DNA of 60,762 nt from Candidatus Erabacter solicola (GCA_003136895.1 PLDY01000063.1:1-60762), one strand, 5' to 3'; shown: positions 1-60,762, numbered from the stretch's first letter. Notes: generated by a model not told the origin, from the sequence alone. Translations and numbers: made by a program.

Positions 1-327
1 TTCGGCGGAGCCTGTTCTACCCACTTGGCGTCTCTCGACGTTTCGGGGCAGCGGCCTGTGTGTTGCGTAGACGCCTCGCCTATCGAGGTGACCTTCCTCA
101 GTATACCGACCCCGCGACGAAAGGGTCAACCCCAAATGGGGATAGGCAATAGGAGCTTCCAAGACGAGCCCACCCAGTTCCGGGCGCCGAGCAGCAAGGT
201 TTCAGTGCGCAGAGAGCGGTCGCGAGGCCGCAAAGCCGCGTAGCGCGCTGGGCCTCAAAGCCGGCTTAGCGTTGCTCCGATCGCGTTGCGCGTGGCGATT
301 GGCCCGGGCGGTCGTGGCATTTTTTCG
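1..327. other. No supported gene at the left edge
   Basis: I see no convincing gene here. The one forward reading frame at 25-243 is rich in Arg and Ser, has no Shine-Dalgarno sequence and resembles no family I know. The stretch lies 3' of the minus-strand cytochrome operon that ends at 328. It holds several short GC-rich repeats (AAAGCCG-type words near 228-270) but no hairpin followed by a T run that I would call a terminator. Confidence 0.5.
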
Positions 328-918
328 CTACTTGGCGATATTTAGAGTCTTACCGCGGCCATTCACGACGGTCAGCCCGGGACCGTTGGAAAAAATCGCT
401 ACGGGTGCGCTTTCGAAGGCCGGCGGGAGAGCATACGTCTCCATCTTTAGTGACGCAAGCGTAATCCGAATGAGAAATGATGGCATGAGTACGATCGGCA
501 TATCAACGGGCGGCGTCGCCACACCGAATATCACTCCTAGCGTTGTTTCGGCGGCCATAGTAATTTCGTCAGGTCCTGCCGGCCATATGAGATCATCTGC
601 GGGATGCCGCTCCGGAATAACGTACGGAGTTACGGGGCTTTTCGCTGGTACCCAGCCTTGAGTATCAGGTGACGCGCGTGGTAGATTCAGACGTGCCGGC
701 GGCACGCCGTCTCGCTCAATAACCGCAACGCCTGCCGAACTCAAGACTCCGACGCGGAACGGGTAAGCGAGAACAACATAGCGCCACATAAGCAATGTCG
801 AGATGGCAATCGACTCGATATCTTCCGTTGTTGTTGCGGTTCTCATTGCCGGCGCCACCATTGCGCAGGCGCCGGCAAGTATTTCGCTTCTAGTCATTCG
901 TTCGCCCCAGACCATCAT
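328..918 (-). CDS. Hypothetical protein in cytochrome operon
   Basis: A 196-residue protein that I do not recognise. Its start overlaps the end of the upstream triheme cytochrome gene by 4 bp (ATGA), so the two are probably translationally coupled and related in function. The N-terminal 50 residues are Ala- and Ile-rich with weak hydrophobic segments but no clean signal peptide. Residues 70-110 are Pro-rich. The C-terminal half contains alternating hydrophobic stretches that could be beta-strands. There is no CxxCH and no other metal motif. A role as accessory to the neighbouring cytochrome is inferred from coupling alone. Confidence 0.55.
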   Translation of the reverse strand: MMVWGERMTRSEILAGACAMVAPAMRTATTTEDIESIAISTLLMWRYVVLAYPFRVGVLSSAGVAVIERDGVPPARLNLPRASPDTQGWVPAKSPVTPYVIPERHPADDLIWPAGPDEITMAAETTLGVIFGVATPPVDMPIVLMPSFLIRITLASLKMETYALPPAFESAPVAIFSNGPGLTVVNGRGKTLNIAK

Positions 919-1964
919 TTTGCAGCCATGACGTCCTGCTCGCTCACCGCTCCGCCTTTGTTTCCCCAGGCAGTACGAATGAACGTTACGACGGCCGCGA
1001 TGTCACCGGCCGAGAGTTGGCCTTTCCACGACGGCATCATGCTGCGCCCGTGTTCGATGAGTTCGATTGCGGCGGCCGGATCATTATTGTTCACGAGCGA
1101 ATTGCCGGCGAGCGCCGGGAACGTCCCGTGCCCTCTGCCTTGTCCATTTGCTCCGTGACAGGCCGCGCATTTTGAGGCAAAGATCGAGGCGCCGACCGTG
1201 CTCAGAACCGAAGGTCCCGATGCGGCGACTTGCTGCTCGGTCACGCCGGGCGCTTTATTCGTCCAGGCCGAGCGAACATAGGTGGCGACCGCGGCGATAT
1301 CCGCATTCGAGAGCTGGCCTTTCCACGACGGCATCTTGCCCTTGAACGTGGCACCGTTTACCGAGAGCGCACCGGATCGCCCGTTCACGATCGTCGCGAT
1401 CATCTCTGTGGGATCCGAGGCGGCCACATGCGGGTTCCCGTTGAGCGGCGGGTAGGCGCTCGTGCCTGCGCCGTCGGCTTGATGGCAGGTCGCGCACTTG
1501 GCGGCGAAAATTTGGCCGCCGGTAAGTGCCACCGGGTAGCGCGCGGTAGTGACCTGCTCGGCCGTTACGATGGCAGCCCTGTTCATCCAGGCGGAACGGA
1601 CGTATGTGAGCACCGCGGCGATCTCGTCGTTTGAAAGGTGATCTTTCCAGGCGGGCATCGCACCGCTGAACGTTTTTCCGTTTACCTGGATCGGCCCGCT
1701 ACGGCCGTTTAGCACGGTCAGAATTAAATTCGAGGTGTCGGATGCCGTCACGGCGCCATTTCCGTTAAGCGGCGGATATGGCCCGGCACCCGCTCCGCTT
1801 ACCTGATGACATGCGGCACACTTCGTTGCGAAAATCGCTTTACCGTCGGGCGCCGGCGCACTCGCTGCGGCGCCTTCGCGCGCATGGAACGCCGATACAA
1901 CGGCGATGATAAACGCGCATACGAGCGCGGCTGTCATGTTGCGGCTCATGCGCTCAGCTAACAC
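915..1964 (-). CDS. Triheme c-type cytochrome, exported
   Basis: A 349-residue exported electron carrier made of three tandem cytochrome c domains of about 100 residues. An N-terminal hydrophobic signal (residues 10-30) is followed by three heme-binding motifs: CAACH at 49-53, CATCH at 157-161 and CAACH at 266-270. Each has a downstream MPxW segment whose Met (about 103, 211 and in the third repeat MMPSW) is the likely sixth heme ligand. The domains are close copies of one another, which suggests duplication within the gene. The start could also be ATG at 1949, since MSRNM begins a more typical signal peptide. The gene diverges from the CuA/cytochrome-porin pair across a 212-bp intergenic region. 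It could carry electrons between an outer-membrane donor or acceptor and the inner membrane. The partner is inferred. Confidence 0.9.
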   Translation of the reverse strand: MLAERMSRNMTAALVCAFIIAVVSAFHAREGAAASAPAPDGKAIFATKCAACHQVSGAGAGPYPPLNGNGAVTASDTSNLILTVLNGRSGPIQVNGKTFSGAMPAWKDHLSNDEIAAVLTYVRSAWMNRAAIVTAEQVTTARYPVALTGGQIFAAKCATCHQADGAGTSAYPPLNGNPHVAASDPTEMIATIVNGRSGALSVNGATFKGKMPSWKGQLSNADIAAVATYVRSAWTNKAPGVTEQQVAASGPSVLSTVGASIFASKCAACHGANGQGRGHGTFPALAGNSLVNNNDPAAAIELIEHGRSMMPSWKGQLSAGDIAAVVTFIRTAWGNKGGAVSEQDVMAAK

Positions 1965-2176
1965 GCGGGTGCGACAAAAGCCTGCGCGGCGTTATAAGCA
2001 AGCAAGCACGTCGTGTACAGTGCCGTACGCTTGAAAGGCCGTTTTCTGGGTAGAGCATAGCCAGGCGATGTCCACCAGCGTTGATATCGTTATGAGAAGA
2101 CGGATCACGCATCATGCAACTGTCGTTCGCACGACATTCTCACCGTCGTCGTACGCTGCGACTAAGGAGCCCAAAA

Positions 2177-2542
2177 ATGCGCGCATCCACAATTGTCTTT
2201 ATGGCGGGCCTTTTCGCGCTCGCGGTCCCCGCGTCGGCAGCGAATACTAAGAACAGCCCGCTCCCGATCGTCAACGTCGTTGCGACGGGGAATCAAAAGT
2301 TTGCACCGGATCATATCGTGTTGCACGTGGGCAAGCGTCAAACGGTGCGCTTCACGTCCACCGGCGGCGTGCACGGCGTCGTATCGAAAGATCTCGGTAT
2401 TCCCTCTACGATGATCGTGCCGGGCAAGCCGGTCGCCATCAGCATTACTCCGAAGAAAGCGGGGACCTACAAGATCCCGTGCTCGATCGTTTGCGGTCCC
2501 GGCCACGCGGACATGGCCCTCAGCATCGAAGTTAAGCCTTGA
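2177..2542 (+). CDS. Periplasmic CuA-type cupredoxin (COX2-like domain)
   Basis: A 121-residue exported protein. The start at 2177 is chosen because AAGGAG lies at 2164-2169 and a clean signal peptide follows (cleavage near Ala22). The mature part is a cupredoxin whose last third carries C102-x3-C106-x3-H110-x2-M113, with H66 upstream. This is the ligand set of the binuclear CuA centre of cytochrome oxidase subunit II. The two transmembrane helices of subunit II are missing and no oxidase gene is nearby, so it is probably a free electron carrier. The stop codon overlaps the TTG start of the cytochrome-porin gene (TTGA), implying coupled translation. Family assignment rests on the motif and is strong. 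The electron partner is inferred. Confidence 0.88.
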   Translation: MRASTIVFMAGLFALAVPASAANTKNSPLPIVNVVATGNQKFAPDHIVLHVGKRQTVRFTSTGGVHGVVSKDLGIPSTMIVPGKPVAISITPKKAGTYKIPCSIVCGPGHADMALSIEVKP

Positions 2543-3699
2543 CGCGCGCGCTGCGTGCATTCTTCGGTATTGCGTTCGCAGCCGCGGTCGCCGCCGTTAG
2601 CGGCGCTCCGGCGATCGCGATGCCGACCTTCGGTGAAGCCTACGGCATCAGTTGCGCGACGTGCCATACGGCGGTGCCGGCTTTGAATGCGTACGGCCGC
2701 TCCGTCCAGCGCTCGCAGTACGCGTTGCTCGACGCACAGATCCTCAAGAAGACCGCTCCGCTGTGGGTCGGCTACCAGGCGAACTACGACTCGCAAGCGG
2801 GGTCGCCGGATACGCACAAGGTCATTTTGGGAAATGTGGCTATTCATGCCGTCGGCCTCATCGGCGAGAATTGGTCGTATCACATACAACAATGGCTGGA
2901 GAACGACAACCAAGGCGGTGGCCTCGACACCGCTTGGGTGAGCTACAACAATGTCTTCAAGCACAACGGCTACATCGAGCTTGGCAAACTCGAGGTTCCT
3001 GCCCCATCGCCGTACAGCATGTGGCTTGAGATCGCGCCGTTCAACCTTCCCGAGGTCACGGTCGGCGAACACGCCTACCAGCTCGACGCGAACCGATGGG
3101 GTGCGAAAGCTGGATATAATCACGGCTCGCTGAGCCTTGACGCCGCGTATGTCGGCAGCGATGCGGACCTTAATGGTGCTTCGGACTTCGCGCCGGGCAA
3201 CGGCAAAGCGCTCCAGTATCGTGCAGCCTTCCAGCACACGAAGAGCCCGCTCGAGGTTGGGGTCTACGGCACAACCGGAACGTTCCCGATCTCCGACGGG
3301 TTGACCGACCGCTTCTCCGCGATCGCCGGCTATTTGCAGCGCGATCCGACACACGGAATTCCGGGCGTGCTGCTCGTCTACCAGAGCACCCACGACGGTT
3401 ATCCCATGGCGGGCGCAATCTCGCCGGCGAACGGGCGCGGATACACGCTCGATATCTACGAGCCGATTATCAGGGACAGAGTCGTCGTCGGGTTCCGGCG
3501 CGAGATGACCGACGATGGAATGGGCACGGTGAACCAGTACGGCAACGTCGACCTCACAGTCCAGATCGCAAAGTACCTCCGGATCTACGGTGAAGCCGCG
3601 CTATCCGGATCGAATGCCGGAAATGGCGTTGACCGTGTCGGCACGCCGGCGTGGCGCGCGTTCATCTGGTGGACGATGCCGGTGACGAAGGCTAGGTAG
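2539..3699 (+). CDS. Cyc2-like fused cytochrome-porin (monoheme + beta-barrel)
   Basis: A 386-residue protein starting at TTG inside the stop of the upstream gene. A signal peptide ends at Ala27, exposing MPTFGEAYGISCATCH with the heme motif at C39-C42-H43, followed by PALNAYGRS. This P-F-x4-G-x-x-CxxCH-x3-PxLNxxGR signature is the one shared by Cyc2-type outer-membrane cytochromes. The remaining 310 residues show the alternating polar/hydrophobic, Tyr/Gly/Asn-rich pattern of a beta-barrel. Known Cyc2 proteins oxidise extracellular Fe(II) and pass electrons inward through one heme plugging the barrel. Whether this shorter member uses iron or another donor is unknown. A role with the coupled CuA protein and the divergent triheme cytochrome is inferred. 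Confidence 0.75.
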   Translation: MTRALRAFFGIAFAAAVAAVSGAPAIAMPTFGEAYGISCATCHTAVPALNAYGRSVQRSQYALLDAQILKKTAPLWVGYQANYDSQAGSPDTHKVILGNVAIHAVGLIGENWSYHIQQWLENDNQGGGLDTAWVSYNNVFKHNGYIELGKLEVPAPSPYSMWLEIAPFNLPEVTVGEHAYQLDANRWGAKAGYNHGSLSLDAAYVGSDADLNGASDFAPGNGKALQYRAAFQHTKSPLEVGVYGTTGTFPISDGLTDRFSAIAGYLQRDPTHGIPGVLLVYQSTHDGYPMAGAISPANGRGYTLDIYEPIIRDRVVVGFRREMTDDGMGTVNQYGNVDLTVQIAKYLRIYGEAALSGSNAGNGVDRVGTPAWRAFIWWTMPVTKAR

Positions 3700-3701
3700 T
3701 C

Positions 3702-3731
3702 GGCGTCGCGGGGTCTACGACCAGCGACGCC
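3702..3731 (+). terminator. Hairpin after the cytochrome-porin gene
   Basis: GGCGTCGC (3702-3709) pairs perfectly with GCGACGCC (3724-3731), and GGTC (3712-3715) with GACC (3719-3722) inside it. The hairpin begins just after the stop codon at 3699. No T run follows, so it may stabilise the 3' end or need Rho rather than act as a simple intrinsic terminator. Confidence 0.5.
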
Positions 3732-3812
3732 AACATCTGTCCGGTGATGATCACTCAATCGGCGCCGGGCGGCGCGTCCCGCGCGGTAGGTAGTGTACGA
3801 ATTATCTCCGCC

Positions 3813-5132
3813 TCAGCGTGGCGAGGCGAGTATCCGGGCCAGGAGTCGCTCAACCGTGATCACTCGCGTGCTCGTAAGTTTGTCGTGCAAAAAGACGCGA
3901 TGAGCGAACGGACTCATGATGGCAATTAACGGCCATAACGCGGTAGCGATCAGGTAGCGAGAAACCGTGCGAAAGATTCCTGGTCGCCGAAAGTCGGCGG
4001 TCACGACGCGTATCCCCGCGATCATCATGCCGAACGTCTGGCCGACAACTGCCACCAGAACCGCGAGGTATGCCGCAAGCAAGGCGATCGCGCGACCAAA
4101 CGGAAACAATAGCAAGTAACTTGTTCCCTTGATCCCGTTGGCGAACGTAATCGAGACGGCTGTCGCGCCGGCCGGGGAAGACGTGATGCCGTGCATGGAG
4201 CCGACGATCGCGAGCACCACGACGACGTCGATCGCAAATGCCCAGAAGCGGCGCCACCAACTGGAGCAGTCGGCGAGTTGGACGGTGCTGGTACCCGGCG
4301 CCGGAAGCGCGGGCGGCTCGGCGCTTCGTTCGCGAAGAAACCGCCGCTCGGCAATTTCGTATGCCGGCGTGGCGGCGAACTGGCTCAGCGATGCAATCCG
4401 CACGGTCGCGTACGGCTCGCTTCCGAGCCACGCGCCCCAGCGCATGACCGCGTCGCTCTCGTTCTCTTTGTACTGCTCCGCGAAGACCCTGTAATCGATT
4501 TGCCGGCCAAACTCGTGGAACGATGCGACGCCTATCGCGCGAATGGCCGCGTCCAGAGAACCGCAGCACAGTAGTCCCACTTTGTCGCAGGTCGTCGTGC
4601 AGCGTCGCAGCCACGCACCGAAGATCGCTGAGACAAACGCATTTTCGTTGCCGTTTACACTCAGTAGCGAGAGATAGCGCGTATGCCCCGCCGCGATGTG
4701 CCCAAGCTGGCGGCCGATCATGAACGCGAGCTCGTCATCACGAAAGACCTCGACCCAATGACTGGAAACCACCAACGCATACGGTTCGCCAAAGCCGAGC
4801 GCTGCCACCGGAACGTAGTTGTCTTCGCGGACGAATACCAACGGCATCGGAACGTCTAGGGCGGCGCACGCGCGCTTGACGATCGCAAAGACGCGCGGGT
4901 ACTGCGTCTCGTGAGTTACAACGCTTGAACCGAGTAGGCGACCCCGCGCGAGCGTTACGTAGATCATCGCGACGACGATGAACAGTGCTACCTGCGATAT
5001 GCCGATCGATTCGTGAATGAAAAAGCCGATGATCGCGGCGGCGGGGAACGCGAAGAGGACCGTTAACCAGAACGCTAGGCGCTCCGACGGGTGCCTAAGG
5101 GAGCCCGGTCCCTCGAAGAGCGACTGTTGCAC
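3813..5132 (-). CDS. M48-like pseudopeptidase fused to RDD membrane domain
   Basis: A 439-residue membrane protein with a GTG start. Two hydrophobic helices (about 20-40 and 45-65) precede an M48 (HtpX/Ste24-like) domain. The segment ELAFMIGRQLGHIAAGHT (134-151) aligns with the family zinc motif HExxH, but the first His and the Glu are Arg141 and Gln142, leaving only H145. Catalysis by the usual mechanism is therefore unlikely. From residue 292 an RDD domain begins (SWWRRFWAFAIDV), with three or four helices and a GQTFGMMIAGIRVV core typical of the family. The combination suggests a binding or scaffolding role in the inner membrane. A hypothesis of lost protease activity follows directly from the missing ligands. 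Confidence 0.8.
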   Translation of the reverse strand: MQQSLFEGPGSLRHPSERLAFWLTVLFAFPAAAIIGFFIHESIGISQVALFIVVAMIYVTLARGRLLGSSVVTHETQYPRVFAIVKRACAALDVPMPLVFVREDNYVPVAALGFGEPYALVVSSHWVEVFRDDELAFMIGRQLGHIAAGHTRYLSLLSVNGNENAFVSAIFGAWLRRCTTTCDKVGLLCCGSLDAAIRAIGVASFHEFGRQIDYRVFAEQYKENESDAVMRWGAWLGSEPYATVRIASLSQFAATPAYEIAERRFLRERSAEPPALPAPGTSTVQLADCSSWWRRFWAFAIDVVVVLAIVGSMHGITSSPAGATAVSITFANGIKGTSYLLLFPFGRAIALLAAYLAVLVAVVGQTFGMMIAGIRVVTADFRRPGIFRTVSRYLIATALWPLIAIMSPFAHRVFLHDKLTSTRVITVERLLARILASPR

Positions 5133-5262
5133 GGGTTAGTGAGTTCGAGGCCTCGCGATTGCTTCCGGCTGGCGCTGAGGACCGCTTACAAGAAAAGCTC
5201 GCCGATTTTATCGGAAGACCCCTCGGTGAACCAGATCGTGTTGTTGGGCCCGGCGGCGATGA

Positions 5263-5556
5263 CTAGCTCGTTGGGCTTGCGTCGCCTTTCCTATAGTGGA
5301 AATAGACGCTCATGCAAAGGAGCGCGAGGCTCAATACAAGCAGAAGCGGCCGCACCAGCGGATGTACGTGCATCCCCGAGGTGCTTATTGCCCCCACCGA
5401 CGAATTGGCTGCTACCGCTAGACAGAGGAACACGCCGCCCAAAGCTTTTCCGGTTGGCCTTTGGGACCAGCGATGGAAATTCGCGATGGCCATCACGATC
5501 CCAACGAGCGTCACGGCGACGGAAAGCCAAAACAGAGACGGCTCGGTTAGCGCCAT
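5263..5556 (-). CDS. Small three-helix membrane protein
   Basis: A 97-residue protein with hydrophobic segments at about 7-25, 38-57 and 68-87, a positively charged stretch RWSQRPTGK between the first two and FHYRKGD after the last. I recognise no family. The ATG start is followed at once by the first helix. It lies upstream of the M48-RDD gene on the same strand with a 130-bp gap, so co-transcription is possible but not evident. The longer forward-strand frame over this region is compositionally implausible. Confidence 0.55.
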   Translation of the reverse strand: MALTEPSLFWLSVAVTLVGIVMAIANFHRWSQRPTGKALGGVFLCLAVAANSSVGAISTSGMHVHPLVRPLLLVLSLALLCMSVYFHYRKGDASPTS

Positions 5557-5796
5557 CTCAACGCCTCACGTCCATTGCCATGTCGGTTTCTTCGGCAATC
5601 ATCGTCCGGCGCCATGCTGCGGGTGTTGAGCATCTTGGGATCGGGGGCCGCCCGGTAATTTTCAAGGAAACCTGCGCGCGAATTCTGCCGTCGTTTGGTC
5701 GGCATCGCACAAGGGAGCCAGCCGTTTGCAGAAAACAGACCGACGACCTAACCCATTCGCTCGGGGCCCGACAGCGCCGCAGGAGGAGACACTATC

Positions 5797-6195
5797 ATGA
5801 AGGCGATCGCATCGCTTCGGCATGCAAGCGCGCTAGTGGGATTCGCGCTAATTGTTGCGTCTCCGGTTACGGCCAACGCTGCGAACTTCTCTGGGACGTG
5901 GACGTTTGACGGAACCATCGGCCACCCCGTGATCATGCAGACGGCTCCCGTTTGCGTCTTTCGGCAATCCGGGGACAGCATCACCGGTAATTGCAAAGGC
6001 CCGAATGCTTCCGGCTCGGTGAGCGGCGCGGTCAACGGTCGCGCGATCACGTTTGTGTGGCATTCCGTTTCCGCGACGCGTAGCGGTACTGCGACGTTTA
6101 GAGGAACGCTTGGTTCCGACGGCACGATTCGCGGAACGTTTACGGGCACGGCGACCCCCGGCCTGACCGGAGTGTTCTCGGGACATCAGATGTAG
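5797..6195 (+). CDS. Small secreted beta-rich protein
   Basis: A 132-residue protein behind a strong Shine-Dalgarno sequence (GGAGGAG at 5781-5787). The signal peptide ends near Ala28. The mature protein consists of short strands with Gly/Ser/Thr turns (FSGTWTFDG, SGSVSGAVNG, GTATFRGTLG, GTFTGTATPG), a pattern like the small beta-barrel proteins that bind hydrophobic ligands. Two Cys residues in the mature part may form a disulphide. No specific family was recognised. It precedes the P-loop kinase by 20 bp, so the two may be co-transcribed. Confidence 0.75.
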   Translation: MKAIASLRHASALVGFALIVASPVTANAANFSGTWTFDGTIGHPVIMQTAPVCVFRQSGDSITGNCKGPNASGSVSGAVNGRAITFVWHSVSATRSGTATFRGTLGSDGTIRGTFTGTATPGLTGVFSGHQM

Positions 6196-6215
6196 CACGC
6201 CGCTCGCTCTTTTAG

Positions 6216-6734
6216 ATGGAACGGGTTCTTATTCTCGGTGGATGCGGGGCCGGGAAATCGGTGTTTGCACGCCGTCTGGGCGCGCTACTCGATTTGCCGG
6301 TCATCCATCTCGATGCCGAATACTTCCAACCCGGCTGGGTCGAGCCTGATCATTCGGCGTGGCGGGCCCGGGTCGCGGAACTCGTGGCCGCGCCGCGCTG
6401 GATTATCGATGGTTCGCACATCGGCACGTTGCCGGCGCGATTGCCGCACGCCGATACCGTCATCATCCTGGATCTGCCGACATGGATTTGCGTGTGGCGC
6501 GTGCTGCTTCGAATTGCGCGCGGTTACGGTCGCGTCCGGCCCGATTCGGCGCCCGGTTGTCCCGAACGCTTCGATCTCGAGTTTCTCGCGTTCACCGCCG
6601 CGTTTCGCCGGCGACAGCGCCAGCGGATAGTTTCGGAACTCAGCGTTTTCTCGGGACGGATCATCACGCTCGAAAGCCGGCGCGAAATAAGCGCGTTTCT
6701 GTTGTCCGGCGGAGTGAAACTTCACGTTAGTTAG
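6216..6734 (+). CDS. Adenylate kinase-like P-loop protein (FlaR/topology-modulation family)
   Basis: A 172-residue cytoplasmic nucleoside-kinase-like protein. A Walker A motif GGCGAGKS occupies residues 8-15. HLDAEYFQPGW (about 31-41) and WIIDGSH (about 63-69) match the family often annotated as DNA topology modulation protein FlaR. Members look like small-molecule kinases, and the name comes from early genetics rather than a demonstrated activity. The C-terminal part is Arg-rich (FRRRQRQR), as is usual in the lid region. The start at 6216 gives the P-loop its normal distance from the N terminus. Confidence 0.8.
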   Translation: MERVLILGGCGAGKSVFARRLGALLDLPVIHLDAEYFQPGWVEPDHSAWRARVAELVAAPRWIIDGSHIGTLPARLPHADTVIILDLPTWICVWRVLLRIARGYGRVRPDSAPGCPERFDLEFLAFTAAFRRRQRQRIVSELSVFSGRIITLESRREISAFLLSGGVKLHVS

Positions 6735-6834
6735 TAGGGATTTGCTGACGTTCTGGTTTAGCAAGCAGCCGAGCCCAAACCGATAGCACCGTTTCTTCAA
6801 GCAGCGTGCCTCACTCGAAAGCAGGGTCTGTATC

Positions 6835-7680
6835 GTGGCTCGTAACTTCGTATTGTTCGCGGCATTTCTCGTCATGGCGGGCGTAGCATCGCCGGCATTC
6901 GCGGGAGACGTCGATCTTTCACTGCTTAAGAAGCCGCTGACGACCGGGCTGCCCGCTACCGAAGCGCCGCTTGCCTCCGCAACAGCGGCGCCGTTGCTCG
7001 TGCGAAAGCTTGGCGCCACCGGCTTGGTTTCAGCCGAACTCGTCGCTTGGGGTTCGGCGAACACGCAACTCGCGCGTGGACTTGCATCATATCCAGCGCC
7101 CGCGCTACGCGTGATTGGCGAAGTGCCGCTCGGCGCCACGTCGTTCATGGTTGAGTTCGACGATCGCGAGCTGGCCGGTACCGCGAATGCGTCCGGCTGC
7201 GCCGATCCTGCCGTTCGTGCGATCACCTGCGACCGTCAATCCGTGGGAGGGTTTCGCGCGCGTGAATGGACCGTTCAGGAGCATGGCGGCTTCCTCGTTC
7301 CGAAAACGTCGATCTTTGTGAACTTTGCCAACCTCTATCGCGCGACAAACTTCTCGATGGATATCGAAGGCATCGGTTTCGGCGCGGAATTGCTCCCCAC
7401 GGTCCTCAGTGCGAACAGCCCCAACGGCTTTTTCGGCAGCGTCTACTTCTATCCGAATATCATGAACGAACACATGGTCGAAATGCACGTGACGCCTAAG
7501 CACAACGTTCCGGTGCGGTACAGTATGCTCGCCTACGAAATGGGCATGACGCGAACCGTCGGAAAGAGTCGCACGTTCCTCGATATCGGCCTGCGCGGCG
7601 ATCACTCGTGGAGTCTCGTGAACGCGCCGAGACAGGGCACGAAACTCCATCTCTTCATCGGGTCAGGCAGGCACCTGTAA
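6835..7680 (+). CDS. Exported protein of unknown function
   Basis: A 281-residue protein from a GTG start with a clear signal peptide (cleavage after AFA, about residue 23). The mature sequence has no motif I recognise. It contains many FxV/xVxF alternations and a C-terminal stretch (YSMLAYEMGMTRTVG, FLDIGLRGDHSW) that reads like antiparallel strands, so a beta-sandwich or a surface protein is plausible. Two Cys residues (CADPAVRAITC) could form a disulphide. It stands alone between the P-loop kinase and the transporter gene, with gaps of 100 and 41 bp. Confidence 0.7.
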   Translation: MARNFVLFAAFLVMAGVASPAFAGDVDLSLLKKPLTTGLPATEAPLASATAAPLLVRKLGATGLVSAELVAWGSANTQLARGLASYPAPALRVIGEVPLGATSFMVEFDDRELAGTANASGCADPAVRAITCDRQSVGGFRAREWTVQEHGGFLVPKTSIFVNFANLYRATNFSMDIEGIGFGAELLPTVLSANSPNGFFGSVYFYPNIMNEHMVEMHVTPKHNVPVRYSMLAYEMGMTRTVGKSRTFLDIGLRGDHSWSLVNAPRQGTKLHLFIGSGRHL

Positions 7681-7721
7681 TACACGGGTAATTCCGGCGC
7701 CTCGCCGAAACGTCGCCTCGA

Positions 7722-8180
7722 ATGAGACTTGCCCTCGGCTTCGCCGGGCCGGCCTTTGTAGCGCTCCTCGCAGGGGCGAGTTTGGTCATGCAGTCGGCGC
7801 TCAACTCGCAGCTACGCTCCGCGTTGAACTCGCCGGTTCGGGCGGGGCTCATAAGCTACGTCGGCGGAACGATCACGATGCTGCTCATCGCTCTCGCGAT
7901 GCGCGAGTCGTGGTCGTACGCGTCGGATTTACCGCGTGTATCGTGGTGGTTGCTGACGGGCGGATTCTTCGGCGCCGCCTACATCGTCGCAATCATCGTC
8001 TTGATCCCGCGCGTCGGCGCGGCCACCGTCTTCGCACTGATCGTAACCGGCCAAATGTTGGCGTCGCTCGTCTTCGATCAGTTCGGCGTCTTTGGAATCA
8101 CGCAGCGCTCGATCGACCTCACGCGGGTAGCCGGAGCGCTGCTCCTCATCGCGGGCGTCGTTTTGATCAGGCGTCCGTAA
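7722..8180 (+). CDS. DMT-superfamily transporter, YdcZ (DUF606) type
   Basis: A 152-residue inner-membrane protein with five hydrophobic helices. The opening segment, GASLVMQSALNSQLRSAL, followed by a second helix with SYVGGT, is typical of the YdcZ/DUF606 half-size drug/metabolite transporters. These work as dimers or with a partner half. The C terminus GALLLIAGVVLIRRP is also characteristic. Substrate unknown. The stop codon is one base from the GTG start of the dioxygenase gene, so the pair is probably one transcript. Confidence 0.85.
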   Translation: MRLALGFAGPAFVALLAGASLVMQSALNSQLRSALNSPVRAGLISYVGGTITMLLIALAMRESWSYASDLPRVSWWLLTGGFFGAAYIVAIIVLIPRVGAATVFALIVTGQMLASLVFDQFGVFGITQRSIDLTRVAGALLLIAGVVLIRRP

Positions 8181-8181
8181 C

Positions 8182-8985
8182 GTGTCTGGGCTGTTAAGCA
8201 CTCTCCCGACGTACTTCATCCCGCACGGCGGCGGTCCGTGTTTTTTCATGGACTGGCCGCAGGGCAATCCGTGGACGTCACTCGAGACGTGGCTCAAGGC
8301 CTTGCCCGGTGACGTCGGAGTTCGGCCGCGTGAATTGCTCGTTATCTCAGCGCACTGGGAAACGCGGCGGCCGACGCTGACGGCAAATCCAAAGCCGCCG
8401 CTCATCTACGATTACACGGGGTTTCCGCCTGAGACTTATTCGCTGCGGTACGATGTGCCGGGTTCGCCCGGCCTGGCCGCGCGCGTGAAGCGTCTGCTTG
8501 ACGAGGCAGGCTTCGCCGCCGCCGAAGATCCGCTGCGCGGACTCGATCACGGCGTCTTCGTCCCGTTCAAAGTTATCTATCCCGAGGCCGATATTCCACT
8601 CGTGCAGCTCTCACTCGAAGCCGGGTTCGATCCGGCAAGACATCTGGCAATCGGCGCCGCGCTCGCGCCGCTCCGTGACGAGGGCGTGCTGATCGTGGGA
8701 AGCGGCATGAGCTTCCACAACCTCGCGCGTTTTTTCGGCGGCGCAAGCGAGGACTCGGAGCGTTTCGATGCATGGCTGACCGCCGCAGCCACGAGCGAAC
8801 CGCAGGAGCGCTCGAGTCTGCTCGAGCGCTGGCATGAAGCTCCCTCAGCACGCGTGGCGCATCCCGAGGACGATCATCTCTTGCCGCTGCTCGTCGCGGC
8901 CGGCGCAGCGGGCCAAGACCGCGGGCGCCGGACATTTAGCGATACCGTCTACGGCAATCGCATCTCGGGTTATCGCTTCGGTTAA
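8182..8985 (+). CDS. LigB/DODA-type extradiol ring-cleavage dioxygenase
   Basis: A 267-residue non-heme iron enzyme of the class III extradiol dioxygenase family (YgiD/DOPA dioxygenase-like), about the usual length. Three conserved His segments are visible: FIPHGGGPCFF near the N terminus, VISAHWET around residue 55, and LDHGVFVPF around residue 120. A fourth, GSGMSFHN, lies in the second half. The first and third are the expected Fe ligands. Members open catecholic rings, but the substrate here cannot be told from sequence. GTG start one base after the transporter stop. Confidence 0.88.
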   Translation: MSGLLSTLPTYFIPHGGGPCFFMDWPQGNPWTSLETWLKALPGDVGVRPRELLVISAHWETRRPTLTANPKPPLIYDYTGFPPETYSLRYDVPGSPGLAARVKRLLDEAGFAAAEDPLRGLDHGVFVPFKVIYPEADIPLVQLSLEAGFDPARHLAIGAALAPLRDEGVLIVGSGMSFHNLARFFGGASEDSERFDAWLTAAATSEPQERSSLLERWHEAPSARVAHPEDDHLLPLLVAAGAAGQDRGRRTFSDTVYGNRISGYRFG

Positions 8986-9003
8986 GAACGAAGCGATCGG
9001 GGT

Positions 9004-9312
9004 TTACCCGATGACGAAGAGCTGCTCCAGCTTCAAGAGCTGCATCACTCGTTCGAGGCGCGGTGCGACGTTGATGAGGCGGAGTTGCGTTTCGGGCTTG
9101 TTCACTCTCCACTCGCGCAGCCGTCGGACCATGACGCCCAGGCACGAGCAATCGAGGTGCTCCGTAGATGCCATGTCGATCACGACGTCGCTGTGCGGTT
9201 CGATCGCATCGAATTCTGCCTTTAGTTCGGACTTTCGGCTAAAATCGTAGTAACCGCCGTGCAGTGCATGGCTGCCGGCCACCTGCGCACAGTAACTGCC
9301 TCCCTGGCCCAA
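9004..9312 (-). CDS. STAS-domain protein (anti-sigma antagonist-like), copy 1
   Basis: A protein of 102 residues if it starts at TTG 9312. That start is chosen by comparison with the paralogue at 43116: both have AAGAGGTGG, then three variable bases, then TTG/ATG and GGCCAG, so the conserved purine block is most likely the ribosome-binding site. The protein is a STAS fold with the phosphoswitch-type loop STEHLDCSCLGVMV. Such proteins bind or antagonise anti-sigma kinases, or act in stress signalosomes. Residues from LHGGYYD onward are nearly identical to copy 2. It diverges from the Crp/Fnr gene and lies beside Hpt, HD-GYP and hybrid kinase genes, which fits a signalling role. Confidence 0.82.
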   Translation of the reverse strand: MGQGGSYCAQVAGSHALHGGYYDFSRKSELKAEFDAIEPHSDVVIDMASTEHLDCSCLGVMVRRLREWRVNKPETQLRLINVAPRLERVMQLLKLEQLFVIG

Positions 9313-9544
9313 TACCCACCTCTTAACGTTAGTGTAAGGCCAAAAAAAGCGCTCGTCTGTACGGTCCCGTACGGAGGAACGCCCTCTACCTCGCTTAGCT
9401 GACGAGAAAACGTCCTCTCTGAGCGAGATCCAGCGCACGCGCGCCGAGGCTCGTGCCGCGGCTCCCACGGCTAAGGGAAGAAGCGTGGCCATGTCGTAGC
9501 ACTAGGTGGGCCTAGCCAAGTGATGTGTCCACGGGCCCCGGAGT

Positions 9545-10276
9545 GTGATCCCTATGCGGATCGAGCCACTGTTGACTGCTCAGTCGCTCGAGCAGAACTC
9601 CATCCTCAGCGTGCTGACCGGCGGGAACGCGGCGGCTGTTCTCGACACCGGTAAACTCGTCGATCTTCGGACGCGCCAAAAAATCTACGACGCCGACGCG
9701 ACGATTCACGAGGCCTTCTTCCCGGTCAATTCCGTACTGTCCGTGGTGACCGAGATGCAAGACGGCGGCATGATCGAGATTGGAACGGTGGGCTGCGAGG
9801 GCGTCTCGGCGATTCCGCTGCTGCTCGGCTCGAAGACCTCGGCGAATATGAGTTACTGCCAGGTCCCCGGCCTCGCCATTTCGATTCCGGTTAATCTCTT
9901 TGAAGTGTTGGCCAAGTCGGACCACGGGTTTCGGAGCTTGCTCGACCGCTATCTGCAAGCGTATATCAATCTGCTGGGCCAGCTTGCGGCCTGCAATCGT
10001 CTGCACAGCGTCCTCGAACGGTGCGCCCGCTGGTTGCTGATGACGCACGACCGGGTCAAGCACGACGATCTTCCGCTGACCCACGAGTACTTGGGAATGA
10101 TGCTGGGCTCGCGCCGTTCGGGCGTCACGATCGCAGCGGCCACGCTCAAGACCGCGGGCTTCATTCGCCATTCCCCGGGACATATCACGGTCATCGATCG
10201 GGTCGGCCTCGAGCACGCTACGTGCGAGTGCTACCTCGTCGCGCAGAAGCAATTCGCCGGCCTTTTACGATCCTGA
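9545..10276 (+). CDS. Crp/Fnr-family transcriptional regulator
   Basis: A protein of 240-243 residues. The N-terminal half is a cyclic-nucleotide-binding-like jelly roll (FFPVNSVLSVVTEMQDGGMIEIGTVG). The C-terminal winged helix has its recognition region at LPLTHEYLGMMLGSRRSGVTIAAATLKTAGFI. There is no Cys cluster for an Fe-S centre and no canonical cAMP-binding Arg-Ser pair that I can place, so the effector is unknown. Family members of this subtype often carry the HEAFFP segment seen here. Translation starts at GTG 9545 or ATG 9554, three codons later. It converges with the Hpt gene, leaving only 9 bp. Confidence 0.88.
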   Translation: MIPMRIEPLLTAQSLEQNSILSVLTGGNAAAVLDTGKLVDLRTRQKIYDADATIHEAFFPVNSVLSVVTEMQDGGMIEIGTVGCEGVSAIPLLLGSKTSANMSYCQVPGLAISIPVNLFEVLAKSDHGFRSLLDRYLQAYINLLGQLAACNRLHSVLERCARWLLMTHDRVKHDDLPLTHEYLGMMLGSRRSGVTIAAATLKTAGFIRHSPGHITVIDRVGLEHATCECYLVAQKQFAGLLRS

Positions 10277-10285
10277 CCATCGTCG

Positions 10286-10657
10286 CTAGGTAGCGGGGAT
10301 TGCTGTAGCCTCGCGGATCGCGGCGCGCAACCGCTCACACGCCGCCTGTAGGGCCTCGACGGCAACGGGGACCGGATCGTGGCGCCGAGCGGCCAAGTCG
10401 GCCTCGGCCTCCGCACAAAGCCGTGCGACCTCATTACAGCCGGCGCTCGCGCACATGCCTTTCATCTCGTGGAGTGCTTGCCGGGCGCCGCTCCAATCAT
10501 GCTGCTCGCAGGCCTCGACGACTCTGGCTTCGATTCGGTCAACCGCGGGCGACAGTTCCTTGAGAAAATCGGCCACGCCGGCAGCGTCGCCGGCGAAGAT
10601 TGACTCTAGTACGCTGTGGTCAAGCGATTTTGTTTCCATCGATGGTGTCCTCGACAT
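10286..10657 (-). CDS. Hpt-domain phosphotransfer protein
   Basis: A 123-residue all-helical protein with the Hpt phospho-acceptor motif ALHEMKGMCASAGC. H63 is the predicted phosphorylated residue. It lies downstream of the HD-GYP response regulator and overlaps its 3' end by 38 bp (20 bp if METKSL is the true start), so both are made from one mRNA. It is a likely phosphorelay partner for the hybrid kinase at 11918-13699, whose receiver domain lacks an Hpt of its own. The partnership is inferred from proximity. Confidence 0.85.
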   Translation of the reverse strand: MSRTPSMETKSLDHSVLESIFAGDAAGVADFLKELSPAVDRIEARVVEACEQHDWSGARQALHEMKGMCASAGCNEVARLCAEAEADLAARRHDPVPVAVEALQAACERLRAAIREATAIPAT

Positions 10658-11711
10658 CCTCTGGTTCTACCCCACTGTAGCGAGTCCGAATCTCAAGGAG
10701 CTCCGGCAAGACCTCTTTGAACGCCACGACGATGCGTGGATCGAAATGGAGGCCGCTCTGTCCATCGATGTATTCCATCACGCGGCCGAGCGGCCAGGGC
10801 CTCTTGTAGGGCCGTTTAGAGAGCAGCGCGTCGAAAACGTCGCAGATCGCCGCGATTCTTCCCGAGATCGGGATCTGCTCGCCGGCGAGCCCGAAAGGAT
10901 ATCCGGTGCCGTCGAATCGCTCGTGGTGAGAGAGTGCGATCTCAGCACCTTTTTGCAATAAGACCGACTCGCTGTCGCGAAGAATATCGTAGCCGGCAAC
11001 GGAGTGCAATTTCATGACGTCCCATTCCGCGGTCGTCAGCTCGCAACTCTTGAGCAAGATATTATCGGGCGTGCCGACCTTTCCGATGTCGTGCATGGGC
11101 GTCGCGAGGCGTAAGAGATCTTGTTCCTCCGTCGACATCCCGAGCAGCGCGGCTACTTTCGCGGCGTAGAGCCCGATGCGAATGATGTGATCGCCGGTAT
11201 CGTTGTCGCGGTGTTCGGAGGCTCGGGTCAAACGATAGATGGTCTCGCATTCGCGGTCGAGGAGCGACGCCGTCGCGCGACCGACCTCTTCGGTCAGCCA
11301 AGCCGCGTGGTCGGCCAGCATGCGTCCGTGCTCACGCACCCTCAGCATGTTTCTGACGCGGGTGCGAAGTTCGGCCGCGTCGACCGGCTTGCTGACGAAG
11401 TCGTCTGCGCCTAACTCGAGAGCGTTGCGCCGCACGTCCTTATCCAGTTCGCTCGTAACCACGACGACGGGTACGGGCGTCTTGGCCTTCAAAGCGCGGA
11501 AGCGTTTGACGAATTCGAGGCCGTCGAGCTCCGGCATGTTGTAGTCCACCAGCATCAGATCCGGCTCGTTTTTCTCGCACCACTCGAGCGCGAGAAGAGG
11601 CGACGTGAACGGGAGGCCGCTGACGTTGGGAAGCGCTTTGAGGATCTGGCCGTACAACTGCAACTGAAGCGAGGAATCGTCGACCATGACGATCGTGTTG
11701 ATATTGTTCAC
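10620..11711 (-). CDS. Response regulator with HD-GYP phosphodiesterase domain
   Basis: A 363-residue protein. A receiver domain (1-120) with phospho-acceptor D56 in LMLVDYNMP and a conserved Lys in VSKPVD is followed by an HD-GYP domain. The signatures are MHDIGKVGTPDN (HD) and SHHERFDGTGYP (HHE and GYP). HD-GYP proteins hydrolyse cyclic di-GMP to pGpG and GMP. All signature residues are present, so it should be active. The gene diverges from the hybrid kinase gene across about 200 bp and is followed by an Hpt gene, making kinase-Hpt-regulator a plausible relay controlling c-di-GMP. Confidence 0.93.
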   Translation of the reverse strand: MNNINTIVMVDDSSLQLQLYGQILKALPNVSGLPFTSPLLALEWCEKNEPDLMLVDYNMPELDGLEFVKRFRALKAKTPVPVVVVTSELDKDVRRNALELGADDFVSKPVDAAELRTRVRNMLRVREHGRMLADHAAWLTEEVGRATASLLDRECETIYRLTRASEHRDNDTGDHIIRIGLYAAKVAALLGMSTEEQDLLRLATPMHDIGKVGTPDNILLKSCELTTAEWDVMKLHSVAGYDILRDSESVLLQKGAEIALSHHERFDGTGYPFGLAGEQIPISGRIAAICDVFDALLSKRPYKRPWPLGRVMEYIDGQSGLHFDPRIVVAFKEVLPELLEIRTRYSGVEPEDVEDTIDGNKIA

Positions 11712-11917
11712 GCAGTTTCATCCTTGCCTGTGGTTCGCGATCGACGCCTGCGATATCAGTGGGGCGTTACGAGGTGACCCTTCAGAATCGGCGATAAAGC
11801 TAGACAATCTGTTTTCGGCCGCCGGGGCTGACCCAAGTGTGTGGCGCGACACCTTCCCGCCGCGACGCGACTCGCGCCGTGCGCAAGCGTCATCGCTTAT
11901 GTCGACAGACTGAATAC

Positions 11918-13699
11918 ATGTCGACTCTTCGCGCCCTCGCAATCAAATCGGAAGCGGCCACGCCTTACGAGTTAGCAACCCTACGCTTGCATGCTTCGCG
12001 CTTTTTCGCAGCGATGTTGTGGTTTCACATTCCTTTGGTTATGGTGCTGGCGGCTTCCAATCACGTATCGCCGCTCCGAACCGGCGGCGTCATGCTCTTG
12101 GCAGCAGCGTTCGCCAGCGCCGCTGCGCTGCGCTTTGGCGGTACGCTGCCGGCTCGGATGATCGTTGCGGCGGCATGCACGGTCGCTCCGGCGCTGATGG
12201 TGTACGCGGGCGTGGGTCCCTGGCAGGCCGATTGGCATATGTACTTTTTCGTCGTCTTCGGAATGCTGGTCGCGTACGTTGACTGGCGCCCGATCGCTCT
12301 CGCATGCGCGCTGACGGCGGGGCATCATCTTTTTCTCGATCTGGTATTCTCGGCGGCCGTTTTTCCCGAACCGGGCATCGGCCGCGTCATTTTGCACGCG
12401 GTCTTTGTGGTCGTTGATTTCGGCGTCCTCTGCTGGATCATCGCGCAACTCAAACGCCTCTTTGCGAGCGCGTCGGCGGCAACGAATACTGCCATGGATG
12501 CATCGCGCTTCAAATCGAATTTCGTAGCCACGATGAGCCACGAACTGCGTACGCCGATGAATGGCGTGGTCGGAATGTGCGAGTTGCTGCTCGATTCTCC
12601 GCTCGACGAACGGCAGCGTGAGTGCGCGACGGTCGTCCGTGACTCCGGTCAGGCACTGCTGCGGGTGATCAGCGATATTCTCGACTTCTCGAAGATTGAA
12701 GCCGGAGCGCTCGAACTTGAGACGATCGGTATGGACGTGGCCGCGACCGTCGAATCGGTCGCGGATATCCTTGCGCCGGAAGCCCAGGCGAAGGGCATCA
12801 TTTTGAAGACGCTCGTAGATCCGAAAATTCCGGATACGTTGGAAGGTGATCCCGGTCGGCTGCGTCAGGTTCTGATCAATCTTGCGGGAAACGCGGTAAA
12901 GTTCACCGAGAACGGAAGCGTCGTCATCGCGGCAAGCCTGCTCGAACAAACCCTTGAATCGGTAACGGTTCGCTTCAGCGTGAAGGATAGCGGGATCGGC
13001 ATCTCAGCCGAGACGCTGCGCGAACTCTTTCAGCCGTTCCGTCAGGCCGATGGTTCGACGACGCGTCGATATGGCGGAACCGGTCTGGGACTCTCCATTT
13101 CAAAACAGCTGGTCGAGTTGATGGGCGGCACGATCGGCGTGGAAAGCGCCGAGTCGTTCGGATCGACCTTCGCCTTTACGGCTTCATTCCGGTCCGACGT
13201 TGCGTCTCCCGGTCACCCGGCTCAGCCGCATCTGCAAAGCATTGGCTCTCCGGCGGAGACGGGCTCCGTTCGCATTCTGCTCGTGGAAGATAATCCGATC
13301 AACCATCGCCTGGCGGTTCTGCAACTTCAGAAACTCGGGTACGTCGCTGCGTCCGCGGTGAACGGTCGCGAGGCCCTTGCGGCAATCTCGAAGGACACCT
13401 ACGACCTGGTCTTCATGGACTGTCAGATGCCCGAGATGGACGGCCTGACGGCGACGCGCGCGATCCGCGCTGAAGAGCTGCGCAAGGGTGGCGCACAGGT
13501 TCGGATTGTGGCAATGACGGCGAATGCGCGACCGGAAGACCGGGAAGCGTGTCTCGCGGCCGGGATGAACGACTACCTTTCGAAACCGGTGCGTCTCGAT
13601 GATATGCGCGCGACTATCGAACGCTGGCGCGCGACGCATTTAGTCGAGACTAGCGCCGTCTCGTCGAAACGCGGGCGGCACTTACCGAAAACTGGGTAG
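11918..13699 (+). CDS. Hybrid sensor histidine kinase with membrane sensor
   Basis: A 593-residue protein with its start set at ATG 11918. The upstream in-frame extension is Arg-rich and lies in the promoter region. About six hydrophobic helices span residues 25-185, forming an integral-membrane sensor without a large periplasmic loop. The kinase core has the H box [10 protein letters not shown] with H208, then N, G1 (KDSGIGI) and G2 ([11 protein letters not shown]) boxes. A C-terminal receiver carries D501 in [12 protein letters not shown] and K in YLSKPV. Phosphate probably moves from the receiver to the separate Hpt protein nearby and then to the HD-GYP regulator. The input signal is unknown. 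Confidence 0.93.
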
Positions 13700-13732
13700 G
13701 TGGAGCAGACCGAGGACGTATAAGGAACGGCG

Positions 13733-16165
13733 ATGACGTATTCACGCCGCTTTCTCGCAGTTGTCCTGACCGCCGCGTTCGTCGCTCCGCTGACCCTGCA
13801 GGCGCCTCTCGCCGCCGATGAGGTGCGCTATCGCACGCCGCCCAAAGCGATTCTGGACGTCTTGCGTGCGCCGCAGTTGCCGACGGCGTTCGTCGCGCCG
13901 AACCACGCCGCGCTCCTGCTGGCGACGCCGCTGCGTTACCCGCCGATCGCCGATCTGGCCCGGCCGATGCTGCGCATCGCCGGTTTGCGCATCGACCCGC
14001 AAACAAACGGCATTCACCATGCGTCGTCATATAACGCCTACGCTTTGGTTCGGGTCGCGGACGGCAAGCGCATACCAGTCGTCTTGCCCTCCGGCGCTCA
14101 CGTCAGCGCGCCGGTTTGGAGCCCGGATGGAACGAGCTTCGCATTTGGGAACGCAACGCGGCGCGGCATCGATCTTTACGTCGGCGCTACCGCGACCGGA
14201 GCGATTCGAAGACTGAACGGCGTCAAACTCAATACGGTCTTTAACGGCGCGATCGCGTGGCTTCCCGACGGCAAGACGCTGCTCGTCTATCTCGTTCCCG
14301 CGATGCGCGGCCCGGCTCCCGTGGCTCCGGCCGTACCGGTTGGACCGATCGTTCAACAAGGCGGCGGCAAGAAGGCGCCGGCGGTCACGTATGAAGATCT
14401 GCTCGCGAGCCCATACGACGAAGCGCTCTTCGATCATTTTGCGGTCGGCCAGTACGCGTTCGTCGATGCGGCGAGCGCGCGCGTCGCGCCGCTGACGCCG
14501 CTCGGCATCTACCGGCGCGCGCGAATCGCCCCGAACGCGCGCGCGATCTTGCTCGACCGTATCCACAGACCGTATACGTACGCCGCGCCGTTCGAAGCGT
14601 TCCCGCACGAATTGACGGTCGTCGACCGCAGCGGGAAGCTGCTACGTCGCATCGTGGACGTACCGCTGCAAGTGCAAGCGACTTTCGATGTCGTGGATAC
14701 CGGGCCGCGCGACGTGGCCTGGCGCGCCGACAAACCGTCAACGCTCATTTGGGCCGAAGCGCAGGACGGCGGCGACCCAGCAACGCCGGCGACTGTGCGC
14801 GACATCGTCTACGAGTCCGACGGGAGCGGCCCGGGTGCCTCTCGCGCGGTCGTCTCGCTCGCCGGGCGTTTTGTGGGCCTCGATTTCGTCGAAGGCACGA
14901 GTCTCGCATTCGTGCGCGACTACGATCGCGAGAAGCGCGTGACGCGAACGCTGCAGCTCGATCTCGATGGGCCGCCGGGTACTGGACCGTTCGAGCTGAG
15001 TCGCTTACGTGACGGAGACCAGTATCACAATCCCGGACAGCCGGTTGGACGCTCCGCGCGAACGGGTGAAGCCGTCATCGTGCGCGACGGCGACGCGATC
15101 TTCTTGCGCGGCGCCGGCGCAGGCCCAGACGGCCGCCGGCCGTTTCTTGACCGCCTCGATCTTAAGACCCATCAGAAGACGCGTCTCTTCCAATCCGAAC
15201 TCACGCCGCTCGAAGCGGTCTTCGATCTGCTCGACGTGCACGGAAATTCGCTCCTGTTGCAACGGCAGTCCCCGACCGAGCCGCCGAACTACGTCGTCCG
15301 CAAGACGGGCTCGACGACAGAGCGCGCGCTAACTGCGTTCGCCGACCCGACGCCGCTGCTCAGGCAGATCCAGCGTCGCGTCGTAACGTACAAGCGTCCC
15401 GATGGCGTCGAGTTATCGTTCACGCTCTATCTGCCGCCGAGATATAAGGAAGGCACGCGCCTTCCGACGCTGCTCTGGGCCTATCCCTTCGAATTCAACG
15501 ATCCCTCGATCGCCGGTCAGAACACGAATTCGACGCAGACGTTTACGACGATCACCGGCCCCTCGCAGATCTTCGCGGTGCTCGACGGGTACGCGGTGCT
15601 CGATAACGCCTCCGTACCGATCGTGGGCGATCCGCGGACTGTCAACGACACGTTCCTCGATCAGTTGATCGCCGATGCCAAAGCTGCGATCGATAAGGCC
15701 GCGGCGCTCGGCGTGACCGATCCCGATAAAGTCGCGGTTGGCGGCCACAGTTACGGGGCGTTCATGACCGCGAACTTGCTCGCGCACACGCGGCTCTTTC
15801 GCGCCGGCATCGCGCGCAGCGGCGCCTACAACCGCTCGTTGACGCCCTTCGGGTTCCAGAGTGAGCGGCGCACATACTGGGAAGCGACTGATCTCTATAC
15901 GAAATTGTCGCCGTTCACGTACGCCGATAAGATCGCCGATCCGATTCTCATGACGCACGGCATGGCCGACGACAACACTGGAACCTTTCCGATTCAGTCG
16001 GAGCGCATGTACGCCGCGATTCGTGGAAACGGCGGTACCGCGCGTTTGGTGATGCTGCCGTATGAGGCGCACGGTTACGTCGGCCGCGAATCGATCGAGA
16101 CGGTTTTGGCCGAGATGCTCGACTGGCTCGACAAGTACGTAAAGAACGCGCCGCCGCGCAGCTAG
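13733..16165 (+). CDS. S9 prolyl-oligopeptidase-family exported peptidase
   Basis: An 810-residue exported serine peptidase with a signal peptide (cleavage near residue 24-30). It has a beta-propeller-like N-terminal part and a C-terminal alpha/beta hydrolase domain. The nucleophile is S673 in VGGHSYGAF. The acid is D746 or D747 in HGMADDNTG and the base H780 in YEAHGY. The closest known relatives are the dipeptidyl-aminopeptidase/glutamyl-endopeptidase type of S9 enzymes that digest peptides in the periplasm. The gene ends on the same CTAG as the convergent DUF4149 gene. Overall length matches the family. Confidence 0.9.
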   Translation: MTYSRRFLAVVLTAAFVAPLTLQAPLAADEVRYRTPPKAILDVLRAPQLPTAFVAPNHAALLLATPLRYPPIADLARPMLRIAGLRIDPQTNGIHHASSYNAYALVRVADGKRIPVVLPSGAHVSAPVWSPDGTSFAFGNATRRGIDLYVGATATGAIRRLNGVKLNTVFNGAIAWLPDGKTLLVYLVPAMRGPAPVAPAVPVGPIVQQGGGKKAPAVTYEDLLASPYDEALFDHFAVGQYAFVDAASARVAPLTPLGIYRRARIAPNARAILLDRIHRPYTYAAPFEAFPHELTVVDRSGKLLRRIVDVPLQVQATFDVVDTGPRDVAWRADKPSTLIWAEAQDGGDPATPATVRDIVYESDGSGPGASRAVVSLAGRFVGLDFVEGTSLAFVRDYDREKRVTRTLQLDLDGPPGTGPFELSRLRDGDQYHNPGQPVGRSARTGEAVIVRDGDAIFLRGAGAGPDGRRPFLDRLDLKTHQKTRLFQSELTPLEAVFDLLDVHGNSLLLQRQSPTEPPNYVVRKTGSTTERALTAFADPTPLLRQIQRRVVTYKRPDGVELSFTLYLPPRYKEGTRLPTLLWAYPFEFNDPSIAGQNTNSTQTFTTITGPSQIFAVLDGYAVLDNASVPIVGDPRTVNDTFLDQLIADAKAAIDKAAALGVTDPDKVAVGGHSYGAFMTANLLAHTRLFRAGIARSGAYNRSLTPFGFQSERRTYWEATDLYTKLSPFTYADKIADPILMTHGMADDNTGTFPIQSERMYAAIRGNGGTARLVMLPYEAHGYVGRESIETVLAEMLDWLDKYVKNAPPRS

Positions 16166-16674
16166 CGGGCGTGCCTGGCACGATGCTGCGGCATCGTGCC
16201 GATCGCGGATATGACGATCGCCGCCAGTCCGAGGAGGAGAGCAGCGCCGTAAACACGTGACGACGCCGCGTGCAGCCCGTCATAGGCGACGCGGCGCGGA
16301 TCGCTCTTCGGTATGGCAGCGAGTGACCCGTGGACCGAACGTAACGTCGTCTCCATGCGCGGCACGATCGCATAGGCGTCGTAGGCACCGAGCGCGAGCG
16401 CCAGCGCGACCAGCAGGATGCGCGCGAAGGCGAGGCTGCGCGCCGAGGCCCAACGCGCGCGCAGCAGCGCGGCCACGATCGCGATCGAGCCGCAGACGAA
16501 GCCGAGCAGGGTCAGGGCGCGCACCGTACGCCCGGCCAGCGTCGCAAATAGGTTGAGATCGCCGATGACGCTAAATGCGATCGGCGCGTAGACGAAGGCA
16601 AAGCCCGCGAGTGCGCCAATCCAGAGCGCTAACGCAACGGCTTCGATCACGGCGAACCAACGTCTCGACATCAT
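16162..16674 (-). CDS. DUF4149-family membrane protein
   Basis: A 170-residue inner-membrane protein with four hydrophobic helices (about 10-30, 50-70, 83-103 and 143-163). The loop between helices 3 and 4 contains YDGLHAASSRVYGAALLLG, the conserved FxxLHxxSxxVYG-like segment of DUF4149. The function of the family is unknown. It diverges from the inositol-phosphatase gene with only 25 bp between starts, and its stop shares CTAG with the S9 peptidase. Confidence 0.82.
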   Translation of the reverse strand: MMSRRWFAVIEAVALALWIGALAGFAFVYAPIAFSVIGDLNLFATLAGRTVRALTLLGFVCGSIAIVAALLRARWASARSLAFARILLVALALALGAYDAYAIVPRMETTLRSVHGSLAAIPKSDPRRVAYDGLHAASSRVYGAALLLGLAAIVISAIGTMPQHRARHAR

Positions 16675-16699
16675 TGCACACCTTACGGCTAGGAGGCAC

Positions 16700-17464
16700 G
16701 TGGACCCGCTTCAGTGCGCGATCGAAACGGCGACCGAAGCGGGGCGGCTGCTGCGGGAGCGCCCGGCGCTGCCGCTCGAGATCGGCGAAAAATCGACACG
16801 CGGCGATCTGGTGACCGCTGCCGACCGTGAAAGCGAAGCCTTCATCGTCGAGCGCCTGCGGCGAGAGTTTCCGGCAAGTTCGATTCTGGGTGAAGAAGGT
16901 GCGGCCCATCGTGGCACGTCGGACGAGCGCTGGATCGTGGACCCGCTCGACGGCACGACGAACTACGCGCATGGCTATCCGCTCTACTGCGTATCGATCG
17001 GCTACGAACGCGGCGGGAAGATGATCGCCGGCGCGGTCTACGCACCCGTACTCGGCGAACTCTACGCGGCCGAACGCGGCGCCGGCGCGACGTGTAACGG
17101 CGAGCGCATTCGCGTTTCCACGATCGAGAACGTGCGCGACTCGTTGCTGTGCACGGGCTTCATGCCCGCGAAGTACGAGCGCAACGGTGCAAACTTCGCG
17201 CGTCTCTCGAAGGTCGCGCAAGCCGTGCGCCGCGACGGTTCGGCTGCGCTGGATCTCTGTTTCGTCGGGCGCGGACGCTTCGATGCATTCTGGGAGTTGG
17301 ACCTCAAGGCGTGGGATGTCGCGGCCGGTTCGTTGATCGTGCGCGAGGCGGGCGGTTCCACGACGGCCGTCGATGGCTCGCCGCTGGTTCTCGACGCCGG
17401 CTCGATCTTGGTCAGCAACGGCAGCCTTCAGCGCGAGATGATCGGATTGCTCGCCGAACGATGA
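16700..17464 (+). CDS. suhB: Inositol monophosphatase family protein (SuhB-like)
   Basis: A 254-residue Mg-dependent phosphatase. Metal-binding motifs are present in order: GEEG at 64-67, DPLDGTTNY at 81-89, and AWDVAAG with D206. All five expected ligands appear intact. The family hydrolyses inositol-1-phosphate and related sugar phosphates, and in some bacteria SuhB also binds RNA polymerase. The exact substrate is not predictable. GTG start. The gene overlaps the MFS transporter gene by 4 bp (ATGA), so the two are coupled. Confidence 0.9.
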   Translation: MDPLQCAIETATEAGRLLRERPALPLEIGEKSTRGDLVTAADRESEAFIVERLRREFPASSILGEEGAAHRGTSDERWIVDPLDGTTNYAHGYPLYCVSIGYERGGKMIAGAVYAPVLGELYAAERGAGATCNGERIRVSTIENVRDSLLCTGFMPAKYERNGANFARLSKVAQAVRRDGSAALDLCFVGRGRFDAFWELDLKAWDVAAGSLIVREAGGSTTAVDGSPLVLDAGSILVSNGSLQREMIGLLAER

Positions 17465-18657
17465 ACGAAGACCAGGCGTCAAAGGACCATCAGCGCGCGC
17501 TCGTCATCTCGACGCTGGCGCGTTCGCTGCGCAACTTCGCATACGGTGCGTTCGCGGTGGTCTTCGCGATCGCGCTCAGCGAGCGGGGTCTGTCGCCATC
17601 GCTCGTCGGCGCGACGCTCTCGGTCGCGCTGGTCACGGGTGCGCTCTCGTCGCTTTCGACGAGTTGGCTCGAACGGCGCGTTGGACGGACCGCAACGCTC
17701 GTCGGCGCGTCGGTGCTGATGGCAATCTCCGGGGCGGTGCTCGTCATGGCGCGTCAGCCGGAGTTGCTTGTGTTGGCGGCAGCGCTCGGCACCCTCAGCC
17801 CCGGTGGGCAGGAGGTCGGGCCGTTCGCAGCTCTCGAGCAGACGGCGATCGCGCGCGGCGGAAGCGAGAGGCACGCAACGCGGCGTTTCGTGTTCTACAA
17901 CTTCGCCGGTACGCTCGCCGGCGCACTGGGCGCCGCGAGCGCGGGCTTTCTCGGCAGCACGTCGACGTTGTGGCTCTACGCCGCGGCCGGGCTCGCGCTT
18001 GCCGGGCTCTATCCGCTCCTACCGCCCCACGCACCGATGCGCGCGCCTGCCGCACTGAGCGCACCGCGTCGCTGGACGTACACCGAAACCCTGACCTTGC
18101 TGTTCGGCGTCGATGCGCTGGCCGGCGGGTTCGTGGTTCAGAGTTTCATCGCGTACTGGTTGCACGTTCGCTTCGGGGCGAGCATCGCGGATCTCGGCTG
18201 GCTCTTTTTCGGCGCGAACGTACTGGCGGCACTCTCGTTCGCCGCGGCGATTCCGCTCGCCGAACGGTTCGGCAATCTGCGCACGATGGTCTTCACGCAT
18301 CTGCCCTCAAACGTACTGTTAATCCTCGTTCCGCTGATGCCGACGTTCCAAGGCGTCGCGATCGTTTTGCTCGCGCGCTACGCGCTCTCGCAGATGGACG
18401 TGCCGACGCGCCAAGCCTTTATGATGGAGATCGTTAGCGACGAGGAACGTCCGCGCATGGCGGGCATGGCGACCGCTGTACGGCCGGCCGCGGCTGCCGT
18501 TGCGCCGCTGCTATCGGGAATCGCGCTGCAAAGTTCGATCATCGCGTTGCCATTTTTTGTGGCGGGCGGTTTGAAGATCGTCTACGATTTCGCGATGCTG
18601 GCGCGCTTCGGCCGGACGCGACCCTTAGTCGAGACAGATACCACCGTCGACGGTTAG
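17461..18657 (+). CDS. MFS transporter
   Basis: A 398-residue inner-membrane protein with about twelve hydrophobic helices. The start is ATG 17461, overlapping the phosphatase stop; the frame stays open upstream only because it lies inside that gene. The loop WLERRVGRTATLVG after helix 2 resembles the MFS motif A region. ALSQMDVPTRQAFMMEIV in the C-terminal half is shared by a group of uncharacterised MFS exporters. Substrate unknown. The 3' end overlaps the convergent SDR gene by 33 bp. Confidence 0.88.
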   Translation: MNEDQASKDHQRALVISTLARSLRNFAYGAFAVVFAIALSERGLSPSLVGATLSVALVTGALSSLSTSWLERRVGRTATLVGASVLMAISGAVLVMARQPELLVLAAALGTLSPGGQEVGPFAALEQTAIARGGSERHATRRFVFYNFAGTLAGALGAASAGFLGSTSTLWLYAAAGLALAGLYPLLPPHAPMRAPAALSAPRRWTYTETLTLLFGVDALAGGFVVQSFIAYWLHVRFGASIADLGWLFFGANVLAALSFAAAIPLAERFGNLRTMVFTHLPSNVLLILVPLMPTFQGVAIVLLARYALSQMDVPTRQAFMMEIVSDEERPRMAGMATAVRPAAAAVAPLLSGIALQSSIIALPFFVAGGLKIVYDFAMLARFGRTRPLVETDTTVDG

Positions 18658-19386
18658 CATCTCACCGTTGACGTAGGACGCTTCGGGTGAAAGGAGCCAC
18701 GCGATCGCTTCGGCGATTTCGAGAGGTTCCGCGGCGCGTCCCAAGAGCGGCATCGCTTCGACGCGCAGGCGGTGCGCGCGATCTTCGAACGTGGGCAGAA
18801 GCATCGGCGTCAGCACCGGACCCGGTGCGACGCCGTTGACCACGATGCCGCGTTCGGCCAGCGAGCGGGCGGCGTTGCGCGTCAGTGCGATGACCGCGCC
18901 CTTGCTAGCCGCGTAGGCCGCGGTTCCGGTGAGACCCCCGCCGCGCTTGCCGGCGACGCTCGCGATCGTGCAGATGCGGCCGCCGCTCTTCATATGCTTG
19001 GCGGCTTCACGAATGCACAGGTACGTGCCGATGACGTTGATTTCGTAGACGAGCCGGAACGCGGCGAGATCGATCTCCATGAAGGGCGTGCTCTCCAGGA
19101 TGCCGGCCGATGTAGCGAGCGCGTCGAGCGTTCCGCCGAGTGCTTCGAGTGCGCGCTCGAACAGCGAAATCACCGCGCGCTCGTCGGTCACATCGAGCCC
19201 GAATGCGACGCCGTCGATCGCATCGGCGACGCTATGCGCGCCGAGTTCGTCGCGGTCGACGACGGCGACCCGGTAGCCGTTGCGCGCCAGCAACTCGCAC
19301 GTGGCCTTTCCGATGCCGCTGGCGCCGCCGGTCACGATCGCCGTACGCACGTCGCTCCGCAGGCCGTCCCGCTCGTCGGCAAGCAT
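18625..19386 (-). CDS. Short-chain dehydrogenase/reductase
   Basis: A 253-residue classical SDR. The dinucleotide-binding motif TGGASGIG is at 19-26. The catalytic set is S143, Y158 and K162 (YAASK), with N117 completing the tetrad. The acidic residue after strand 2 (VVDRDE) points to NAD(H) rather than NADP(H). The C-terminal YVNGEMLTVDGG is typical of the 3-oxoacyl/2,3-dihydro-diol-type members. The substrate is not predictable. It diverges from the hydrolase at 19447 and converges on the MFS gene. Confidence 0.9.
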   Translation of the reverse strand: MLADERDGLRSDVRTAIVTGGASGIGKATCELLARNGYRVAVVDRDELGAHSVADAIDGVAFGLDVTDERAVISLFERALEALGGTLDALATSAGILESTPFMEIDLAAFRLVYEINVIGTYLCIREAAKHMKSGGRICTIASVAGKRGGGLTGTAAYAASKGAVIALTRNAARSLAERGIVVNGVAPGPVLTPMLLPTFEDRAHRLRVEAMPLLGRAAEPLEIAEAIAWLLSPEASYVNGEMLTVDGGICLD

Positions 19387-19446
19387 CAGGGCAGAGTCCG
19401 GGGCGCAGCGAAAGCAGCCTCGCAGGCGCCAAAGGGGTCAATACTC

Positions 19447-20514
19447 ATTTCAACTACCCTCAATTCTCTCGGGCTTCGCGCGGGCCTGTGGCTAGGCGCG
19501 GCGCTGCTCGCCGCCACGCTGCCGGCGCTCGGCGCCGATGAAGCGGCGACTCCGGTCGAGCGCGCGCATGCGGCCTTGCTCGATCGTCTTCCCGCCGCCA
19601 AACATTTTCTCGGCAACGACATCACGAGCGACGTGATCGTCCGCCTCGGTGACGACAAAGACTATCGCGCCGAAGATCGGCCGGCCGATTATCCGGCGGC
19701 CGATTGGGATGAGACCGTCGCGAACATCATCCGGCTCGATACCGCCCTCGTCGATCAGGCGCTCTCCGGGACGGCGCAACCGCTCGGTGCGATTCGCGGG
19801 CTCGGCGAGACGTTCGTCTTGAGCGCCAAGGACGGAACGAATCAACCGATTGCGGTCTACGTGCCTTCGGGTTACGATCCGTCGCGACCGGCATCGCTTG
19901 CGATCGCGCTGCACGGCCGGCCGCAGACCGAGACCGAACTTCTCGGGCCGCCGTGGCTGCGACGCTTGGCGGAAGCGAGCAATACGATCGTGATCGCGCC
20001 GTGGGGACGCGGGAACTACGACTTTGTCGAGCCTGCCGGCAGCGAAGTCTACGACGTCGTCGACGCGGCCGAGCACGCCTTCGCGATCGATTCGCACCGC
20101 GTCTATCTCGTCGGATATTCGATGGGCGGATTCTCCGTCTTCAAAGTCGGACCGCTGCACGGCGAGCGCTGGAAGGGCGTTATGTCGATCGCGGGCGCCC
20201 TCCTCAACAGCGAGACCGATGAGGTCGTGCGCAGCTTCGCGCGGCTCAACGTCTACGTCGTCAACGGCGGCGACGATGCAAACATTCCTCCGAAGTACGG
20301 CGCGCAGACGGCCGAGGTTCTGGCACGCGCGGGCCTCTCGGTTGGGCTCTATCAAGAGCCGCACGGCACGCACGCATTGCGCACGCTGAACCGCGTACTG
20401 ACGCAGGCCTGGAACGACATGCTCGCTGGGCGGGTTCACATGGACCACGTGCCGTCGGCGGGGCCGCCACTTCAAGCGCCACCGTCGCTCACGCACAAGA
20501 CGTTGCCGACGTAG
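19447..20514 (+). CDS. Exported alpha/beta hydrolase with probable AUU start
   Basis: A protein of about 355 residues. It begins with a signal peptide (LNSLGLRAGLWLGAALLAATLPALGA), then an alpha/beta hydrolase domain with the nucleophile elbow GYSMGG and a C-terminal His in PHGTHAL, like esterases related to PHB depolymerases. No ATG, GTG or TTG lies in frame near the signal peptide. ATT at 19447 sits 9 nt after AAAGGGG (19431-19437) and is the best start by position. The reading frame extends far upstream only as a shadow of the SDR gene on the other strand. Either a rare AUU start is used or the sequence has an error there. Ester or peptide substrate unknown. Confidence 0.78.
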   Translation: MSTTLNSLGLRAGLWLGAALLAATLPALGADEAATPVERAHAALLDRLPAAKHFLGNDITSDVIVRLGDDKDYRAEDRPADYPAADWDETVANIIRLDTALVDQALSGTAQPLGAIRGLGETFVLSAKDGTNQPIAVYVPSGYDPSRPASLAIALHGRPQTETELLGPPWLRRLAEASNTIVIAPWGRGNYDFVEPAGSEVYDVVDAAEHAFAIDSHRVYLVGYSMGGFSVFKVGPLHGERWKGVMSIAGALLNSETDEVVRSFARLNVYVVNGGDDANIPPKYGAQTAEVLARAGLSVGLYQEPHGTHALRTLNRVLTQAWNDMLAGRVHMDHVPSAGPPLQAPPSLTHKTLPT

Positions 20515-20600
20515 GAGCTCGTACGCAGCAGTCGTTCGGCTTCAGCGAATCAGTCGCACCCGAGGAACGTATCGCGCCGATTGCGCTGGGCGAAGGGCGC

Positions 20601-21386
20601 GTGCTGATCGGCACGTGCGGATTTTCCTATAAGGACTGGATCGGGCCGTTCTATCCCGAGAAGATCAAGCCGGCCGAGATGCTGCCATATTACGCGGAGC
20701 ATTTTTCGGCGGTCGAGATCGATTCGTCGTATTACGGCATTCCGAGCGCGAAGACGTTCGCTTCCATGAGCTCGCGCACGCCCGCCGATTTCCGGTTCGC
20801 GGTCAAGCTACCCGGAACGCTCACGCACCTGCCGATCGATGAGACCGGCGTCGTCTCGGACGACGCGCCCACGTTTCGCGAAAACCTCGAGCCGATGCGC
20901 ACAGGTGGGAAGCTCGCCGCCGTGCTGATGCAGTTTCCGAATGGATTTCGCTGCGTGCCGCGCGCGAAGTCGTACATTCGCGCGCTGCGCGAAGCGCTAC
21001 CGGATCTGCCGCTCGTCGCCGAGTTTCGCAACCGCGAATGGCAACGGCCCGAGACGATCGCGCTGCTGACGGAACTCTCGATCGGCTGGTGCAACGTCGA
21101 CGAGCCGCAGTTCGAAGGCCTGCTCCATCCCTCGAGCGACGTCGTCGGGGCGCTCGGTTACGTGCGCTTTCACGGACGCAATCACGAGAAGTGGTGGCGC
21201 CACGAGAAACCCGAGGAACGCTACGACTATCTGTATACTGCGGAAGAACTGGCGCCGTGGGCCGAGCGCGTCGCCGAGATGGCGAGCGAAACGAAATCCA
21301 CGTTCGCGCTCTTCAACAACCACCGTTTCGGTCAGGCCCCCAAGAACGCGGTGATGCTGGCGCGGATGCTATTGGCGCGTGGGTAG
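20601..21386 (+). CDS. DUF72 family protein
   Basis: A 261-residue protein of the DUF72 (YecE-like) TIM-barrel family, starting at GTG. Conserved signatures are GTCGFSYKDWIGPFYP at the N terminus, HFSAVEIDSSYYGIPS, AVLMQFPNGF and a YVRFHGRNH segment, ending with FNNHRFGQAPKNA. The family's biochemical function is not established, although a nuclease or sugar-isomerase-like fold has been proposed. Length is normal. The 3' end overlaps the minus-strand gene ending at 21369 by 18 bp. Confidence 0.88.
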   Translation: MLIGTCGFSYKDWIGPFYPEKIKPAEMLPYYAEHFSAVEIDSSYYGIPSAKTFASMSSRTPADFRFAVKLPGTLTHLPIDETGVVSDDAPTFRENLEPMRTGGKLAAVLMQFPNGFRCVPRAKSYIRALREALPDLPLVAEFRNREWQRPETIALLTELSIGWCNVDEPQFEGLLHPSSDVVGALGYVRFHGRNHEKWWRHEKPEERYDYLYTAEELAPWAERVAEMASETKSTFALFNNHRFGQAPKNAVMLARMLLARG

Positions 21387-21926
21387 CACGACGTAACACG
21401 CCGAGTCCGCGAGGCCGTCGCCGACGAGGACCGGCAGCAGCGTCCCGTTATCGAGCACGACTTCTTTGCCGCGATGCAACGCGTTATAGCCGCCGGCCGC
21501 CATGCCGATCAGGGGAAGTTGCTCCAGAATGCCGGGCGCATTCTTGTTCTTACCGCTTCGGATTCTATTGGGTCCAGATGGGTCCGCCATGACCTGAATG
21601 TGCCGGCCGTCGGGAAGTACGATGTAACGCGGCTCGAGAATCATCATGCCGGCTTGCCCACCGGCGCCCGCATGACTCGAGTACGCAATGACGCCGTATC
21701 CGGGCGTCCCACCCGTTATCGCGGGTTGCGAACCGAACCTCGGAATATAACCGGTAGTCTTGAAGCGGAATCCGTCGCCTGCCACGTTGACCGCGGTACT
21801 CAGCTTGACATCGAGCCGAACGTCGGCCTCGACGCAACGTTTGAGCGCCGCGTTGAACGTCGGGACCGGCGCCGGCGCCGTCTGGTCTTTGGCTAGGAAC
21901 AGCAGCGCCAGCAAAAGCGCGATCAT
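21369..21926 (-). CDS. Exported protein of unknown function
   Basis: A 185-residue protein starting at ATG 21926, which overlaps the stop of the upstream PLP enzyme (ATGA). A hydrophobic leader (MIALLLALLFLA) is followed by mature sequence with charge-poor, Gly-rich stretches such as GGTPGYGVIAYSSHAGAGG and a strand-like ILEPRYIVLPDGRHIQVM. Two Cys residues are far apart. I do not recognise it. Coupling to the aminotransferase gene is clear, but a shared pathway is only a guess. Confidence 0.7.
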   Translation of the reverse strand: MIALLLALLFLAKDQTAPAPVPTFNAALKRCVEADVRLDVKLSTAVNVAGDGFRFKTTGYIPRFGSQPAITGGTPGYGVIAYSSHAGAGGQAGMMILEPRYIVLPDGRHIQVMADPSGPNRIRSGKNKNAPGILEQLPLIGMAAGGYNALHRGKEVVLDNGTLLPVLVGDGLADSACYVVLPTRQ

Positions 21927-23074
21927 CGCGTTCGTAACTCGTCGATCGCTTCGAAGAAGGCCTCGATCTCTTCGTCGCTCGTGTAGAAGTGCGGGCTGAC
22001 GCGGATGCCGCACCCGGGGCGGTAATCAACGAAGATTCTTCGTTCGATCAATTGGTCGGCGACCCGATCGTCTCCCTGAAAAGCAAGCCCGATCCAGCCC
22101 GTGCGTTGAGCGGGGTCGAGCGGTGTCGGCGTCGCGATGCCGCGTTCGCTCGCGTGGCCGAGAATCGCCGCGGTGAGACGCAGATTGTGTGCGCGAATGT
22201 TCGTCACGCCGACTTCGCGGATCGCATCGTGACCGGCGCGCGCGACGAGGTACCCGGGCACCGTCGGCGTTCCGGTGTTCCAGCGATGCTGATTCCAGGT
22301 CAAGCGAATCGGCGCCGGCTCGAAAGCGAACGGCGATTCGTGCGCCATCCAGCCCGTGATCGCGGGCTCGAATTTCGCGCGCAGCGCGGGCTTGACATAG
22401 ATGAAGCCGCAGCCCGGCCCGCCGCAGAGCCACTTGTGACTTCCGCCGACCGCCATATCGAGATCGAGTGCGGTCACGTCGTACGGATAGGTCCCGGTCG
22501 TCTGATAGACGTCGAGGACGAACAGCGCGCCGGTTTCGTGACAGCGCGCTACGATCGCGGAAACGTCGATCAGCGCGCCGGAGACGTAGGCGGCGTGCGA
22601 GAGCACGACAACCGCGGTTTTTTCGGTGATCGCGGCGACGAGCCGTTCAGTCGACATCGTGCGCCCGTCGTCGGAAGGAACGCGCACGACCTTGGCGCCG
22701 AAGCGTTCCCACGCTTTCCAGACGTAGGTGACCGATGGGAATTGCAGATCTTCGAAGACGACTTCGTTACGCGCGCCGTTCCAATCCATCGATGAGGCGA
22801 TCGCGGCTTGCAGGATCGAGACGTTCGGCGCGAGTGAGACGCTGCCCGGCGCCGCGCCGAAGATCGTTCCGAGATTATCGGCCAGGTCTTGCAGCGCGGG
22901 CAGCCACTCGTTCCACGCCTCGGGACCCTCTTTGGCCCACGCCTCCCAATACGCGACGAGCGCATCGCGCGCGCCGAGCGGCGGCGCGCCCATCGAGTGG
23001 CTGACCAGGTACGTCGAGTTCGAGAGCGTCGGAAAGCGTTCGCGAAATCGCGGCGCGGTCGTGGTCTGCGGCAT
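21923..23074 (-). CDS. Aminotransferase class V / kynureninase-like PLP enzyme
   Basis: A 383-residue fold-type I PLP enzyme. The Schiff-base lysine is K214 in GGSHKWLCGGPG and the ring-nitrogen Asp is D188 in FVLDVYQ. The N-terminal LSNSTYLVSHSMGAPP and C-terminal RIFVDYRPGCGIRVSPHFY match the kynureninase/class V group. Kynureninase cleaves kynurenine to anthranilate, but no other tryptophan-degradation gene is near, so another substrate is equally possible. It is the first gene of a two-gene minus-strand unit. Confidence 0.87.
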   Translation of the reverse strand: MPQTTTAPRFRERFPTLSNSTYLVSHSMGAPPLGARDALVAYWEAWAKEGPEAWNEWLPALQDLADNLGTIFGAAPGSVSLAPNVSILQAAIASSMDWNGARNEVVFEDLQFPSVTYVWKAWERFGAKVVRVPSDDGRTMSTERLVAAITEKTAVVVLSHAAYVSGALIDVSAIVARCHETGALFVLDVYQTTGTYPYDVTALDLDMAVGGSHKWLCGGPGCGFIYVKPALRAKFEPAITGWMAHESPFAFEPAPIRLTWNQHRWNTGTPTVPGYLVARAGHDAIREVGVTNIRAHNLRLTAAILGHASERGIATPTPLDPAQRTGWIGLAFQGDDRVADQLIERRIFVDYRPGCGIRVSPHFYTSDEEIEAFFEAIDELRTR

Positions 23075-23177
23075 GCGCCAGCCTTCGACGGGAAGGCTTG
23101 TTACCCGCCCGGCCCGCTGCGCGAGGTCGCGCCGGTCCGAGGCCTGAATGGTGCGGGTGTCATGGGGATGAGCTAAA

Positions 23178-23650
23178 TTGAAAAACTGGTTCTACGAGAT
23201 CTCGTTTCGGTTGGCGAGATTTTTCGGCGCGACCGGCCTGCGCCAACCCGCCAAGCCCGGTGAAGATCTCGCGACGTGGGGGCCCCTGTATTTTACCTTC
23301 GTGGGTCTTTTGGTTTGTCCAAGCTGATTGACTGGCAGCCGGGCCTTGCAACGTTATTCCGCGGGATTTTCGTCCTTGCAATGTGCGTGCTGAGCGCGCG
23401 AGAGAGCGGCAGTCTACTACAATGGCCGAAGCTTGAACACGCCGAGCGCGCAAGAAGGCTCTTTTTCCTCGCCTCCTTCATGATATACGGGTTCGTGGTC
23501 GTAATTAACTTTGCCACGATACGTGAAGCCAATCTCTGGCATTTCGCATTTCTGGTATGGCCGTTGTTGCTGCTTCTAGCCGCGCTCGTTTGCTCCGTGC
23601 AGGCCTTACGAGCGAGGCGCGCACCCTTAGCATCGTCGAACGAGAGGTAG
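23178..23650 (+). pseudogene. Frameshifted membrane protein, paralogue of next gene
   Basis: From TTG 23178 a frame reads MKNWFYEISFRLARFFGATG and on into a first helix, then stops at 23325-23327. The -1 frame (open from about 23276 to 23650) continues with DWQPGLATLF and further helices. The downstream product is clearly homologous to the next gene: ERARRLFFL matches ERAKRLFYL, and a WP-LLLLAALVCSVQA end follows. A single lost base near 23300-23325, within GTGGGTCTTTTGG, would restore one protein of about 157 residues. This may be a real disruption or an assembly error. Function unknown. Confidence 0.6.
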
Positions 23651-23651
23651 A

Positions 23652-24164
23652 TTGAGCAGGGACACGGTCGAGGTGGCCACAGGAAGCCGTCGGACTGTTG
23701 CAGAGGCAACGCTCTCCCGAATGAGTTTACGCGAGCGCATCTCGCTCCGGAAGCGCAGCCGCATTCACATAGAGCCCGACCGGAGAGCATGGCCAATCGC
23801 AGGAGGCCTGATGGTCTTGCTGATGGGACACCACGCTATCGCGTCGGCTCCCAGCCTCCTGAGATTTTTCATCGGACTCACGACACTTGCTCTCTTTTCG
23901 CTAAGTGCGAAAGAGATCCGAGGCTGGATCCGCTGGCAAACCTTTGAGGACGATGAGCGTGCGAAGCGTCTATTTTACTTGGTGTTCCTACTCATGAGCG
24001 GCTTCGCGGCTCTGGCAGATGCGGTCGGCGTTGACGCGCGATTCTATCTCGCGTTTGTTTTCTGGCCGGTTCCACTGCTCTTGCTGGGCATTGCCTATAG
24101 TGTGTGCGCCTGGAGAGCTGCAAAGGATGCGGCGAACCGGTCGCCGCGGCCGTGGCGGGCGTAG
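23652..24164 (+). CDS. Four-helix membrane protein, paralogue of preceding gene
   Basis: A protein of up to 170 residues from TTG 23652; ATG 23721 (MSLRERISLRK) is an alternative start. The N terminus is basic. Hydrophobic segments cover about 48-66, 70-90, 107-125 and 130-150, with a conserved acidic/basic hairpin DDERAKRL between helices 2 and 3. It begins immediately after the frameshifted paralogue, so the pair arose by tandem duplication. I recognise no named family. It might be a small sensor or accessory membrane protein. Confidence 0.65.
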   Translation: MSRDTVEVATGSRRTVAEATLSRMSLRERISLRKRSRIHIEPDRRAWPIAGGLMVLLMGHHAIASAPSLLRFFIGLTTLALFSLSAKEIRGWIRWQTFEDDERAKRLFYLVFLLMSGFAALADAVGVDARFYLAFVFWPVPLLLLGIAYSVCAWRAAKDAANRSPRPWRA

Positions 24165-24229
24165 GCGACCGAGCCGGGCTGCGAGCTCGTAAACCTCGTT
24201 TTCACTCCGGGTAGGCATTTTTGGGAATG

Positions 24230-24255
24230 GTTTTCCACAGGCTAGGACGGAAAAC
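24230..24255 (+). promoter_or_regulatory. Inverted repeat over the glpX ribosome-binding region
   Basis: GTTTTCC (24230-24236) and GGAAAAC (24249-24255) form a perfect 7-bp inverted repeat just before the glpX ATG at 24262. The second arm overlaps the likely Shine-Dalgarno sequence AGGACGG (24244-24250). As DNA it could be an operator, and as RNA a hairpin hiding the ribosome-binding site. No regulator is known to bind it. Confidence 0.35.
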
Positions 24256-24261
24256 ACCGGC

Positions 24262-25278
24262 ATGAAGGGTCGACGTATTGATGCCCGGGTCGAATTGGAG
24301 TTTCTCCGGGCGACCGAAGCCGCCGCGATCGTTTCAGGCAAACTGGTGGGCCGGGGCGACAAGAACGCCGTCGACCAGGCCGCGGTCGACGCGATGCGCA
24401 GCGTCCTGGGCGAAGTCGACATCGATGGCCTCGTGGTCATCGGCGAAGGCGAAAAGGACGAAGCCCCAATGCTCTACATCGGCGAGCACGTTGGGACGGG
24501 CGACGGTCCGGCGATGGACGTCGCGGTCGACCCGATCGACGGCACCACCCTCGCCTCCAAGGGCGGACACGGCGCGATCTCGGTCGTCGCCGCCGCCGAG
24601 CGCGGCTCGCTCTTTCACACCCACGTCGCCTACATGGACAAGATCATCGTCGGACGCGCCTGCCGCGGCGTCATCTCGATCGAAGCCTCGGTCGAAGACA
24701 ACGTTCGCGCGGTTGCGAAGGCGATGGGCCGCCCGGTTACCGAGATCACGGTGGCTCTGCTCGAGCGCGATCGTAACAACGAAAAGGTCGATCGCCTGCG
24801 TCAACTTGGTGCGCGCGTCCGGCTCTTTGGCGACGGCGACGTCGCCAACGGCATCATCGCGGCGCTCGAAGAACGCAGCCGCATCGATATGCTGGTCGGC
24901 ATCGGCGGCGCGACTGAGGGCGTGATTACCGCTTGTGCGGTGAAATGTTTGGGCGGCGACATGCAAGGCCGGCTCTGGTTGCGCGAAGGCGAAGACGAAG
25001 TCGCGCGCGCGGAGGGTATCGATCCCGACAAGGTGCTGACCCTCGACGACCTCTGCAAATCCGATCTGGCGATGCTCGCCGCAACGGGCGTCACCGACGG
25101 CGAGTTCTTACAAGGCGTCAGCTACGTTCGCGGCAGCGCCTACACGCAGTCGATCATCATCTCGTCACTCACGCACACGACGCGCATGGTCGACGGCAAG
25201 CACGATTTGCAGGCCTTCTTGAACCACTCGCCGGCCAACGGGATCACCTCGCTCCTCAAGGAGCACGCGAATCGATGA
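24262..25278 (+). CDS. glpX: Fructose-1,6-bisphosphatase class II
   Basis: A 338-residue GlpX-type fructose-1,6-bisphosphatase, Mg/Mn-dependent, which converts fructose-1,6-bisphosphate to fructose-6-phosphate in gluconeogenesis or the Calvin cycle. GEGEKDEAPM (61-70) and DPIDGTT (90-96) hold the metal ligands and are intact, and GGATEGV and RGSAYTQS are further conserved blocks. Length is normal. It overlaps the aldolase gene by 4 bp (ATGA), so bisphosphate formation and hydrolysis are encoded as one coupled unit. Some class II enzymes also act on sedoheptulose bisphosphate. No RuBisCO or phosphoribulokinase gene is in the window. Confidence 0.95.
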   Translation: MKGRRIDARVELEFLRATEAAAIVSGKLVGRGDKNAVDQAAVDAMRSVLGEVDIDGLVVIGEGEKDEAPMLYIGEHVGTGDGPAMDVAVDPIDGTTLASKGGHGAISVVAAAERGSLFHTHVAYMDKIIVGRACRGVISIEASVEDNVRAVAKAMGRPVTEITVALLERDRNNEKVDRLRQLGARVRLFGDGDVANGIIAALEERSRIDMLVGIGGATEGVITACAVKCLGGDMQGRLWLREGEDEVARAEGIDPDKVLTLDDLCKSDLAMLAATGVTDGEFLQGVSYVRGSAYTQSIIISSLTHTTRMVDGKHDLQAFLNHSPANGITSLLKEHANR

Positions 25279-26333
25279 GCGGCCAACTCGCTTCCGTCGC
25301 GAAAGCAATGGTCGCTCCGGGCAAAGGCATCTTGGCCGCTGACGAGAGCACGGGTACCGCGAACAAGCGGTTTGCGCCGCTGAACATTCCGCAGAACGAA
25401 GAGATGCGGCGCAAATATCGCGAGATGCTCTTCACGTCGCCGCACTTCGGCGAGCACATCAGCGGCGTGATCCTGTACGACGAGACGATCCGCCAAAACG
25501 ATTCAAACGGAAAACCGCTCGCGCAAATCATCGCCGAAGCCGGTGCGATGCCCGGCATCAAACTCGACACGGGGACGGTGCAACTCGCGCTCGGCGGCCC
25601 GGACGAGAAGATCACCGAAGGCTTGGATGGTCTGGCAAAACGGGTCGACGAGTATGTGAAGCTCGGCGCGAAGTTCGGCAAATGGCGCGCGGTCATCGCG
25701 ATCGACGAAGGCATTCCGACGCATCGCTGCATTCACGCTAACGCCCACGCGCTCGCGCGCTACGCCGCGATCTGTCAGGCGGGCGGCCTCGTGCCGATCG
25801 TCGAGCCCGAAGTGTTGATGGACGGCGAGCACTCCAAGCACTCGTTGGAACGCAGCTTTGAAGTTCACGAGTGGGCACTGCAACACGTCTTCGAGGAACT
25901 CTCCGCCGCCGACGTTCGTTTCGAAGAGATGATCTTGAAACCGAGCATGGTCATCCCCGGGCAGAAATCGGCCCAACACGCGACGCCGCGCGAAGTCGCG
26001 GGCAGTACGGTCACCGTTCTGATGCGCTGGGTTCCCGCGGCCGTTGCCGGCATCGCCTTCCTCTCGGGCGGCCAGGACGACGAAGATGCGACGACCCACC
26101 TCAACGAGATTAACCTGATCGCTCAGGAGCGCAGGGCGCCCTGGCCGCTCACATTCTCATACGGGCGCGCCCTACAGCAGGCTGCGATCAACCTTTGGAA
26201 AGGCCAAGACCAAAACGTTCCGGCGGCTCAGGCGGCCCTGGCCCATCGGGCTAAGATGAACGGCCTGGCCGCGCTGGGCCGATACTCCGCCGAGATGGAG
26301 AAAGAACGGGACCTCGTTCCGGTCGGCCGCTAG
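25275..26333 (+). CDS. fba: Class I fructose-bisphosphate aldolase
   Basis: A 352-residue class I (Schiff-base) aldolase of the animal/plant type, interconverting fructose-1,6-bisphosphate with DHAP and glyceraldehyde-3-phosphate. The lysine forming the imine is K222 in MILKPSMVIPG. D24 in AADEST and the acidic pair in IVEPEVLMDG complete the active site. FLSGGQ (phosphate-binding) is present. The start ATG 25275 lies inside the glpX stop. This class is less common in bacteria than the zinc class II enzyme, so with glpX it forms a distinctive gluconeogenic pair. Confidence 0.95.
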   Translation: MSGQLASVAKAMVAPGKGILAADESTGTANKRFAPLNIPQNEEMRRKYREMLFTSPHFGEHISGVILYDETIRQNDSNGKPLAQIIAEAGAMPGIKLDTGTVQLALGGPDEKITEGLDGLAKRVDEYVKLGAKFGKWRAVIAIDEGIPTHRCIHANAHALARYAAICQAGGLVPIVEPEVLMDGEHSKHSLERSFEVHEWALQHVFEELSAADVRFEEMILKPSMVIPGQKSAQHATPREVAGSTVTVLMRWVPAAVAGIAFLSGGQDDEDATTHLNEINLIAQERRAPWPLTFSYGRALQQAAINLWKGQDQNVPAAQAALAHRAKMNGLAALGRYSAEMEKERDLVPVGR

Positions 26334-26468
26334 CCTTCCAGCCTCGGATCTCGGAAAAAATGTGACGGCCGTCTCGTTCTGACGCGAATTGCCGAGGTTT
26401 CTGCCGACTACTGAGTTAGCCGGCACACTATTCAGCCGGCCCTCTCACCGGAGCGCAGGACGCCTTAC

Positions 26469-27023
26469 ATGCCCGTATTGGCCACCGCAATGCAAGACTA
26501 CGTCTTTTCTTCAACAACCCTGCAGGTGGCTCTGGCCACCATCGGCGTTTTGGCGTTGCTGACGGCGTTTGTCGGCTGGATCATCCGGTTGTACCGCCAT
26601 CTCCGTAAGAGCCTGCCGGAGCGCTGGACGAAGGGCTTTGGCGGCGACGACGGCTCTTCGGGCGGCGAACCGTGGGCCGCTGAAAACGGCATCGTCTTTC
26701 CGGCGGGTAGCGGCGCGGACCAGTTTCGCCCCGGCCCGATGCGGTTCTATGACGACGAAGACGACCGGCGCAGCCCGGTCAAGCGAATTGTGGCCGGCGG
26801 CCTCGACGAAATCGCCGGCACCAGGGAGCGTATCGTCGACGCGGTGCGCGAACGGCCGCTCGAGTTCATCGCGGGCGCCCTGGCGACGGGTTTTGCCGTG
26901 GGCTTGGTGATGCCGCTCTTTTCGACCAAGAGCCGGACGGCAAAGCTCTTGCAACGGCTGCTCGAGGAACGTTCGGGAGCTAGAACGGAAGCCAACCGCT
27001 TCCGGCGGGCGCGGCCGAAGTAG
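26469..27023 (+). CDS. Membrane protein with DUF883-like C terminus
   Basis: A 184-residue protein. An N-terminal helix (about 18-40) is followed by a basic stretch, then an acidic, Gly-rich linker (60-100). The amphipathic segment EIAGTRERIVDAVRERPLEF leads into a second helix, AGALATGFAVGLVMPLF. That ending resembles the DUF883/ElaB group of membrane-anchored stress proteins, although the fit is loose. It precedes a YeaQ-family gene, another envelope stress-type protein, by about 70 bp. Confidence 0.65.
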   Translation: MPVLATAMQDYVFSSTTLQVALATIGVLALLTAFVGWIIRLYRHLRKSLPERWTKGFGGDDGSSGGEPWAAENGIVFPAGSGADQFRPGPMRFYDDEDDRRSPVKRIVAGGLDEIAGTRERIVDAVRERPLEFIAGALATGFAVGLVMPLFSTKSRTAKLLQRLLEERSGARTEANRFRRARPK

Positions 27024-27112
27024 GCTAGATTAAACCCTCGCAGACGGGGAAAGAACGACCCAGCACACTCGTTTTGGGATGGGAAATTGCTGTGGGTCTG
27101 TTGGCTTAGATT

Positions 27113-27349
27113 GTGGTCGGTTTGGTCGCCGGCGTGCTTGCGAAGTGGGCCGTCCCGGGCGAAGGCCCCGGCGGGATCATTGGCGACATCATCACGGGCG
27201 TTGTCGGCGCCGTCGTCGGCGGCTGGATCTTCAATGCATTCGGCTCGGGCGGGGCGACCGGTATCAACATCTACAGCATCATCGTCGCCTTCGTCGGGGC
27301 GGTCGTCTTGCTGCTGATCCTGCGGGCGTTCGGTCGCCGAACGGCATAG
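27113..27349 (+). CDS. GlsB/YeaQ/YmgE-family membrane protein with an early TAG
   Basis: A 78-residue, three-helix protein of the YeaQ/YmgE (transglycosylase-associated) family. GVLAKWAVPGEGPGGIIGDIITGVVG style sequence and a C-terminal helix ending LRAFGR are typical. In frame upstream, GTG 27092 reads M-G-L-L-A then TAG (27107-27109) and I-V-V-G-L. Family members read MGILxWIVLGL, so the TAG stands where a conserved TGG (Trp) is expected. Either translation begins at GTG 27113 without the first seven residues, or the gene is inactivated, or the base is a sequencing error. Members are small stress-induced membrane proteins of unclear function. Confidence 0.8.
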   Translation: MVGLVAGVLAKWAVPGEGPGGIIGDIITGVVGAVVGGWIFNAFGSGGATGINIYSIIVAFVGAVVLLLILRAFGRRTA

Positions 27350-27446
27350 GCGCAATAGTCCGTTCGGCTCAAGGCGAGGGCCTCTGGGGCTAGGAATATT
27401 CAAGACCTGCCGCCCCAGGGCGGCCCCCGGTCAGGAGGCCTCTCGC

Positions 27447-28274
27447 ATGTTTCACCGCCCGTCAACGCTAGCCGTCGCCGCGGTCCTCGCGGCCGTCATC
27501 GCTCTTGGCAACGCTCAGCCGGCGCGCGCCGACGGGGCGGCCTCGACGCGAAATATCATTCTTGGCGCCGGCGCGCTCGCGGCCGGAATCATCATCTCGA
27601 ACAACGTCGCGCACAAACGCGAGTTGGCGAACACCGTCGCCGGCTACACTCCCGACGGTGCGACCGTCTACGCCGATGGGCGCGTCGTCTATCCCGATGG
27701 CCGCAGCTACTATCCCAACGATAACAACCAGTCGATCGCGTGCCGCGCGAACACATGCACGATCGTCAACGGCGACGGCAGCGGGTACCGCGGCTACAAT
27801 CGCTGGAACGGAACGTCGTGGGTGAGCGACGGCGCCGGCTATACGCAGCCCGCGTACGCGCAGCCCGTCTACGCGCAGCCCGCCTATGCGACCCCGGGTT
27901 ACGCTAACGCCGGGTACGCGACTGTCGGATACGCGAACGGCGCGTACGCATCCGGTGGTAGTAACGAAGCGTATCGCGAGGCCTACAACGTGTACCTGGC
28001 TCAATATCGCGAATATCTGCGCGAATACGACGCCTACGTGCGCAACTACTACGCCGAAGTCAATCGAGCGATGGCCGAGATGTCGCGCGTCCGCGTCGAG
28101 GAACGTACGATATACGTGCGCACGACAAACGCGCGCCCGGCAACCGTGCGTCCGGCAACCGTGCGTCCGGCAACCGTGCGCCCGACATACACGCGTCCGT
28201 TCACGCCGCCTGCGCCGCCGCGCCCGTTCTGTTGCGATCCAAACAGCAACCCGGCAACGGACGGACGACACTAA
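27447..28274 (+). CDS. Exported Tyr-rich repeat protein
   Basis: A 275-residue protein behind AGGAGG (27435-27440), with a signal peptide ending near Ala28. A Gly/Ala segment (ILGAGALAAGIIIS) could be a second hydrophobic anchor. The middle carries YTPDGATVYADGRVVYPDGRSYYPND, then seven Y-A-x-x-x pentapeptides. Next comes a Tyr-rich coiled region (YNVYLAQYREYLREYDAYVRNYY is its pattern in part), then a VRPAT repeat. It ends in a Pro-rich tail with a CC pair. Such composition suggests an envelope or surface structural protein. A long antisense frame exists only because of this codon bias. Confidence 0.75.
   Translation: MFHRPSTLAVAAVLAAVIALGNAQPARADGAASTRNIILGAGALAAGIIISNNVAHKRELANTVAGYTPDGATVYADGRVVYPDGRSYYPNDNNQSIACRANTCTIVNGDGSGYRGYNRWNGTSWVSDGAGYTQPAYAQPVYAQPAYATPGYANAGYATVGYANGAYASGGSNEAYREAYNVYLAQYREYLREYDAYVRNYYAEVNRAMAEMSRVRVEERTIYVRTTNARPATVRPATVRPATVRPTYTRPFTPPAPPRPFCCDPNSNPATDGRH
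27840..27944 (+). repeat. Seven 15-bp repeats coding Y-A-x-x-x
   Basis: Seven consecutive 15-bp units, each beginning TAC or TAT (27840, 27855, 27870, 27885, 27900, 27915 and 27930), encode YTQPA, YAQPV, YAQPA, YATPG, YANAG, YATVG and YANGA. The first three are nearly identical in DNA, and later units have diverged. Confidence 0.9.
28141..28185 (+). repeat. Three 15-bp tandem repeats (ATVRP)
   Basis: The units CAACCGTGCGTCCGG at 28141-28155 and 28156-28170 are identical. The third (28171-28185) differs at two bases. They encode A-T-V-R-P near the C terminus of the Tyr-rich exported protein, and their identity suggests recent slippage. Confidence 0.92.
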
Positions 28275-28324
28275 AGGCCGTTCCCAGACGAGCAATCCTA
28301 ACGCGAGCTAGTCCCTAGTACCGA

Positions 28325-28353
28325 AACGCCGCTCGTCTCAGCCGAGCGGCGTT
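28325..28353 (+). terminator. Rho-independent terminator
   Basis: AACGCCGCTCG (28325-28335) and CGAGCGGCGTT (28343-28353) form an 11-bp perfect stem with a 7-nt loop, followed by TT (28354-28355). It lies 50 bp after the Tyr-rich exported protein and ends that transcript before the cupredoxin gene. Confidence 0.88.
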
Positions 28354-28417
28354 TTCGTAGTGTCGAGGAGCCCGCGCGAGCGGCTGCGAACGGCGAGTTT
28401 GCCGGAGGTCGACCGCC

Positions 28418-29302
28418 ATCGAGACGAAAAAGCAAGCCACCTTCGAGATATCGCTTTCGCTCGCGGCCGCAATCGGCGGTACGCTCGCCGCCCTCGGCGG
28501 GTTCGTGATGGCGTATCAGAGCACGATGCGCGATGAAATCGAGAAGAGTCCGGCGATCCATCTCGCGTGCCGCCCCGAGTTCCGGCTGGCCGAACTGGCG
28601 CAGAACATCAAGCCGCCCGAAGACGTGTTGCTCCTGACGGAGAGCGGCGGTCAGTGGGTTCACGTCGGCGGAAGGTTACCCTCGGCCAAAAACGGCGACA
28701 CGCCGGCTGCCCCGGAGCCGTTCGCACGCTGCGAAGTTCGCAACTACGGCCGCTTACCGGTGCTCGATATCCGTCTTCCACTCCACGTGACGTTCTTCAC
28801 CGCGAACGTGCGCGAGGGCAAGCCGGCGCAAGCCGACGTCGATATCCCCGGACTCTCCGCCGATGGATCCTACGAATTCTCGATGATGAACGGCACCGCG
28901 CAGAACCTGACGTATGCCTTCGATCGCACGATCGAGTTGACCCGCGTCGACCGGCGCTCGGCGTCACCCGCGAATCTGTTCGCGGACCGGCGCCTCGCCG
29001 ATTTGGAAGCGCGTCCCGTGCGCGGAACCGTGGCGGAGGCGGCAGCGCCGGCGGCTCCGCTGACGATCGTGATCAAATCGTTTAAGTTCAAACCGGCACA
29101 GTTGCAGATCAAAGCCGGTCAAACCGTGACCTTTGTGAACGCCGACGACGAAGCGCACGCGCTCGTCACGGCCGATAAATCGTTTGCATCGGGCGCGATC
29201 GATCCGCGCGCCAGCTGGCGACACACCTTCACGAAGGCGGGCCGTTACGCGCTGCACTGCGACTACCATCCGTACATGCAGGCCGCCATCGTCGTCGACT
29301 GA
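28418..29302 (+). CDS. Membrane-anchored amicyanin/plastocyanin-like protein, probable AUC start
   Basis: A protein of about 294 residues. The C-terminal 80 residues are a type I copper domain with H247, C281, H284 and M287 (C-x2-H-x2-M, the short loop of amicyanin). The first helix (ISLSLAAAIGGTLAALGGFV) precedes the earliest ordinary start codon, GTG 28505. A strong GGAGG (28404-28408) lies 9 nt before ATC 28418, which begins I-E-T-K-K-Q just ahead of the helix. I therefore place the start at ATC. A central domain (residues 50-200) of unknown type separates anchor and cupredoxin. It probably shuttles single electrons at the outer face of the inner membrane. Confidence 0.8.
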   Translation: METKKQATFEISLSLAAAIGGTLAALGGFVMAYQSTMRDEIEKSPAIHLACRPEFRLAELAQNIKPPEDVLLLTESGGQWVHVGGRLPSAKNGDTPAAPEPFARCEVRNYGRLPVLDIRLPLHVTFFTANVREGKPAQADVDIPGLSADGSYEFSMMNGTAQNLTYAFDRTIELTRVDRRSASPANLFADRRLADLEARPVRGTVAEAAAPAAPLTIVIKSFKFKPAQLQIKAGQTVTFVNADDEAHALVTADKSFASGAIDPRASWRHTFTKAGRYALHCDYHPYMQAAIVVD

Positions 29303-29416
29303 CGCGCGAAAATGAGTGATTCGGGACATGCTGTGCGCCGCATCACACGCTTTTTTTGTGTGACTTGGGGTACGATGGGCCCTCACTGCGCGACTCTTCT
29401 ATGGGAGCTACGCCGA

Positions 29417-30721
29417 ATGCGTCCATCCTTACGAAACGCCGGATTCGCCGGCATCTTCGCCGCCCTGATCGTCCTCACGCAAACCGGGTGTTCTTCCGGA
29501 ACCAACGTCGCGGGATTGCCCGCGATGACGCAGACTGAGAGTCAGTCCGCGCGTACTCCGTCGAGCATCTCCGCGTTTCCGATTAGCATCTCGGCCTTCC
29601 CGGTCAGTATCTCGGCGTTCCCGATTCTATCGTCTTCGCCGATTAGCATCATGGCGTTTCCGATTTGCAAGCTGACGACGAGTCTGGCGGCCGCACAGTG
29701 CCACGGCCAGTACCGCAGCGACATCCTCTCCATTCTCAATCCGTTGCTGCCGGCGTTGCTGGCCCCGGGGCACCATCCGGCCGACCTCCAAGCGGCTTAC
29801 GGTCTCGCAAGCGCCTCCGCTTCGGCCGGCCGCAATCAGACCGTCGCGGTCGTCGTGGCCTACGACGCACCGGCGCTTGAATCCGATCTCAACGTCTACC
29901 GCAGCGCCTTCGGCCTGGGTTCGTGCAAGACGAGCAACGGTTGCCTCAGCATCGTCCCGGAGAACGGCGTGAAGCCGGTCGCCGATGCGGGCTGGGCGCA
30001 GGAAGCGACGCTCGATGCCGAGATGGTCTCGGCGGTCTGCCCACTCTGTCACATCATGGTTGTTGAAGCGCAAGACGCCGATATCGTGCACCTTGCGGCC
30101 GCGGTCAATACGGCCGCCGCAAATCACGCGACCGTCATCAGCAACAGTTACAGCGCGCCCGAGTCGGCCGAGGTGATGCAGTACGCATCCTCTTACGTTC
30201 ACAAGGGCATTCCGGTCACGGCCGGCGCGGGCGATCGCGGCTACGGCGTCGGATTTCCGGCGGACGTTCCGCAGGTGACGTCGGTCGGCGGGACGTCGCT
30301 GATCCATTATCTCGGAGGCTGGGCGCAGGCGGTGTGGCCGGCGACCGGCAGCGGCTGCAGTGCGTTTGCGGCGAAACCGTCGTGGCAGCACGATACCGGT
30401 TGCGGTAAGCGCACGATGAACGACTTGGCCGTCGTCGCCGATCCTGCGACGGGCGTCTCCGCGTACGTGAGCGGCGTCGGCGGTTGGAACGAATTCGGCG
30501 GCACCAGCGTCGGTGCGCCGCTCGTCGCCGGCATGTACGCACTCGCCGGCAACGGCACGCAACTCGGCGACACGTCCAGTCTGTACGCACACGCCAGTGC
30601 ATTCACGCCGGTCGTGCCGCGTTCGAACGGCCAGTGTTCGCCGGCCTACCTGTGCAACGGTGGCGCTGGCTATAGCGGCCCCGCCGGGCTTGGTGGCCCA
30701 TCCGGACTCGGCGCGTTCTAG
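29417..30721 (+). CDS. Short S53 (sedolisin-like) peptidase with N-terminal repeats
   Basis: A 434-residue exported protein starting at ATG 29417 (GGGAG upstream). The hydrophobic leader ends at TQTGCSSG, a weak lipobox. The catalytic set of sedolisins is present: E196 and D200 (E-x3-D), D273 in AGAGDRG (usually SGDxG) and the nucleophile S364 in GGTSVGAP. The usual propeptide of about 180 residues is replaced by a short region with SISAFPI-type repeats (about residues 49-84) and a linker before PADLQAAYGL. How such a protein is kept inactive or folded is unclear. Six Cys residues suggest disulphides. Acid peptidase activity is expected from the family. Confidence 0.83.
   Translation: MRPSLRNAGFAGIFAALIVLTQTGCSSGTNVAGLPAMTQTESQSARTPSSISAFPISISAFPVSISAFPILSSSPISIMAFPICKLTTSLAAAQCHGQYRSDILSILNPLLPALLAPGHHPADLQAAYGLASASASAGRNQTVAVVVAYDAPALESDLNVYRSAFGLGSCKTSNGCLSIVPENGVKPVADAGWAQEATLDAEMVSAVCPLCHIMVVEAQDADIVHLAAAVNTAAANHATVISNSYSAPESAEVMQYASSYVHKGIPVTAGAGDRGYGVGFPADVPQVTSVGGTSLIHYLGGWAQAVWPATGSGCSAFAAKPSWQHDTGCGKRTMNDLAVVADPATGVSAYVSGVGGWNEFGGTSVGAPLVAGMYALAGNGTQLGDTSSLYAHASAFTPVVPRSNGQCSPAYLCNGGAGYSGPAGLGGPSGLGAF
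29563..29667 (+). repeat. Degenerate 21-bp repeats coding SISAFP[I/V]
   Basis: At least three 21-bp units encode SISAFPI, SISAFPV and SISAFPI. After a short interruption (LSSSP), a fourth reads SIMAFPI. They lie immediately after the signal region of the sedolisin-like gene. The repeated Phe-Pro hydrophobic units are unlike a normal S53 propeptide. Confidence 0.85.
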
Positions 30722-30732
30722 GGACCCAAACC

Positions 30733-30755
30733 CGGCGCCGGGAAGCCCGGCGCCG
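30733..30755 (+). terminator. GC-rich hairpin touching the next start codon
   Basis: CGGCGCCGGG (30733-30742) and CCCGGCGCCG (30746-30755) make a perfect 10-bp stem with an AAG loop, just after the sedolisin stop. There is no T run. The last base of the stem is the G of the GTG start of the next gene, so the structure may both stop upstream transcripts and restrict translation downstream. Confidence 0.55.
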
Positions 30756-31603
30756 TGAGCACCTCAGTCGAGATCAAGCAACAAGCCGCCAAAGCTGAGC
30801 GCCTGCGCGCGCTCCATCATGCGGACGTGCCGCTCGTACTCGTCAATGCATGGGACGTCGCGAGTGCTCGTATCATCGAAAGCCTCGGTTTCCCGGCCAT
30901 CGCAACGACGAGCGCCGGCATCGCAAACGCGATGGGCTATCCCGATGGTGAAGCAATTCCAACGGCGCTGATGCTCGAATCCGTCGCACGCATCGCGCGC
31001 GCGGTCGCTTTGCCGGTCACCGCCGACTTGGAAGCCGGCTATGGAAGTACGATCGAGAGCGCCGAGGAGACTGCGCGTCAAGCGATTGAGTGCGGTTCGG
31101 TCGGTCTGAATCTCGAGGACGGTACCGGGAATGAAGCCGACCCGTTGATCGACGCCGCGCTACAGGCCGACCGCGTGCGAGCGGTGCGGCGAATCGCCGG
31201 CACACTCGGCGTTCCGCTCGTGATCAACGCGCGCACCGATGCGTTCCTATATGCCGGCGATATACCGCGGAATCAACGCATGGCCGAGGCGCTGTCGCGC
31301 GGCCGACGCTATCTCGAGGCGGGCGCCGATTGCATCTTTGTTCCCGGCGGCATCGACCGCGCTGAGATTTCGCAACTCGTGCGCGGGCTCGACGCTCCGC
31401 TCAACGTGCTCGCGAACGAACGCACGCCGCCCCTTGCGGAGTTGAAGTCGCTCGGCGTCAAGCGAGTCAGCCTCGGGTCATCGCCGATGGCGTACGCGAT
31501 GGCCTGCTTCAAAGCCGCCGCGCTCGAGGTGCGCGACGTGGGGACCTTCGATTTCGCCGGGCGCCGCATTCCGTACGCGGAACTGAACGCGCTCTTCCGG
31601 TAG
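30755..31603 (+). CDS. Isocitrate lyase/PEP mutase-family enzyme
   Basis: A 282-residue TIM-barrel enzyme of the PEP mutase/isocitrate lyase superfamily. Metal- and substrate-binding segments are TADLEAGYG (D91), NLEDGTG (E121-D122) and NARTDAF (R160). The KKCGHS loop of true isocitrate lyases is absent. The relatives are mostly uncharacterised enzymes acting on phosphonates or 2-methylisocitrate/oxaloacetate-type substrates, so only the class of reaction (C-C or C-P bond chemistry next to a carboxylate) can be stated. GTG start with no clear Shine-Dalgarno sequence; a hairpin abuts it. Confidence 0.87.
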   Translation: MSTSVEIKQQAAKAERLRALHHADVPLVLVNAWDVASARIIESLGFPAIATTSAGIANAMGYPDGEAIPTALMLESVARIARAVALPVTADLEAGYGSTIESAEETARQAIECGSVGLNLEDGTGNEADPLIDAALQADRVRAVRRIAGTLGVPLVINARTDAFLYAGDIPRNQRMAEALSRGRRYLEAGADCIFVPGGIDRAEISQLVRGLDAPLNVLANERTPPLAELKSLGVKRVSLGSSPMAYAMACFKAAALEVRDVGTFDFAGRRIPYAELNALFR

Positions 31604-31666
31604 GCGGGAGCCTTCGCTCGGATTGGAAGCCGTCGCAACCGGGCTGGCCAGCCTTGCAAAGGCGGG

Positions 31667-31672
31667 TATAAT
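31667..31672 (+). promoter_or_regulatory. -10 element TATAAT
   Basis: A consensus TATAAT lies about 7 bp before a probable transcription start near 31679, followed by GGAGGGG (31681-31687) and the ATG at 31693. No good -35 hexamer is found at 16-18 bp; TTGCAA (31654-31659) is too close. Confidence 0.5.
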
Positions 31673-31692
31673 GAAGGTCTGGAGGGGTATTT

Positions 31693-32190
31693 ATGAGACT
31701 GCAACAGATTGCACGACCGGTTCTCGGGGCGCTCTTGATCGCCGCGCTCGTAGCTCCGGTCGCAGCGCAAGCCCAGCCGAGTTACGCGCATCGCGATGAA
31801 TCGATCCGCGGTCGCATCTCAAGCTTCGACGGCCACTATCAATTGATGCTCAAAGACGAGCGAGGATTTGTCGACCGCGTCGCGTTGCGCGAAGGTACGA
31901 TCATCCAGCCGACCGGACTGCGCCTCTCGCGCGGGATGTCGGTGACGATCCGCGGCCACAACGACGGCGCGTCGTTCACCGCGTTCGAGATCGATGTGCC
32001 GAATAATAGCGCTTCGGCCTACGGGCCCGGATACGCGCCGTATCCTGAGCAGTACGTCTATCCGTCGTATCCGGTCTACAATCCGTACCCGGTATACGTC
32101 TACCCGTACTATCCTTACTATCCGTCGTTTAGCCTGAGAATCGGTTTTGGCGGACGAGGTTTCTTCGGCCGGTCCGGCTTTCGCCGCTGA
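31693..32190 (+). CDS. Exported Tyr/Pro-rich protein
   Basis: A 165-residue protein with strong expression signals (TATAAT and GGAGGGG). The signal peptide ends near AQAQP (residue 28). A small beta-domain (residues 35-105; GRISSFDGHYQLMLKDERGFVDRV style) resembles a DUF5666/OB-like fold. A tail of YP repeats (YPSYPVYNPYPVY and similar) then ends in a Gly/Phe/Arg-rich stretch. The tail suggests surface adhesion or interaction with the cell wall. No specific family is assigned. Another Tyr-rich exported protein lies 4 kb upstream. Confidence 0.75.
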   Translation: MRLQQIARPVLGALLIAALVAPVAAQAQPSYAHRDESIRGRISSFDGHYQLMLKDERGFVDRVALREGTIIQPTGLRLSRGMSVTIRGHNDGASFTAFEIDVPNNSASAYGPGYAPYPEQYVYPSYPVYNPYPVYVYPYYPYYPSFSLRIGFGGRGFFGRSGFRR

Positions 32191-32213
32191 GCGGTGGCTC
32201 GCGTTCCGGTACT

Positions 32214-33008
32214 GTGGAGTATTGGAATGACGAACGCTGGTTGACGGTCTGGCCGAAACGCGAACGGCTCACCGATGCGATCACGCCATTTCTGCTCGAC
32301 GGGATGGCGTTACAACCGGGCGAACGCGTCCTCGATGTCGGGAGCGGCGGGGGTAAGACAACCCTCGCCGCCGCCCGCGCCGTCGGCGCAGGCGGCTTCG
32401 TAGTTGGCGCGGATGTCTCCGAGCCGATGACCGAACTTGCACTACAGCGAACTCGGCACGCCGGCGTGGACAATGTTGCGTTCCAAATCGTCGACATGCA
32501 GAGCGGCGAGCGCATCGAAGGCGGTCCGTTCGATGTCGCGATGAGTCAGTTCGGTGTCATGTTCTTCGACGAGCCGATCGTGGCGTTCGCAAACCTGCGT
32601 GCGCAGTTGAAGCCGAACGGCCGCTTGCGCTTCGCATGCTGGCAATCAAATGCGAAGAATCCATGGTTTTTCGCGCCGATTCTCGCCGAGTTCGTATCGC
32701 CGTCGGTGCCGCCGGCGCCGGGCAAGAGCCCGACCGGACCGTTTGCCCTCGCCGATCCGGCCTGGACCGCGAGCATTCTCGAGGGCGCCGGTTTTTCGGC
32801 CGTTCGGCGGACGACGTTCGAGATCGAGGTCGACGCACCGCAGGATGCGCTGGTCGACGACGTCCAGCTCGGGGTGATGGGCATTCCGAACGAACACCTT
32901 GAGAAAGCGCGAGACGCCGTCGAGACGCACGTGGCTCGATTCAAGCAGCCGTCCGGTCAGTCGCGCTTTCCGCTCGCGTTTGCAATCGTCGACGCAAGCA
33001 CCGTTTGA
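32214..33008 (+). CDS. SAM-dependent methyltransferase, UbiE-like
   Basis: A 264-residue class I methyltransferase starting at GTG 32214. Motif I VLDVGSGGGKTT is at 39-50, an acidic residue ends strand 2 (GADVSEP) and motif IV is FDVAMSQFGVMFF. Closest in pattern to UbiE/COQ5 or small-molecule methyltransferases. The substrate is unknown. The gene lies between an exported protein and an M16 peptidase, neither of which hints at a pathway. Confidence 0.87.
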   Translation: MEYWNDERWLTVWPKRERLTDAITPFLLDGMALQPGERVLDVGSGGGKTTLAAARAVGAGGFVVGADVSEPMTELALQRTRHAGVDNVAFQIVDMQSGERIEGGPFDVAMSQFGVMFFDEPIVAFANLRAQLKPNGRLRFACWQSNAKNPWFFAPILAEFVSPSVPPAPGKSPTGPFALADPAWTASILEGAGFSAVRRTTFEIEVDAPQDALVDDVQLGVMGIPNEHLEKARDAVETHVARFKQPSGQSRFPLAFAIVDASTV

Positions 33009-33054
33009 CGACGCTCTTCGAGGCATCTCAGCGAGCTGCGTTGTAGCAGGGCAG

Positions 33055-35754
33055 ATGCCCTCACCTTCGTTTCGCCGCCTCCTGCGCGTCGCGCTGTTCC
33101 TGGTAATGAGTTCGGTCATCCTGACGAGCGCTTCGAGCGCGCAGCCGGCCGCGCAGGGCGACGTGCTCAAAGCGACGCTCTCCAACGGCTTGCGCGTGAT
33201 CGTCGTGCGGAACACGATCGCTCCGGTCGTCTCGACGGTGATGACGTACCTCGTGGGCTCGCGCGACGATCCCGCGAGCTACCCAGGAATGGCACACGCG
33301 CAAGAGCACATGCTCTTCCGGGGAACGAAAAATCTGTCGACGAGCGAACTCGGCACGCTGGCGACCGCGCTTGGCGGCGATTTTAATGCGGGCACGAGCG
33401 ACACGATCACGCAGTACCAATTCACGGTTCCGGTTGGAGATCTCGATGCTATCTTGCGCGTCGAAGCGGACCGGATGCGCGACGTTCTGGATGCGCAGTC
33501 GCAGTGGGAGAACGAACGCGGCGCGATCGAACAAGAGGTGCTCAGTAACGAATCGGCGCCCGGCAGCGATTTCTTTCGCGAAGCCGAAGCAGTCGCGCTC
33601 GCCGGCTCGCCGTACGATCATCACGGCGTCGGCACCGTATCCGCCTTCGACAAGTTGACCGGACCCGAGATCAAGTCGTTCTACGAGCGCTGGTATGCGC
33701 CCAACAACGCCGTCTTCGTCGTCGCCGGCGACGTCGATCCGGCGGCGACGCTGGCGCAGATCCGTGCGCGTTTCGACTCGATTCCATCCCGCATTGTGCC
33801 CGCGCACGCCACATCGCGATTCAAACCGATCCCGCGCACGGTCTTGAGCCGGCCGACGACGCTGATCTATCCGCTGGCGGTCGTGGGATACCGCTTCCCG
33901 GGCATCACCGATCCTGACTTTCTTGCATCGTTTGTCCTGCAATCGATTCTGGATTCGCCACGTGGTCTGTTGCACGGGTTGGTCGATACGGGCGAAGCCC
34001 TCGAAGGCGAGTGGCTTACGTTTCCGTACACTCCCGACGCTCAACTCGGGTTCGCTTCGGCGGCGCTGCGACCGGGCGATGATCCCGACCGGATGACCAA
34101 ACGGCTCGAGGGCATCGTAAGCTCGTACGTGCAGAACGGCGTGCCGAGCGAACTCTTTGAATCGACCAAACGGCGGCTGATCGCAGATCAAGAACAGAGC
34201 CGCAACTCGATCTCGGCGCTTGCGTCAGATTGGGCGACGACCATCGCGCTTGACGGCGAGCCCTCGATCGCCCACGAGCAAGAGCTCTTGGCCAAGATCA
34301 CGCTCGCCGATGTGAACCGCGTCGCGAAGCGGTATCTCGATCCGCAGCATGCGATCGTCGGCGCGTTGACACCGTCGGGCGGTGCGTCACAGAATGCGCC
34401 ACCGTCCGCGCCGCAGTCGGGAACCGAAAAACCGCTCGCGGCGCAGCCGGCCGATACCCATCTGCCCGATTGGGCCGCCCAGCTCGTCGCGCACGTCGCC
34501 GTTACGCCGTCCCGCTTGGCGCCGACCCGCACGAAGCTTGCCAACGGCATCACGCTCATCGTGCAACCGGAGACGATCTCGAACTCGGTCTTCGTCGTCG
34601 GCGGCATCCGAACCAATGCAGCACTGCAAGAGCCGATTGGAAAAGAAGGCGTCTCGTCGGTGCTCGCGACGATCTTCGATTTCGGGACGCAGACGCGCGA
34701 TCGGAACGCATTCCAGCGCGCACAGGACGACCTCGATTCTACGATCTCGGCTGGAACCCAATTCTCGGCGCAGACCACGGCCGCCGCGTTCGATCGCGCG
34801 GTCGGATTGCTCGCTGAAAACGAATTGCAGCCCCGTTTCGACGCGGCGACTTTCGATCTGGCGCGCCGTCGCGTCGCGAACGAACTTGCGACGACGCTGA
34901 CCGGCTCGTCCTCGCTCGCGATGCGGCGTGCGTCGCGCGAACTGTTGCCGCCCGGCGATCCAGACCTACGCGAGCCGAGCGTGACCGGAATACAATCGCT
35001 CTCGCTTGACGACGTCAAAGCCTATTACGCAAAGACGATTCGGCCCGACCTCGCGACGATCGTCGTCATAGGAAACGTGACGCCCGCGGCAGCCCGTGCC
35101 GCAATCGAACGCGCCTTTAGTTCGTGGCACGCGACGAGTGAGGCGCCCATCACACTCGATTTGCCCGCGGTGCCACTCAATCACGCGGGCGAAGTGCACA
35201 TTTCGATTCCGACCAATCAGGACTCGGTCATGTTCTTCCAGATGGTTGGGCTCGCGCGCTCCAGTCCGGACTTCTATGCGCTGCTGCTCGGCAACGCGAT
35301 TCTCGGCGGCGGCTCGCTCGGGCCGGAGCAGAGCCGGCTCTTCCGCGATCTGCGTCAGAACGCCGGCCTGGTCTACAGCGTCGGGTCGCGCTTCACGACG
35401 AAGGGGGCGCGGTCGGAGTTCTCGATCGAATTGGCTTGTTTGCCGTCAAACGAACCGCGCATCTCCGCGATGATCGATGCCGAGATCGAAAAGCTGCAGA
35501 CGGAGCCTGTCGGTGCGTTCGAACTCTCGCTCGTGAAAGCGTCGATCGTGCGCCGAACCGTCGTCGCAAATTCATCCTCAGCTTCCATCGCAAACGCGCT
35601 GCTCGATGCGGCCTCGGACGGGCTACCGCTCGACCAAACGCAGATCGATGCGCAACGCTTCCTCGCAACGGACTCGGCTGCGATCCAAAAAGCCTTCGCG
35701 ACGTACATTCATCCGAAGAACTTCGTGCGCGTTATCGAGGGGCCGGGACCGTAG
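33055..35754 (+). CDS. M16-family zinc metallopeptidase, double unit, exported
   Basis: An 899-residue protein from ATG 33055 with a signal peptide (cleavage near residue 28). It contains two M16 halves. The first has the inverted zinc motif H81-x2-E84-H85 in AHAQEHMLF and a downstream acidic ligand in NERGAIEQEV. The second half (from about residue 480) has no such motif and serves the usual structural role. This is the pitrilysin/insulinase-like clamshell in one chain. It likely degrades short peptides in the periplasm. The open frame upstream of 33055 overlaps the methyltransferase and lacks a signal sequence, so it was excluded. Confidence 0.9.
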   Translation: MPSPSFRRLLRVALFLVMSSVILTSASSAQPAAQGDVLKATLSNGLRVIVVRNTIAPVVSTVMTYLVGSRDDPASYPGMAHAQEHMLFRGTKNLSTSELGTLATALGGDFNAGTSDTITQYQFTVPVGDLDAILRVEADRMRDVLDAQSQWENERGAIEQEVLSNESAPGSDFFREAEAVALAGSPYDHHGVGTVSAFDKLTGPEIKSFYERWYAPNNAVFVVAGDVDPAATLAQIRARFDSIPSRIVPAHATSRFKPIPRTVLSRPTTLIYPLAVVGYRFPGITDPDFLASFVLQSILDSPRGLLHGLVDTGEALEGEWLTFPYTPDAQLGFASAALRPGDDPDRMTKRLEGIVSSYVQNGVPSELFESTKRRLIADQEQSRNSISALASDWATTIALDGEPSIAHEQELLAKITLADVNRVAKRYLDPQHAIVGALTPSGGASQNAPPSAPQSGTEKPLAAQPADTHLPDWAAQLVAHVAVTPSRLAPTRTKLANGITLIVQPETISNSVFVVGGIRTNAALQEPIGKEGVSSVLATIFDFGTQTRDRNAFQRAQDDLDSTISAGTQFSAQTTAAAFDRAVGLLAENELQPRFDAATFDLARRRVANELATTLTGSSSLAMRRASRELLPPGDPDLREPSVTGIQSLSLDDVKAYYAKTIRPDLATIVVIGNVTPAAARAAIERAFSSWHATSEAPITLDLPAVPLNHAGEVHISIPTNQDSVMFFQMVGLARSSPDFYALLLGNAILGGGSLGPEQSRLFRDLRQNAGLVYSVGSRFTTKGARSEFSIELACLPSNEPRISAMIDAEIEKLQTEPVGAFELSLVKASIVRRTVVANSSSASIANALLDAASDGLPLDQTQIDAQRFLATDSAAIQKAFATYIHPKNFVRVIEGPGP

Positions 35755-35790
35755 CCCACGCGAAGCGACCCTAGCGCGCTACGGCGAGCG

Positions 35791-37119
35791 TCATAGCTTC
35801 TCCAGTTGAGCGCGCGCGTCGGGCGCGTAGACCGGATGGAACTGTGGATTGAGGGCGAGCGCTCGTTGGAAGCGGAGCTTCGCTTGGGCGCGACCTCCGA
35901 AGTGGAGGGCGATCACGCCGGCGTGATATTGCAGTCGGGAATCCTCTGTATCAAAACGCAACGCCCTGCGCGATTGCGCGCGTGCTTCGTCCCAGCGGCC
36001 GTCCATAGCGGCGGCCCAGGCCAGCGTATCTTCGGCATAGATGTCGTCGCGCTGGATGAGCTCGTGCTTTGCAATCGCGTAGGCATCGGCTGTGTGCAGC
36101 CGGTGCTCGGAGAAGTAAATCGCGAGCAGGCGGTCGGAGATATGCTGCGCATTTCCGATGCGTTCGATGGCCAAGATCATATCGACCGTGCGTTCGGCGC
36201 CGGAAGGATCGCCGAGTGCCCGTTGCGCGTCGGCTTCGTAGCCGAGCGTTTCGGGAAAAGGTACGACGGCGGCAGAGCGCCTGGCGGCGGCGAGAGCCTC
36301 AGGCCAACGCTGCATGGACCAGTAGAAGCGCGCGAGCGCGTTCAGCGCCGGCTGATAGGTTGGCATCATCGATACCGCCAGTTGCTCTTGTCCGATCGCG
36401 GCCTCGGATTCGCCGGCCGCGAACGCGAGTTCGCCTTCTCGAAAATGAAACCAGGCGCGGCTGACCGCGGGGCCGTCGATGACGCTATCGGCCGCGACTG
36501 TGGCACGCTCCAGCGTTTGGCGCGCCTCGCGCAAGTGTCCGGTTAGCTCCAATTGGCGTGACCGAACGGTATCGACAGCCGGGTTTTCGTATTTTGACGG
36601 AGGGATCGTCTCGAGGAGCCGTTTCGCGCCGACGTAGTCCCCGATCTCCAAGTCGAGACCGGCTTCTTTCGCCGGCAACGCGTCATTGCCGTGCTGCCAG
36701 CGCTCGGCATCGCGTACGTAGCCGCGGGCTTCGCGAAAGCGATGAAGCGTGAGCAGCGCCGACGATAGTGCGTCATCGGCACCGGCATTGTTGATCGGAT
36801 CGGTTTGCAGCGACCGGCGTGCGGCAATCTCGGCGCGCAAAACGTCGCCGAGGTCGCCGCGCTCGCGATAGCGTTGCAAGTACTGGCCCGCCAGGTTTCG
36901 CGTGCTCAGCATGTCGCCGGAGTGCTTGAGCGCTGCTGCATGCTCCCAGAAAGCGATTTGGGCATCGCGTATTTTATAGTCTGGTTCGATCGGCGCCATC
37001 GTAGGCAGACTCGCGGCGCGGACTTGATCGATGCGCTCGGATACGAGGGAAGGCCACGCGGCAAGCGCAACGAGCGCGCCTGCCGCGATGACCCAGACGC
37101 CGAGAGAGCGTCCCTTCAT
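35791..37119 (-). CDS. TPR protein, last gene of the Ni/Co-DUF4331 operon
   Basis: A 442-residue protein with one N-terminal membrane anchor (residues 6-24) and a large helical region of tetratricopeptide-like repeats. Examples of the A/G/Y-spaced pattern are RFREARGYVRDAERW, YVGAKRLLETIPP and RWPEALAAARRSAAV. The ending LRFQRALALNPQFHPVY is a clear TPR. It probably faces the periplasm and scaffolds other proteins. The start is only 3 bp after the stop of the DUF4331-like lipoprotein gene, so it belongs to the same transcript. No enzymatic motif. Confidence 0.8.
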   Translation of the reverse strand: MKGRSLGVWVIAAGALVALAAWPSLVSERIDQVRAASLPTMAPIEPDYKIRDAQIAFWEHAAALKHSGDMLSTRNLAGQYLQRYRERGDLGDVLRAEIAARRSLQTDPINNAGADDALSSALLTLHRFREARGYVRDAERWQHGNDALPAKEAGLDLEIGDYVGAKRLLETIPPSKYENPAVDTVRSRQLELTGHLREARQTLERATVAADSVIDGPAVSRAWFHFREGELAFAAGESEAAIGQEQLAVSMMPTYQPALNALARFYWSMQRWPEALAAARRSAAVVPFPETLGYEADAQRALGDPSGAERTVDMILAIERIGNAQHISDRLLAIYFSEHRLHTADAYAIAKHELIQRDDIYAEDTLAWAAAMDGRWDEARAQSRRALRFDTEDSRLQYHAGVIALHFGGRAQAKLRFQRALALNPQFHPVYAPDARAQLEKL

Positions 37120-37122
37120 GGA

Positions 37123-37728
37123 TTAGTGTGGCGCCGCGACGTATGGGAACGCTGCTTGTGATTGAGTTCCACCTTGATTCAGCGTGACGTGCTGAGCCGT
37201 GAGGCAGAAGTTCTCTTTGTGGTCATCCGGGATGCTCGTGATGATCGACGGGATCGCATTTCCGAAGATTGCTGCGAGGTCGATCGTTATGACGTCATCG
37301 ACCAAGCCGCGTCCGCCGAATTTCCCGTTCACCGAGCCGGGGATAAAGGCCGCGGTGGCGCCACCGGTTTCGGTTCCGAGGTACGCAGCTGTGCCGGTCT
37401 GGGAAAGGTCGACCGTAATCTCGTTCGGGTAGAGTACGCCCTGTACGGCGTTTGAGATCCCGGCGCTGCGCCCTGCGACGTTGGTCATGAAGTTGAGGAT
37501 CTCTCCCTGTAACACGGGGTCCGCGTATGGAGAGCTGCGATTGGTTGCATCGTGGTTTACGAATTGCTCCATCGCTTCCTTGACAGCGGGCCGGGCCAGC
37601 AACTCCATCTGCTGATATGTTGGTGTGCTGCCGGCTCCGGGGATGTTCGCGCCATTGGTCGGTCCGCATCCGGCGAGCGCGAGCGTTCCGGCGAGCGCGA
37701 TGGTCAGGCTGACGAGCGATACTTTCAC
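37123..37728 (-). CDS. DUF4331-like lipoprotein
   Basis: A 201-residue lipoprotein with a textbook lipobox (LAGC, Cys20). The mature part matches the C-terminal half of DUF4331 proteins: YQQMELLARPAVKEAM, NEITVDLSQTG, AYLGTETGG and FGGRGLVDDVITIDL. Together with the next gene upstream it looks like DUF4331 split into two polypeptides. DUF4331 proteins are exported and of unknown function. Gap of 12 bp to the upstream gene and 3 bp to the TPR gene. Confidence 0.82.
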   Translation of the reverse strand: MKVSLVSLTIALAGTLALAGCGPTNGANIPGAGSTPTYQQMELLARPAVKEAMEQFVNHDATNRSSPYADPVLQGEILNFMTNVAGRSAGISNAVQGVLYPNEITVDLSQTGTAAYLGTETGGATAAFIPGSVNGKFGGRGLVDDVITIDLAAIFGNAIPSIITSIPDDHKENFCLTAQHVTLNQGGTQSQAAFPYVAAPH

Positions 37729-37740
37729 GTTATTGATCTC

Positions 37741-38571
37741 CTAGGTGCCCGTCGTGGTGCTGGTGGTCGCCCAGACGTGGATGATTTGGCTAGAGAAACC
37801 GGTCGTTAGCAACGACTTCGGAACTTCGAGAACGATCGAGAGGACGTCGAATCCCGGTGGTGCGGCCTGAGTGAGCGCGTTCTGCGATGCAGTCGTGCTG
37901 CAGGCATAACCGCCGCCGCCGGAGCCGGCTGCGCCGCCCGAGGTATCGCCGGCGTTGAAGCCGTTGAACGTAGGTGTCGCAGTACCAAGCGTGTTCCCGG
38001 TTCGCGGGTTGGAGAAGTTCCGATCCGGCAAGATCTTAAAGAACTGGAACAGGTCGAAGAAGAACGGGTCCGCACGCGGACCGACAAAGGCCTTGATGCC
38101 GTTGCCGAGCGTGGTCCCGGCGCTTTGATTGAACGCGAAGGAACCGCTTGCCGCAACGAACGTCGAATTCGTGCCGGTCGAGTTGGGTGCGGCCGGTCCG
38201 TACACGGTGACCTGTTGTACCGCGGGGGTCGTGCCGGCGGCGCTCACTTGAATGACCTGGTCTTCGGCCGCGGTCGTACCAACGGCGCCGTGCGTGATCT
38301 TAAACTGATACATGACCGCCGGGTCGAGGATTTCATTCGGAGCGGCGGCCGGGGTCAGCAGCGGATCGACGTTCATGATAAAGACTACCTTGGTCGGATC
38401 GGTGGGCGACGGGAAGACGTAGACGTCGGTAACGTCCGCTCGCGGACGGCTAACTACCGTCGGCGAGTCTTGGTGGTCCGATCCACGGACCGCATGGATG
38501 TTGTACAGAAACGCGGCTGTAACTAACGCGACGAGCGTTAGTGTAGTGCCCGCTATCCGCTTGAGTCTCAT
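37741..38571 (-). CDS. DUF4331 family exported protein (N-terminal type)
   Basis: A 276-residue exported protein. After the signal peptide comes GSDHQDSPTVVSRPRADVTD and VYVFPSPTDPTKVVFIMN, the N-terminal signature of DUF4331. Further family features are FVGPRADPFFFDLFQFF and VLSIVLEVPKSLL. A low-complexity Gly/Ser/Thr stretch with one Cys lies near 205-225. It starts 4 bp inside the NiCoT permease gene (ATGA). The acidic HxDSP head is well placed to bind a divalent cation, but that is conjecture. Confidence 0.86.
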   Translation of the reverse strand: MRLKRIAGTTLTLVALVTAAFLYNIHAVRGSDHQDSPTVVSRPRADVTDVYVFPSPTDPTKVVFIMNVDPLLTPAAAPNEILDPAVMYQFKITHGAVGTTAAEDQVIQVSAAGTTPAVQQVTVYGPAAPNSTGTNSTFVAASGSFAFNQSAGTTLGNGIKAFVGPRADPFFFDLFQFFKILPDRNFSNPRTGNTLGTATPTFNGFNAGDTSGGAAGSGGGGYACSTTASQNALTQAAPPGFDVLSIVLEVPKSLLTTGFSSQIIHVWATTSTTTGT

Positions 38572-39386
38572 GGGGTGTTCTCCTCACGGCGGTGGTTGAT
38601 GGCAACGATGGGGGCAAGACGAACAGGATGCGTTCTCGCGAATACGTATGCAAAGACGGCGAGCAACGCGAAGACGATGGCGCTGCTGACGGCGAGGTCG
38701 GGAAGCGGCGAGCGCCAGCCGATAAGTTGGGCAAGCTGATATCCAGCGACGGCGAGCGCCACGATACTAATCGAGACAATCCAGACGCGCGTCGTCTGTG
38801 GCAGACGGGACGAGCGGTCCGAGACGAGGCGGTGGACGAGCACGCTGTCGAGCGTATCGGTGACGATCATGCCGAGGCAAAACATGGCGCCGACGAACAC
38901 GGCGCCGAGGAGGCCCGCGTTCACGCCGAAGGCGATCGCGTAGGTTGCGATCTGACTCGACGTCTCAAAGCCGAATCCGAAGAGCAATCCGACCGGAACC
39001 GCGAGCCACGGACTCGTGCCCTCGCGCAAGGCCTTGGGCAGCAAGCGGGTCTTGACGCCTGAGATGCGGCCCGTCTCGTTTTGGTGCAGCTGGCGAAGAT
39101 TGGAAAGAGCGATGAGGACCAATACAGCGACGCTGATCCACGTTCCGATGGTCTCGATCAACTCGCCCCTGACTGCAATGCGTGTACCTAGCAGGCCGAC
39201 AATCGCGGCAATGGCAAGCACCATCACCGAGTGTCCGCCTGCGAACAGCGTACCGACGAAGCGGCTTGCGAGCGGACGTTTTTCGAACGAATTGCGCGTC
39301 AGGTTGTCGATCGCCGCCAAGTGGTCGGGATCGGCGCCGTGGCGCATGCCGAGGGCGAAGACTGCGAGGGCGCCAAGACCGATCAT
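38568..39386 (-). CDS. NiCoT-family nickel/cobalt permease (HoxN/NixA type)
   Basis: A 272-residue inner-membrane permease. The start is ATG 39386, overlapping the NicO stop; the open frame beyond it is a shadow of that gene. Helix 2 carries the family signature H16-x4-D21-H22 (RHGADPDHLAAIDN), the metal-selectivity motif. Further conserved blocks are FAGGHSVMV and FGFGFETSSQIATYA. Six to eight helices are predicted. NiCoT proteins import Ni(II) and/or Co(II) at high affinity, although a few have been linked to efflux. It is encoded directly after a second, unrelated Ni/Co permease. Confidence 0.93.
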   Translation of the reverse strand: MIGLGALAVFALGMRHGADPDHLAAIDNLTRNSFEKRPLASRFVGTLFAGGHSVMVLAIAAIVGLLGTRIAVRGELIETIGTWISVAVLVLIALSNLRQLHQNETGRISGVKTRLLPKALREGTSPWLAVPVGLLFGFGFETSSQIATYAIAFGVNAGLLGAVFVGAMFCLGMIVTDTLDSVLVHRLVSDRSSRLPQTTRVWIVSISIVALAVAGYQLAQLIGWRSPLPDLAVSSAIVFALLAVFAYVFARTHPVRLAPIVAINHRREENTP

Positions 39387-40951
39387 GCCGCCTGCTCTCT
39401 GTGACCGTGTGAGAAAGGGTGGGAGAATGCGTAGCCGGTGATCGCGATGGCAACGAGCGTGGTGATCAGGGCTGGTGATATCGAAAAGCCCTGCTGTGCC
39501 ACGCCCTGGCCGACCATGACGCTGCCGATCGTCGCAATAACGATGGCCGACACGAGAGGTCCGTAGCGCGCAACGCGATCGAATTGCGGTCGGGCCTGAA
39601 GCCATGAAGCGCCGCGTACCACGGCGATACCCGTTGCCGTTAGCGTCGCCGCCAAGCCAAAACTGAAGGCGACGATGACGAGGATGCCGTAGGCGACTTG
39701 ATCGAGGGCGACTGCGGCGAGCAGCACGACGAGCGCGGCCGGACAGGGTGCAATCCCGCCGCTCATGGCGGCCCAAACGGTCGAACTGAAACGCAATGGC
39801 GCGGTGCCGGGAAGCGCGTGCAGACGCGCGTGTTCGAGGTCGCCGTGCCCGTCATCGCCGTCATGCGCAGCGTGAATGTGATCGTGAGTGTGCGGGTGAG
39901 CCTGCGCGTGGTCGTGCACGTGAACGTGGCCGAATGGCTGACGTAACTGGAGTTGACGTTGCACGGCGCGTGCGCCGATCAACACGATAACGATGCCTGA
40001 TCCGAGCGTAATCCACGGGTAGATCGTCTCGGGTACGAAGTAACCTTTGAATATATTGATCGCAATGCCGAGCACCAAGACGCCGGCAGTGTGTGCGACG
40101 GTCAGTGCGCCGGCCAGGATCGAGGCCTGTCTTACGGTCGCACGCGCGCCGACCAGCGAGACGGCGAGCAGAGTCTTTCCATGGCCGGGTTCGAGAGCGT
40201 GAAGGGCACCGAGTCCGATCGCGATCAGAAGGGTCAAGAAAACCGTCCAAGGATTGCTGCTGCCGCGGGCCAGCATATCCGACAAAGCATTCGAGCGCGC
40301 CGCCGAAGTGGTCGGGGCTGACGCGAAGACGACCGGTTCTCCCTTGGCGTGAACGATCACTAACGCGCCGTTGATGTCGAGCTGAACGGAACGTAAGTTT
40401 CGCGGCGAAGCGAGTTCCGCGTTTGGATATGCGGTCAACTCTCGCGTAGGTTCCGTGTCGGCCCCCCCGACGACATCGATCCAGCCCAACCGGCCGTCAA
40501 ACGTGCGATCGGAAAAGTCAAGTCTCTGCCGCCCATTGGTGGGGGGCGGCAGCGCAGCGTGATAATCCGCGACAAAATACAACGTCGGTAGGCCACCGGC
40601 GCCCGGGCGTAGTCGCACGCTTGCCGTGTCTGGAACGAGCGAAACGTTCTTATCGCCGGACCGCACCTCCAATTGTGGTTGAATCGTGCGAAGTTCGTCC
40701 TCTGCCCAGGCAGCGAGTTGTGTGCTGCTCGGCTTTCCGCTTCTCTCAAGCCTCCGTAACTCGCCGAATGTCGGAATTTCCGCCATGTCGAGCACGTAGC
40801 GCACGCTTACTCGCCCGCTCCCTACGCGCAGTTTGGAGAGATGGTTGATCGTAAAATTACCGAGCGGATGCGCCGCGGCCGGCCGGACTGCCGCGATGGC
40901 AAAGCAAAGCCCAACTGCGATTCCGACGGAAAGCGACCGAAGTGTCTGCAT
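39383..40951 (-). CDS. NicO-family nickel/cobalt transporter with His-rich loop
   Basis: A 522-residue protein from ATG 40951 (a TTG at 41002 would add 17 residues but falls inside a predicted leader stem). A signal-like helix ends at AAAHPLGNF. A periplasmic domain of about 200 residues follows, then the NicO permease. ALHALEPGHGKTLLAVSLVG and GGIAPCPAALVVLLAAVAL are the conserved metal-path segments. Between them lies a cytoplasmic loop packed with His (HVHVHDHAQAHPHTHDH). Members such as RcnA export Ni/Co while others import. HPLGNFTINHL at the mature N terminus is typical of the long form. First gene of the five-gene operon. Confidence 0.92.
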   Translation of the reverse strand: MQTLRSLSVGIAVGLCFAIAAVRPAAAHPLGNFTINHLSKLRVGSGRVSVRYVLDMAEIPTFGELRRLERSGKPSSTQLAAWAEDELRTIQPQLEVRSGDKNVSLVPDTASVRLRPGAGGLPTLYFVADYHAALPPPTNGRQRLDFSDRTFDGRLGWIDVVGGADTEPTRELTAYPNAELASPRNLRSVQLDINGALVIVHAKGEPVVFASAPTTSAARSNALSDMLARGSSNPWTVFLTLLIAIGLGALHALEPGHGKTLLAVSLVGARATVRQASILAGALTVAHTAGVLVLGIAINIFKGYFVPETIYPWITLGSGIVIVLIGARAVQRQLQLRQPFGHVHVHDHAQAHPHTHDHIHAAHDGDDGHGDLEHARLHALPGTAPLRFSSTVWAAMSGGIAPCPAALVVLLAAVALDQVAYGILVIVAFSFGLAATLTATGIAVVRGASWLQARPQFDRVARYGPLVSAIVIATIGSVMVGQGVAQQGFSISPALITTLVAIAITGYAFSHPFSHGHREQAA

Positions 40952-40983
40952 CGTTACGGACTCAACGGCCACCAGCCGAATGC

Positions 40984-41063
40984 GGATTGGGCTTTGCGAC
41001 AATATTGTTTGTTCGAAGTGCGCCGGGTCAATACCGGGCGATTGGAGACAAAACCCAATCCGA
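40984..41063 (-). ncRNA. Predicted structured leader of the Ni/Co operon
   Basis: On the minus-strand RNA, GGATTGGGTTTTG (41063 down to 41051) pairs with CAAAGCCCAATCC (40996 down to 40984), giving 13 bp with a single G-U. On the opposite strand the same position is an A-C mismatch, so the structure suits only the operon's transcript. The 54 nt enclosed contain CCGG...CCGG and ACAATATTGT, which can form smaller stems. It lies 33 nt before the NicO ATG. It could be a metal-sensing riboswitch or a protein-binding leader. I could not match it to a known class by eye. Confidence 0.5.
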
Positions 41064-41219
41064 ACGTTCCCTACGTACGTTGAGCGTGAGAAACCTCGGG
41101 GCCTCGCCGAGCATCTCGAACTGCCCGGTCACGCCGTTCCGTCAGATTGTTCCCTGATCGACTCGGAGAGAGTGCACGAGAACCTGTTCTTCGGGAGACA
41201 GTTAGTCTGGAGATTTGCA

Positions 41220-41609
41220 ATGCGAAAGCTGGTTACCAACTTGACTCTGGCGCTGATTTTCGTCGGTGCGTCCGCTCCGGCCGTTGCGAAACCCTCAGGT
41301 ATGATGCCGGCGTGCAAGGCCGGAGATCCCGTCGTGATGATGAATATGAAAACCAAGACCTACAGGATGATGTCGGACCAGGACAAAACGATGATTGCGC
41401 ATGGAAATGCGATGAGCGGCGGAATGAGCGCCGTGTGCAAATCGCAGGCCACGCGGATGCACGCTCGTATGATGAACTCGAGCGCGATGAGTTCGCGAGC
41501 AATGAGTTCGCCGTCTTCGGGCCACGAAGGCTTGGGCGTGTCCGGAGGAACTTTCGGCAGGTCGACGGCGGTGCCGGGCGCCATTCCATCGCCCCCGCGC
41601 GGACCTTAA
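41220..41609 (+). CDS. Small Met-rich secreted protein
   Basis: A 129-residue protein from ATG 41220 (GGAG upstream at 41209-41212), with a signal peptide ending at AVAKP. The mature part is exceptionally rich in Met (MMPAC, VMMNMKTKTYRMMSD, NAMSGGMSAVC, RMHARMMNSSAMSSRAMSS) with two Cys and a few His. Met-rich clusters in periplasmic proteins typically bind Cu(I) or Ag(I). The C-terminal third is Gly/Ser/Pro-rich and probably unstructured. It diverges from the Ni/Co operon across about 220 bp containing the predicted leader. A metal-chaperone or sequestration role is inferred. Confidence 0.75.
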   Translation: MRKLVTNLTLALIFVGASAPAVAKPSGMMPACKAGDPVVMMNMKTKTYRMMSDQDKTMIAHGNAMSGGMSAVCKSQATRMHARMMNSSAMSSRAMSSPSSGHEGLGVSGGTFGRSTAVPGAIPSPPRGP

Positions 41610-41667
41610 ACATACGTCCGTCCTGAAGGTCCGTTAGCCACCCACCGCTGTGGCGAGAGAACGATTC

Positions 41668-41700
41668 GAGCGCACGTCGGCCGAAGGCGGGCGCTCTTTT
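41668..41700 (+). terminator. Probable terminator after the Met-rich gene
   Basis: GAGCGC (41668-41673) pairs with GCGCTC (41691-41696), followed by TTTT. The 17-nt loop may form an inner CG-rich stem. It is placed about 60 bp after the stop of the Met-rich protein. Confidence 0.5.
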
Positions 41701-41849
41701 CGCGTTGGCGGGGGCTGCGGCGGCCAGGAGCCATTCCCAAAGCTCGATCAGTCGACTCGCCGACGGCTTCGGAAGCGTTGGTCGTCGTGTTCGCTGTTCG
41801 TTTAGATCGGAAGATTAATCATACAAGCGTCGGGTATTTTCATTGGGTG

Positions 41850-42422
41850 ATGCTTCGTGGAGAGGATCTCAGGCAGAGCGCCCTGTCAAACGAGCCCGAA
41901 CAGTTCGAGCACTTTTACCTGACGTATCAAGAATTCGTGTACATCATCGCGTTGCGCACGGTCCGCAGTCCCTCGGAGGCTGAAGATGTAATGCAGTCGA
42001 TTTTTTTGCAACTCTGGCAAGATCCATCGTCGTTCCGAGGTGGGAATCTCGAGAGTTGGCTTACGCGGCTAACCAAGAACCGCTGTATCGATGTCATGCG
42101 CGCGCGAGCGCGTTTTTCGAGATCCAGCGAGCCGGAGTATTTTCGCGTAAGGCCCCCCGAATCAGTAGAAGATGAAGTCTTCAGAGCCATGGAGGCGGCG
42201 TGGCTAGCGGAAGCTTTGCTCGAGCTCCCGGAGAAGCAGCGATCGATAATCACGGAAGCATTTTGGCACGATCAATCGCACCAGTGCATCGCATCTTCTG
42301 TGCAGCTACCTCTTGGCACGGTTAAGACGAGAATCCGCGATGGGATTCAGCGTTTAAGACGCAAGGCACTCAACGAGGTTGACGGAGGCGACGGACGTGC
42401 CTCGATGAGCATGCGCGCGTAG
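41850..42422 (+). CDS. ECF-type RNA polymerase sigma factor
   Basis: A protein of about 190 residues if it starts at ATG 41850 (MLRGEDLRQS); 41778 is an earlier possible start, but its extra 24 residues do not look like protein. Region 2 is FYLTYQEFVYIIALRTVRSPSEAE style followed by DVMQSIFLQLWQ. Region 4 is LPEKQRSIITEAFWHDQSHQ and LPLGTVKTRIRDGIQRLRR. No anti-sigma gene sits next to it, and the nearest regulator-like genes are a ribbon-helix-helix protein and a STAS protein downstream. It could control the nearby envelope or metal genes, but nothing in sequence proves that. Confidence 0.9.
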   Translation: MLRGEDLRQSALSNEPEQFEHFYLTYQEFVYIIALRTVRSPSEAEDVMQSIFLQLWQDPSSFRGGNLESWLTRLTKNRCIDVMRARARFSRSSEPEYFRVRPPESVEDEVFRAMEAAWLAEALLELPEKQRSIITEAFWHDQSHQCIASSVQLPLGTVKTRIRDGIQRLRRKALNEVDGGDGRASMSMRA

Positions 42423-42757
42423 GCGCTCCAACCAAGCGAACACCGATGGCAATCTAATCGGGCAAGTTCTTTCTCCGGCATGTTGGAAGTGATGATGCTG
42501 GAAGATCGACAGGCCGAACGGTCGCGACCCGGCCGAATGAATCGTATACCTAGGTGAATTGGAATGCCCCGCGATCGGCATTGTTTTAAGAGTAATCGTA
42601 TGTTTAGCCGCATCATTCGGTTACGTCGACCTTCGTATGTTTAGGCGCGCGGTGAGAATTAAGAGAGGATGCGCCAGCTTGCTCTCATATAAGAGTTCTC
42701 GACTGTGATTAGCTGGAATAGAATCCGCAATGACTGGCGGCTCGTCTTCCTATAGAC
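42423..42757. other. Intergenic region with spaced direct repeats
   Basis: About 335 bp without a gene, A+T-richer than its surroundings. It contains two perfect 12-bp copies of TCGTATGTTTAG (42596-42607 and 42633-42644) and a weaker third, TCGTATACCTAG (42542-42553). The region lies upstream of the ribbon-helix-helix gene, whose product might bind them. I saw no RNA gene. Confidence 0.6.
42596..42644. repeat. 12-bp direct repeat, two copies 37 bp apart
   Basis: TCGTATGTTTAG occurs at 42596-42607 and 42633-42644, each followed by C/G-CG. The 37-bp start-to-start distance is about 3.5 helical turns. The repeats are in non-coding DNA 110-160 bp before a predicted DNA-binding protein gene. Confidence 0.7.
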
Positions 42758-42991
42758 ATGACCCATGAAACGCTGCGCCGACTGACCGTCTCCCTACCCG
42801 CTCGTCTCATGGATGAGCTCGCACGATTGCGCCAAGAGCATAGAATCTCGGTGTCCATGATTGTTGAAGAGTTGATCCATGATTATCTGCAAAATAAACC
42901 CGCCGACATTATAGAACGGCTTCAGGCCGGCGGCGCCTCATTACGGCGCAACCGCAACGACGCCTTTGGGAAAAGACGTCCATCAGGCTAA
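42758..42991 (+). CDS. Ribbon-helix-helix (CopG-like) DNA-binding protein
   Basis: A 77-residue protein. RRLTVSLPARLMDELARLRQ forms the strand and first helix, and ISVSMIVEELIHDYLQN the second, as in CopG/Arc-type dimers. The C-terminal 25 residues are basic and flexible. No toxin gene follows, so it is more likely a free-standing transcription factor than an antitoxin. The direct repeats upstream are candidate autoregulatory sites. Confidence 0.82.
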   Translation: MTHETLRRLTVSLPARLMDELARLRQEHRISVSMIVEELIHDYLQNKPADIIERLQAGGASLRRNRNDAFGKRRPSG

Positions 42992-43115
42992 GTCCTCTCC
43001 GACAGACCGAAACGTTCGCCGGCTTTTCTCAACTCACGATGAAATGCTCCGTCACGTGTGCGAAAGCGTACAGACCAGGAGTGCTTTTTCGGGCAAGCTG
43101 GCCAAGAGGTGGTCT

Positions 43116-43445
43116 ATGGGCCAGGTCGACAATTTCGTTCACACGTCCGCGGCTACCGATGGCCCACCTAGTCATGTGTTGCACGGCGGCTACTACGACC
43201 TTAGCCGTAAGTCCGAGTTAAAGGCCGAGTTCGACGCGATTGAGCCACATAGCGATGTCGTGATCGATCTCGCGTCTACCGAACATCTGGATTGCTCTTG
43301 CATTGGCGTCATGGTCGGACGATTGCGCGAATGGAGAGTACGCAAGCCAGAAACCCAACTCCGCCTTATTAACGTGACTCCTCGCCTGGAAAGAATGTTA
43401 CGGCTCCTGATGCTGCAACAGCTCTTCGTGATAAATCCAGCCTAG
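43116..43445 (+). CDS. STAS-domain protein, copy 2
   Basis: A 109-residue protein from ATG 43116, preceded by AAGAGGTGG (43104-43112), the same arrangement as in copy 1 at 9312. From LHGGYYD to the C terminus it differs from copy 1 at only about a dozen positions (STEHLDCSCIGVMV against STEHLDCSCLGVMV). The frame is open upstream to 42966, but that part overlaps the ribbon-helix-helix gene and has no counterpart in copy 1. The product probably binds an anti-sigma or signalosome partner. Two copies with different regulators nearby suggest they respond to different inputs but talk to the same partner. Confidence 0.83.
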   Translation: MGQVDNFVHTSAATDGPPSHVLHGGYYDLSRKSELKAEFDAIEPHSDVVIDLASTEHLDCSCIGVMVGRLREWRVRKPETQLRLINVTPRLERMLRLLMLQQLFVINPA

Positions 43446-43529
43446 ACGGACGTTCAGCTCCCAACTGACTAACCGGCGTCCCGTTGCCGACGTTCGGTTG
43501 CATCCCGAACACGTGGATGCTGATCTGTT

Positions 43530-43852
43530 GTGCTGATGGCAGCGCGCGATCGGTGCCGGAGGGCGCTTCTTGCCTCTGACGGCGGACTTGCGTTCGCTTA
43601 CGAAATCCAATCTGAATGCGGTATAACTGCGTTGGGTTTTCACACGGGAGCTTTACGAACTCAACGAGCGCGACGTATGACCTCGCCTATCATGTCCTTC
43701 GCTACGATATGGGCATCACGATAAAGCCGTCGCCTGAGTCTCCAATTTTTGTAGATGCCGGCTATTTGGGCGATCGAAGCCGAAACGCGAACAATGCGCC
43801 GAGCAACATCACCCGAAACGGTCCTTTTGTGGGGCTTGGCGTGAACTTCTGA
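43530..43852 (+). pseudogene. Possible remnant of an outer-membrane barrel protein
   Basis: Between the STAS gene and the S41 protease (43446-43882) no intact gene is seen. Two overlapping frames together resemble the end of a small beta-barrel: GGLAFAYEIQSECGITAL in one, then YDLAYHVLRYDMGITIKP and FVDAGYLGDRSR up to PFVGLGVNF, ending in Phe as outer-membrane proteins do, in the other. The switch of frame near 43620-43680 and the lack of a start suggest decay. This is a tentative reading. Confidence 0.35.
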
Positions 43853-43882
43853 CCCACAGAGCCGCAAGGATGCCGCCCGAGC

Positions 43883-46800
43883 CTACGATTTTGGAAGCGT
43901 AGGGTGATGGTCGGTGTAGGGTGGGACGTTGAACGTCGGTACGGGATGAGCGCGTAACAGTTGCATCGCCTTCGAGACCGCGGCTTCGAGTTGCGGATCG
44001 TGTCCTTCGCGCATGAGCTTCGGATCCTGCCAGACTTCGACGTCGGGCGGAATGCCATGACCCTCGACTTCCCATGAGCCCTTGAGCCCGCCGATCGCGA
44101 TGCGCGGCGCCGTCACGGAGCCTCCATCGATCAACGGCGGATAGCCGCCGATACCGACGAGACCGCCCCATGTGCGCTCGCCGACGAGCGGCCCGAGGTT
44201 CGCCTTTCGGAAGTACCAGGGAAGCGCATCACCGCCCGAACCTGCGAACCGATTGATGATCATGACCTTGGGGCCGTAGATCGCGAGCGGCGGATCGATC
44301 GTGATCCGTCCGTCGCGCTCTTTGACGATGCTCATCGGTTTGCGATTGAGATAGTCGATGATGTAGTCGGCGATCTGGCCGCCATGGTTGTAACGTTCGT
44401 CGAGAACGACGCCCTCTTTGCCGACTTGCGCGAAGAAGTAGCGGTTGAAGTTCGTGAAACCGCCTAAGCCGGTATCGGGAAGGTAGACGTAGGCGAGTTT
44501 TCCGCCGCTCATCTCGTCGACTTTGCGCCGGTTGCCTTCGATCCAATCCAGGTTGCGCAGCGCAAACTCGTTCGCGGTCGGAACGACCGTGACTTCACGC
44601 GAGCCCGTGCCCACGGCATTTGGGCCGACCGTGATGACCGTCTGCTTGCCGGCGGTCTCTTGGAAGAACGAAAAGAGTTCGTCGGTTCCTTCGACCTTGT
44701 GCCCGTTCACCGCCAACAGGTAGTCGCCGACGTTGACGTTCGTCCCCGGCTGCGTGAGCGGCGCACGTAGCGCGCCGTTCCAGTTCTCGCCGTTGTAGAT
44801 TTTCGAGATGCGGTAGCGGCCGTTTTCGACTTTGTAGTCGGCGCCGAGCAGGCCGACGTCGACGCGCGGAACGTCGGGCTGCGCTCCGCCGCGCACGAAC
44901 ATGTGGCCGACCGAAAGATAGCTGAGCATCTCTTCGAAGAGAAATGTCAGATCGTCGCGCGAGGAGACGCCGGCCAGATACGGCTCGAAACGCTTCTCCG
45001 CGGCCACGATGTTGAGGCCGTGATAGTGTGGGTCGTAGAAGAAGTCACGCTCGATGCGCCACGTCTCATGGTACATCTGCGCCCACTCGGCGTGCGGGTC
45101 GACGAAGACTTCCATGCCGCTCGTGTCGAGCGCTCCCGCGCCGGGGACGGCCGGGACCTTGGTATCGGCGATGAACCAGCGGCCGCCCTGCTGACCGTAA
45201 AGCGCCTTGTCGCCGTTTGCGGAGAGTGAGAACGAGAAGACTCCTGCCGCGAGCGTGACGACTTTCCGCGAGGTGAGGTCGAACTTGATGACGGAGAGCG
45301 TCGCCGGGCCGAGCTGGACGAGCGGTGCCTGAACGAGAAATATCTCGCCGGCTTTGCCGGCTTTGAGATTGGTGTAATTTGAGGCTGGGATCGGCAGTGC
45401 GACGATGCGCTGTAAGATGCCGGCCAGATCGATTGTCACCTTGGTCTTTGAGTCATCCGGTTTCTTTGGCGCCGGGGTCGGCGCGCCGGCTTCGACTGCG
45501 ACGGGTGCTTCCTTCTTGACGGCCTCTTCGTCGCTTTGCAACGTTAGCGGCGATGGAAGGTCCCTGCGAAGGACTGCAACGTACACGTTGCTGCTCACCG
45601 GATGCTGATCGCTCACCATATCGAGTCCGGCCGTCGTCAAACCGCTATTGGTGCTGGCGGTGAAGTACAGATATTTTCCGTTCGCATCGAATTGTGGATA
45701 GCGCACGTCGCTAAGCCCGTCGGTGATTTGATGCGTTCCGCGGTCATCGAGCGAATAGGCGAAGACGGTGTGCAGCAGGTTCGCGAGCGTGTTGGTGTAG
45801 GTGATCCAGCGGCTGTCGGGCGACCAGGCCGGATCGAAGTCCGAGGGTCCGAAGCCGCCGTACTCGCCGGTCGCGACCTTGACCGGTGCACCACGCTCGA
45901 TATCGACGTACCACAAGTTCAAATGCTTGTCGATGTACGCGACCTTCTTGCTATCGGGCGACCAAACCGGCGAATAGAAGTAGGATGCGGTTCCGAGATC
46001 GATCGCACGCGCCGGAATGAGACCTTTTTGATCGCGGATATTCAGTTGATATTCGCCCGAGCGGTCCGAGAAATACGCGATCCAGTTGCCGTCCGGTGAC
46101 CAGGCCGGGTCGCGGTTCGCGGTGTTCCTTGCGCCGCTGATATTGCGGACGTCGCCGTGCTCGGCCGGGATACTGAAGATCTGGCCGTGCGCTTCGAAGA
46201 CCGCGCGCACGCCGGTCGGGGAGATGCTTGCATTTTGAATTCGGCTGCCAACCTTCACCCAGTGCGGGCGAACCTGTGGCATATCGCCGGCGACGTTAAC
46301 GTGGATGGTGTGCGCGACATGACTCTGCGTATCGTAGACGTGCAGCGAATCGAACTGTGCGTAGACGATCGCGTCCGGTCCAGCCGAGGCCGACGTAATA
46401 TCGAAGCCTACGCTCGGTAGGGCGCGCGCGACTTTGCGTGCGTTCGTGTCGTAAGAGAAGAGCGTGACCGGACCATCGCGGTCGGAGAGAAAGTAGACCG
46501 TGTTGCCCAACCACATCGGCGTGGTGTCGTTCGAATCGGTGCGCGGGATTTTCACGACGCTCGAGTCGGCCAAGTCCGCGATCCAAATCGGCGAAGTTTG
46601 ACCGCCGCGATATCCTTGCCAGAACGACTCCCAGTGGAAGAAGGGCTCGTATGCGATATGGCTGTCATCGGGCGAGTATGAACCGTTTTCGGCCATCGAA
46701 AGCGGGAGCTGCGCCGGAAAACCGCCGCTGACGGGCACCGTGTAGAGATGGCCGGAGTCGTTGGCACTGGTGCGGCCGGAAGCGAAGAGGACGCGCGAAC

Positions 46801-47164
46801 CGTCGCGGGTCCAACCCGCCGCGCGATTACCCGCGGGATGATAGGTAAGCCGATGCGGATCGCCGCCCGAGGCCGAGACGACGTAGACGTCGGGATGGCC
46901 ATCGTAGTTACCGGTGAACGCGACGCGCGAGCCGTCCGGAGAGAAGTACGGCGCCGATTCCAGGTTCATGCCGGTGACGAGCCGTCGCGCGTCGCCGCCC
47001 TCGCGACCGACGATCCAGATGTCGCCGCCGTAGACGAAGGCGATCTGAGTCTTGCTGATCGTCGGGTCGCGCAAGAGCAGCGGAGCCGCCGCAGTACTCC
47101 GGCCCGCCAGAGCGAGCCAAGCAAATAGCGATAACAGGGCGAGACGATAGAAAAAACGACGCAT
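43883..47164 (-). CDS. Tricorn-like S41 protease, exported
   Basis: A 1093-residue protein from ATG 47164; MRRFF begins a good signal peptide, and an in-frame start 30 bp upstream is less likely. Beta-propeller repeats (SPDGSRVAFTGN, SPDDSHIAYE, SPDGNWIAYFSDRSGEYQL) fill the first 600 residues. A PDZ-like region and the S41 catalytic core follow. Predicted catalytic residues are H754 in SVGHMFVRGG and S976 in FAGSGGDALPWY; the residue after the Ser is Gly where archaeal tricorn has Asp. A late Glu completes the usual tetrad. Such enzymes cut oligopeptides released by other proteases, and several other peptidases are encoded nearby. Confidence 0.92.
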   Translation of the reverse strand: MRRFFYRLALLSLFAWLALAGRSTAAAPLLLRDPTISKTQIAFVYGGDIWIVGREGGDARRLVTGMNLESAPYFSPDGSRVAFTGNYDGHPDVYVVSASGGDPHRLTYHPAGNRAAGWTRDGSRVLFASGRTSANDSGHLYTVPVSGGFPAQLPLSMAENGSYSPDDSHIAYEPFFHWESFWQGYRGGQTSPIWIADLADSSVVKIPRTDSNDTTPMWLGNTVYFLSDRDGPVTLFSYDTNARKVARALPSVGFDITSASAGPDAIVYAQFDSLHVYDTQSHVAHTIHVNVAGDMPQVRPHWVKVGSRIQNASISPTGVRAVFEAHGQIFSIPAEHGDVRNISGARNTANRDPAWSPDGNWIAYFSDRSGEYQLNIRDQKGLIPARAIDLGTASYFYSPVWSPDSKKVAYIDKHLNLWYVDIERGAPVKVATGEYGGFGPSDFDPAWSPDSRWITYTNTLANLLHTVFAYSLDDRGTHQITDGLSDVRYPQFDANGKYLYFTASTNSGLTTAGLDMVSDQHPVSSNVYVAVLRRDLPSPLTLQSDEEAVKKEAPVAVEAGAPTPAPKKPDDSKTKVTIDLAGILQRIVALPIPASNYTNLKAGKAGEIFLVQAPLVQLGPATLSVIKFDLTSRKVVTLAAGVFSFSLSANGDKALYGQQGGRWFIADTKVPAVPGAGALDTSGMEVFVDPHAEWAQMYHETWRIERDFFYDPHYHGLNIVAAEKRFEPYLAGVSSRDDLTFLFEEMLSYLSVGHMFVRGGAQPDVPRVDVGLLGADYKVENGRYRISKIYNGENWNGALRAPLTQPGTNVNVGDYLLAVNGHKVEGTDELFSFFQETAGKQTVITVGPNAVGTGSREVTVVPTANEFALRNLDWIEGNRRKVDEMSGGKLAYVYLPDTGLGGFTNFNRYFFAQVGKEGVVLDERYNHGGQIADYIIDYLNRKPMSIVKERDGRITIDPPLAIYGPKVMIINRFAGSGGDALPWYFRKANLGPLVGERTWGGLVGIGGYPPLIDGGSVTAPRIAIGGLKGSWEVEGHGIPPDVEVWQDPKLMREGHDPQLEAAVSKAMQLLRAHPVPTFNVPPYTDHHPTLPKS

Positions 47165-47258
47165 CCCTGAGAGGTTTGCGCGACGGCACGGCAAGCCCTA
47201 GCAGGCTGAGCGCTGGATTGGGCGGCATCTTGTCCTGTACCGAGCTAAGGAGCGCGCT

Positions 47259-48893
47259 ATGGATTTGATCGCGATTCGGGTATTCGGGTTCACGCTCGCG
47301 ATCCTACCGCTTGCGAGCTGCGCTTCGCTCTCGGCGAGCCATTCCGGCGTGGCGCTCGACTCGCTTGCGATCGTCCAGCAACGCGAACCGACGTCGCTCA
47401 ATCCGGCTCTTGAAAATGGCGTCTCCTCAACCGAGTGGGGAGAACTGTTTTTCCAGTATCTCGTCAAGTATGACGACCGCGGCCGGCTCGTGGGGGATGC
47501 CGCCATCGCCGCTCCCACGGTCGAGAACGGCGGAATCAGCCGAGACGGATTAACGCTCGTCTATCATCTACGCAAAGGATTGCGCTTCGCTGACGGCCAT
47601 CCGCTGACGGCGCAGGATTGCGTCTGGTCGATCGACGCGATCAATAACCCAAACAACAACGTGCAGTCGCGCTTCGGTTACGATATCGTCGCAAAGGCCG
47701 AAGCGCGGGACGCGTATACGCTCGTGCTGCATCTAAAACACGCCTTCGCACCCATTCTCACGGCGGTGCTCGCACCACAAGGCTTCCCGATACTTCCAAA
47801 ACACCTGCTCGCGCAATATTCGGATTTCAATCAGCTTGCATACAATTCGCAGCCGATCGGCTCGGGACCCTACGCCGTCGTCCACTGGTCGCGCGGCGAC
47901 TCAATCGAGATGCGGGCGAATCCGTATTATTTCTCGGGAAAACCAAAAATCGCGCGGATGGTCATTCGCTTCGTCCCCGATCCGCAAGCGTCGCTGAATC
48001 TGCTCCGTAGCGGCGAGGCCGGCGGCTTCTTCAACGTTCCCGACTACAGCGAATACGCGAACCTGAAGGCTTTGGCTGGTTATAAGCTCGCGAATTTTCC
48101 GACCGGCGCGGTCGGCTCGGTAATTTTCAACACGCAGGACCCCATCACGCGTGACGTGCGGGTCCGCCGCGCCCTCGCCGTCGCGATCGACGTGCCGAGC
48201 GTCGTCAGCAAGAGCCTTCACGGCGCGGTCTCAAGCCGCAACGCGGGACGCGGATTATTCGGATGGGCTCACGATCCGGTTGCTTTCCCCGATATTCAGT
48301 ACGACCCGAGCGCCGCGCGTCGTCTGCTCGATGCCGCCGGCTGGCGCTCGGGTGCCGGCGGGATTCGCCACAAGGAAGGTCGCGCGCTCAGCCTGCTGCT
48401 CGTCTTTCAAGCGGCGACTCCGAGCGCGACGATCATCGCTCAGACGATCGCCCAGTACGAGCGCGCCATCGGCGTGGAGGTGCTGCTCAAGCAATACACC
48501 GCTACGCAATTTTCGGCTCCGGTGAACAACGGGGGGCCCGTATACGGCGGAAAATTTCAGATGGCGCTCTATGGGTTCATTAACGGCGACGACCCCGATA
48601 CGACCGATCAGTTTGCCTGCGCGAACGTTCCGCCGCACGGTTATAACAAATCGCGAATCTGCGATCGGCGCATCGACGAACTCATGCGAAGCGGAAATAC
48701 CACCTATGTAGCCGCCGAACGAAAAGCAATCTACACGAAGCTGCAGCGCCTGGTCTATGAGGAATTGCCGCTCGTGCTGCTCTATCAGCGAAACGAACTC
48801 GACGTCTTCACGGACAGTCTGCATGGACCGACCGGCTCGCTCGACGGTGTCTTTTGGAACGTCGGCACGTGGTCGCTCGCGCCCAAACGCTAG
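47259..48893 (+). CDS. ABC-type peptide-binding lipoprotein (SBP family 5)
   Basis: A 544-residue extracytoplasmic solute-binding protein. The lipobox is LASC (Cys21). QQREPTSLNPALENG at the mature N terminus, YHLRKGLRFADGHPLTAQD, and YDPSAARRLLDAAGW are the signatures of the OppA/DppA-like family. It would capture peptides or similar ligands at the membrane. No permease or ATPase genes are adjacent, so it must use components encoded elsewhere. It follows the divergent tricorn-like protease, which would generate peptides. Confidence 0.92.
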   Translation: MDLIAIRVFGFTLAILPLASCASLSASHSGVALDSLAIVQQREPTSLNPALENGVSSTEWGELFFQYLVKYDDRGRLVGDAAIAAPTVENGGISRDGLTLVYHLRKGLRFADGHPLTAQDCVWSIDAINNPNNNVQSRFGYDIVAKAEARDAYTLVLHLKHAFAPILTAVLAPQGFPILPKHLLAQYSDFNQLAYNSQPIGSGPYAVVHWSRGDSIEMRANPYYFSGKPKIARMVIRFVPDPQASLNLLRSGEAGGFFNVPDYSEYANLKALAGYKLANFPTGAVGSVIFNTQDPITRDVRVRRALAVAIDVPSVVSKSLHGAVSSRNAGRGLFGWAHDPVAFPDIQYDPSAARRLLDAAGWRSGAGGIRHKEGRALSLLLVFQAATPSATIIAQTIAQYERAIGVEVLLKQYTATQFSAPVNNGGPVYGGKFQMALYGFINGDDPDTTDQFACANVPPHGYNKSRICDRRIDELMRSGNTTYVAAERKAIYTKLQRLVYEELPLVLLYQRNELDVFTDSLHGPTGSLDGVFWNVGTWSLAPKR

Positions 48894-48900
48894 TTGGCGC

Positions 48901-51765
48901 TCACGGTCGCGGAATCGCCATAGCCTCGGCGACCGCGACATCCGGTGGCATCGCGGCTCCATAGGACAGTAGAATGCGGATGCGATCGTCCGGCAGCGTT
49001 GCGCGAATCAGTTCGAGCGCGCGGTCGTAGCCGTTCTGTTCGGTTGGCGCCCGAGCGCTGCCCGTTTCATGATAGGCGGCGTCGGTATAACCGAGCAGTT
49101 GTGTCGCTCGCTCCGAGTCACCGCCTTCGGCAGCCAACTGCGCAAGATGCCCGATGGCCCAGGCTGCCGACATCGAGCTGTCCAGTCGCATCGATAGCTC
49201 CAGCCCTTCGCGGGCCGATGTCCACGCTTGCTCGTGACGCGCTAATGCGAGCCTGTACGCGGTGGCATTGAGCACCGATACGCATAAACCCGAATCGGCA
49301 TTGCGCTCGCGAAAGATGGCCTCGGCCTCGCTGACGCCTGCCAGCGCTTCTTCAAGATCGCCTTCAGCGAACAGAAACTCGGCTCGGTGCAATTGCAGTC
49401 GCGCGAGTTGCCAGGCATCCTTGCAGGGGCGCAGCACCGCGTCCGCCTCGTCGAAGAGTATGCGAGCGCCCGCGCTATCGCCGGCTACGCCGAACCAGTA
49501 TGCCGCCATGTTAAGGACCCAGCCGATCAGGCGCGGCGTACGCGTAGCACGAACTGCCTCAAGCGCTTGCTCGAAAAACGCGACCGATTCGACGATGCGA
49601 CCGCCTCTGCCGAGCGCAGTCCCATGAAACGCAAGCGCCTCAGCTCGACCGAGTTCATCGACGCCGCCCGAAAGCTCGCGCGCAGCCTCAGCTGCCGGCA
49701 CCGCTGCCTGCGCGCTGTTGTCGAGAACCGCCGCAGCGAGCGCGAGCAGACCGCGCACGCGCGCCGGCGCATCACGTGCCGTCGTTGCCGTCGCACGCTC
49801 GAGTAACGTGCGCCCCTCGCGGCGCGCCGTCGCATACCAGAGCCACCGCAAGCCGGCGACGATGGTCGCAGCCGCCATCGCATCGTCGCCGGCGAGCCCC
49901 CAGTTTATCGCGGCGCGATAGTTCTCAAGTTCGCGACGCACCTCGGCGGTCCATCTATCCGAGTCGGTCTGCCAGTATGCGTCGCTCGCACCCAGTGCAA
50001 CCTCGGCGAAATATCGGCAATGTCGCGCGGCGACATCCATGCGCTCGCCCGCATCGTCCAATCGCTCGGCCGCAAACTGGCGAGTTGACTCCAGGAACCG
50101 GTAGCGCCGCTCATCGCCTTGAACCTCAACGACCACCAGCGACTTCTCGACTAGGGCAGAAAGCAGATCGAGCGTGTCGCCATCGGCCAGCCGCTCATCG
50201 GCGCGGATCGCTTCGGCTGCCTCGAGCGTCCAGCCGTCGCGAAAGATCGCGCTCCTTCGCAAGAGGCTTCGCTCCGCGTCGCTCAACAGATCGTAGCTCC
50301 AGCCGATCAACGCACGCATCGTTTGGTGACGCGGCTGCGCGGTGCGGCTCCCGCCGGATAACAGTTTGAGGCGTTCGTCCAGCCGCCGCGTTAGTTGTTG
50401 CAAGCTGAGTACTTTGATACGTGGCGCGGCCAGCTCGATCGCTAGCGCGATACCATCCAAACGGCGTACGATCTCGGCAACGATCGGCGCATTCTCGTCG
50501 GTTAGCGCGAAGCTGCGCTGAGCGGTGTGCGCCCGGGCGACGAAGAGCGCCGCCGCACCATAAGATAGCACTTGCTCCGCCGTCATGTTCTCGCCTTCGG
50601 GCGGAACCGGAAGGGTCGGCATTTGGTACGTCTCTTCACCCGCGATGCCGAGCGGTTCGCGGCTCGTCGCCAGAACCCGAACTCCGGGACACGCTTGCAA
50701 GAGGCGCTCGGCCGCGTCGGCCGCCGCCGAAATCAGATGCTCGCAGTTGTCGAGTACGATCAGAAGCCGTTTCGCCTTCAAGGTCGTGCCGACGCGATCG
50801 ATCAGTGCTCGCGCACCACCTTCGTCGGCGATATTGAAGACGTCGGCAATCGCGCTAGGTACGAGCAGCGGATCGTCGAGCGGCGCGAGATCGACGAACC
50901 AGGCGCCATCTTCAGCGCGCGGCATGTCGGCCGCCACTTGTAACGCCATACGTGTCTTGCCGATCCCGCCGGTTCCGGTCAGGGTCACCAAGCGCGTTTG
51001 CTCGAACAGCTCCTGGATCTCGGCGAGTTCTTCGTCGCGTCCGATCAGGATCGGGAGATTGATCGGAAGATTGTTCGTAGGTGCGTTGAGAACTTGCGCG
51101 CTCAGTCGCGGATCCAGAGCGAGCAATGCCAACCCCGCACCTTCCGCGAGAGCGGCAAGCACTTGGCGGTCATCGGCTTCAAGTTCATCGTGCTTCACTG
51201 CGACCGAAACGAAGCCGACAAGCTCGCCGCCGGCCATCATTGGGAATGCAATCGTTCCGGCCGCTAGCGAGTGAAGCAGGCTCGGGTTCGCGGGAGCCGC
51301 CGTCGACCGCAGGCGAACCGCAAGCGCGTCGTCAAAGTCGACGCTCTCCGCCGGCGAGTCAAATGAGGATGCTTCGGCTCGATACGCATCGCGTCGCAGA
51401 TAGACTGCGCATCCGGCCACATTCATGTGATGGTCGACGCCTTCGATAATCCGGCGCAGAACCTGCTGTGCGTCGTTATACGACGTCAGCTCGTTTCTCA
51501 ACCGGGATAACGCCTCTCGCGCATCCCGACGGCGCTTCGTGAAGGCGGCTTCCACCGCGGCTTCCACGCGCTGATGAATCGGCCGAAAGGCGAGCGTGGC
51601 TACCAGGACGATCGCGATCTCGATCGCAGCGCCGGCCAAACGCGAGCGGTCAGCGATGTATTTCTCGGTCCACCATTCCGCGAACGCAAACAGGAGCACG
51701 ATGGCAGTAGTAACGAGACCGTACGCATAGGCTCGCAAACGACGGCTCGAGCCGGCAGTCCTCAT
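48901..51765 (-). CDS. TM-GAF-STAND ATPase-TPR signalling protein
   Basis: A 954-residue protein of unusual order. Two transmembrane helices (about 15-32 and 42-60) and a short coiled segment lead into a GAF domain (about 95-215). A STAND-type NTPase follows with Walker A TGTGGIGKT (263-271), Walker B LLIVLDNCEH and the sensor VLATSREPLG. A winged-helix-like segment and a long TPR region (650-930) complete it. AfsR/LuxR-type relatives carry a DNA-binding domain, but none is visible here, so the output is probably protein interaction. The membrane anchor and GAF resemble those of sensor kinases. It converges with the peptide-binding lipoprotein gene (7-bp gap). Confidence 0.9.
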   Translation of the reverse strand: MRTAGSSRRLRAYAYGLVTTAIVLLFAFAEWWTEKYIADRSRLAGAAIEIAIVLVATLAFRPIHQRVEAAVEAAFTKRRRDAREALSRLRNELTSYNDAQQVLRRIIEGVDHHMNVAGCAVYLRRDAYRAEASSFDSPAESVDFDDALAVRLRSTAAPANPSLLHSLAAGTIAFPMMAGGELVGFVSVAVKHDELEADDRQVLAALAEGAGLALLALDPRLSAQVLNAPTNNLPINLPILIGRDEELAEIQELFEQTRLVTLTGTGGIGKTRMALQVAADMPRAEDGAWFVDLAPLDDPLLVPSAIADVFNIADEGGARALIDRVGTTLKAKRLLIVLDNCEHLISAAADAAERLLQACPGVRVLATSREPLGIAGEETYQMPTLPVPPEGENMTAEQVLSYGAAALFVARAHTAQRSFALTDENAPIVAEIVRRLDGIALAIELAAPRIKVLSLQQLTRRLDERLKLLSGGSRTAQPRHQTMRALIGWSYDLLSDAERSLLRRSAIFRDGWTLEAAEAIRADERLADGDTLDLLSALVEKSLVVVEVQGDERRYRFLESTRQFAAERLDDAGERMDVAARHCRYFAEVALGASDAYWQTDSDRWTAEVRRELENYRAAINWGLAGDDAMAAATIVAGLRWLWYATARREGRTLLERATATTARDAPARVRGLLALAAAVLDNSAQAAVPAAEAARELSGGVDELGRAEALAFHGTALGRGGRIVESVAFFEQALEAVRATRTPRLIGWVLNMAAYWFGVAGDSAGARILFDEADAVLRPCKDAWQLARLQLHRAEFLFAEGDLEEALAGVSEAEAIFRERNADSGLCVSVLNATAYRLALARHEQAWTSAREGLELSMRLDSSMSAAWAIGHLAQLAAEGGDSERATQLLGYTDAAYHETGSARAPTEQNGYDRALELIRATLPDDRIRILLSYGAAMPPDVAVAEAMAIPRP

Positions 51766-51915
51766 GACTCGAACGCCCTTTGCTCCCGGAACCGGCGTTC
51801 CCCGCTCGATCGCGTGAGCGGGTTAACGAGAGCAGGCGTTTGTGCGCGCGACGGCGATAAGCCAAGATACTCAAGCGGCCGGCCTCATGGGCCGGCGGAT
51901 TACGGGAGATCTGAA

Positions 51916-52101
51916 ATGGCCGATTCAAACAAAGACGACGCCGCGCGCGCGCTCGATGCGCACGCCCGATCGATCGACACGCTCCACGAGAAGCTAGCAG
52001 CGACACCCGGGGTCGATAAGGATCGGCTCCAGCAAGCGGTCAACAAATACAAGTCGGCGCACAAGGCGTTTCACGATGATGCCCTTGGATGTATGAACTA
52101 G
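51916..52101 (+). CDS. Small helical hypothetical protein
   Basis: A 61-residue acidic/basic mixed protein from ATG 51916, with GGGAGA at 51904-51909. It is predicted to be almost wholly helical (ARALDAHARSIDTLHEKLAA and LQQAVNKYKSAHKAFHDDA), with a single Cys near the end. No family recognised. Its stop shares CTAG with the convergent S53 gene. Upstream in-frame sequence overlaps the STAND gene and lacks a ribosome-binding site. Confidence 0.65.
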   Translation: MADSNKDDAARALDAHARSIDTLHEKLAATPGVDKDRLQQAVNKYKSAHKAFHDDALGCMN

Positions 52102-53654
52102 CCGGCGGAACCGCCCCCACGTAACGTCGCTTCGAGCGCTCTTCCGAGCGGTACGCCCAAACCGGTGCACGGGTTCCACCCAGCCCGCGCTTGATAACGC
52201 CCGTTGTTTCCGTCAGTAATTTCGCGAAGCGGATTTTTTACCGATCCGTACAGGAGCGGGGAAAAGAGACCGCTTGGCGCTCCGAGACGCTGGTTAATCC
52301 GCGCTGCGAGCGCCGCCCACATCGGCGCCACCGCGCTCGTTCCACCCAGCGCTAATTCAGTGCCGTCGAGAAAGACGCAGTAGCCCGGTAGCTCTTGAGC
52401 TGCAACATCGGGTACCCCTCGACCCGCGTCGATTTTGTTTTGGGCAGCCACCGGCCTTACGACGTTCTGCCAGGGCGGGACGTCAAAGTGTTCGCTAAAC
52501 CCGCCGCCTGTTTTGTCCCACGCTGATTCGCGCACGTTCCCGGAATCGGACAGAAGAGCCGTGGCGCCGCAGGCGTGGACGAACGGGCTCGACGCCGGTG
52601 CCAATACGTGCGGCTTTCCGTCGTAGTCGAGTTCCGCACCGTTGTCGCCCGACGAGCAGAAGACGCTTACGCCCACGAGCGCCGCGACGGTGAACAATTC
52701 ATCGAGGATGTCGAGGGCAACCGGCGTCCATAACTTCTCCGGCCACCCGTAACTGATCGAGAGAACGGACGGCTTGAACTCTTCGTCAAAGAGCGCGGTT
52801 CGAATCGCGTCGAGAAATCCGCGTTCATCATCGGGCGCCTCGTAGATGACGATGCGCGCGCCCGGTGCCAACGCCCCGATAATCTGCGCGTCGAGTGCGG
52901 CTTCCAGATCTTTTGTCGTTTCGAATTCGTGCTGAAGCGCTGCGTTATCGACCCGTTTGACGATCGGAGGGGCCGGAGCCACGCCCTGCGCTTGCATGCA
53001 GCGTTCGAAGTCATCCGCCTTAAACTCGCCGCGAAATTGCATGACGCCGATCGTTTGACCCGAACCGTCCCCATCGGGAAAGTCGTATCGCGTCACGATC
53101 TGGCTTGCGGATAACGGCGTTGAGTGTCGCTGCAAGGATTCGAGTCTGCTAGAGCGCGGCCACTGATGCAAACCAAAGATGCCGCGCACGATCGCGGCAA
53201 TCTCCGGCGGCACATGAAGGGCGGCGGAACGATGGCGAAAACGGCTGCCGTTTGCGTCGAGAAAGATGGCGACCGTCGCACCAAACGCCTGGACCAAGCG
53301 CTCGACCGGGCCGCTCACCACGACCGATCGCCAATGCGATTCAACGATGCTGATTCCGAAGCCCTGGCAGTACGTACGAAAGCGCTCGATGTCCGCCGGG
53401 TCGGCGTCGGTTTGCTCGCTGAGAGCTTTTCGTTCGGCATACTGTCGCTCGAGAGGGGGCGTTGCGCCAAGGCTCCGAGCACGTGCGATGTCGAGATCGC
53501 CGCCTTTTTTCGGCCGGAGCCAAACGGTTAGCAGAACATCGGCGTCGGACGTCAACGCTTCAGCCGGCGTACTCCCAGGCCAGTGCGCGCGCAGGGTTCG
53601 TGGGATCGGTACCTTATGCTCCGCCGGGCGTGCCGATGACGCGCGCGGGCTCAT
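52098..53654 (-). CDS. S53 peptidase, kumamolisin-like with propeptide
   Basis: A 518-residue serine-carboxyl peptidase. A propeptide (about 1-180) contains the typical prodomain segments RSVVVSGPVERLVQAFGAT and ends before STPLSASQI. The catalytic residues are E251 and D255 (DLEAALDAQ), oxyanion D337 (SSGDNG) and nucleophile S440 (GGTSAVAP). The C-terminal calcium site is EITDGNNGRYQARAGWNPC. There is no obvious signal peptide, as in several kumamolisins. Start ATG 53654 overlaps the stop of the retropepsin-like gene (ATGA). Acid-active endopeptidase activity is expected from the family. Confidence 0.92.
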   Translation of the reverse strand: MSPRASSARPAEHKVPIPRTLRAHWPGSTPAEALTSDADVLLTVWLRPKKGGDLDIARARSLGATPPLERQYAERKALSEQTDADPADIERFRTYCQGFGISIVESHWRSVVVSGPVERLVQAFGATVAIFLDANGSRFRHRSAALHVPPEIAAIVRGIFGLHQWPRSSRLESLQRHSTPLSASQIVTRYDFPDGDGSGQTIGVMQFRGEFKADDFERCMQAQGVAPAPPIVKRVDNAALQHEFETTKDLEAALDAQIIGALAPGARIVIYEAPDDERGFLDAIRTALFDEEFKPSVLSISYGWPEKLWTPVALDILDELFTVAALVGVSVFCSSGDNGAELDYDGKPHVLAPASSPFVHACGATALLSDSGNVRESAWDKTGGGFSEHFDVPPWQNVVRPVAAQNKIDAGRGVPDVAAQELPGYCVFLDGTELALGGTSAVAPMWAALAARINQRLGAPSGLFSPLLYGSVKNPLREITDGNNGRYQARAGWNPCTGLGVPLGRALEATLRGGGSAG

Positions 53655-55195
53655 TCGCGGATTCCCATCGCAGCGCGCCCGGCCCGGTTCGGAACGAGAT
53701 AGATGCGGCTATTTTGGTAGTCGAGGCCGAGCGTGAAAAGCCTTAGGAAATCTGCACCAATGAGGCCGTCCACGTTCGAGGCATATGAACTGCTTCCGGT
53801 TACTCGATATCCCACAAAATCGACGAAGTTCAGGTTCGCTAGCTTCAAAGATGCGATTTGATATGCTTTGGCTGGGATCGCCCCGCCGATGCCGTACAGT
53901 TGGCGCTCGGGGCCATCGCGGCCCCCGCCGCGATCCTTCAGTGCCTCTGGATGCCTTCGCGCGAAGTAGTCGAAAATCATGAACGTTCCCGCGCCGCCCG
54001 TATCGAGCACCCATCGTTCGCCGAGCGCTCCGTTCACGGTGACATTCGTGCGCGGCTGTCCGCTGCCGATTCTGACATCGATTGCGACGGTTTGCCGGTC
54101 GGTCGGCGGCGCGTATGCTACACCCGGCACAACGGTGACGCGTTCGTGTTCGTAATCGATCGTTACGCCGAGTTCGGCTAGAAAATCGAAGCCTAAGAGA
54201 CCGACCTCCTTCACATCGGAAGCCGTCTGCCAACCTTGTGGAATTTCCTGGACTGCGACATCGTGCATCACAAGGTCGCCGACATGCATCTCCGGGACGA
54301 TCGTTCGCGCCGTCGTATAACGTCCTGCCGTAACCGCGGAGTGCTTTCCATACTCGGTCAAGCCGAGTTCGCGCGCAACGCCGGAATCGATCGTTATCCC
54401 GCTTGCTCCCGTGTCGAGCACGAAATCGAGGCCGCGGTTTCCGATGTTGACGCGGACGTAGACGTGCGAGCGGCCAAACTTGACCGGAAGTTCGACAGAA
54501 GTCACGCCCTTCGGAAACGTTACGAGAGTTCGCCGTGGAGTAGGTATCTGTACGTCGTTCGCGGCAACTTCGCTAGGAACGTACTCGACGATGTGCAGTT
54601 CACTTGACGTGTGTGCGTAACCATTGTCGACATGCACCCGGTGGGCGAACGTGCGTCCGTGATCGGAGCGGACGTCGTCATAGGTTGTGACGATGGTGCC
54701 GTTGGGTGTGATGCTCTCGCGGCGTACGACGCGCCAAGCCGCGCCGTCAACGTATTCCTTGATGCCGTTACCGCGCGCGTTCAACGTTGCGATGATGTAA
54801 CCGACGGTGGGGCTGCTGACTGCCGATACCGTCGTTGTCGTTGGATCGACCGATGCCTCGCCGGGATCCGATTGGTCGATGATTACCTGGCCGTTATCGT
54901 TCATATGCCAGGCCTCGTGGTCGCGGTTGCCCCGCTCCGTATGGAAAGGCCCGTTGTCGAAGACGAAACGGAAGTCTTTGCCGCGCCGGTAATCGTGTTC
55001 GACCGTGGTCGTGCCATCCGACGATGTCGTCTCATCGATTTCGCGGAACGCCTCGGGGACTGCGCCGGAGGCCGCAGCGACTCTCTCTCGGATCGCTGCG
55101 GCGGTGGGAATCTCATCAGCGGCCGGCACGGGCGCGCAGACGCCCAGCTGCGCTAGAATGAGCAGTGGCGCGAGGCTCCAAACGCGAATGTTCAC
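53651..55195 (-). CDS. Exported retropepsin-like aspartic protease, two active-site motifs
   Basis: A 514-residue protein with a signal peptide (to about Ala26). An N-terminal domain (30-215) of the kind found before such proteases is followed by two retropepsin-like lobes. The first has D261-T-G-A-S in FVLDTGASGITIDS and a hydrophobic flap partner in VGLLGFDFLAELG. The second has D398-T-G-G-A in WVLDTGGAGTFM and IGADFLRLF. Two lobes in one chain would make an active monomer, as in pepsins. It is translationally coupled to the downstream S53 peptidase, so the two proteases are made together. One may activate the other. Confidence 0.88.
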   Translation of the reverse strand: MNIRVWSLAPLLILAQLGVCAPVPAADEIPTAAAIRERVAAASGAVPEAFREIDETTSSDGTTTVEHDYRRGKDFRFVFDNGPFHTERGNRDHEAWHMNDNGQVIIDQSDPGEASVDPTTTTVSAVSSPTVGYIIATLNARGNGIKEYVDGAAWRVVRRESITPNGTIVTTYDDVRSDHGRTFAHRVHVDNGYAHTSSELHIVEYVPSEVAANDVQIPTPRRTLVTFPKGVTSVELPVKFGRSHVYVRVNIGNRGLDFVLDTGASGITIDSGVARELGLTEYGKHSAVTAGRYTTARTIVPEMHVGDLVMHDVAVQEIPQGWQTASDVKEVGLLGFDFLAELGVTIDYEHERVTVVPGVAYAPPTDRQTVAIDVRIGSGQPRTNVTVNGALGERWVLDTGGAGTFMIFDYFARRHPEALKDRGGGRDGPERQLYGIGGAIPAKAYQIASLKLANLNFVDFVGYRVTGSSSYASNVDGLIGADFLRLFTLGLDYQNSRIYLVPNRAGRAAMGIRE

Positions 55196-55390
55196 GGTGA
55201 ACGCTTCAGCGCGTCGTGTCGCTCGCCTCTAAATGGTCAAGCTAGCCGCCGCCGCCCTCGACACGGTGTCCGCAAACTCGGCGGCTACGCGTACGTCTGG
55301 TTAGAGCCGGTGATTTGCATCTGCGACGCCAACGGCAAGCACCGCGATGACGAAGGTTACGAGCGACGCCCCGCGGCTTCGCCACGCGCG

Positions 55391-55834
55391 CTAAAGTGGC
55401 AGCGGCGAGAAAATGAAGCGGAGCGATCCGTCTGTGTATTCGTCCACGGTAAGATGAACCAGTCCGTGATCGAGCGTCATCTGCGTTGCCTGATTATTTC
55501 CACAATGTACGCCAAATGCGTTCGTTACGACTTGATCGTGATTTAGCGTGCGCGAAAATTCGTAGAGTGTGGACGAACCACGCACCGTCACAAAGTGTAA
55601 TATGTACGGTTGGCAGTAGGCCGCGCCTTCGGAATAGATTGTCAGTGTCTCGCCATTTGGATATGCGATCGTCGCGCACCGGTCGGCGTCGCCGCAATGA
55701 TCGAATGTCGTTGCGATCGATCCGTCACTGAAGGTAATCGGCGCGCTCGCCGGAGCGCTGTCCCTTACCACCGCGGAAGCAGTGACTGGGGCAACTGCAA
55801 GAACAAGCGCCAGTGTAAACACAAAGTGTCGCAA
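55391..55834 (-). CDS. Exported protein of unknown function
   Basis: A 147-residue protein. Of two neighbouring TTG codons, 55834 is preferred because GAGGAG then lies 7 nt upstream; the one at 55840 would be only a base or two from it. The signal peptide ends near ASAVV. The mature protein has four Cys (CGDADRC, AYCQPY, VHCGN), likely two disulphides, and mainly strand-like sequence. No family recognised. It follows the tyrosinase gene on the same strand with an 83-bp gap and might be an accessory protein, but there is no motif for copper transfer. Confidence 0.65.
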   Translation of the reverse strand: MRHFVFTLALVLAVAPVTASAVVRDSAPASAPITFSDGSIATTFDHCGDADRCATIAYPNGETLTIYSEGAAYCQPYILHFVTVRGSSTLYEFSRTLNHDQVVTNAFGVHCGNNQATQMTLDHGLVHLTVDEYTDGSLRFIFSPLPL

Positions 55835-55917
55835 GATCAATCTCCTCGGTTTAGGGAAATGCTAACGGAGTTCTGTGTGCACCGCGATGGAACAACGAAC
55901 CTCGCAGCGCGGCTAGG

Positions 55918-57330
55918 TCAAGGGGTTTTAATCGTTTCGGCCACAATGCTCATCTTCCCGATTTGGACTGGCGCCTGCACCTTGGGATGGGAGGGCGCGC
56001 CGTTGATGAGGATGCCGCGCGGGGCGAACGTCACGACGAGCGTCTTGCTGTTCCCCAATGCGGCTAGGATCGCGCGATTGATCTTGAACGCAAACACCGC
56101 CGGCCGAAACATGGATGGCATCGCGTCGCGTATGCCGGTGCCAAAGAGTACGACGTTACCGACGAAGCTCGGGCTGTTCGTATCAGACGCCGTGGTTGCC
56201 ACAGATCCGAGGTACGTCTCCCAGACGACCCCCGGCTGACGAGCGGCCTCGACGCCTTCGAGTTGTAAGTACACCGATTGCGCCGGGTTTTTCGCAAGTG
56301 CCAAGAGCTGTTCGCGAATATCCGGAGGGATTGGTATCGGAACGGATACCTGGTTGTCGCCGAGCGGTGGAATCGGCGGAAAAGTCATCGGAAAAAATCT
56401 GCGTATTGGTATGCAACACACGAATCTAGGGGAACAACTCTCTTGCGCCAACGAGGGTCCGTTTTGGTAGACGTAGTTGAGTTGCTGCGCGGCGTTGAGA
56501 ATCTGGCAGGCATTCATGTTGATCGGCTGCCCCTTCTCGTTGAAGAAGGTGTGGGATTTACCGGTCCATGTCGAGTCACCGACTGGATCGATTCCTCCAT
56601 AGCTCGCGCGCCACACTTGCCACAGGCGGTCGCAGTTGGCGTGGTGGAGGTAGAAGACCGGATCTTGCGCCGCGGTAAGGATTGAGGCCATCAACCCGCC
56701 GACGCCGACGTGGACGTTCCCATGGGGCGTGTTCTGGAAAATGTCATTCGCGCCGGTTTGGCCCGGCGTCGAGTAAACCGATGTCGCGAAGGCTCCGCTG
56801 TAGTCGACATCTCCTGCCGACAGCGATCCGGTGCCGTTGTTCATATTCGGGTGTCGGTTTGCAAGGTACAGCGAGCTACTTTGGTTCCGGAACATCGGTG
56901 GTAGATACCGTTCGCTTGGGGAGTCCCACGCCCAGAACGGCAACGACCAGCTGGGGTCGCCGGACTTGCTTCGAACGATCCGCTCGAACCAGTACAGATA
57001 CATGCGATGCCACGACCAAAACCATTCCGTGTTGTGTTCGCAGGTGTTCCACGACTGCAGCGCTTGTGACATGGTCGTCCCGTGAATCGCGGCTTGATAG
57101 GCCCAGCTGGTTGGATCGGTCGACGGGAGGGCCTGCATTTTTGTAACTGCCTTTGCGTACGATACGATTTGGGAACTCGCGGCATTGAGGCTCGCGATGT
57201 CCTGACGCACGAACGGTGCGGCAAGGGCCGGCTCCCCCGCAAAGAGCGGTTGACATGCTGCGGCTACCACGGCAGACTTGCCGACCACGGCCAAGAATCG
57301 GTGACGGTTCAGTTCGTACCTATTCGCCAT
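55918..57330 (-). CDS. Tyrosinase/polyphenol oxidase, type 3 copper
   Basis: A 470-residue exported oxidase. CuA ligands are H83 (AAIHG), H99 (CEHN) and H108 (WSWHRMYLYWFE). CuB ligands are H203 and H207 (TPHGNVH) and one of H229/H230 (FYLHHANCDRLW). C97 is two residues before H99, the spacing that forms a Cys-His thioether in Neurospora tyrosinase and molluscan haemocyanin. The leader NRHRFLAVVG resembles a Tat signal with one Arg of the pair changed (R-H-R). A C-terminal beta domain from about 320 may shield the active site. It oxidises phenols to quinones. No caddie-like chaperone gene is evident. Confidence 0.92.
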   Translation of the reverse strand: MANRYELNRHRFLAVVGKSAVVAAACQPLFAGEPALAAPFVRQDIASLNAASSQIVSYAKAVTKMQALPSTDPTSWAYQAAIHGTTMSQALQSWNTCEHNTEWFWSWHRMYLYWFERIVRSKSGDPSWSLPFWAWDSPSERYLPPMFRNQSSSLYLANRHPNMNNGTGSLSAGDVDYSGAFATSVYSTPGQTGANDIFQNTPHGNVHVGVGGLMASILTAAQDPVFYLHHANCDRLWQVWRASYGGIDPVGDSTWTGKSHTFFNEKGQPINMNACQILNAAQQLNYVYQNGPSLAQESCSPRFVCCIPIRRFFPMTFPPIPPLGDNQVSVPIPIPPDIREQLLALAKNPAQSVYLQLEGVEAARQPGVVWETYLGSVATTASDTNSPSFVGNVVLFGTGIRDAMPSMFRPAVFAFKINRAILAALGNSKTLVVTFAPRGILINGAPSHPKVQAPVQIGKMSIVAETIKTP

Positions 57331-57924
57331 TTCGTACGTCCTCCGAGATAATAGCGCTGCTGGATGAGGCTATGGGCCGATGTTGACGTGTACGGCGCGC
57401 GTTACTTTCGCAAGTGAATAGAGCACTCAAACCCAATATCTAGGCGACTTGGCCGTTCACCGAGATTCCCCCTCACCTTGCCGGAGCGTTCGTTTCCATT
57501 GGAATCGCGGGTGACTCCAGAAAAGAATAGCCCTTCATGACGTGGAATCGAAAAAATGACACCTGGATGGCACCAGTCTAGCGGCGATGTGGCGCAATGC
57601 TTTGCGGAGAGATGGCAGAGCGGTTTAATGCAGCGGTCTTGAAAGGCGTGAAGAGCCGTCCCGACGAGTCCCGATCTGTACCGACAAGGCCCGTTTCGTC
57701 AGGGTTTCTCGTCCTAGTTGTGTTGAGTAGTCCCGGCTAATCCCGACGCTTCCCATCTGGTTTGTAAGCAAATCGTCAGCATAGAACGGGCCACGGTAAC
57801 TCAGAATGAATACTGCGCCCGGCGCGTTTCACGAGGAAACGGCGGGCTAGCGACCTACGCCGCGCGCCGACCGAAATCGAAAGCAACGCGGAATGGCTCG
57901 TCGTTCCGTGGAAGCTGAGCCTCC
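57331..57924. other. Long intergenic region with tRNA-Ser fragment and repeated words
   Basis: About 590 bp with no supported protein gene. It holds the 5' half of a tRNA-Ser (57606-57643). After it, GTCCCGA or close variants recur (57658-57664, 57669-57675, 57730-57736 and 57740-57746). These fit the arm sites of a tyrosine recombinase, but no integrase gene is present in the window. The first 250 bp contain the upstream region of the tyrosinase gene. Confidence 0.6.
57606..57643 (+). pseudogene. 5' half of tRNA-Ser (UGA), truncated in the anticodon loop
   Basis: GGAGAGA is a standard Ser acceptor arm, followed by TG, a D arm (GCA-loop with AGCGGTTTAA-TGC), A26, GCGGT and CTTGAAA with anticodon TGA. 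The 3' anticodon strand (expected ACCGC), variable arm, T arm and 3' acceptor (expected TCTCTCC) are missing; the sequence turns into unrelated DNA right after the loop. The break point is where many tyrosine integrases recombine. No 3' half was found in the window. Confidence 0.65.
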
Positions 57925-59061
57925 GTGACTTGGGCAGTGCGTGCGATCGTCATCCTGATACTTGCGCAACTCGTCGGCCTGTGCGGCTTCTTTGCACATC
58001 ACGTTGCTGCCGAAGGTGCGAACGGGTTGCGGATATTCGTCGCGGGGGTCGCGCTGTTTACGTTACTGACCCTTGGCGGACTGGTGTTACGCAAGCCCTG
58101 GATGCTCTGGGCTACGCTGGTTGTCGCGTCTCTTGTCGCAACGATCGATCTATTCGCCTGGGAACGAAACGACCGGATCGTGGCATTAGCGAGTCTCCTG
58201 CTCCTCGTCGCCACGACGCTTCTGGTTTTCCGGGAGCCGGTCGACCGAACGCCGTTCGTGAGTTTCTATCAGCGCGTGTTGTTCGGCTTCGTTTTCGGCT
58301 TTGCTGCCTGGGTCGCGTTTTGGGGATTGTTTCAGCCGGCGCACGTCACCAGTGCCCTGCCGTTCGTCGTGCCGCCGCTCCACGCTCGTTTTCTCGGCGC
58401 CATGTACCTTTCGGGATGCGTCTACATGGTCTTCGGGATGGCCGCTCGAGACTGGAGCGAGGTCCGGGTGATGACTGCGATGCTGGCGATCTGGACGGGG
58501 ATGCTCGGGCTCGTCTCGCTCTTTCATCTCGAAGCCTTTGACTGGTCACGGTCGCAGGTCTGGTTCTGGTTCTTCGCCTATATCTGCTACCCGTTGGTCG
58601 CAGCGTGGATAGTATGGCGTCAGCGCGCCTTGAGTCCGAACTTTGGTCGTACGCTTTCGGCCGGTTTGCAAGCTCATTTCTACGTGCAGGGGACGATCGC
58701 AACGTTGCTCGGACTGGGCCTCCTGCTTGTCCCGCACATGATGACGACCGTGTGGCCGTGGCCTATCTCAACGCTCCTGGCACAAATCTACAGCGCGCCG
58801 TTCCTATCCTACGGGATCGGCAGCATCTACGCGGCGCGACAGCGGACATGGCGCGAGGTGCGCATAGTGGTTGCCGGCACTCTCGTGTTTACCGTCGGTG
58901 TGTTGATCGCTTCGGCTATGCATGCGAAATTGTTCGACTGGCGCTCACTCTCCGCATGGCTGTGGTTCGGCGGGTTTGCGGTTGCGAGTCTGGCTACGCT
59001 ATTGTTTTCTACTGCGGAGGCGCGACTGAGCGGCTCTCGCCTTCAACATTCATCAAAATGA
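57925..59061 (+). CDS. Polytopic membrane protein with internal duplication
   Basis: A 378-residue protein from GTG 57925 with about ten hydrophobic helices. Two halves resemble each other. In the first, ARFLGAMYLSGCVYMVFGMAA is followed by DWSEVRVMTAML and FDWSRSQVWFWF. In the second, AQIYSAPFLSYGIGSIYAA is followed by TWREVRIVVAGT and FDWRSLSAWLWF. The repeat unit (about 85 residues, three helices) suggests duplication and fusion. No transporter motif recognised. Its 3' end overlaps the convergent gene by 53 bp. Confidence 0.8.
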   Translation: MTWAVRAIVILILAQLVGLCGFFAHHVAAEGANGLRIFVAGVALFTLLTLGGLVLRKPWMLWATLVVASLVATIDLFAWERNDRIVALASLLLLVATTLLVFREPVDRTPFVSFYQRVLFGFVFGFAAWVAFWGLFQPAHVTSALPFVVPPLHARFLGAMYLSGCVYMVFGMAARDWSEVRVMTAMLAIWTGMLGLVSLFHLEAFDWSRSQVWFWFFAYICYPLVAAWIVWRQRALSPNFGRTLSAGLQAHFYVQGTIATLLGLGLLLVPHMMTTVWPWPISTLLAQIYSAPFLSYGIGSIYAARQRTWREVRIVVAGTLVFTVGVLIASAMHAKLFDWRSLSAWLWFGGFAVASLATLLFSTAEARLSGSRLQHSSK

Positions 59062-59656
59062 CGCCGAACCAAACCAGGGCCGCGCCGTAGAGCACGCCCC
59101 CAAAAACAAGGCCACCCCACGGCAGCATGCCGACCGGATGCGGCGGCAACATTCCAAGGACCGCCCCGACCATCAGCATGACGGTAGCCGAACGTGGAAA
59201 CACTCGAGCTCGTAACATCGCGACACCGAGCGTCAGATACCCGAAGGTCACCGCGACTGCGGTCAGACCGAAGGCAAGCGCGCTACGCGGTGTACTGAAG
59301 ATCGCGCCGCCCAACTCAACGGTCGCCGGCGCGTAAACCGCCAACATCGGCCAGATAAAAGCTGTGATCATCCCTGTTCCCAGAAACATCGCGTTTCCAG
59401 CGAAACTCAGTGCGAAGCCGATCATTCCAGTCATTCCGAGCCGCCCGCGCTGGCAGAAGTAAATGCCGATGAGCCCCGCGAGTGCAAAGAACGCGCCCAC
59501 GAAGTGTAAGGTATGCGCGACCTGCCAGCGCTCAGTCCGGGCGATCGCCGCGCCGACCAGCTGATCCCATGGATGGACCAAGACGAAAGCAGCGAGGCAA
59601 GATCCACCAAGGATGCAAGCCAGCCCGCTCAAGCGGATCAAAGAACGCGGTGACAT
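59009..59656 (-). CDS. DUF4386-like six-helix membrane protein
   Basis: A 215-residue protein. ATG 59656 (MSPRSLIRLSG) is preferred because AAAGGGGG lies about 7 nt before it; ATG 59662 is too close to that block. Six hydrophobic helices are predicted. The arrangement with an early RLSGLACILGGSC and a His-containing second helix (VAHTLHFVGAFFALAGL) resembles DUF4386-type proteins of unknown function. It converges on the duplicated membrane protein. Confidence 0.75.
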   Translation of the reverse strand: MSPRSLIRLSGLACILGGSCLAAFVLVHPWDQLVGAAIARTERWQVAHTLHFVGAFFALAGLIGIYFCQRGRLGMTGMIGFALSFAGNAMFLGTGMITAFIWPMLAVYAPATVELGGAIFSTPRSALAFGLTAVAVTFGYLTLGVAMLRARVFPRSATVMLMVGAVLGMLPPHPVGMLPWGGLVFGGVLYGAALVWFGVILMNVEGESRSVAPPQ

Positions 59657-59829
59657 TCTCATACCCCCTTTCGCGCTTGCGTTCAACAATGACGTGTCGG
59701 CGACCCGGCGCAACACTTACGCCCGGACGAGGATATAAACCAGGACGAAGAATCTCTACACAATAAGGCCTCTAAGGTACCGAGAGGTGGCAGAGCCCCC
59801 TCTCCCAATAGCGGTTGAGATGAGCTTCG

Positions 59830-59931
59830 CGAGGGCTCCGTGATATTCGAGCCGTTCGAGATCTCGAAACCGGCGCGCTTCAACGCACGTACGAGCCTTG
59901 CGCCGTCCAGCGCCGGAGACCTCGCGCTCAA
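59830..59931 (-). pseudogene. hicA: hicA toxin remnant, truncated
   Basis: The first 24 residues, MSARSPALDGARLVRALKRAGFE, are a HicA (YcfA-like) N terminus. A normal HicA continues with a GSH-containing RNA-binding segment and about 40 more residues. Here the sequence diverges after ISNGSN into low-similarity residues. The gene starts 10 bp after the end of the hicB remnant, the usual spacing. The toxin is almost certainly inactive. Confidence 0.6.
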
Positions 59932-59941
59932 TCGCTGGCCG

Positions 59942-60205
59942 TTAGGCAGCCGGAACCGAAACGACGACGCTTTCTATGCGTGTCGCGCCGGCATCGCTCG
60001 GCGGGACGCCTTCGCCGTGGTCGCGACGCGACAGAATGCAAAGCTCGATCACTTCGCGCGCGTTTGCAAGGGCCTCTTTGATCGTGTCACCCTGAGTACG
60101 TACCGGTTCCGCGGTTTCGCAGTATACCGGTGGCGCGCTCCCCAAGCGCTTACAACGACTTGGCCATAAATTTTCAAAAATAGGACCAGGGCGACATATT
60201 GCCAA
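59942..60205 (-). pseudogene. hicB: hicB antitoxin remnant, frameshifted near the N terminus
   Basis: The C-terminal part is a good HicB: RTQGDTIKEALANAREVIEL, then HGEGVPPSDAG and VVVSVPAA. Upstream, the expected N-terminal strand appears in the next frame (TTG-initiated K-I-Y-G-Q-V-V-V-S-A-W-G-A), and the frame changes within GGGGAGCGCGCCACC near 60120-60150. The annotated frame begins MAICRPGP, which is not HicB-like. A one-base change would reconnect them. Together with the hicA stump this is a decayed toxin-antitoxin pair. Confidence 0.6.
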
Positions 60206-60227
60206 AATATGACTGATTGGCTATAAT
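60199..60227 (+). promoter_or_regulatory. Near-consensus promoter for hipBA, leaderless
   Basis: TTGCCA (-35, 60199-60204), a 17-bp spacer, and TATAAT (-10, 60222-60227) precede GTG 60234 by 6 bp. Transcription should begin at or next to the start codon, giving a leaderless mRNA. TGGCTAT (60218-60224) and ATAGAGCCA (60237-60245) form an imperfect dyad across the start site, a possible HipB operator for autorepression. Confidence 0.75.
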
Positions 60228-60233
60228 AAAGCT

Positions 60234-60518
60234 GTGATAGAGCCAAAGAGTCATATCGGGGATCTATTTGCCCGCCGCCGTCAGCAGCTCAACTTGACGC
60301 AGAACGAGCTTGCCCGACGCATGGGCAAGACACAAACGTACGTGGCGCGCGTGGAAGGCGAAAAGCGAACGCCGCGCTGGGATACTGTGCTAGAGTTCGC
60401 GCGCGCACTCGAGATGGAGCCGAGCTTCGTACCACGTGAGAGCATTCCCGCAGTTCAAGCTGCGTTACGATTGACCGCCAGCGACGAAGTGCCGCCGCTT
60501 GCTGGCGAGACATGGTAA
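60234..60518 (+). CDS. hipB: HipB-like XRE-family antitoxin/repressor
   Basis: A 94-residue protein from GTG 60234. A Cro/CI helix-turn-helix covers residues 8-62 (RRRQQLNLTQNELARRMGKT, then YVARVEGEKRTPRWDTVLEFARAL). The C-terminal 30 residues would bind the HipA kinase. The stop codon overlaps the hipA start (TAATG). HipB proteins neutralise HipA and repress their own operon by binding palindromes at the promoter. No other start codon lies nearby, which supports the leaderless reading. Confidence 0.88.
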   Translation: MIEPKSHIGDLFARRRQQLNLTQNELARRMGKTQTYVARVEGEKRTPRWDTVLEFARALEMEPSFVPRESIPAVQAALRLTASDEVPPLAGETW

Positions 60519-60762
60519 TGTCGGCAAACGCGCCGAGCGCACTACACGTTCAATTGTACGGGGAGGATATCGGCATACTAACGCGCCTGCCTGGCGACGT
60601 TGTTACGTTCGATTTTCTCGATTCGTATGTCAATGCTGACGCGCGACCGACGCTTAGCTGGGGTTACTACGACGCATATCGCCAGCTTCGAACGAAATCA
60701 AATCCGCAGAAAGGTAAGATACCGCCCTTCTTCGCGAACTTGTTGCCTGAGGCGGATCTGCG
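60518..60762 (+). CDS. hipA: HipA-family serine/threonine kinase toxin, N-terminal part
   Basis: The first 81 codons of hipA, cut by the window end. LHVQLYGEDIGIL followed by LSWGYYDAYRQL and PPFFANLLPEADL matches the N-subdomain of HipA. ATG 60518 overlaps the hipB stop; ATG 60512 in the same frame is an alternative. HipA kinases phosphorylate aminoacyl-tRNA synthetases (GltX in E. coli) and halt growth. Whether this copy is complete cannot be judged here. Confidence 0.85.
   Translation, partial: MSANAPSALHVQLYGEDIGILTRLPGDVVTFDFLDSYVNADARPTLSWGYYDAYRQLRTKSNPQKGKIPPFFANLLPEADL

Follow-up and report, generated by a model that had tools for sequence, protein, structure and literature searches.

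A predicted CuA protein encoded with a Cyc2-like cytochrome-porin in Candidatus Eremiobacterota

Introduction

Cyc2 proteins are strictly defined by the signature AXPXFAR[Q/K][T/Y], a single CXXCH heme motif with PXL four amino acids downstream, a barrel of 16 strands, and a length of at least 365 amino acids (PMC8406198). In Acidithiobacillus, rusticyanin receives electrons from Cyc2, and the oxidase is aided by the mononuclear AcoP (PMC4059628, PMC10654088). AcoP is a green cupredoxin with the ligands C-x6-H-x4-M (PMC4059628). Copper proteins were also implicated in extracellular iron oxidation in the case of the Slit_1812-1818 cupredoxin cluster of Sideroxydans (PMC12016527) and in the PcoAB model, for which a periplasmic multicopper oxidase and a porin were proposed (PMC5566968); in contrast to the proteins described here, these are not of the CuA type and are not tied to a heme-bearing porin. 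According to excerpts of a genome study, a Cyc2-like cytochrome is present in one metagenome-assembled genome (MAG) of the Candidatus Eremiobacterota and was suggested to function in Fe(II) oxidation; the excerpts describe no partner, fusion, or gene neighborhood of this protein, which stems from the same phylum as ours (PMC8357290).

The window analyzed here is a stretch of 60,762 nucleotides from Candidatus Erabacter solicola (GCA_003136895.1 PLDY01000063.1:1-60762), a soil bacterium of this little-known phylum, for which the names Candidatus Eremiobacterota (WPS-2) and Vulcanimicrobiota are synonymous. The genome assembly has a size of 2.85 Mb and is 91.6% complete. An initial annotation had placed a triheme cytochrome c, a CuA protein, and a cytochrome-porin in a divergent locus. 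All three genes were found in place and are real, and this core reading of the locus was confirmed.

Results

The cytochrome-porin and its relation to Cyc2

The cytochrome-porin gene (P0003; 2539..3699, plus strand) begins with TTG, overlaps the stop codon of the CuA gene by 4 nt, and encodes 386 amino acids. Behind a signal peptide, which was judged by eye, the protein contains a single N-terminal CXXCH motif (CATCH, residues 39-43; 2653..2667, plus strand) preceded by AMPTFGEAY and followed by TAV and PAL. The family consensus around the heme is AMPxFA[QK]AY-GxxCxxCHxxxPxLNxYGR. Sequence searches of Pfam, NCBIfam, and PDB with P0003 retrieved no match. In the AlphaFold2 model, calculated with 44 family members (pLDDT 79.9, pTM 0.78), exactly 16 long strands (residues 75-381; 2761..3681, plus strand) follow a short helical heme segment, and many of them display an alternation of inward and outward hydrophobicity. 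The best Foldseek matches of the model are general trimeric porins (E 4e-11, TM approximately 0.6). Of the barrel with a heme in its lumen, as initially proposed, the closed 16-stranded barrel is thus borne out by the model, whereas the heme is placed at low confidence only (block means in the N-terminal heme segment down to pLDDT 40-57).

Besides the heme ligand, three histidines are conserved among the 44 homologs (H103 in 42, H115 in 43, and H178 in all 44; 2845..3072, plus strand). H103 (strand 2) and H115 (strand 3) each lie on the polar side of their strand. H178 belongs to a GEH motif in the stretch that connects strands 5 and 6, at the place of the constriction loop of general porins. 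These candidate luminal histidines may line the lumen and bind the donor or the heme.

A profile of six Cyc2-family plasmid proteins found P0003 in its own genome (E 3.9e-8), and the alignment of these proteins to the 44-member family using hhalign covered 269 columns with a probability of 96.6% (E 4.8e-10). When plasmids were searched with P0003 using tblastn, the single meaningful relative was a Cyc2-family protein of Methylocystis, which displays the textbook signature AVPSFARQT and aligns to P0003 in BLASTP (3e-12). P0003 shares the signal sequence, the single CXXCH, the PXL motif, the 16-stranded barrel, and the length of at least 365 amino acids with Cyc2 of Mariprofundus and Acidithiobacillus (PMC8406198). 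In contrast to these proteins, its family carries AMPxFA[QK]AY and candidate luminal histidines of its own, and it is partnered by CuA instead of c-type cytochromes, for which a gene was located nearby in all six Cyc2-family plasmid loci examined. Because neither AMPTFGEAY nor the family motif conforms to AXPXFAR[Q/K][T/Y], we name P0003 Cyc2-like and not a member of Cyc2. By sequence, it is a Cyc2 homolog outside the strict family; the initial label "Cyc2-like" holds in the sense of homology, but not in that of the strict signature.

The CuA protein

The gene upstream (P0002; 2177..2542, plus strand) encodes a stand-alone CuA cupredoxin precursor of 121 amino acids, whose N-terminus resembles a signal peptide and whose sequence includes a GVHG motif and CSIVCGPGHADM. 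It matches the Pfam families Cupredoxin_1 (3e-10) and COX2 (24.0 bits, cut-off 22), both above cut-off, and its best PDB matches are CuA domains from Thermus and engineered ones (E 4e-6). With the COX2 CuA domain of the Thermus ba3 oxidase, P0002 has the cupredoxin fold, the ligands H, C-x3-C, H, and M, and the Pfam family in common. The five side-chain ligands (H66, C102, C106, H110, and M113; codons within 2372..2515, plus strand) are invariant in 56 of 56 homologs, regardless of whether these are soluble or fused to a porin. The arrangement C-x3-C-x3-H-x2-M predicts a binuclear CuA center that would be loaded with copper in the cell, and differs from the mononuclear AcoP site. In contrast to oxidase subunit II, which is membrane-anchored and encoded with subunit I, P0002 appears to be secreted, has no oxidase-type membrane anchor, and is encoded with an outer-membrane porin or, in relatives, fused to one. 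A subunit I gene was not found beside P0002 in the window, and the true CoxB genes of this genome are located separately. The description as a stand-alone CuA carrier is therefore supported by the sequence and is reinforced by the natural porin-CuA fusions described below. In more than half of the relatives, the sequence AHP is found at the predicted mature N-terminus.

Conservation of the gene pair and natural fusions

The porin family was used to scan 84,980 species genomes, which resulted in 64 related loci. All loci with a named taxon belong to Candidatus Eremiobacterota, Eremiobacteria, or Eremiobacter, or to WPS-2. The nearest loci (72-80% identity) originate mostly from permafrost-palsa MAGs, and the identity of P0003 homologs across the class is 40-48%. 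Neither the porin nor CuA is present in five genomes that belong to other classes of the phylum. A CuA gene is located directly upstream of 41 of 64 porin genes (63 from relatives and that of the window), 30 times with an overlap of 4 nt. Three further porins are fused to CuA and two to a cytochrome c; for five, CuA is encoded at another site of the locus, 12 lack it in their locus, and one porin gene is cut off. The initial reading, which was to stand or fall with the linkage of the genes in related genomes, is in accordance with this distribution, since CuA and porin are linked in most of them. Given the class-wide identity and the conserved linkage, the pattern of homology and adjacency is far beyond chance on the basis of these sequences. 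A four-gene order conserved in relatives, in contrast, was not found. The open reading frame at 328-918 (minus strand), presumably the fourth gene meant by the initial annotation, has neither a domain match nor a relative in any of the 64 loci, and a four-gene unit including it was therefore rejected.

Two additional fusions were obtained by a search of relatives, one with CuA (L078) and one with a cytochrome c (L020). Altogether, CuA forms the C-terminus of the porin in four open reading frames from three genomes (L078, L121, L123, and L146), in which cytochrome, barrel, low-complexity linker, and CuA follow each other in a single polypeptide. The reading frames of the fused proteins are uninterrupted, and their C-termini match either Cupredoxin_1/COX2 or Cytochrome_CBB3. 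The model of a CuA fusion comprises a 16-stranded barrel (residues 77-377), a disordered linker (378-416), and a beta sandwich (419-507); searched with this model, Foldseek retrieved porins only, and the small C-terminal domain went unrecognized. The four CuA fusions group together in the tree as a single clade (99/93), to which the L020 cytochrome c fusion is sister, and the sequences thus point to a single CuA fusion event. The cytochrome c fusion of L143 and L147 is separate. The L020 sequence is also present in a second assembly, L019, and one of these occurrences may result from mis-binning.

In outer-membrane barrels, both termini face the periplasm, which means that the fused domain is located where a periplasmic acceptor must be. 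That sister proteins carry either CuA or cytochrome c at one and the same position is, at the level of sequence, the strongest evidence for a role in electron transfer.

The triheme cytochrome c as a second partner

The triheme cytochrome c (P0001; 915..1964, minus strand) is encoded divergently from the CuA/porin pair. Its 349 amino acids include three class I cytochrome c domains (Pfam Cytochrom_C, E 4e-44) and the CXXCH motif three times, and the protein is predicted to be secreted or anchored by its N-terminus. The intergenic region between the triheme and CuA genes (212 bp; 1965..2176) contains no convincing conserved operator. The same divergent layout was found in the close relatives L087, L091, L092, and L093; in L090, the triheme homolog is likewise near the porin, approximately 2 kb further off, and in L089 and L132 it is located on the same strand as the porin. 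P0001 homologs occur near the porin in about 20 of the 64 loci, and in a group of palsa MAGs the triheme cytochrome is mostly the sole partner of the porin. Absence of CuA tends to go together with presence of the triheme cytochrome (13 of 19 versus 8 of 44 porin genes, Fisher p 3e-4), which is only a hint at an association because the test ignores shared ancestry. Judged from gene content, the porin has the triheme cytochrome as a second partner, in many cases an alternative one, which replaces CuA in several lineages. The initial proposal that CuA takes the place of the usual cytochromes is to be qualified accordingly, since CuA is no simple replacement for them.

Paralogous cytochrome-porins

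The genome encodes two further cytochrome-porins. On contig C134, a 372-aa cytochrome-porin follows a protein of the plastocyanin/azurin family, a pairing that parallels Cyc2 and rusticyanin. On contig C141, a 583-aa cytochrome-porin with a C-terminal cytochrome c domain is followed by a multicopper oxidase, which parallels the proposed PcoAB model (PMC5566968). Within a targeted set of relatives, the C134-type pairing recurs in L185-L188, L190, and L192, with both genes on one contig but non-adjacent in L191, and the C141-type pairing recurs in L174-L183. Partnership with a copper protein therefore appears to be the norm in this phylum, each paralog having a partner of its own. Multicopper oxidases of this type also act in the detoxification of copper and iron, and one could regard the heme-porin as a sensor or peroxide-protection protein with copper proteins as detoxification partners, a role that would conserve no energy. 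The constant one-to-one partner of each paralog, the fusions, and the linkage to oxidases make such a function highly improbable.

Oxidases and metabolism

Genes for a ba3-type CoxB-CoxA are present in 14 of the 64 loci, and the linked CoxA matches that of Thermus ba3 over its full length (1e-114). Since the flanks of approximately 16 kb represent less than 1% of a genome, this number is not expected by chance. The linked ba3 type is absent from the assembly of the window's own genome, which contains other heme-copper oxidases; a homolog of one of these (on contig C127) is located just upstream of the CuA/porin pair in L099.

The linkage to ba3 genes would also be consistent with the CuA protein being a copper chaperone or store that metallates oxidase subunit II, with the porin as a copper entry pore and the heme in a structural or regulatory role. 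Both the conserved candidate luminal histidines and the AHP sequence could bind copper for this purpose. However, the full invariant CuA ligand set is a signature of electron transfer, the porin fusion and the cytochrome c at the same position fit electron transfer far better, and in most loci the surroundings of the pair contain no oxidase gene. We consider the chaperone function unlikely and favor CuA as an electron acceptor.

A convincing RuBisCO was not found in the genome, in which a 391-aa frame gave one weak match and is probably RuBisCO-like; lithoautotrophy is therefore not indicated. Hydrogenases were not found in this genome. The cultured relative V. alpinus showed no lithotrophic growth with the donors tested; the reported donors do not include Fe(II) (PMC9758169).

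Discussion

The best explanation of the locus, to which we assign a probability of roughly 70%, is an electron-uptake conduit with CuA as the periplasmic acceptor, ultimately feeding a heme-copper oxidase. The monoheme cytochrome-porin would accept an electron from a donor that moves into the barrel or makes contact with it. From its heme, the electron would be passed on the periplasmic side to the soluble CuA cupredoxin of the same operon, to the divergently encoded triheme cytochrome c, or along both routes side by side. From there, it would reach the CuA center of a heme-copper oxidase, of the ba3 type where this is linked in relatives, and finally O2. The metal loading, the direction of electron flow, the order from CuA to the oxidase, and the donor are what we infer from this gene set, and the complete path from the cell surface to the inner membrane envisaged in the initial annotation would follow from the same reasoning. 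By analogy, the donor may be Fe(II), our default guess; humic or phenolic reductants or other metals are possible. Evidence against the conduit is the poorly modelled heme site, the lack of the linked ba3 type and of a convincing RuBisCO in the genome's own assembly, the 12 of 64 porins without CuA in the locus, and the failure of V. alpinus to grow lithotrophically.

Because relatives fuse the two proteins, the CuA/porin pair probably draws electrons inward, via copper towards oxygen. Outer-membrane cytochrome conduits can be bidirectional and the sequence does not fix the direction, so that periplasmic electrons might instead cross the barrel outward to reach an acceptor outside the cell, in extracellular respiration or reductive attack on minerals. 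Yet the linked enzymes are O2 reductases, and export conduits differ from this porin in having several hemes instead of one. The high potentials of CuA sites and Cyc2 hemes also suit delivery to O2. An outward flow is thus quite unlikely, and the uptake conduit is retained.

As proposed here, an outer-membrane cytochrome-porin passes electrons to small periplasmic copper proteins on their way to a cytochrome oxidase in the system of the Acidithiobacillus rus operon (PMC4059628, PMC10654088). The copper sites differ: rusticyanin is a mononuclear type 1 and AcoP a mononuclear green protein, whereas P0002 is a predicted binuclear CuA protein, and neither a free CuA protein nor a porin fusion has been described for the rus operon. 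The initial annotation knew of no system pairing Cyc2 with CuA. Among 5.4 million open-access papers, none was found that describes CuA as the partner of a cytochrome-porin or as fused to one. With rusticyanin and AcoP, copper partners of a Cyc2-type porin were already known (PMC4059628, PMC10654088), and it is the CuA kind alone that appears new.

As a tentative and broader picture, somewhat more doubtful than not, the Eremiobacterota may possess phylum-specific, copper-partnered conduits related to Cyc2 but outside of it. Each paralog would have one copper protein (CuA, a blue copper protein, or a multicopper oxidase), some single-chain heme-barrel-CuA proteins would feed ba3 directly, and the luminal histidines of strands 2 and 3 and of the constriction loop would bind a donor that is not necessarily iron. 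Searches with the strict Cyc2 signature miss the porin family of the window. Apart from this family, CuA is mainly known from terminal oxidases and N2O reductase. If the proposed function is true, this would, to our knowledge, be the first outer-membrane conduit that gives electrons to a free or fused CuA center. Being small, the single-chain heme-barrel-CuA proteins would lend themselves to direct measurements of electron transfer across the outer membrane. For a phylum with hardly any cultured members, commonly found in soil, peat, and permafrost, the locus would provide a testable route of electron entry.

Cytochrome-porin and CuA paralogs outside the window

Two further paralogs of the cytochrome-porin are encoded on other contigs of the same assembly, each next to a copper protein gene. 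On contig C134 (L068:7421-9031, + strand), a plastocyanin/azurin-family copper protein directly precedes a paralog of 372 aa (AMPLFAQRYHLDCGACH), and the pairing of such a protein with a porin of this type is kept in several relatives. The second paralog (583 aa; contig C141, L067:5491-8670, − strand) carries a cytochrome c domain C-terminally, plus an additional C-terminal extension. It is immediately followed by a multicopper oxidase, a pairing kept in the relatives' loci L174-L183.

A second CuA gene (CHLPCGPGHDSM) is located on contig C136 (L066:5386-6139, − strand), followed by a C-terminal piece of a cytochrome-porin, of which the heme region is missing. Either this copy has decayed, or the arrangement is an artefact of the assembly; an N occurs inside the interval.

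Further features of the window

Further copper and phenol chemistry is encoded within the window by a tyrosinase/polyphenol oxidase domain protein (55918-57330, − strand), a plastocyanin-like cupredoxin (28505-29302), and a LigB dioxygenase (8182-8985). Two DUF4331 proteins (37123-38571, − strand) adjoin both a TPR protein and a transporter of the NicO family (39383-41002). An M-box (magnesium) riboswitch aptamer (1-94, − strand; 60.3 bits) is incomplete, as it is truncated by the window edge.

CuA-like proteins and fusions in relatives

An identical porin-cytochrome c fusion and neighborhood (L019, L020) was found in two assemblies assigned to different families, which is probably due to contamination or mis-binning, otherwise to recent transfer. 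Directly 3′ of the porin-CuA fusion genes lies another gene for a small CuA-like protein with the motif CAVYCGIGHG[ST]M (L121:9518-9865, L123:9542-9883, L146:9196-9546, L148:5069-5416). The CuA protein of the window (P0002) is devoid of the AHP-type sequence that is positioned exactly at the predicted signal cleavage site in 30 of its 56 homologs (L094-L149). Because of this position, the histidine may form the mature N-terminus of these homologs and could possibly serve as an extra copper ligand.
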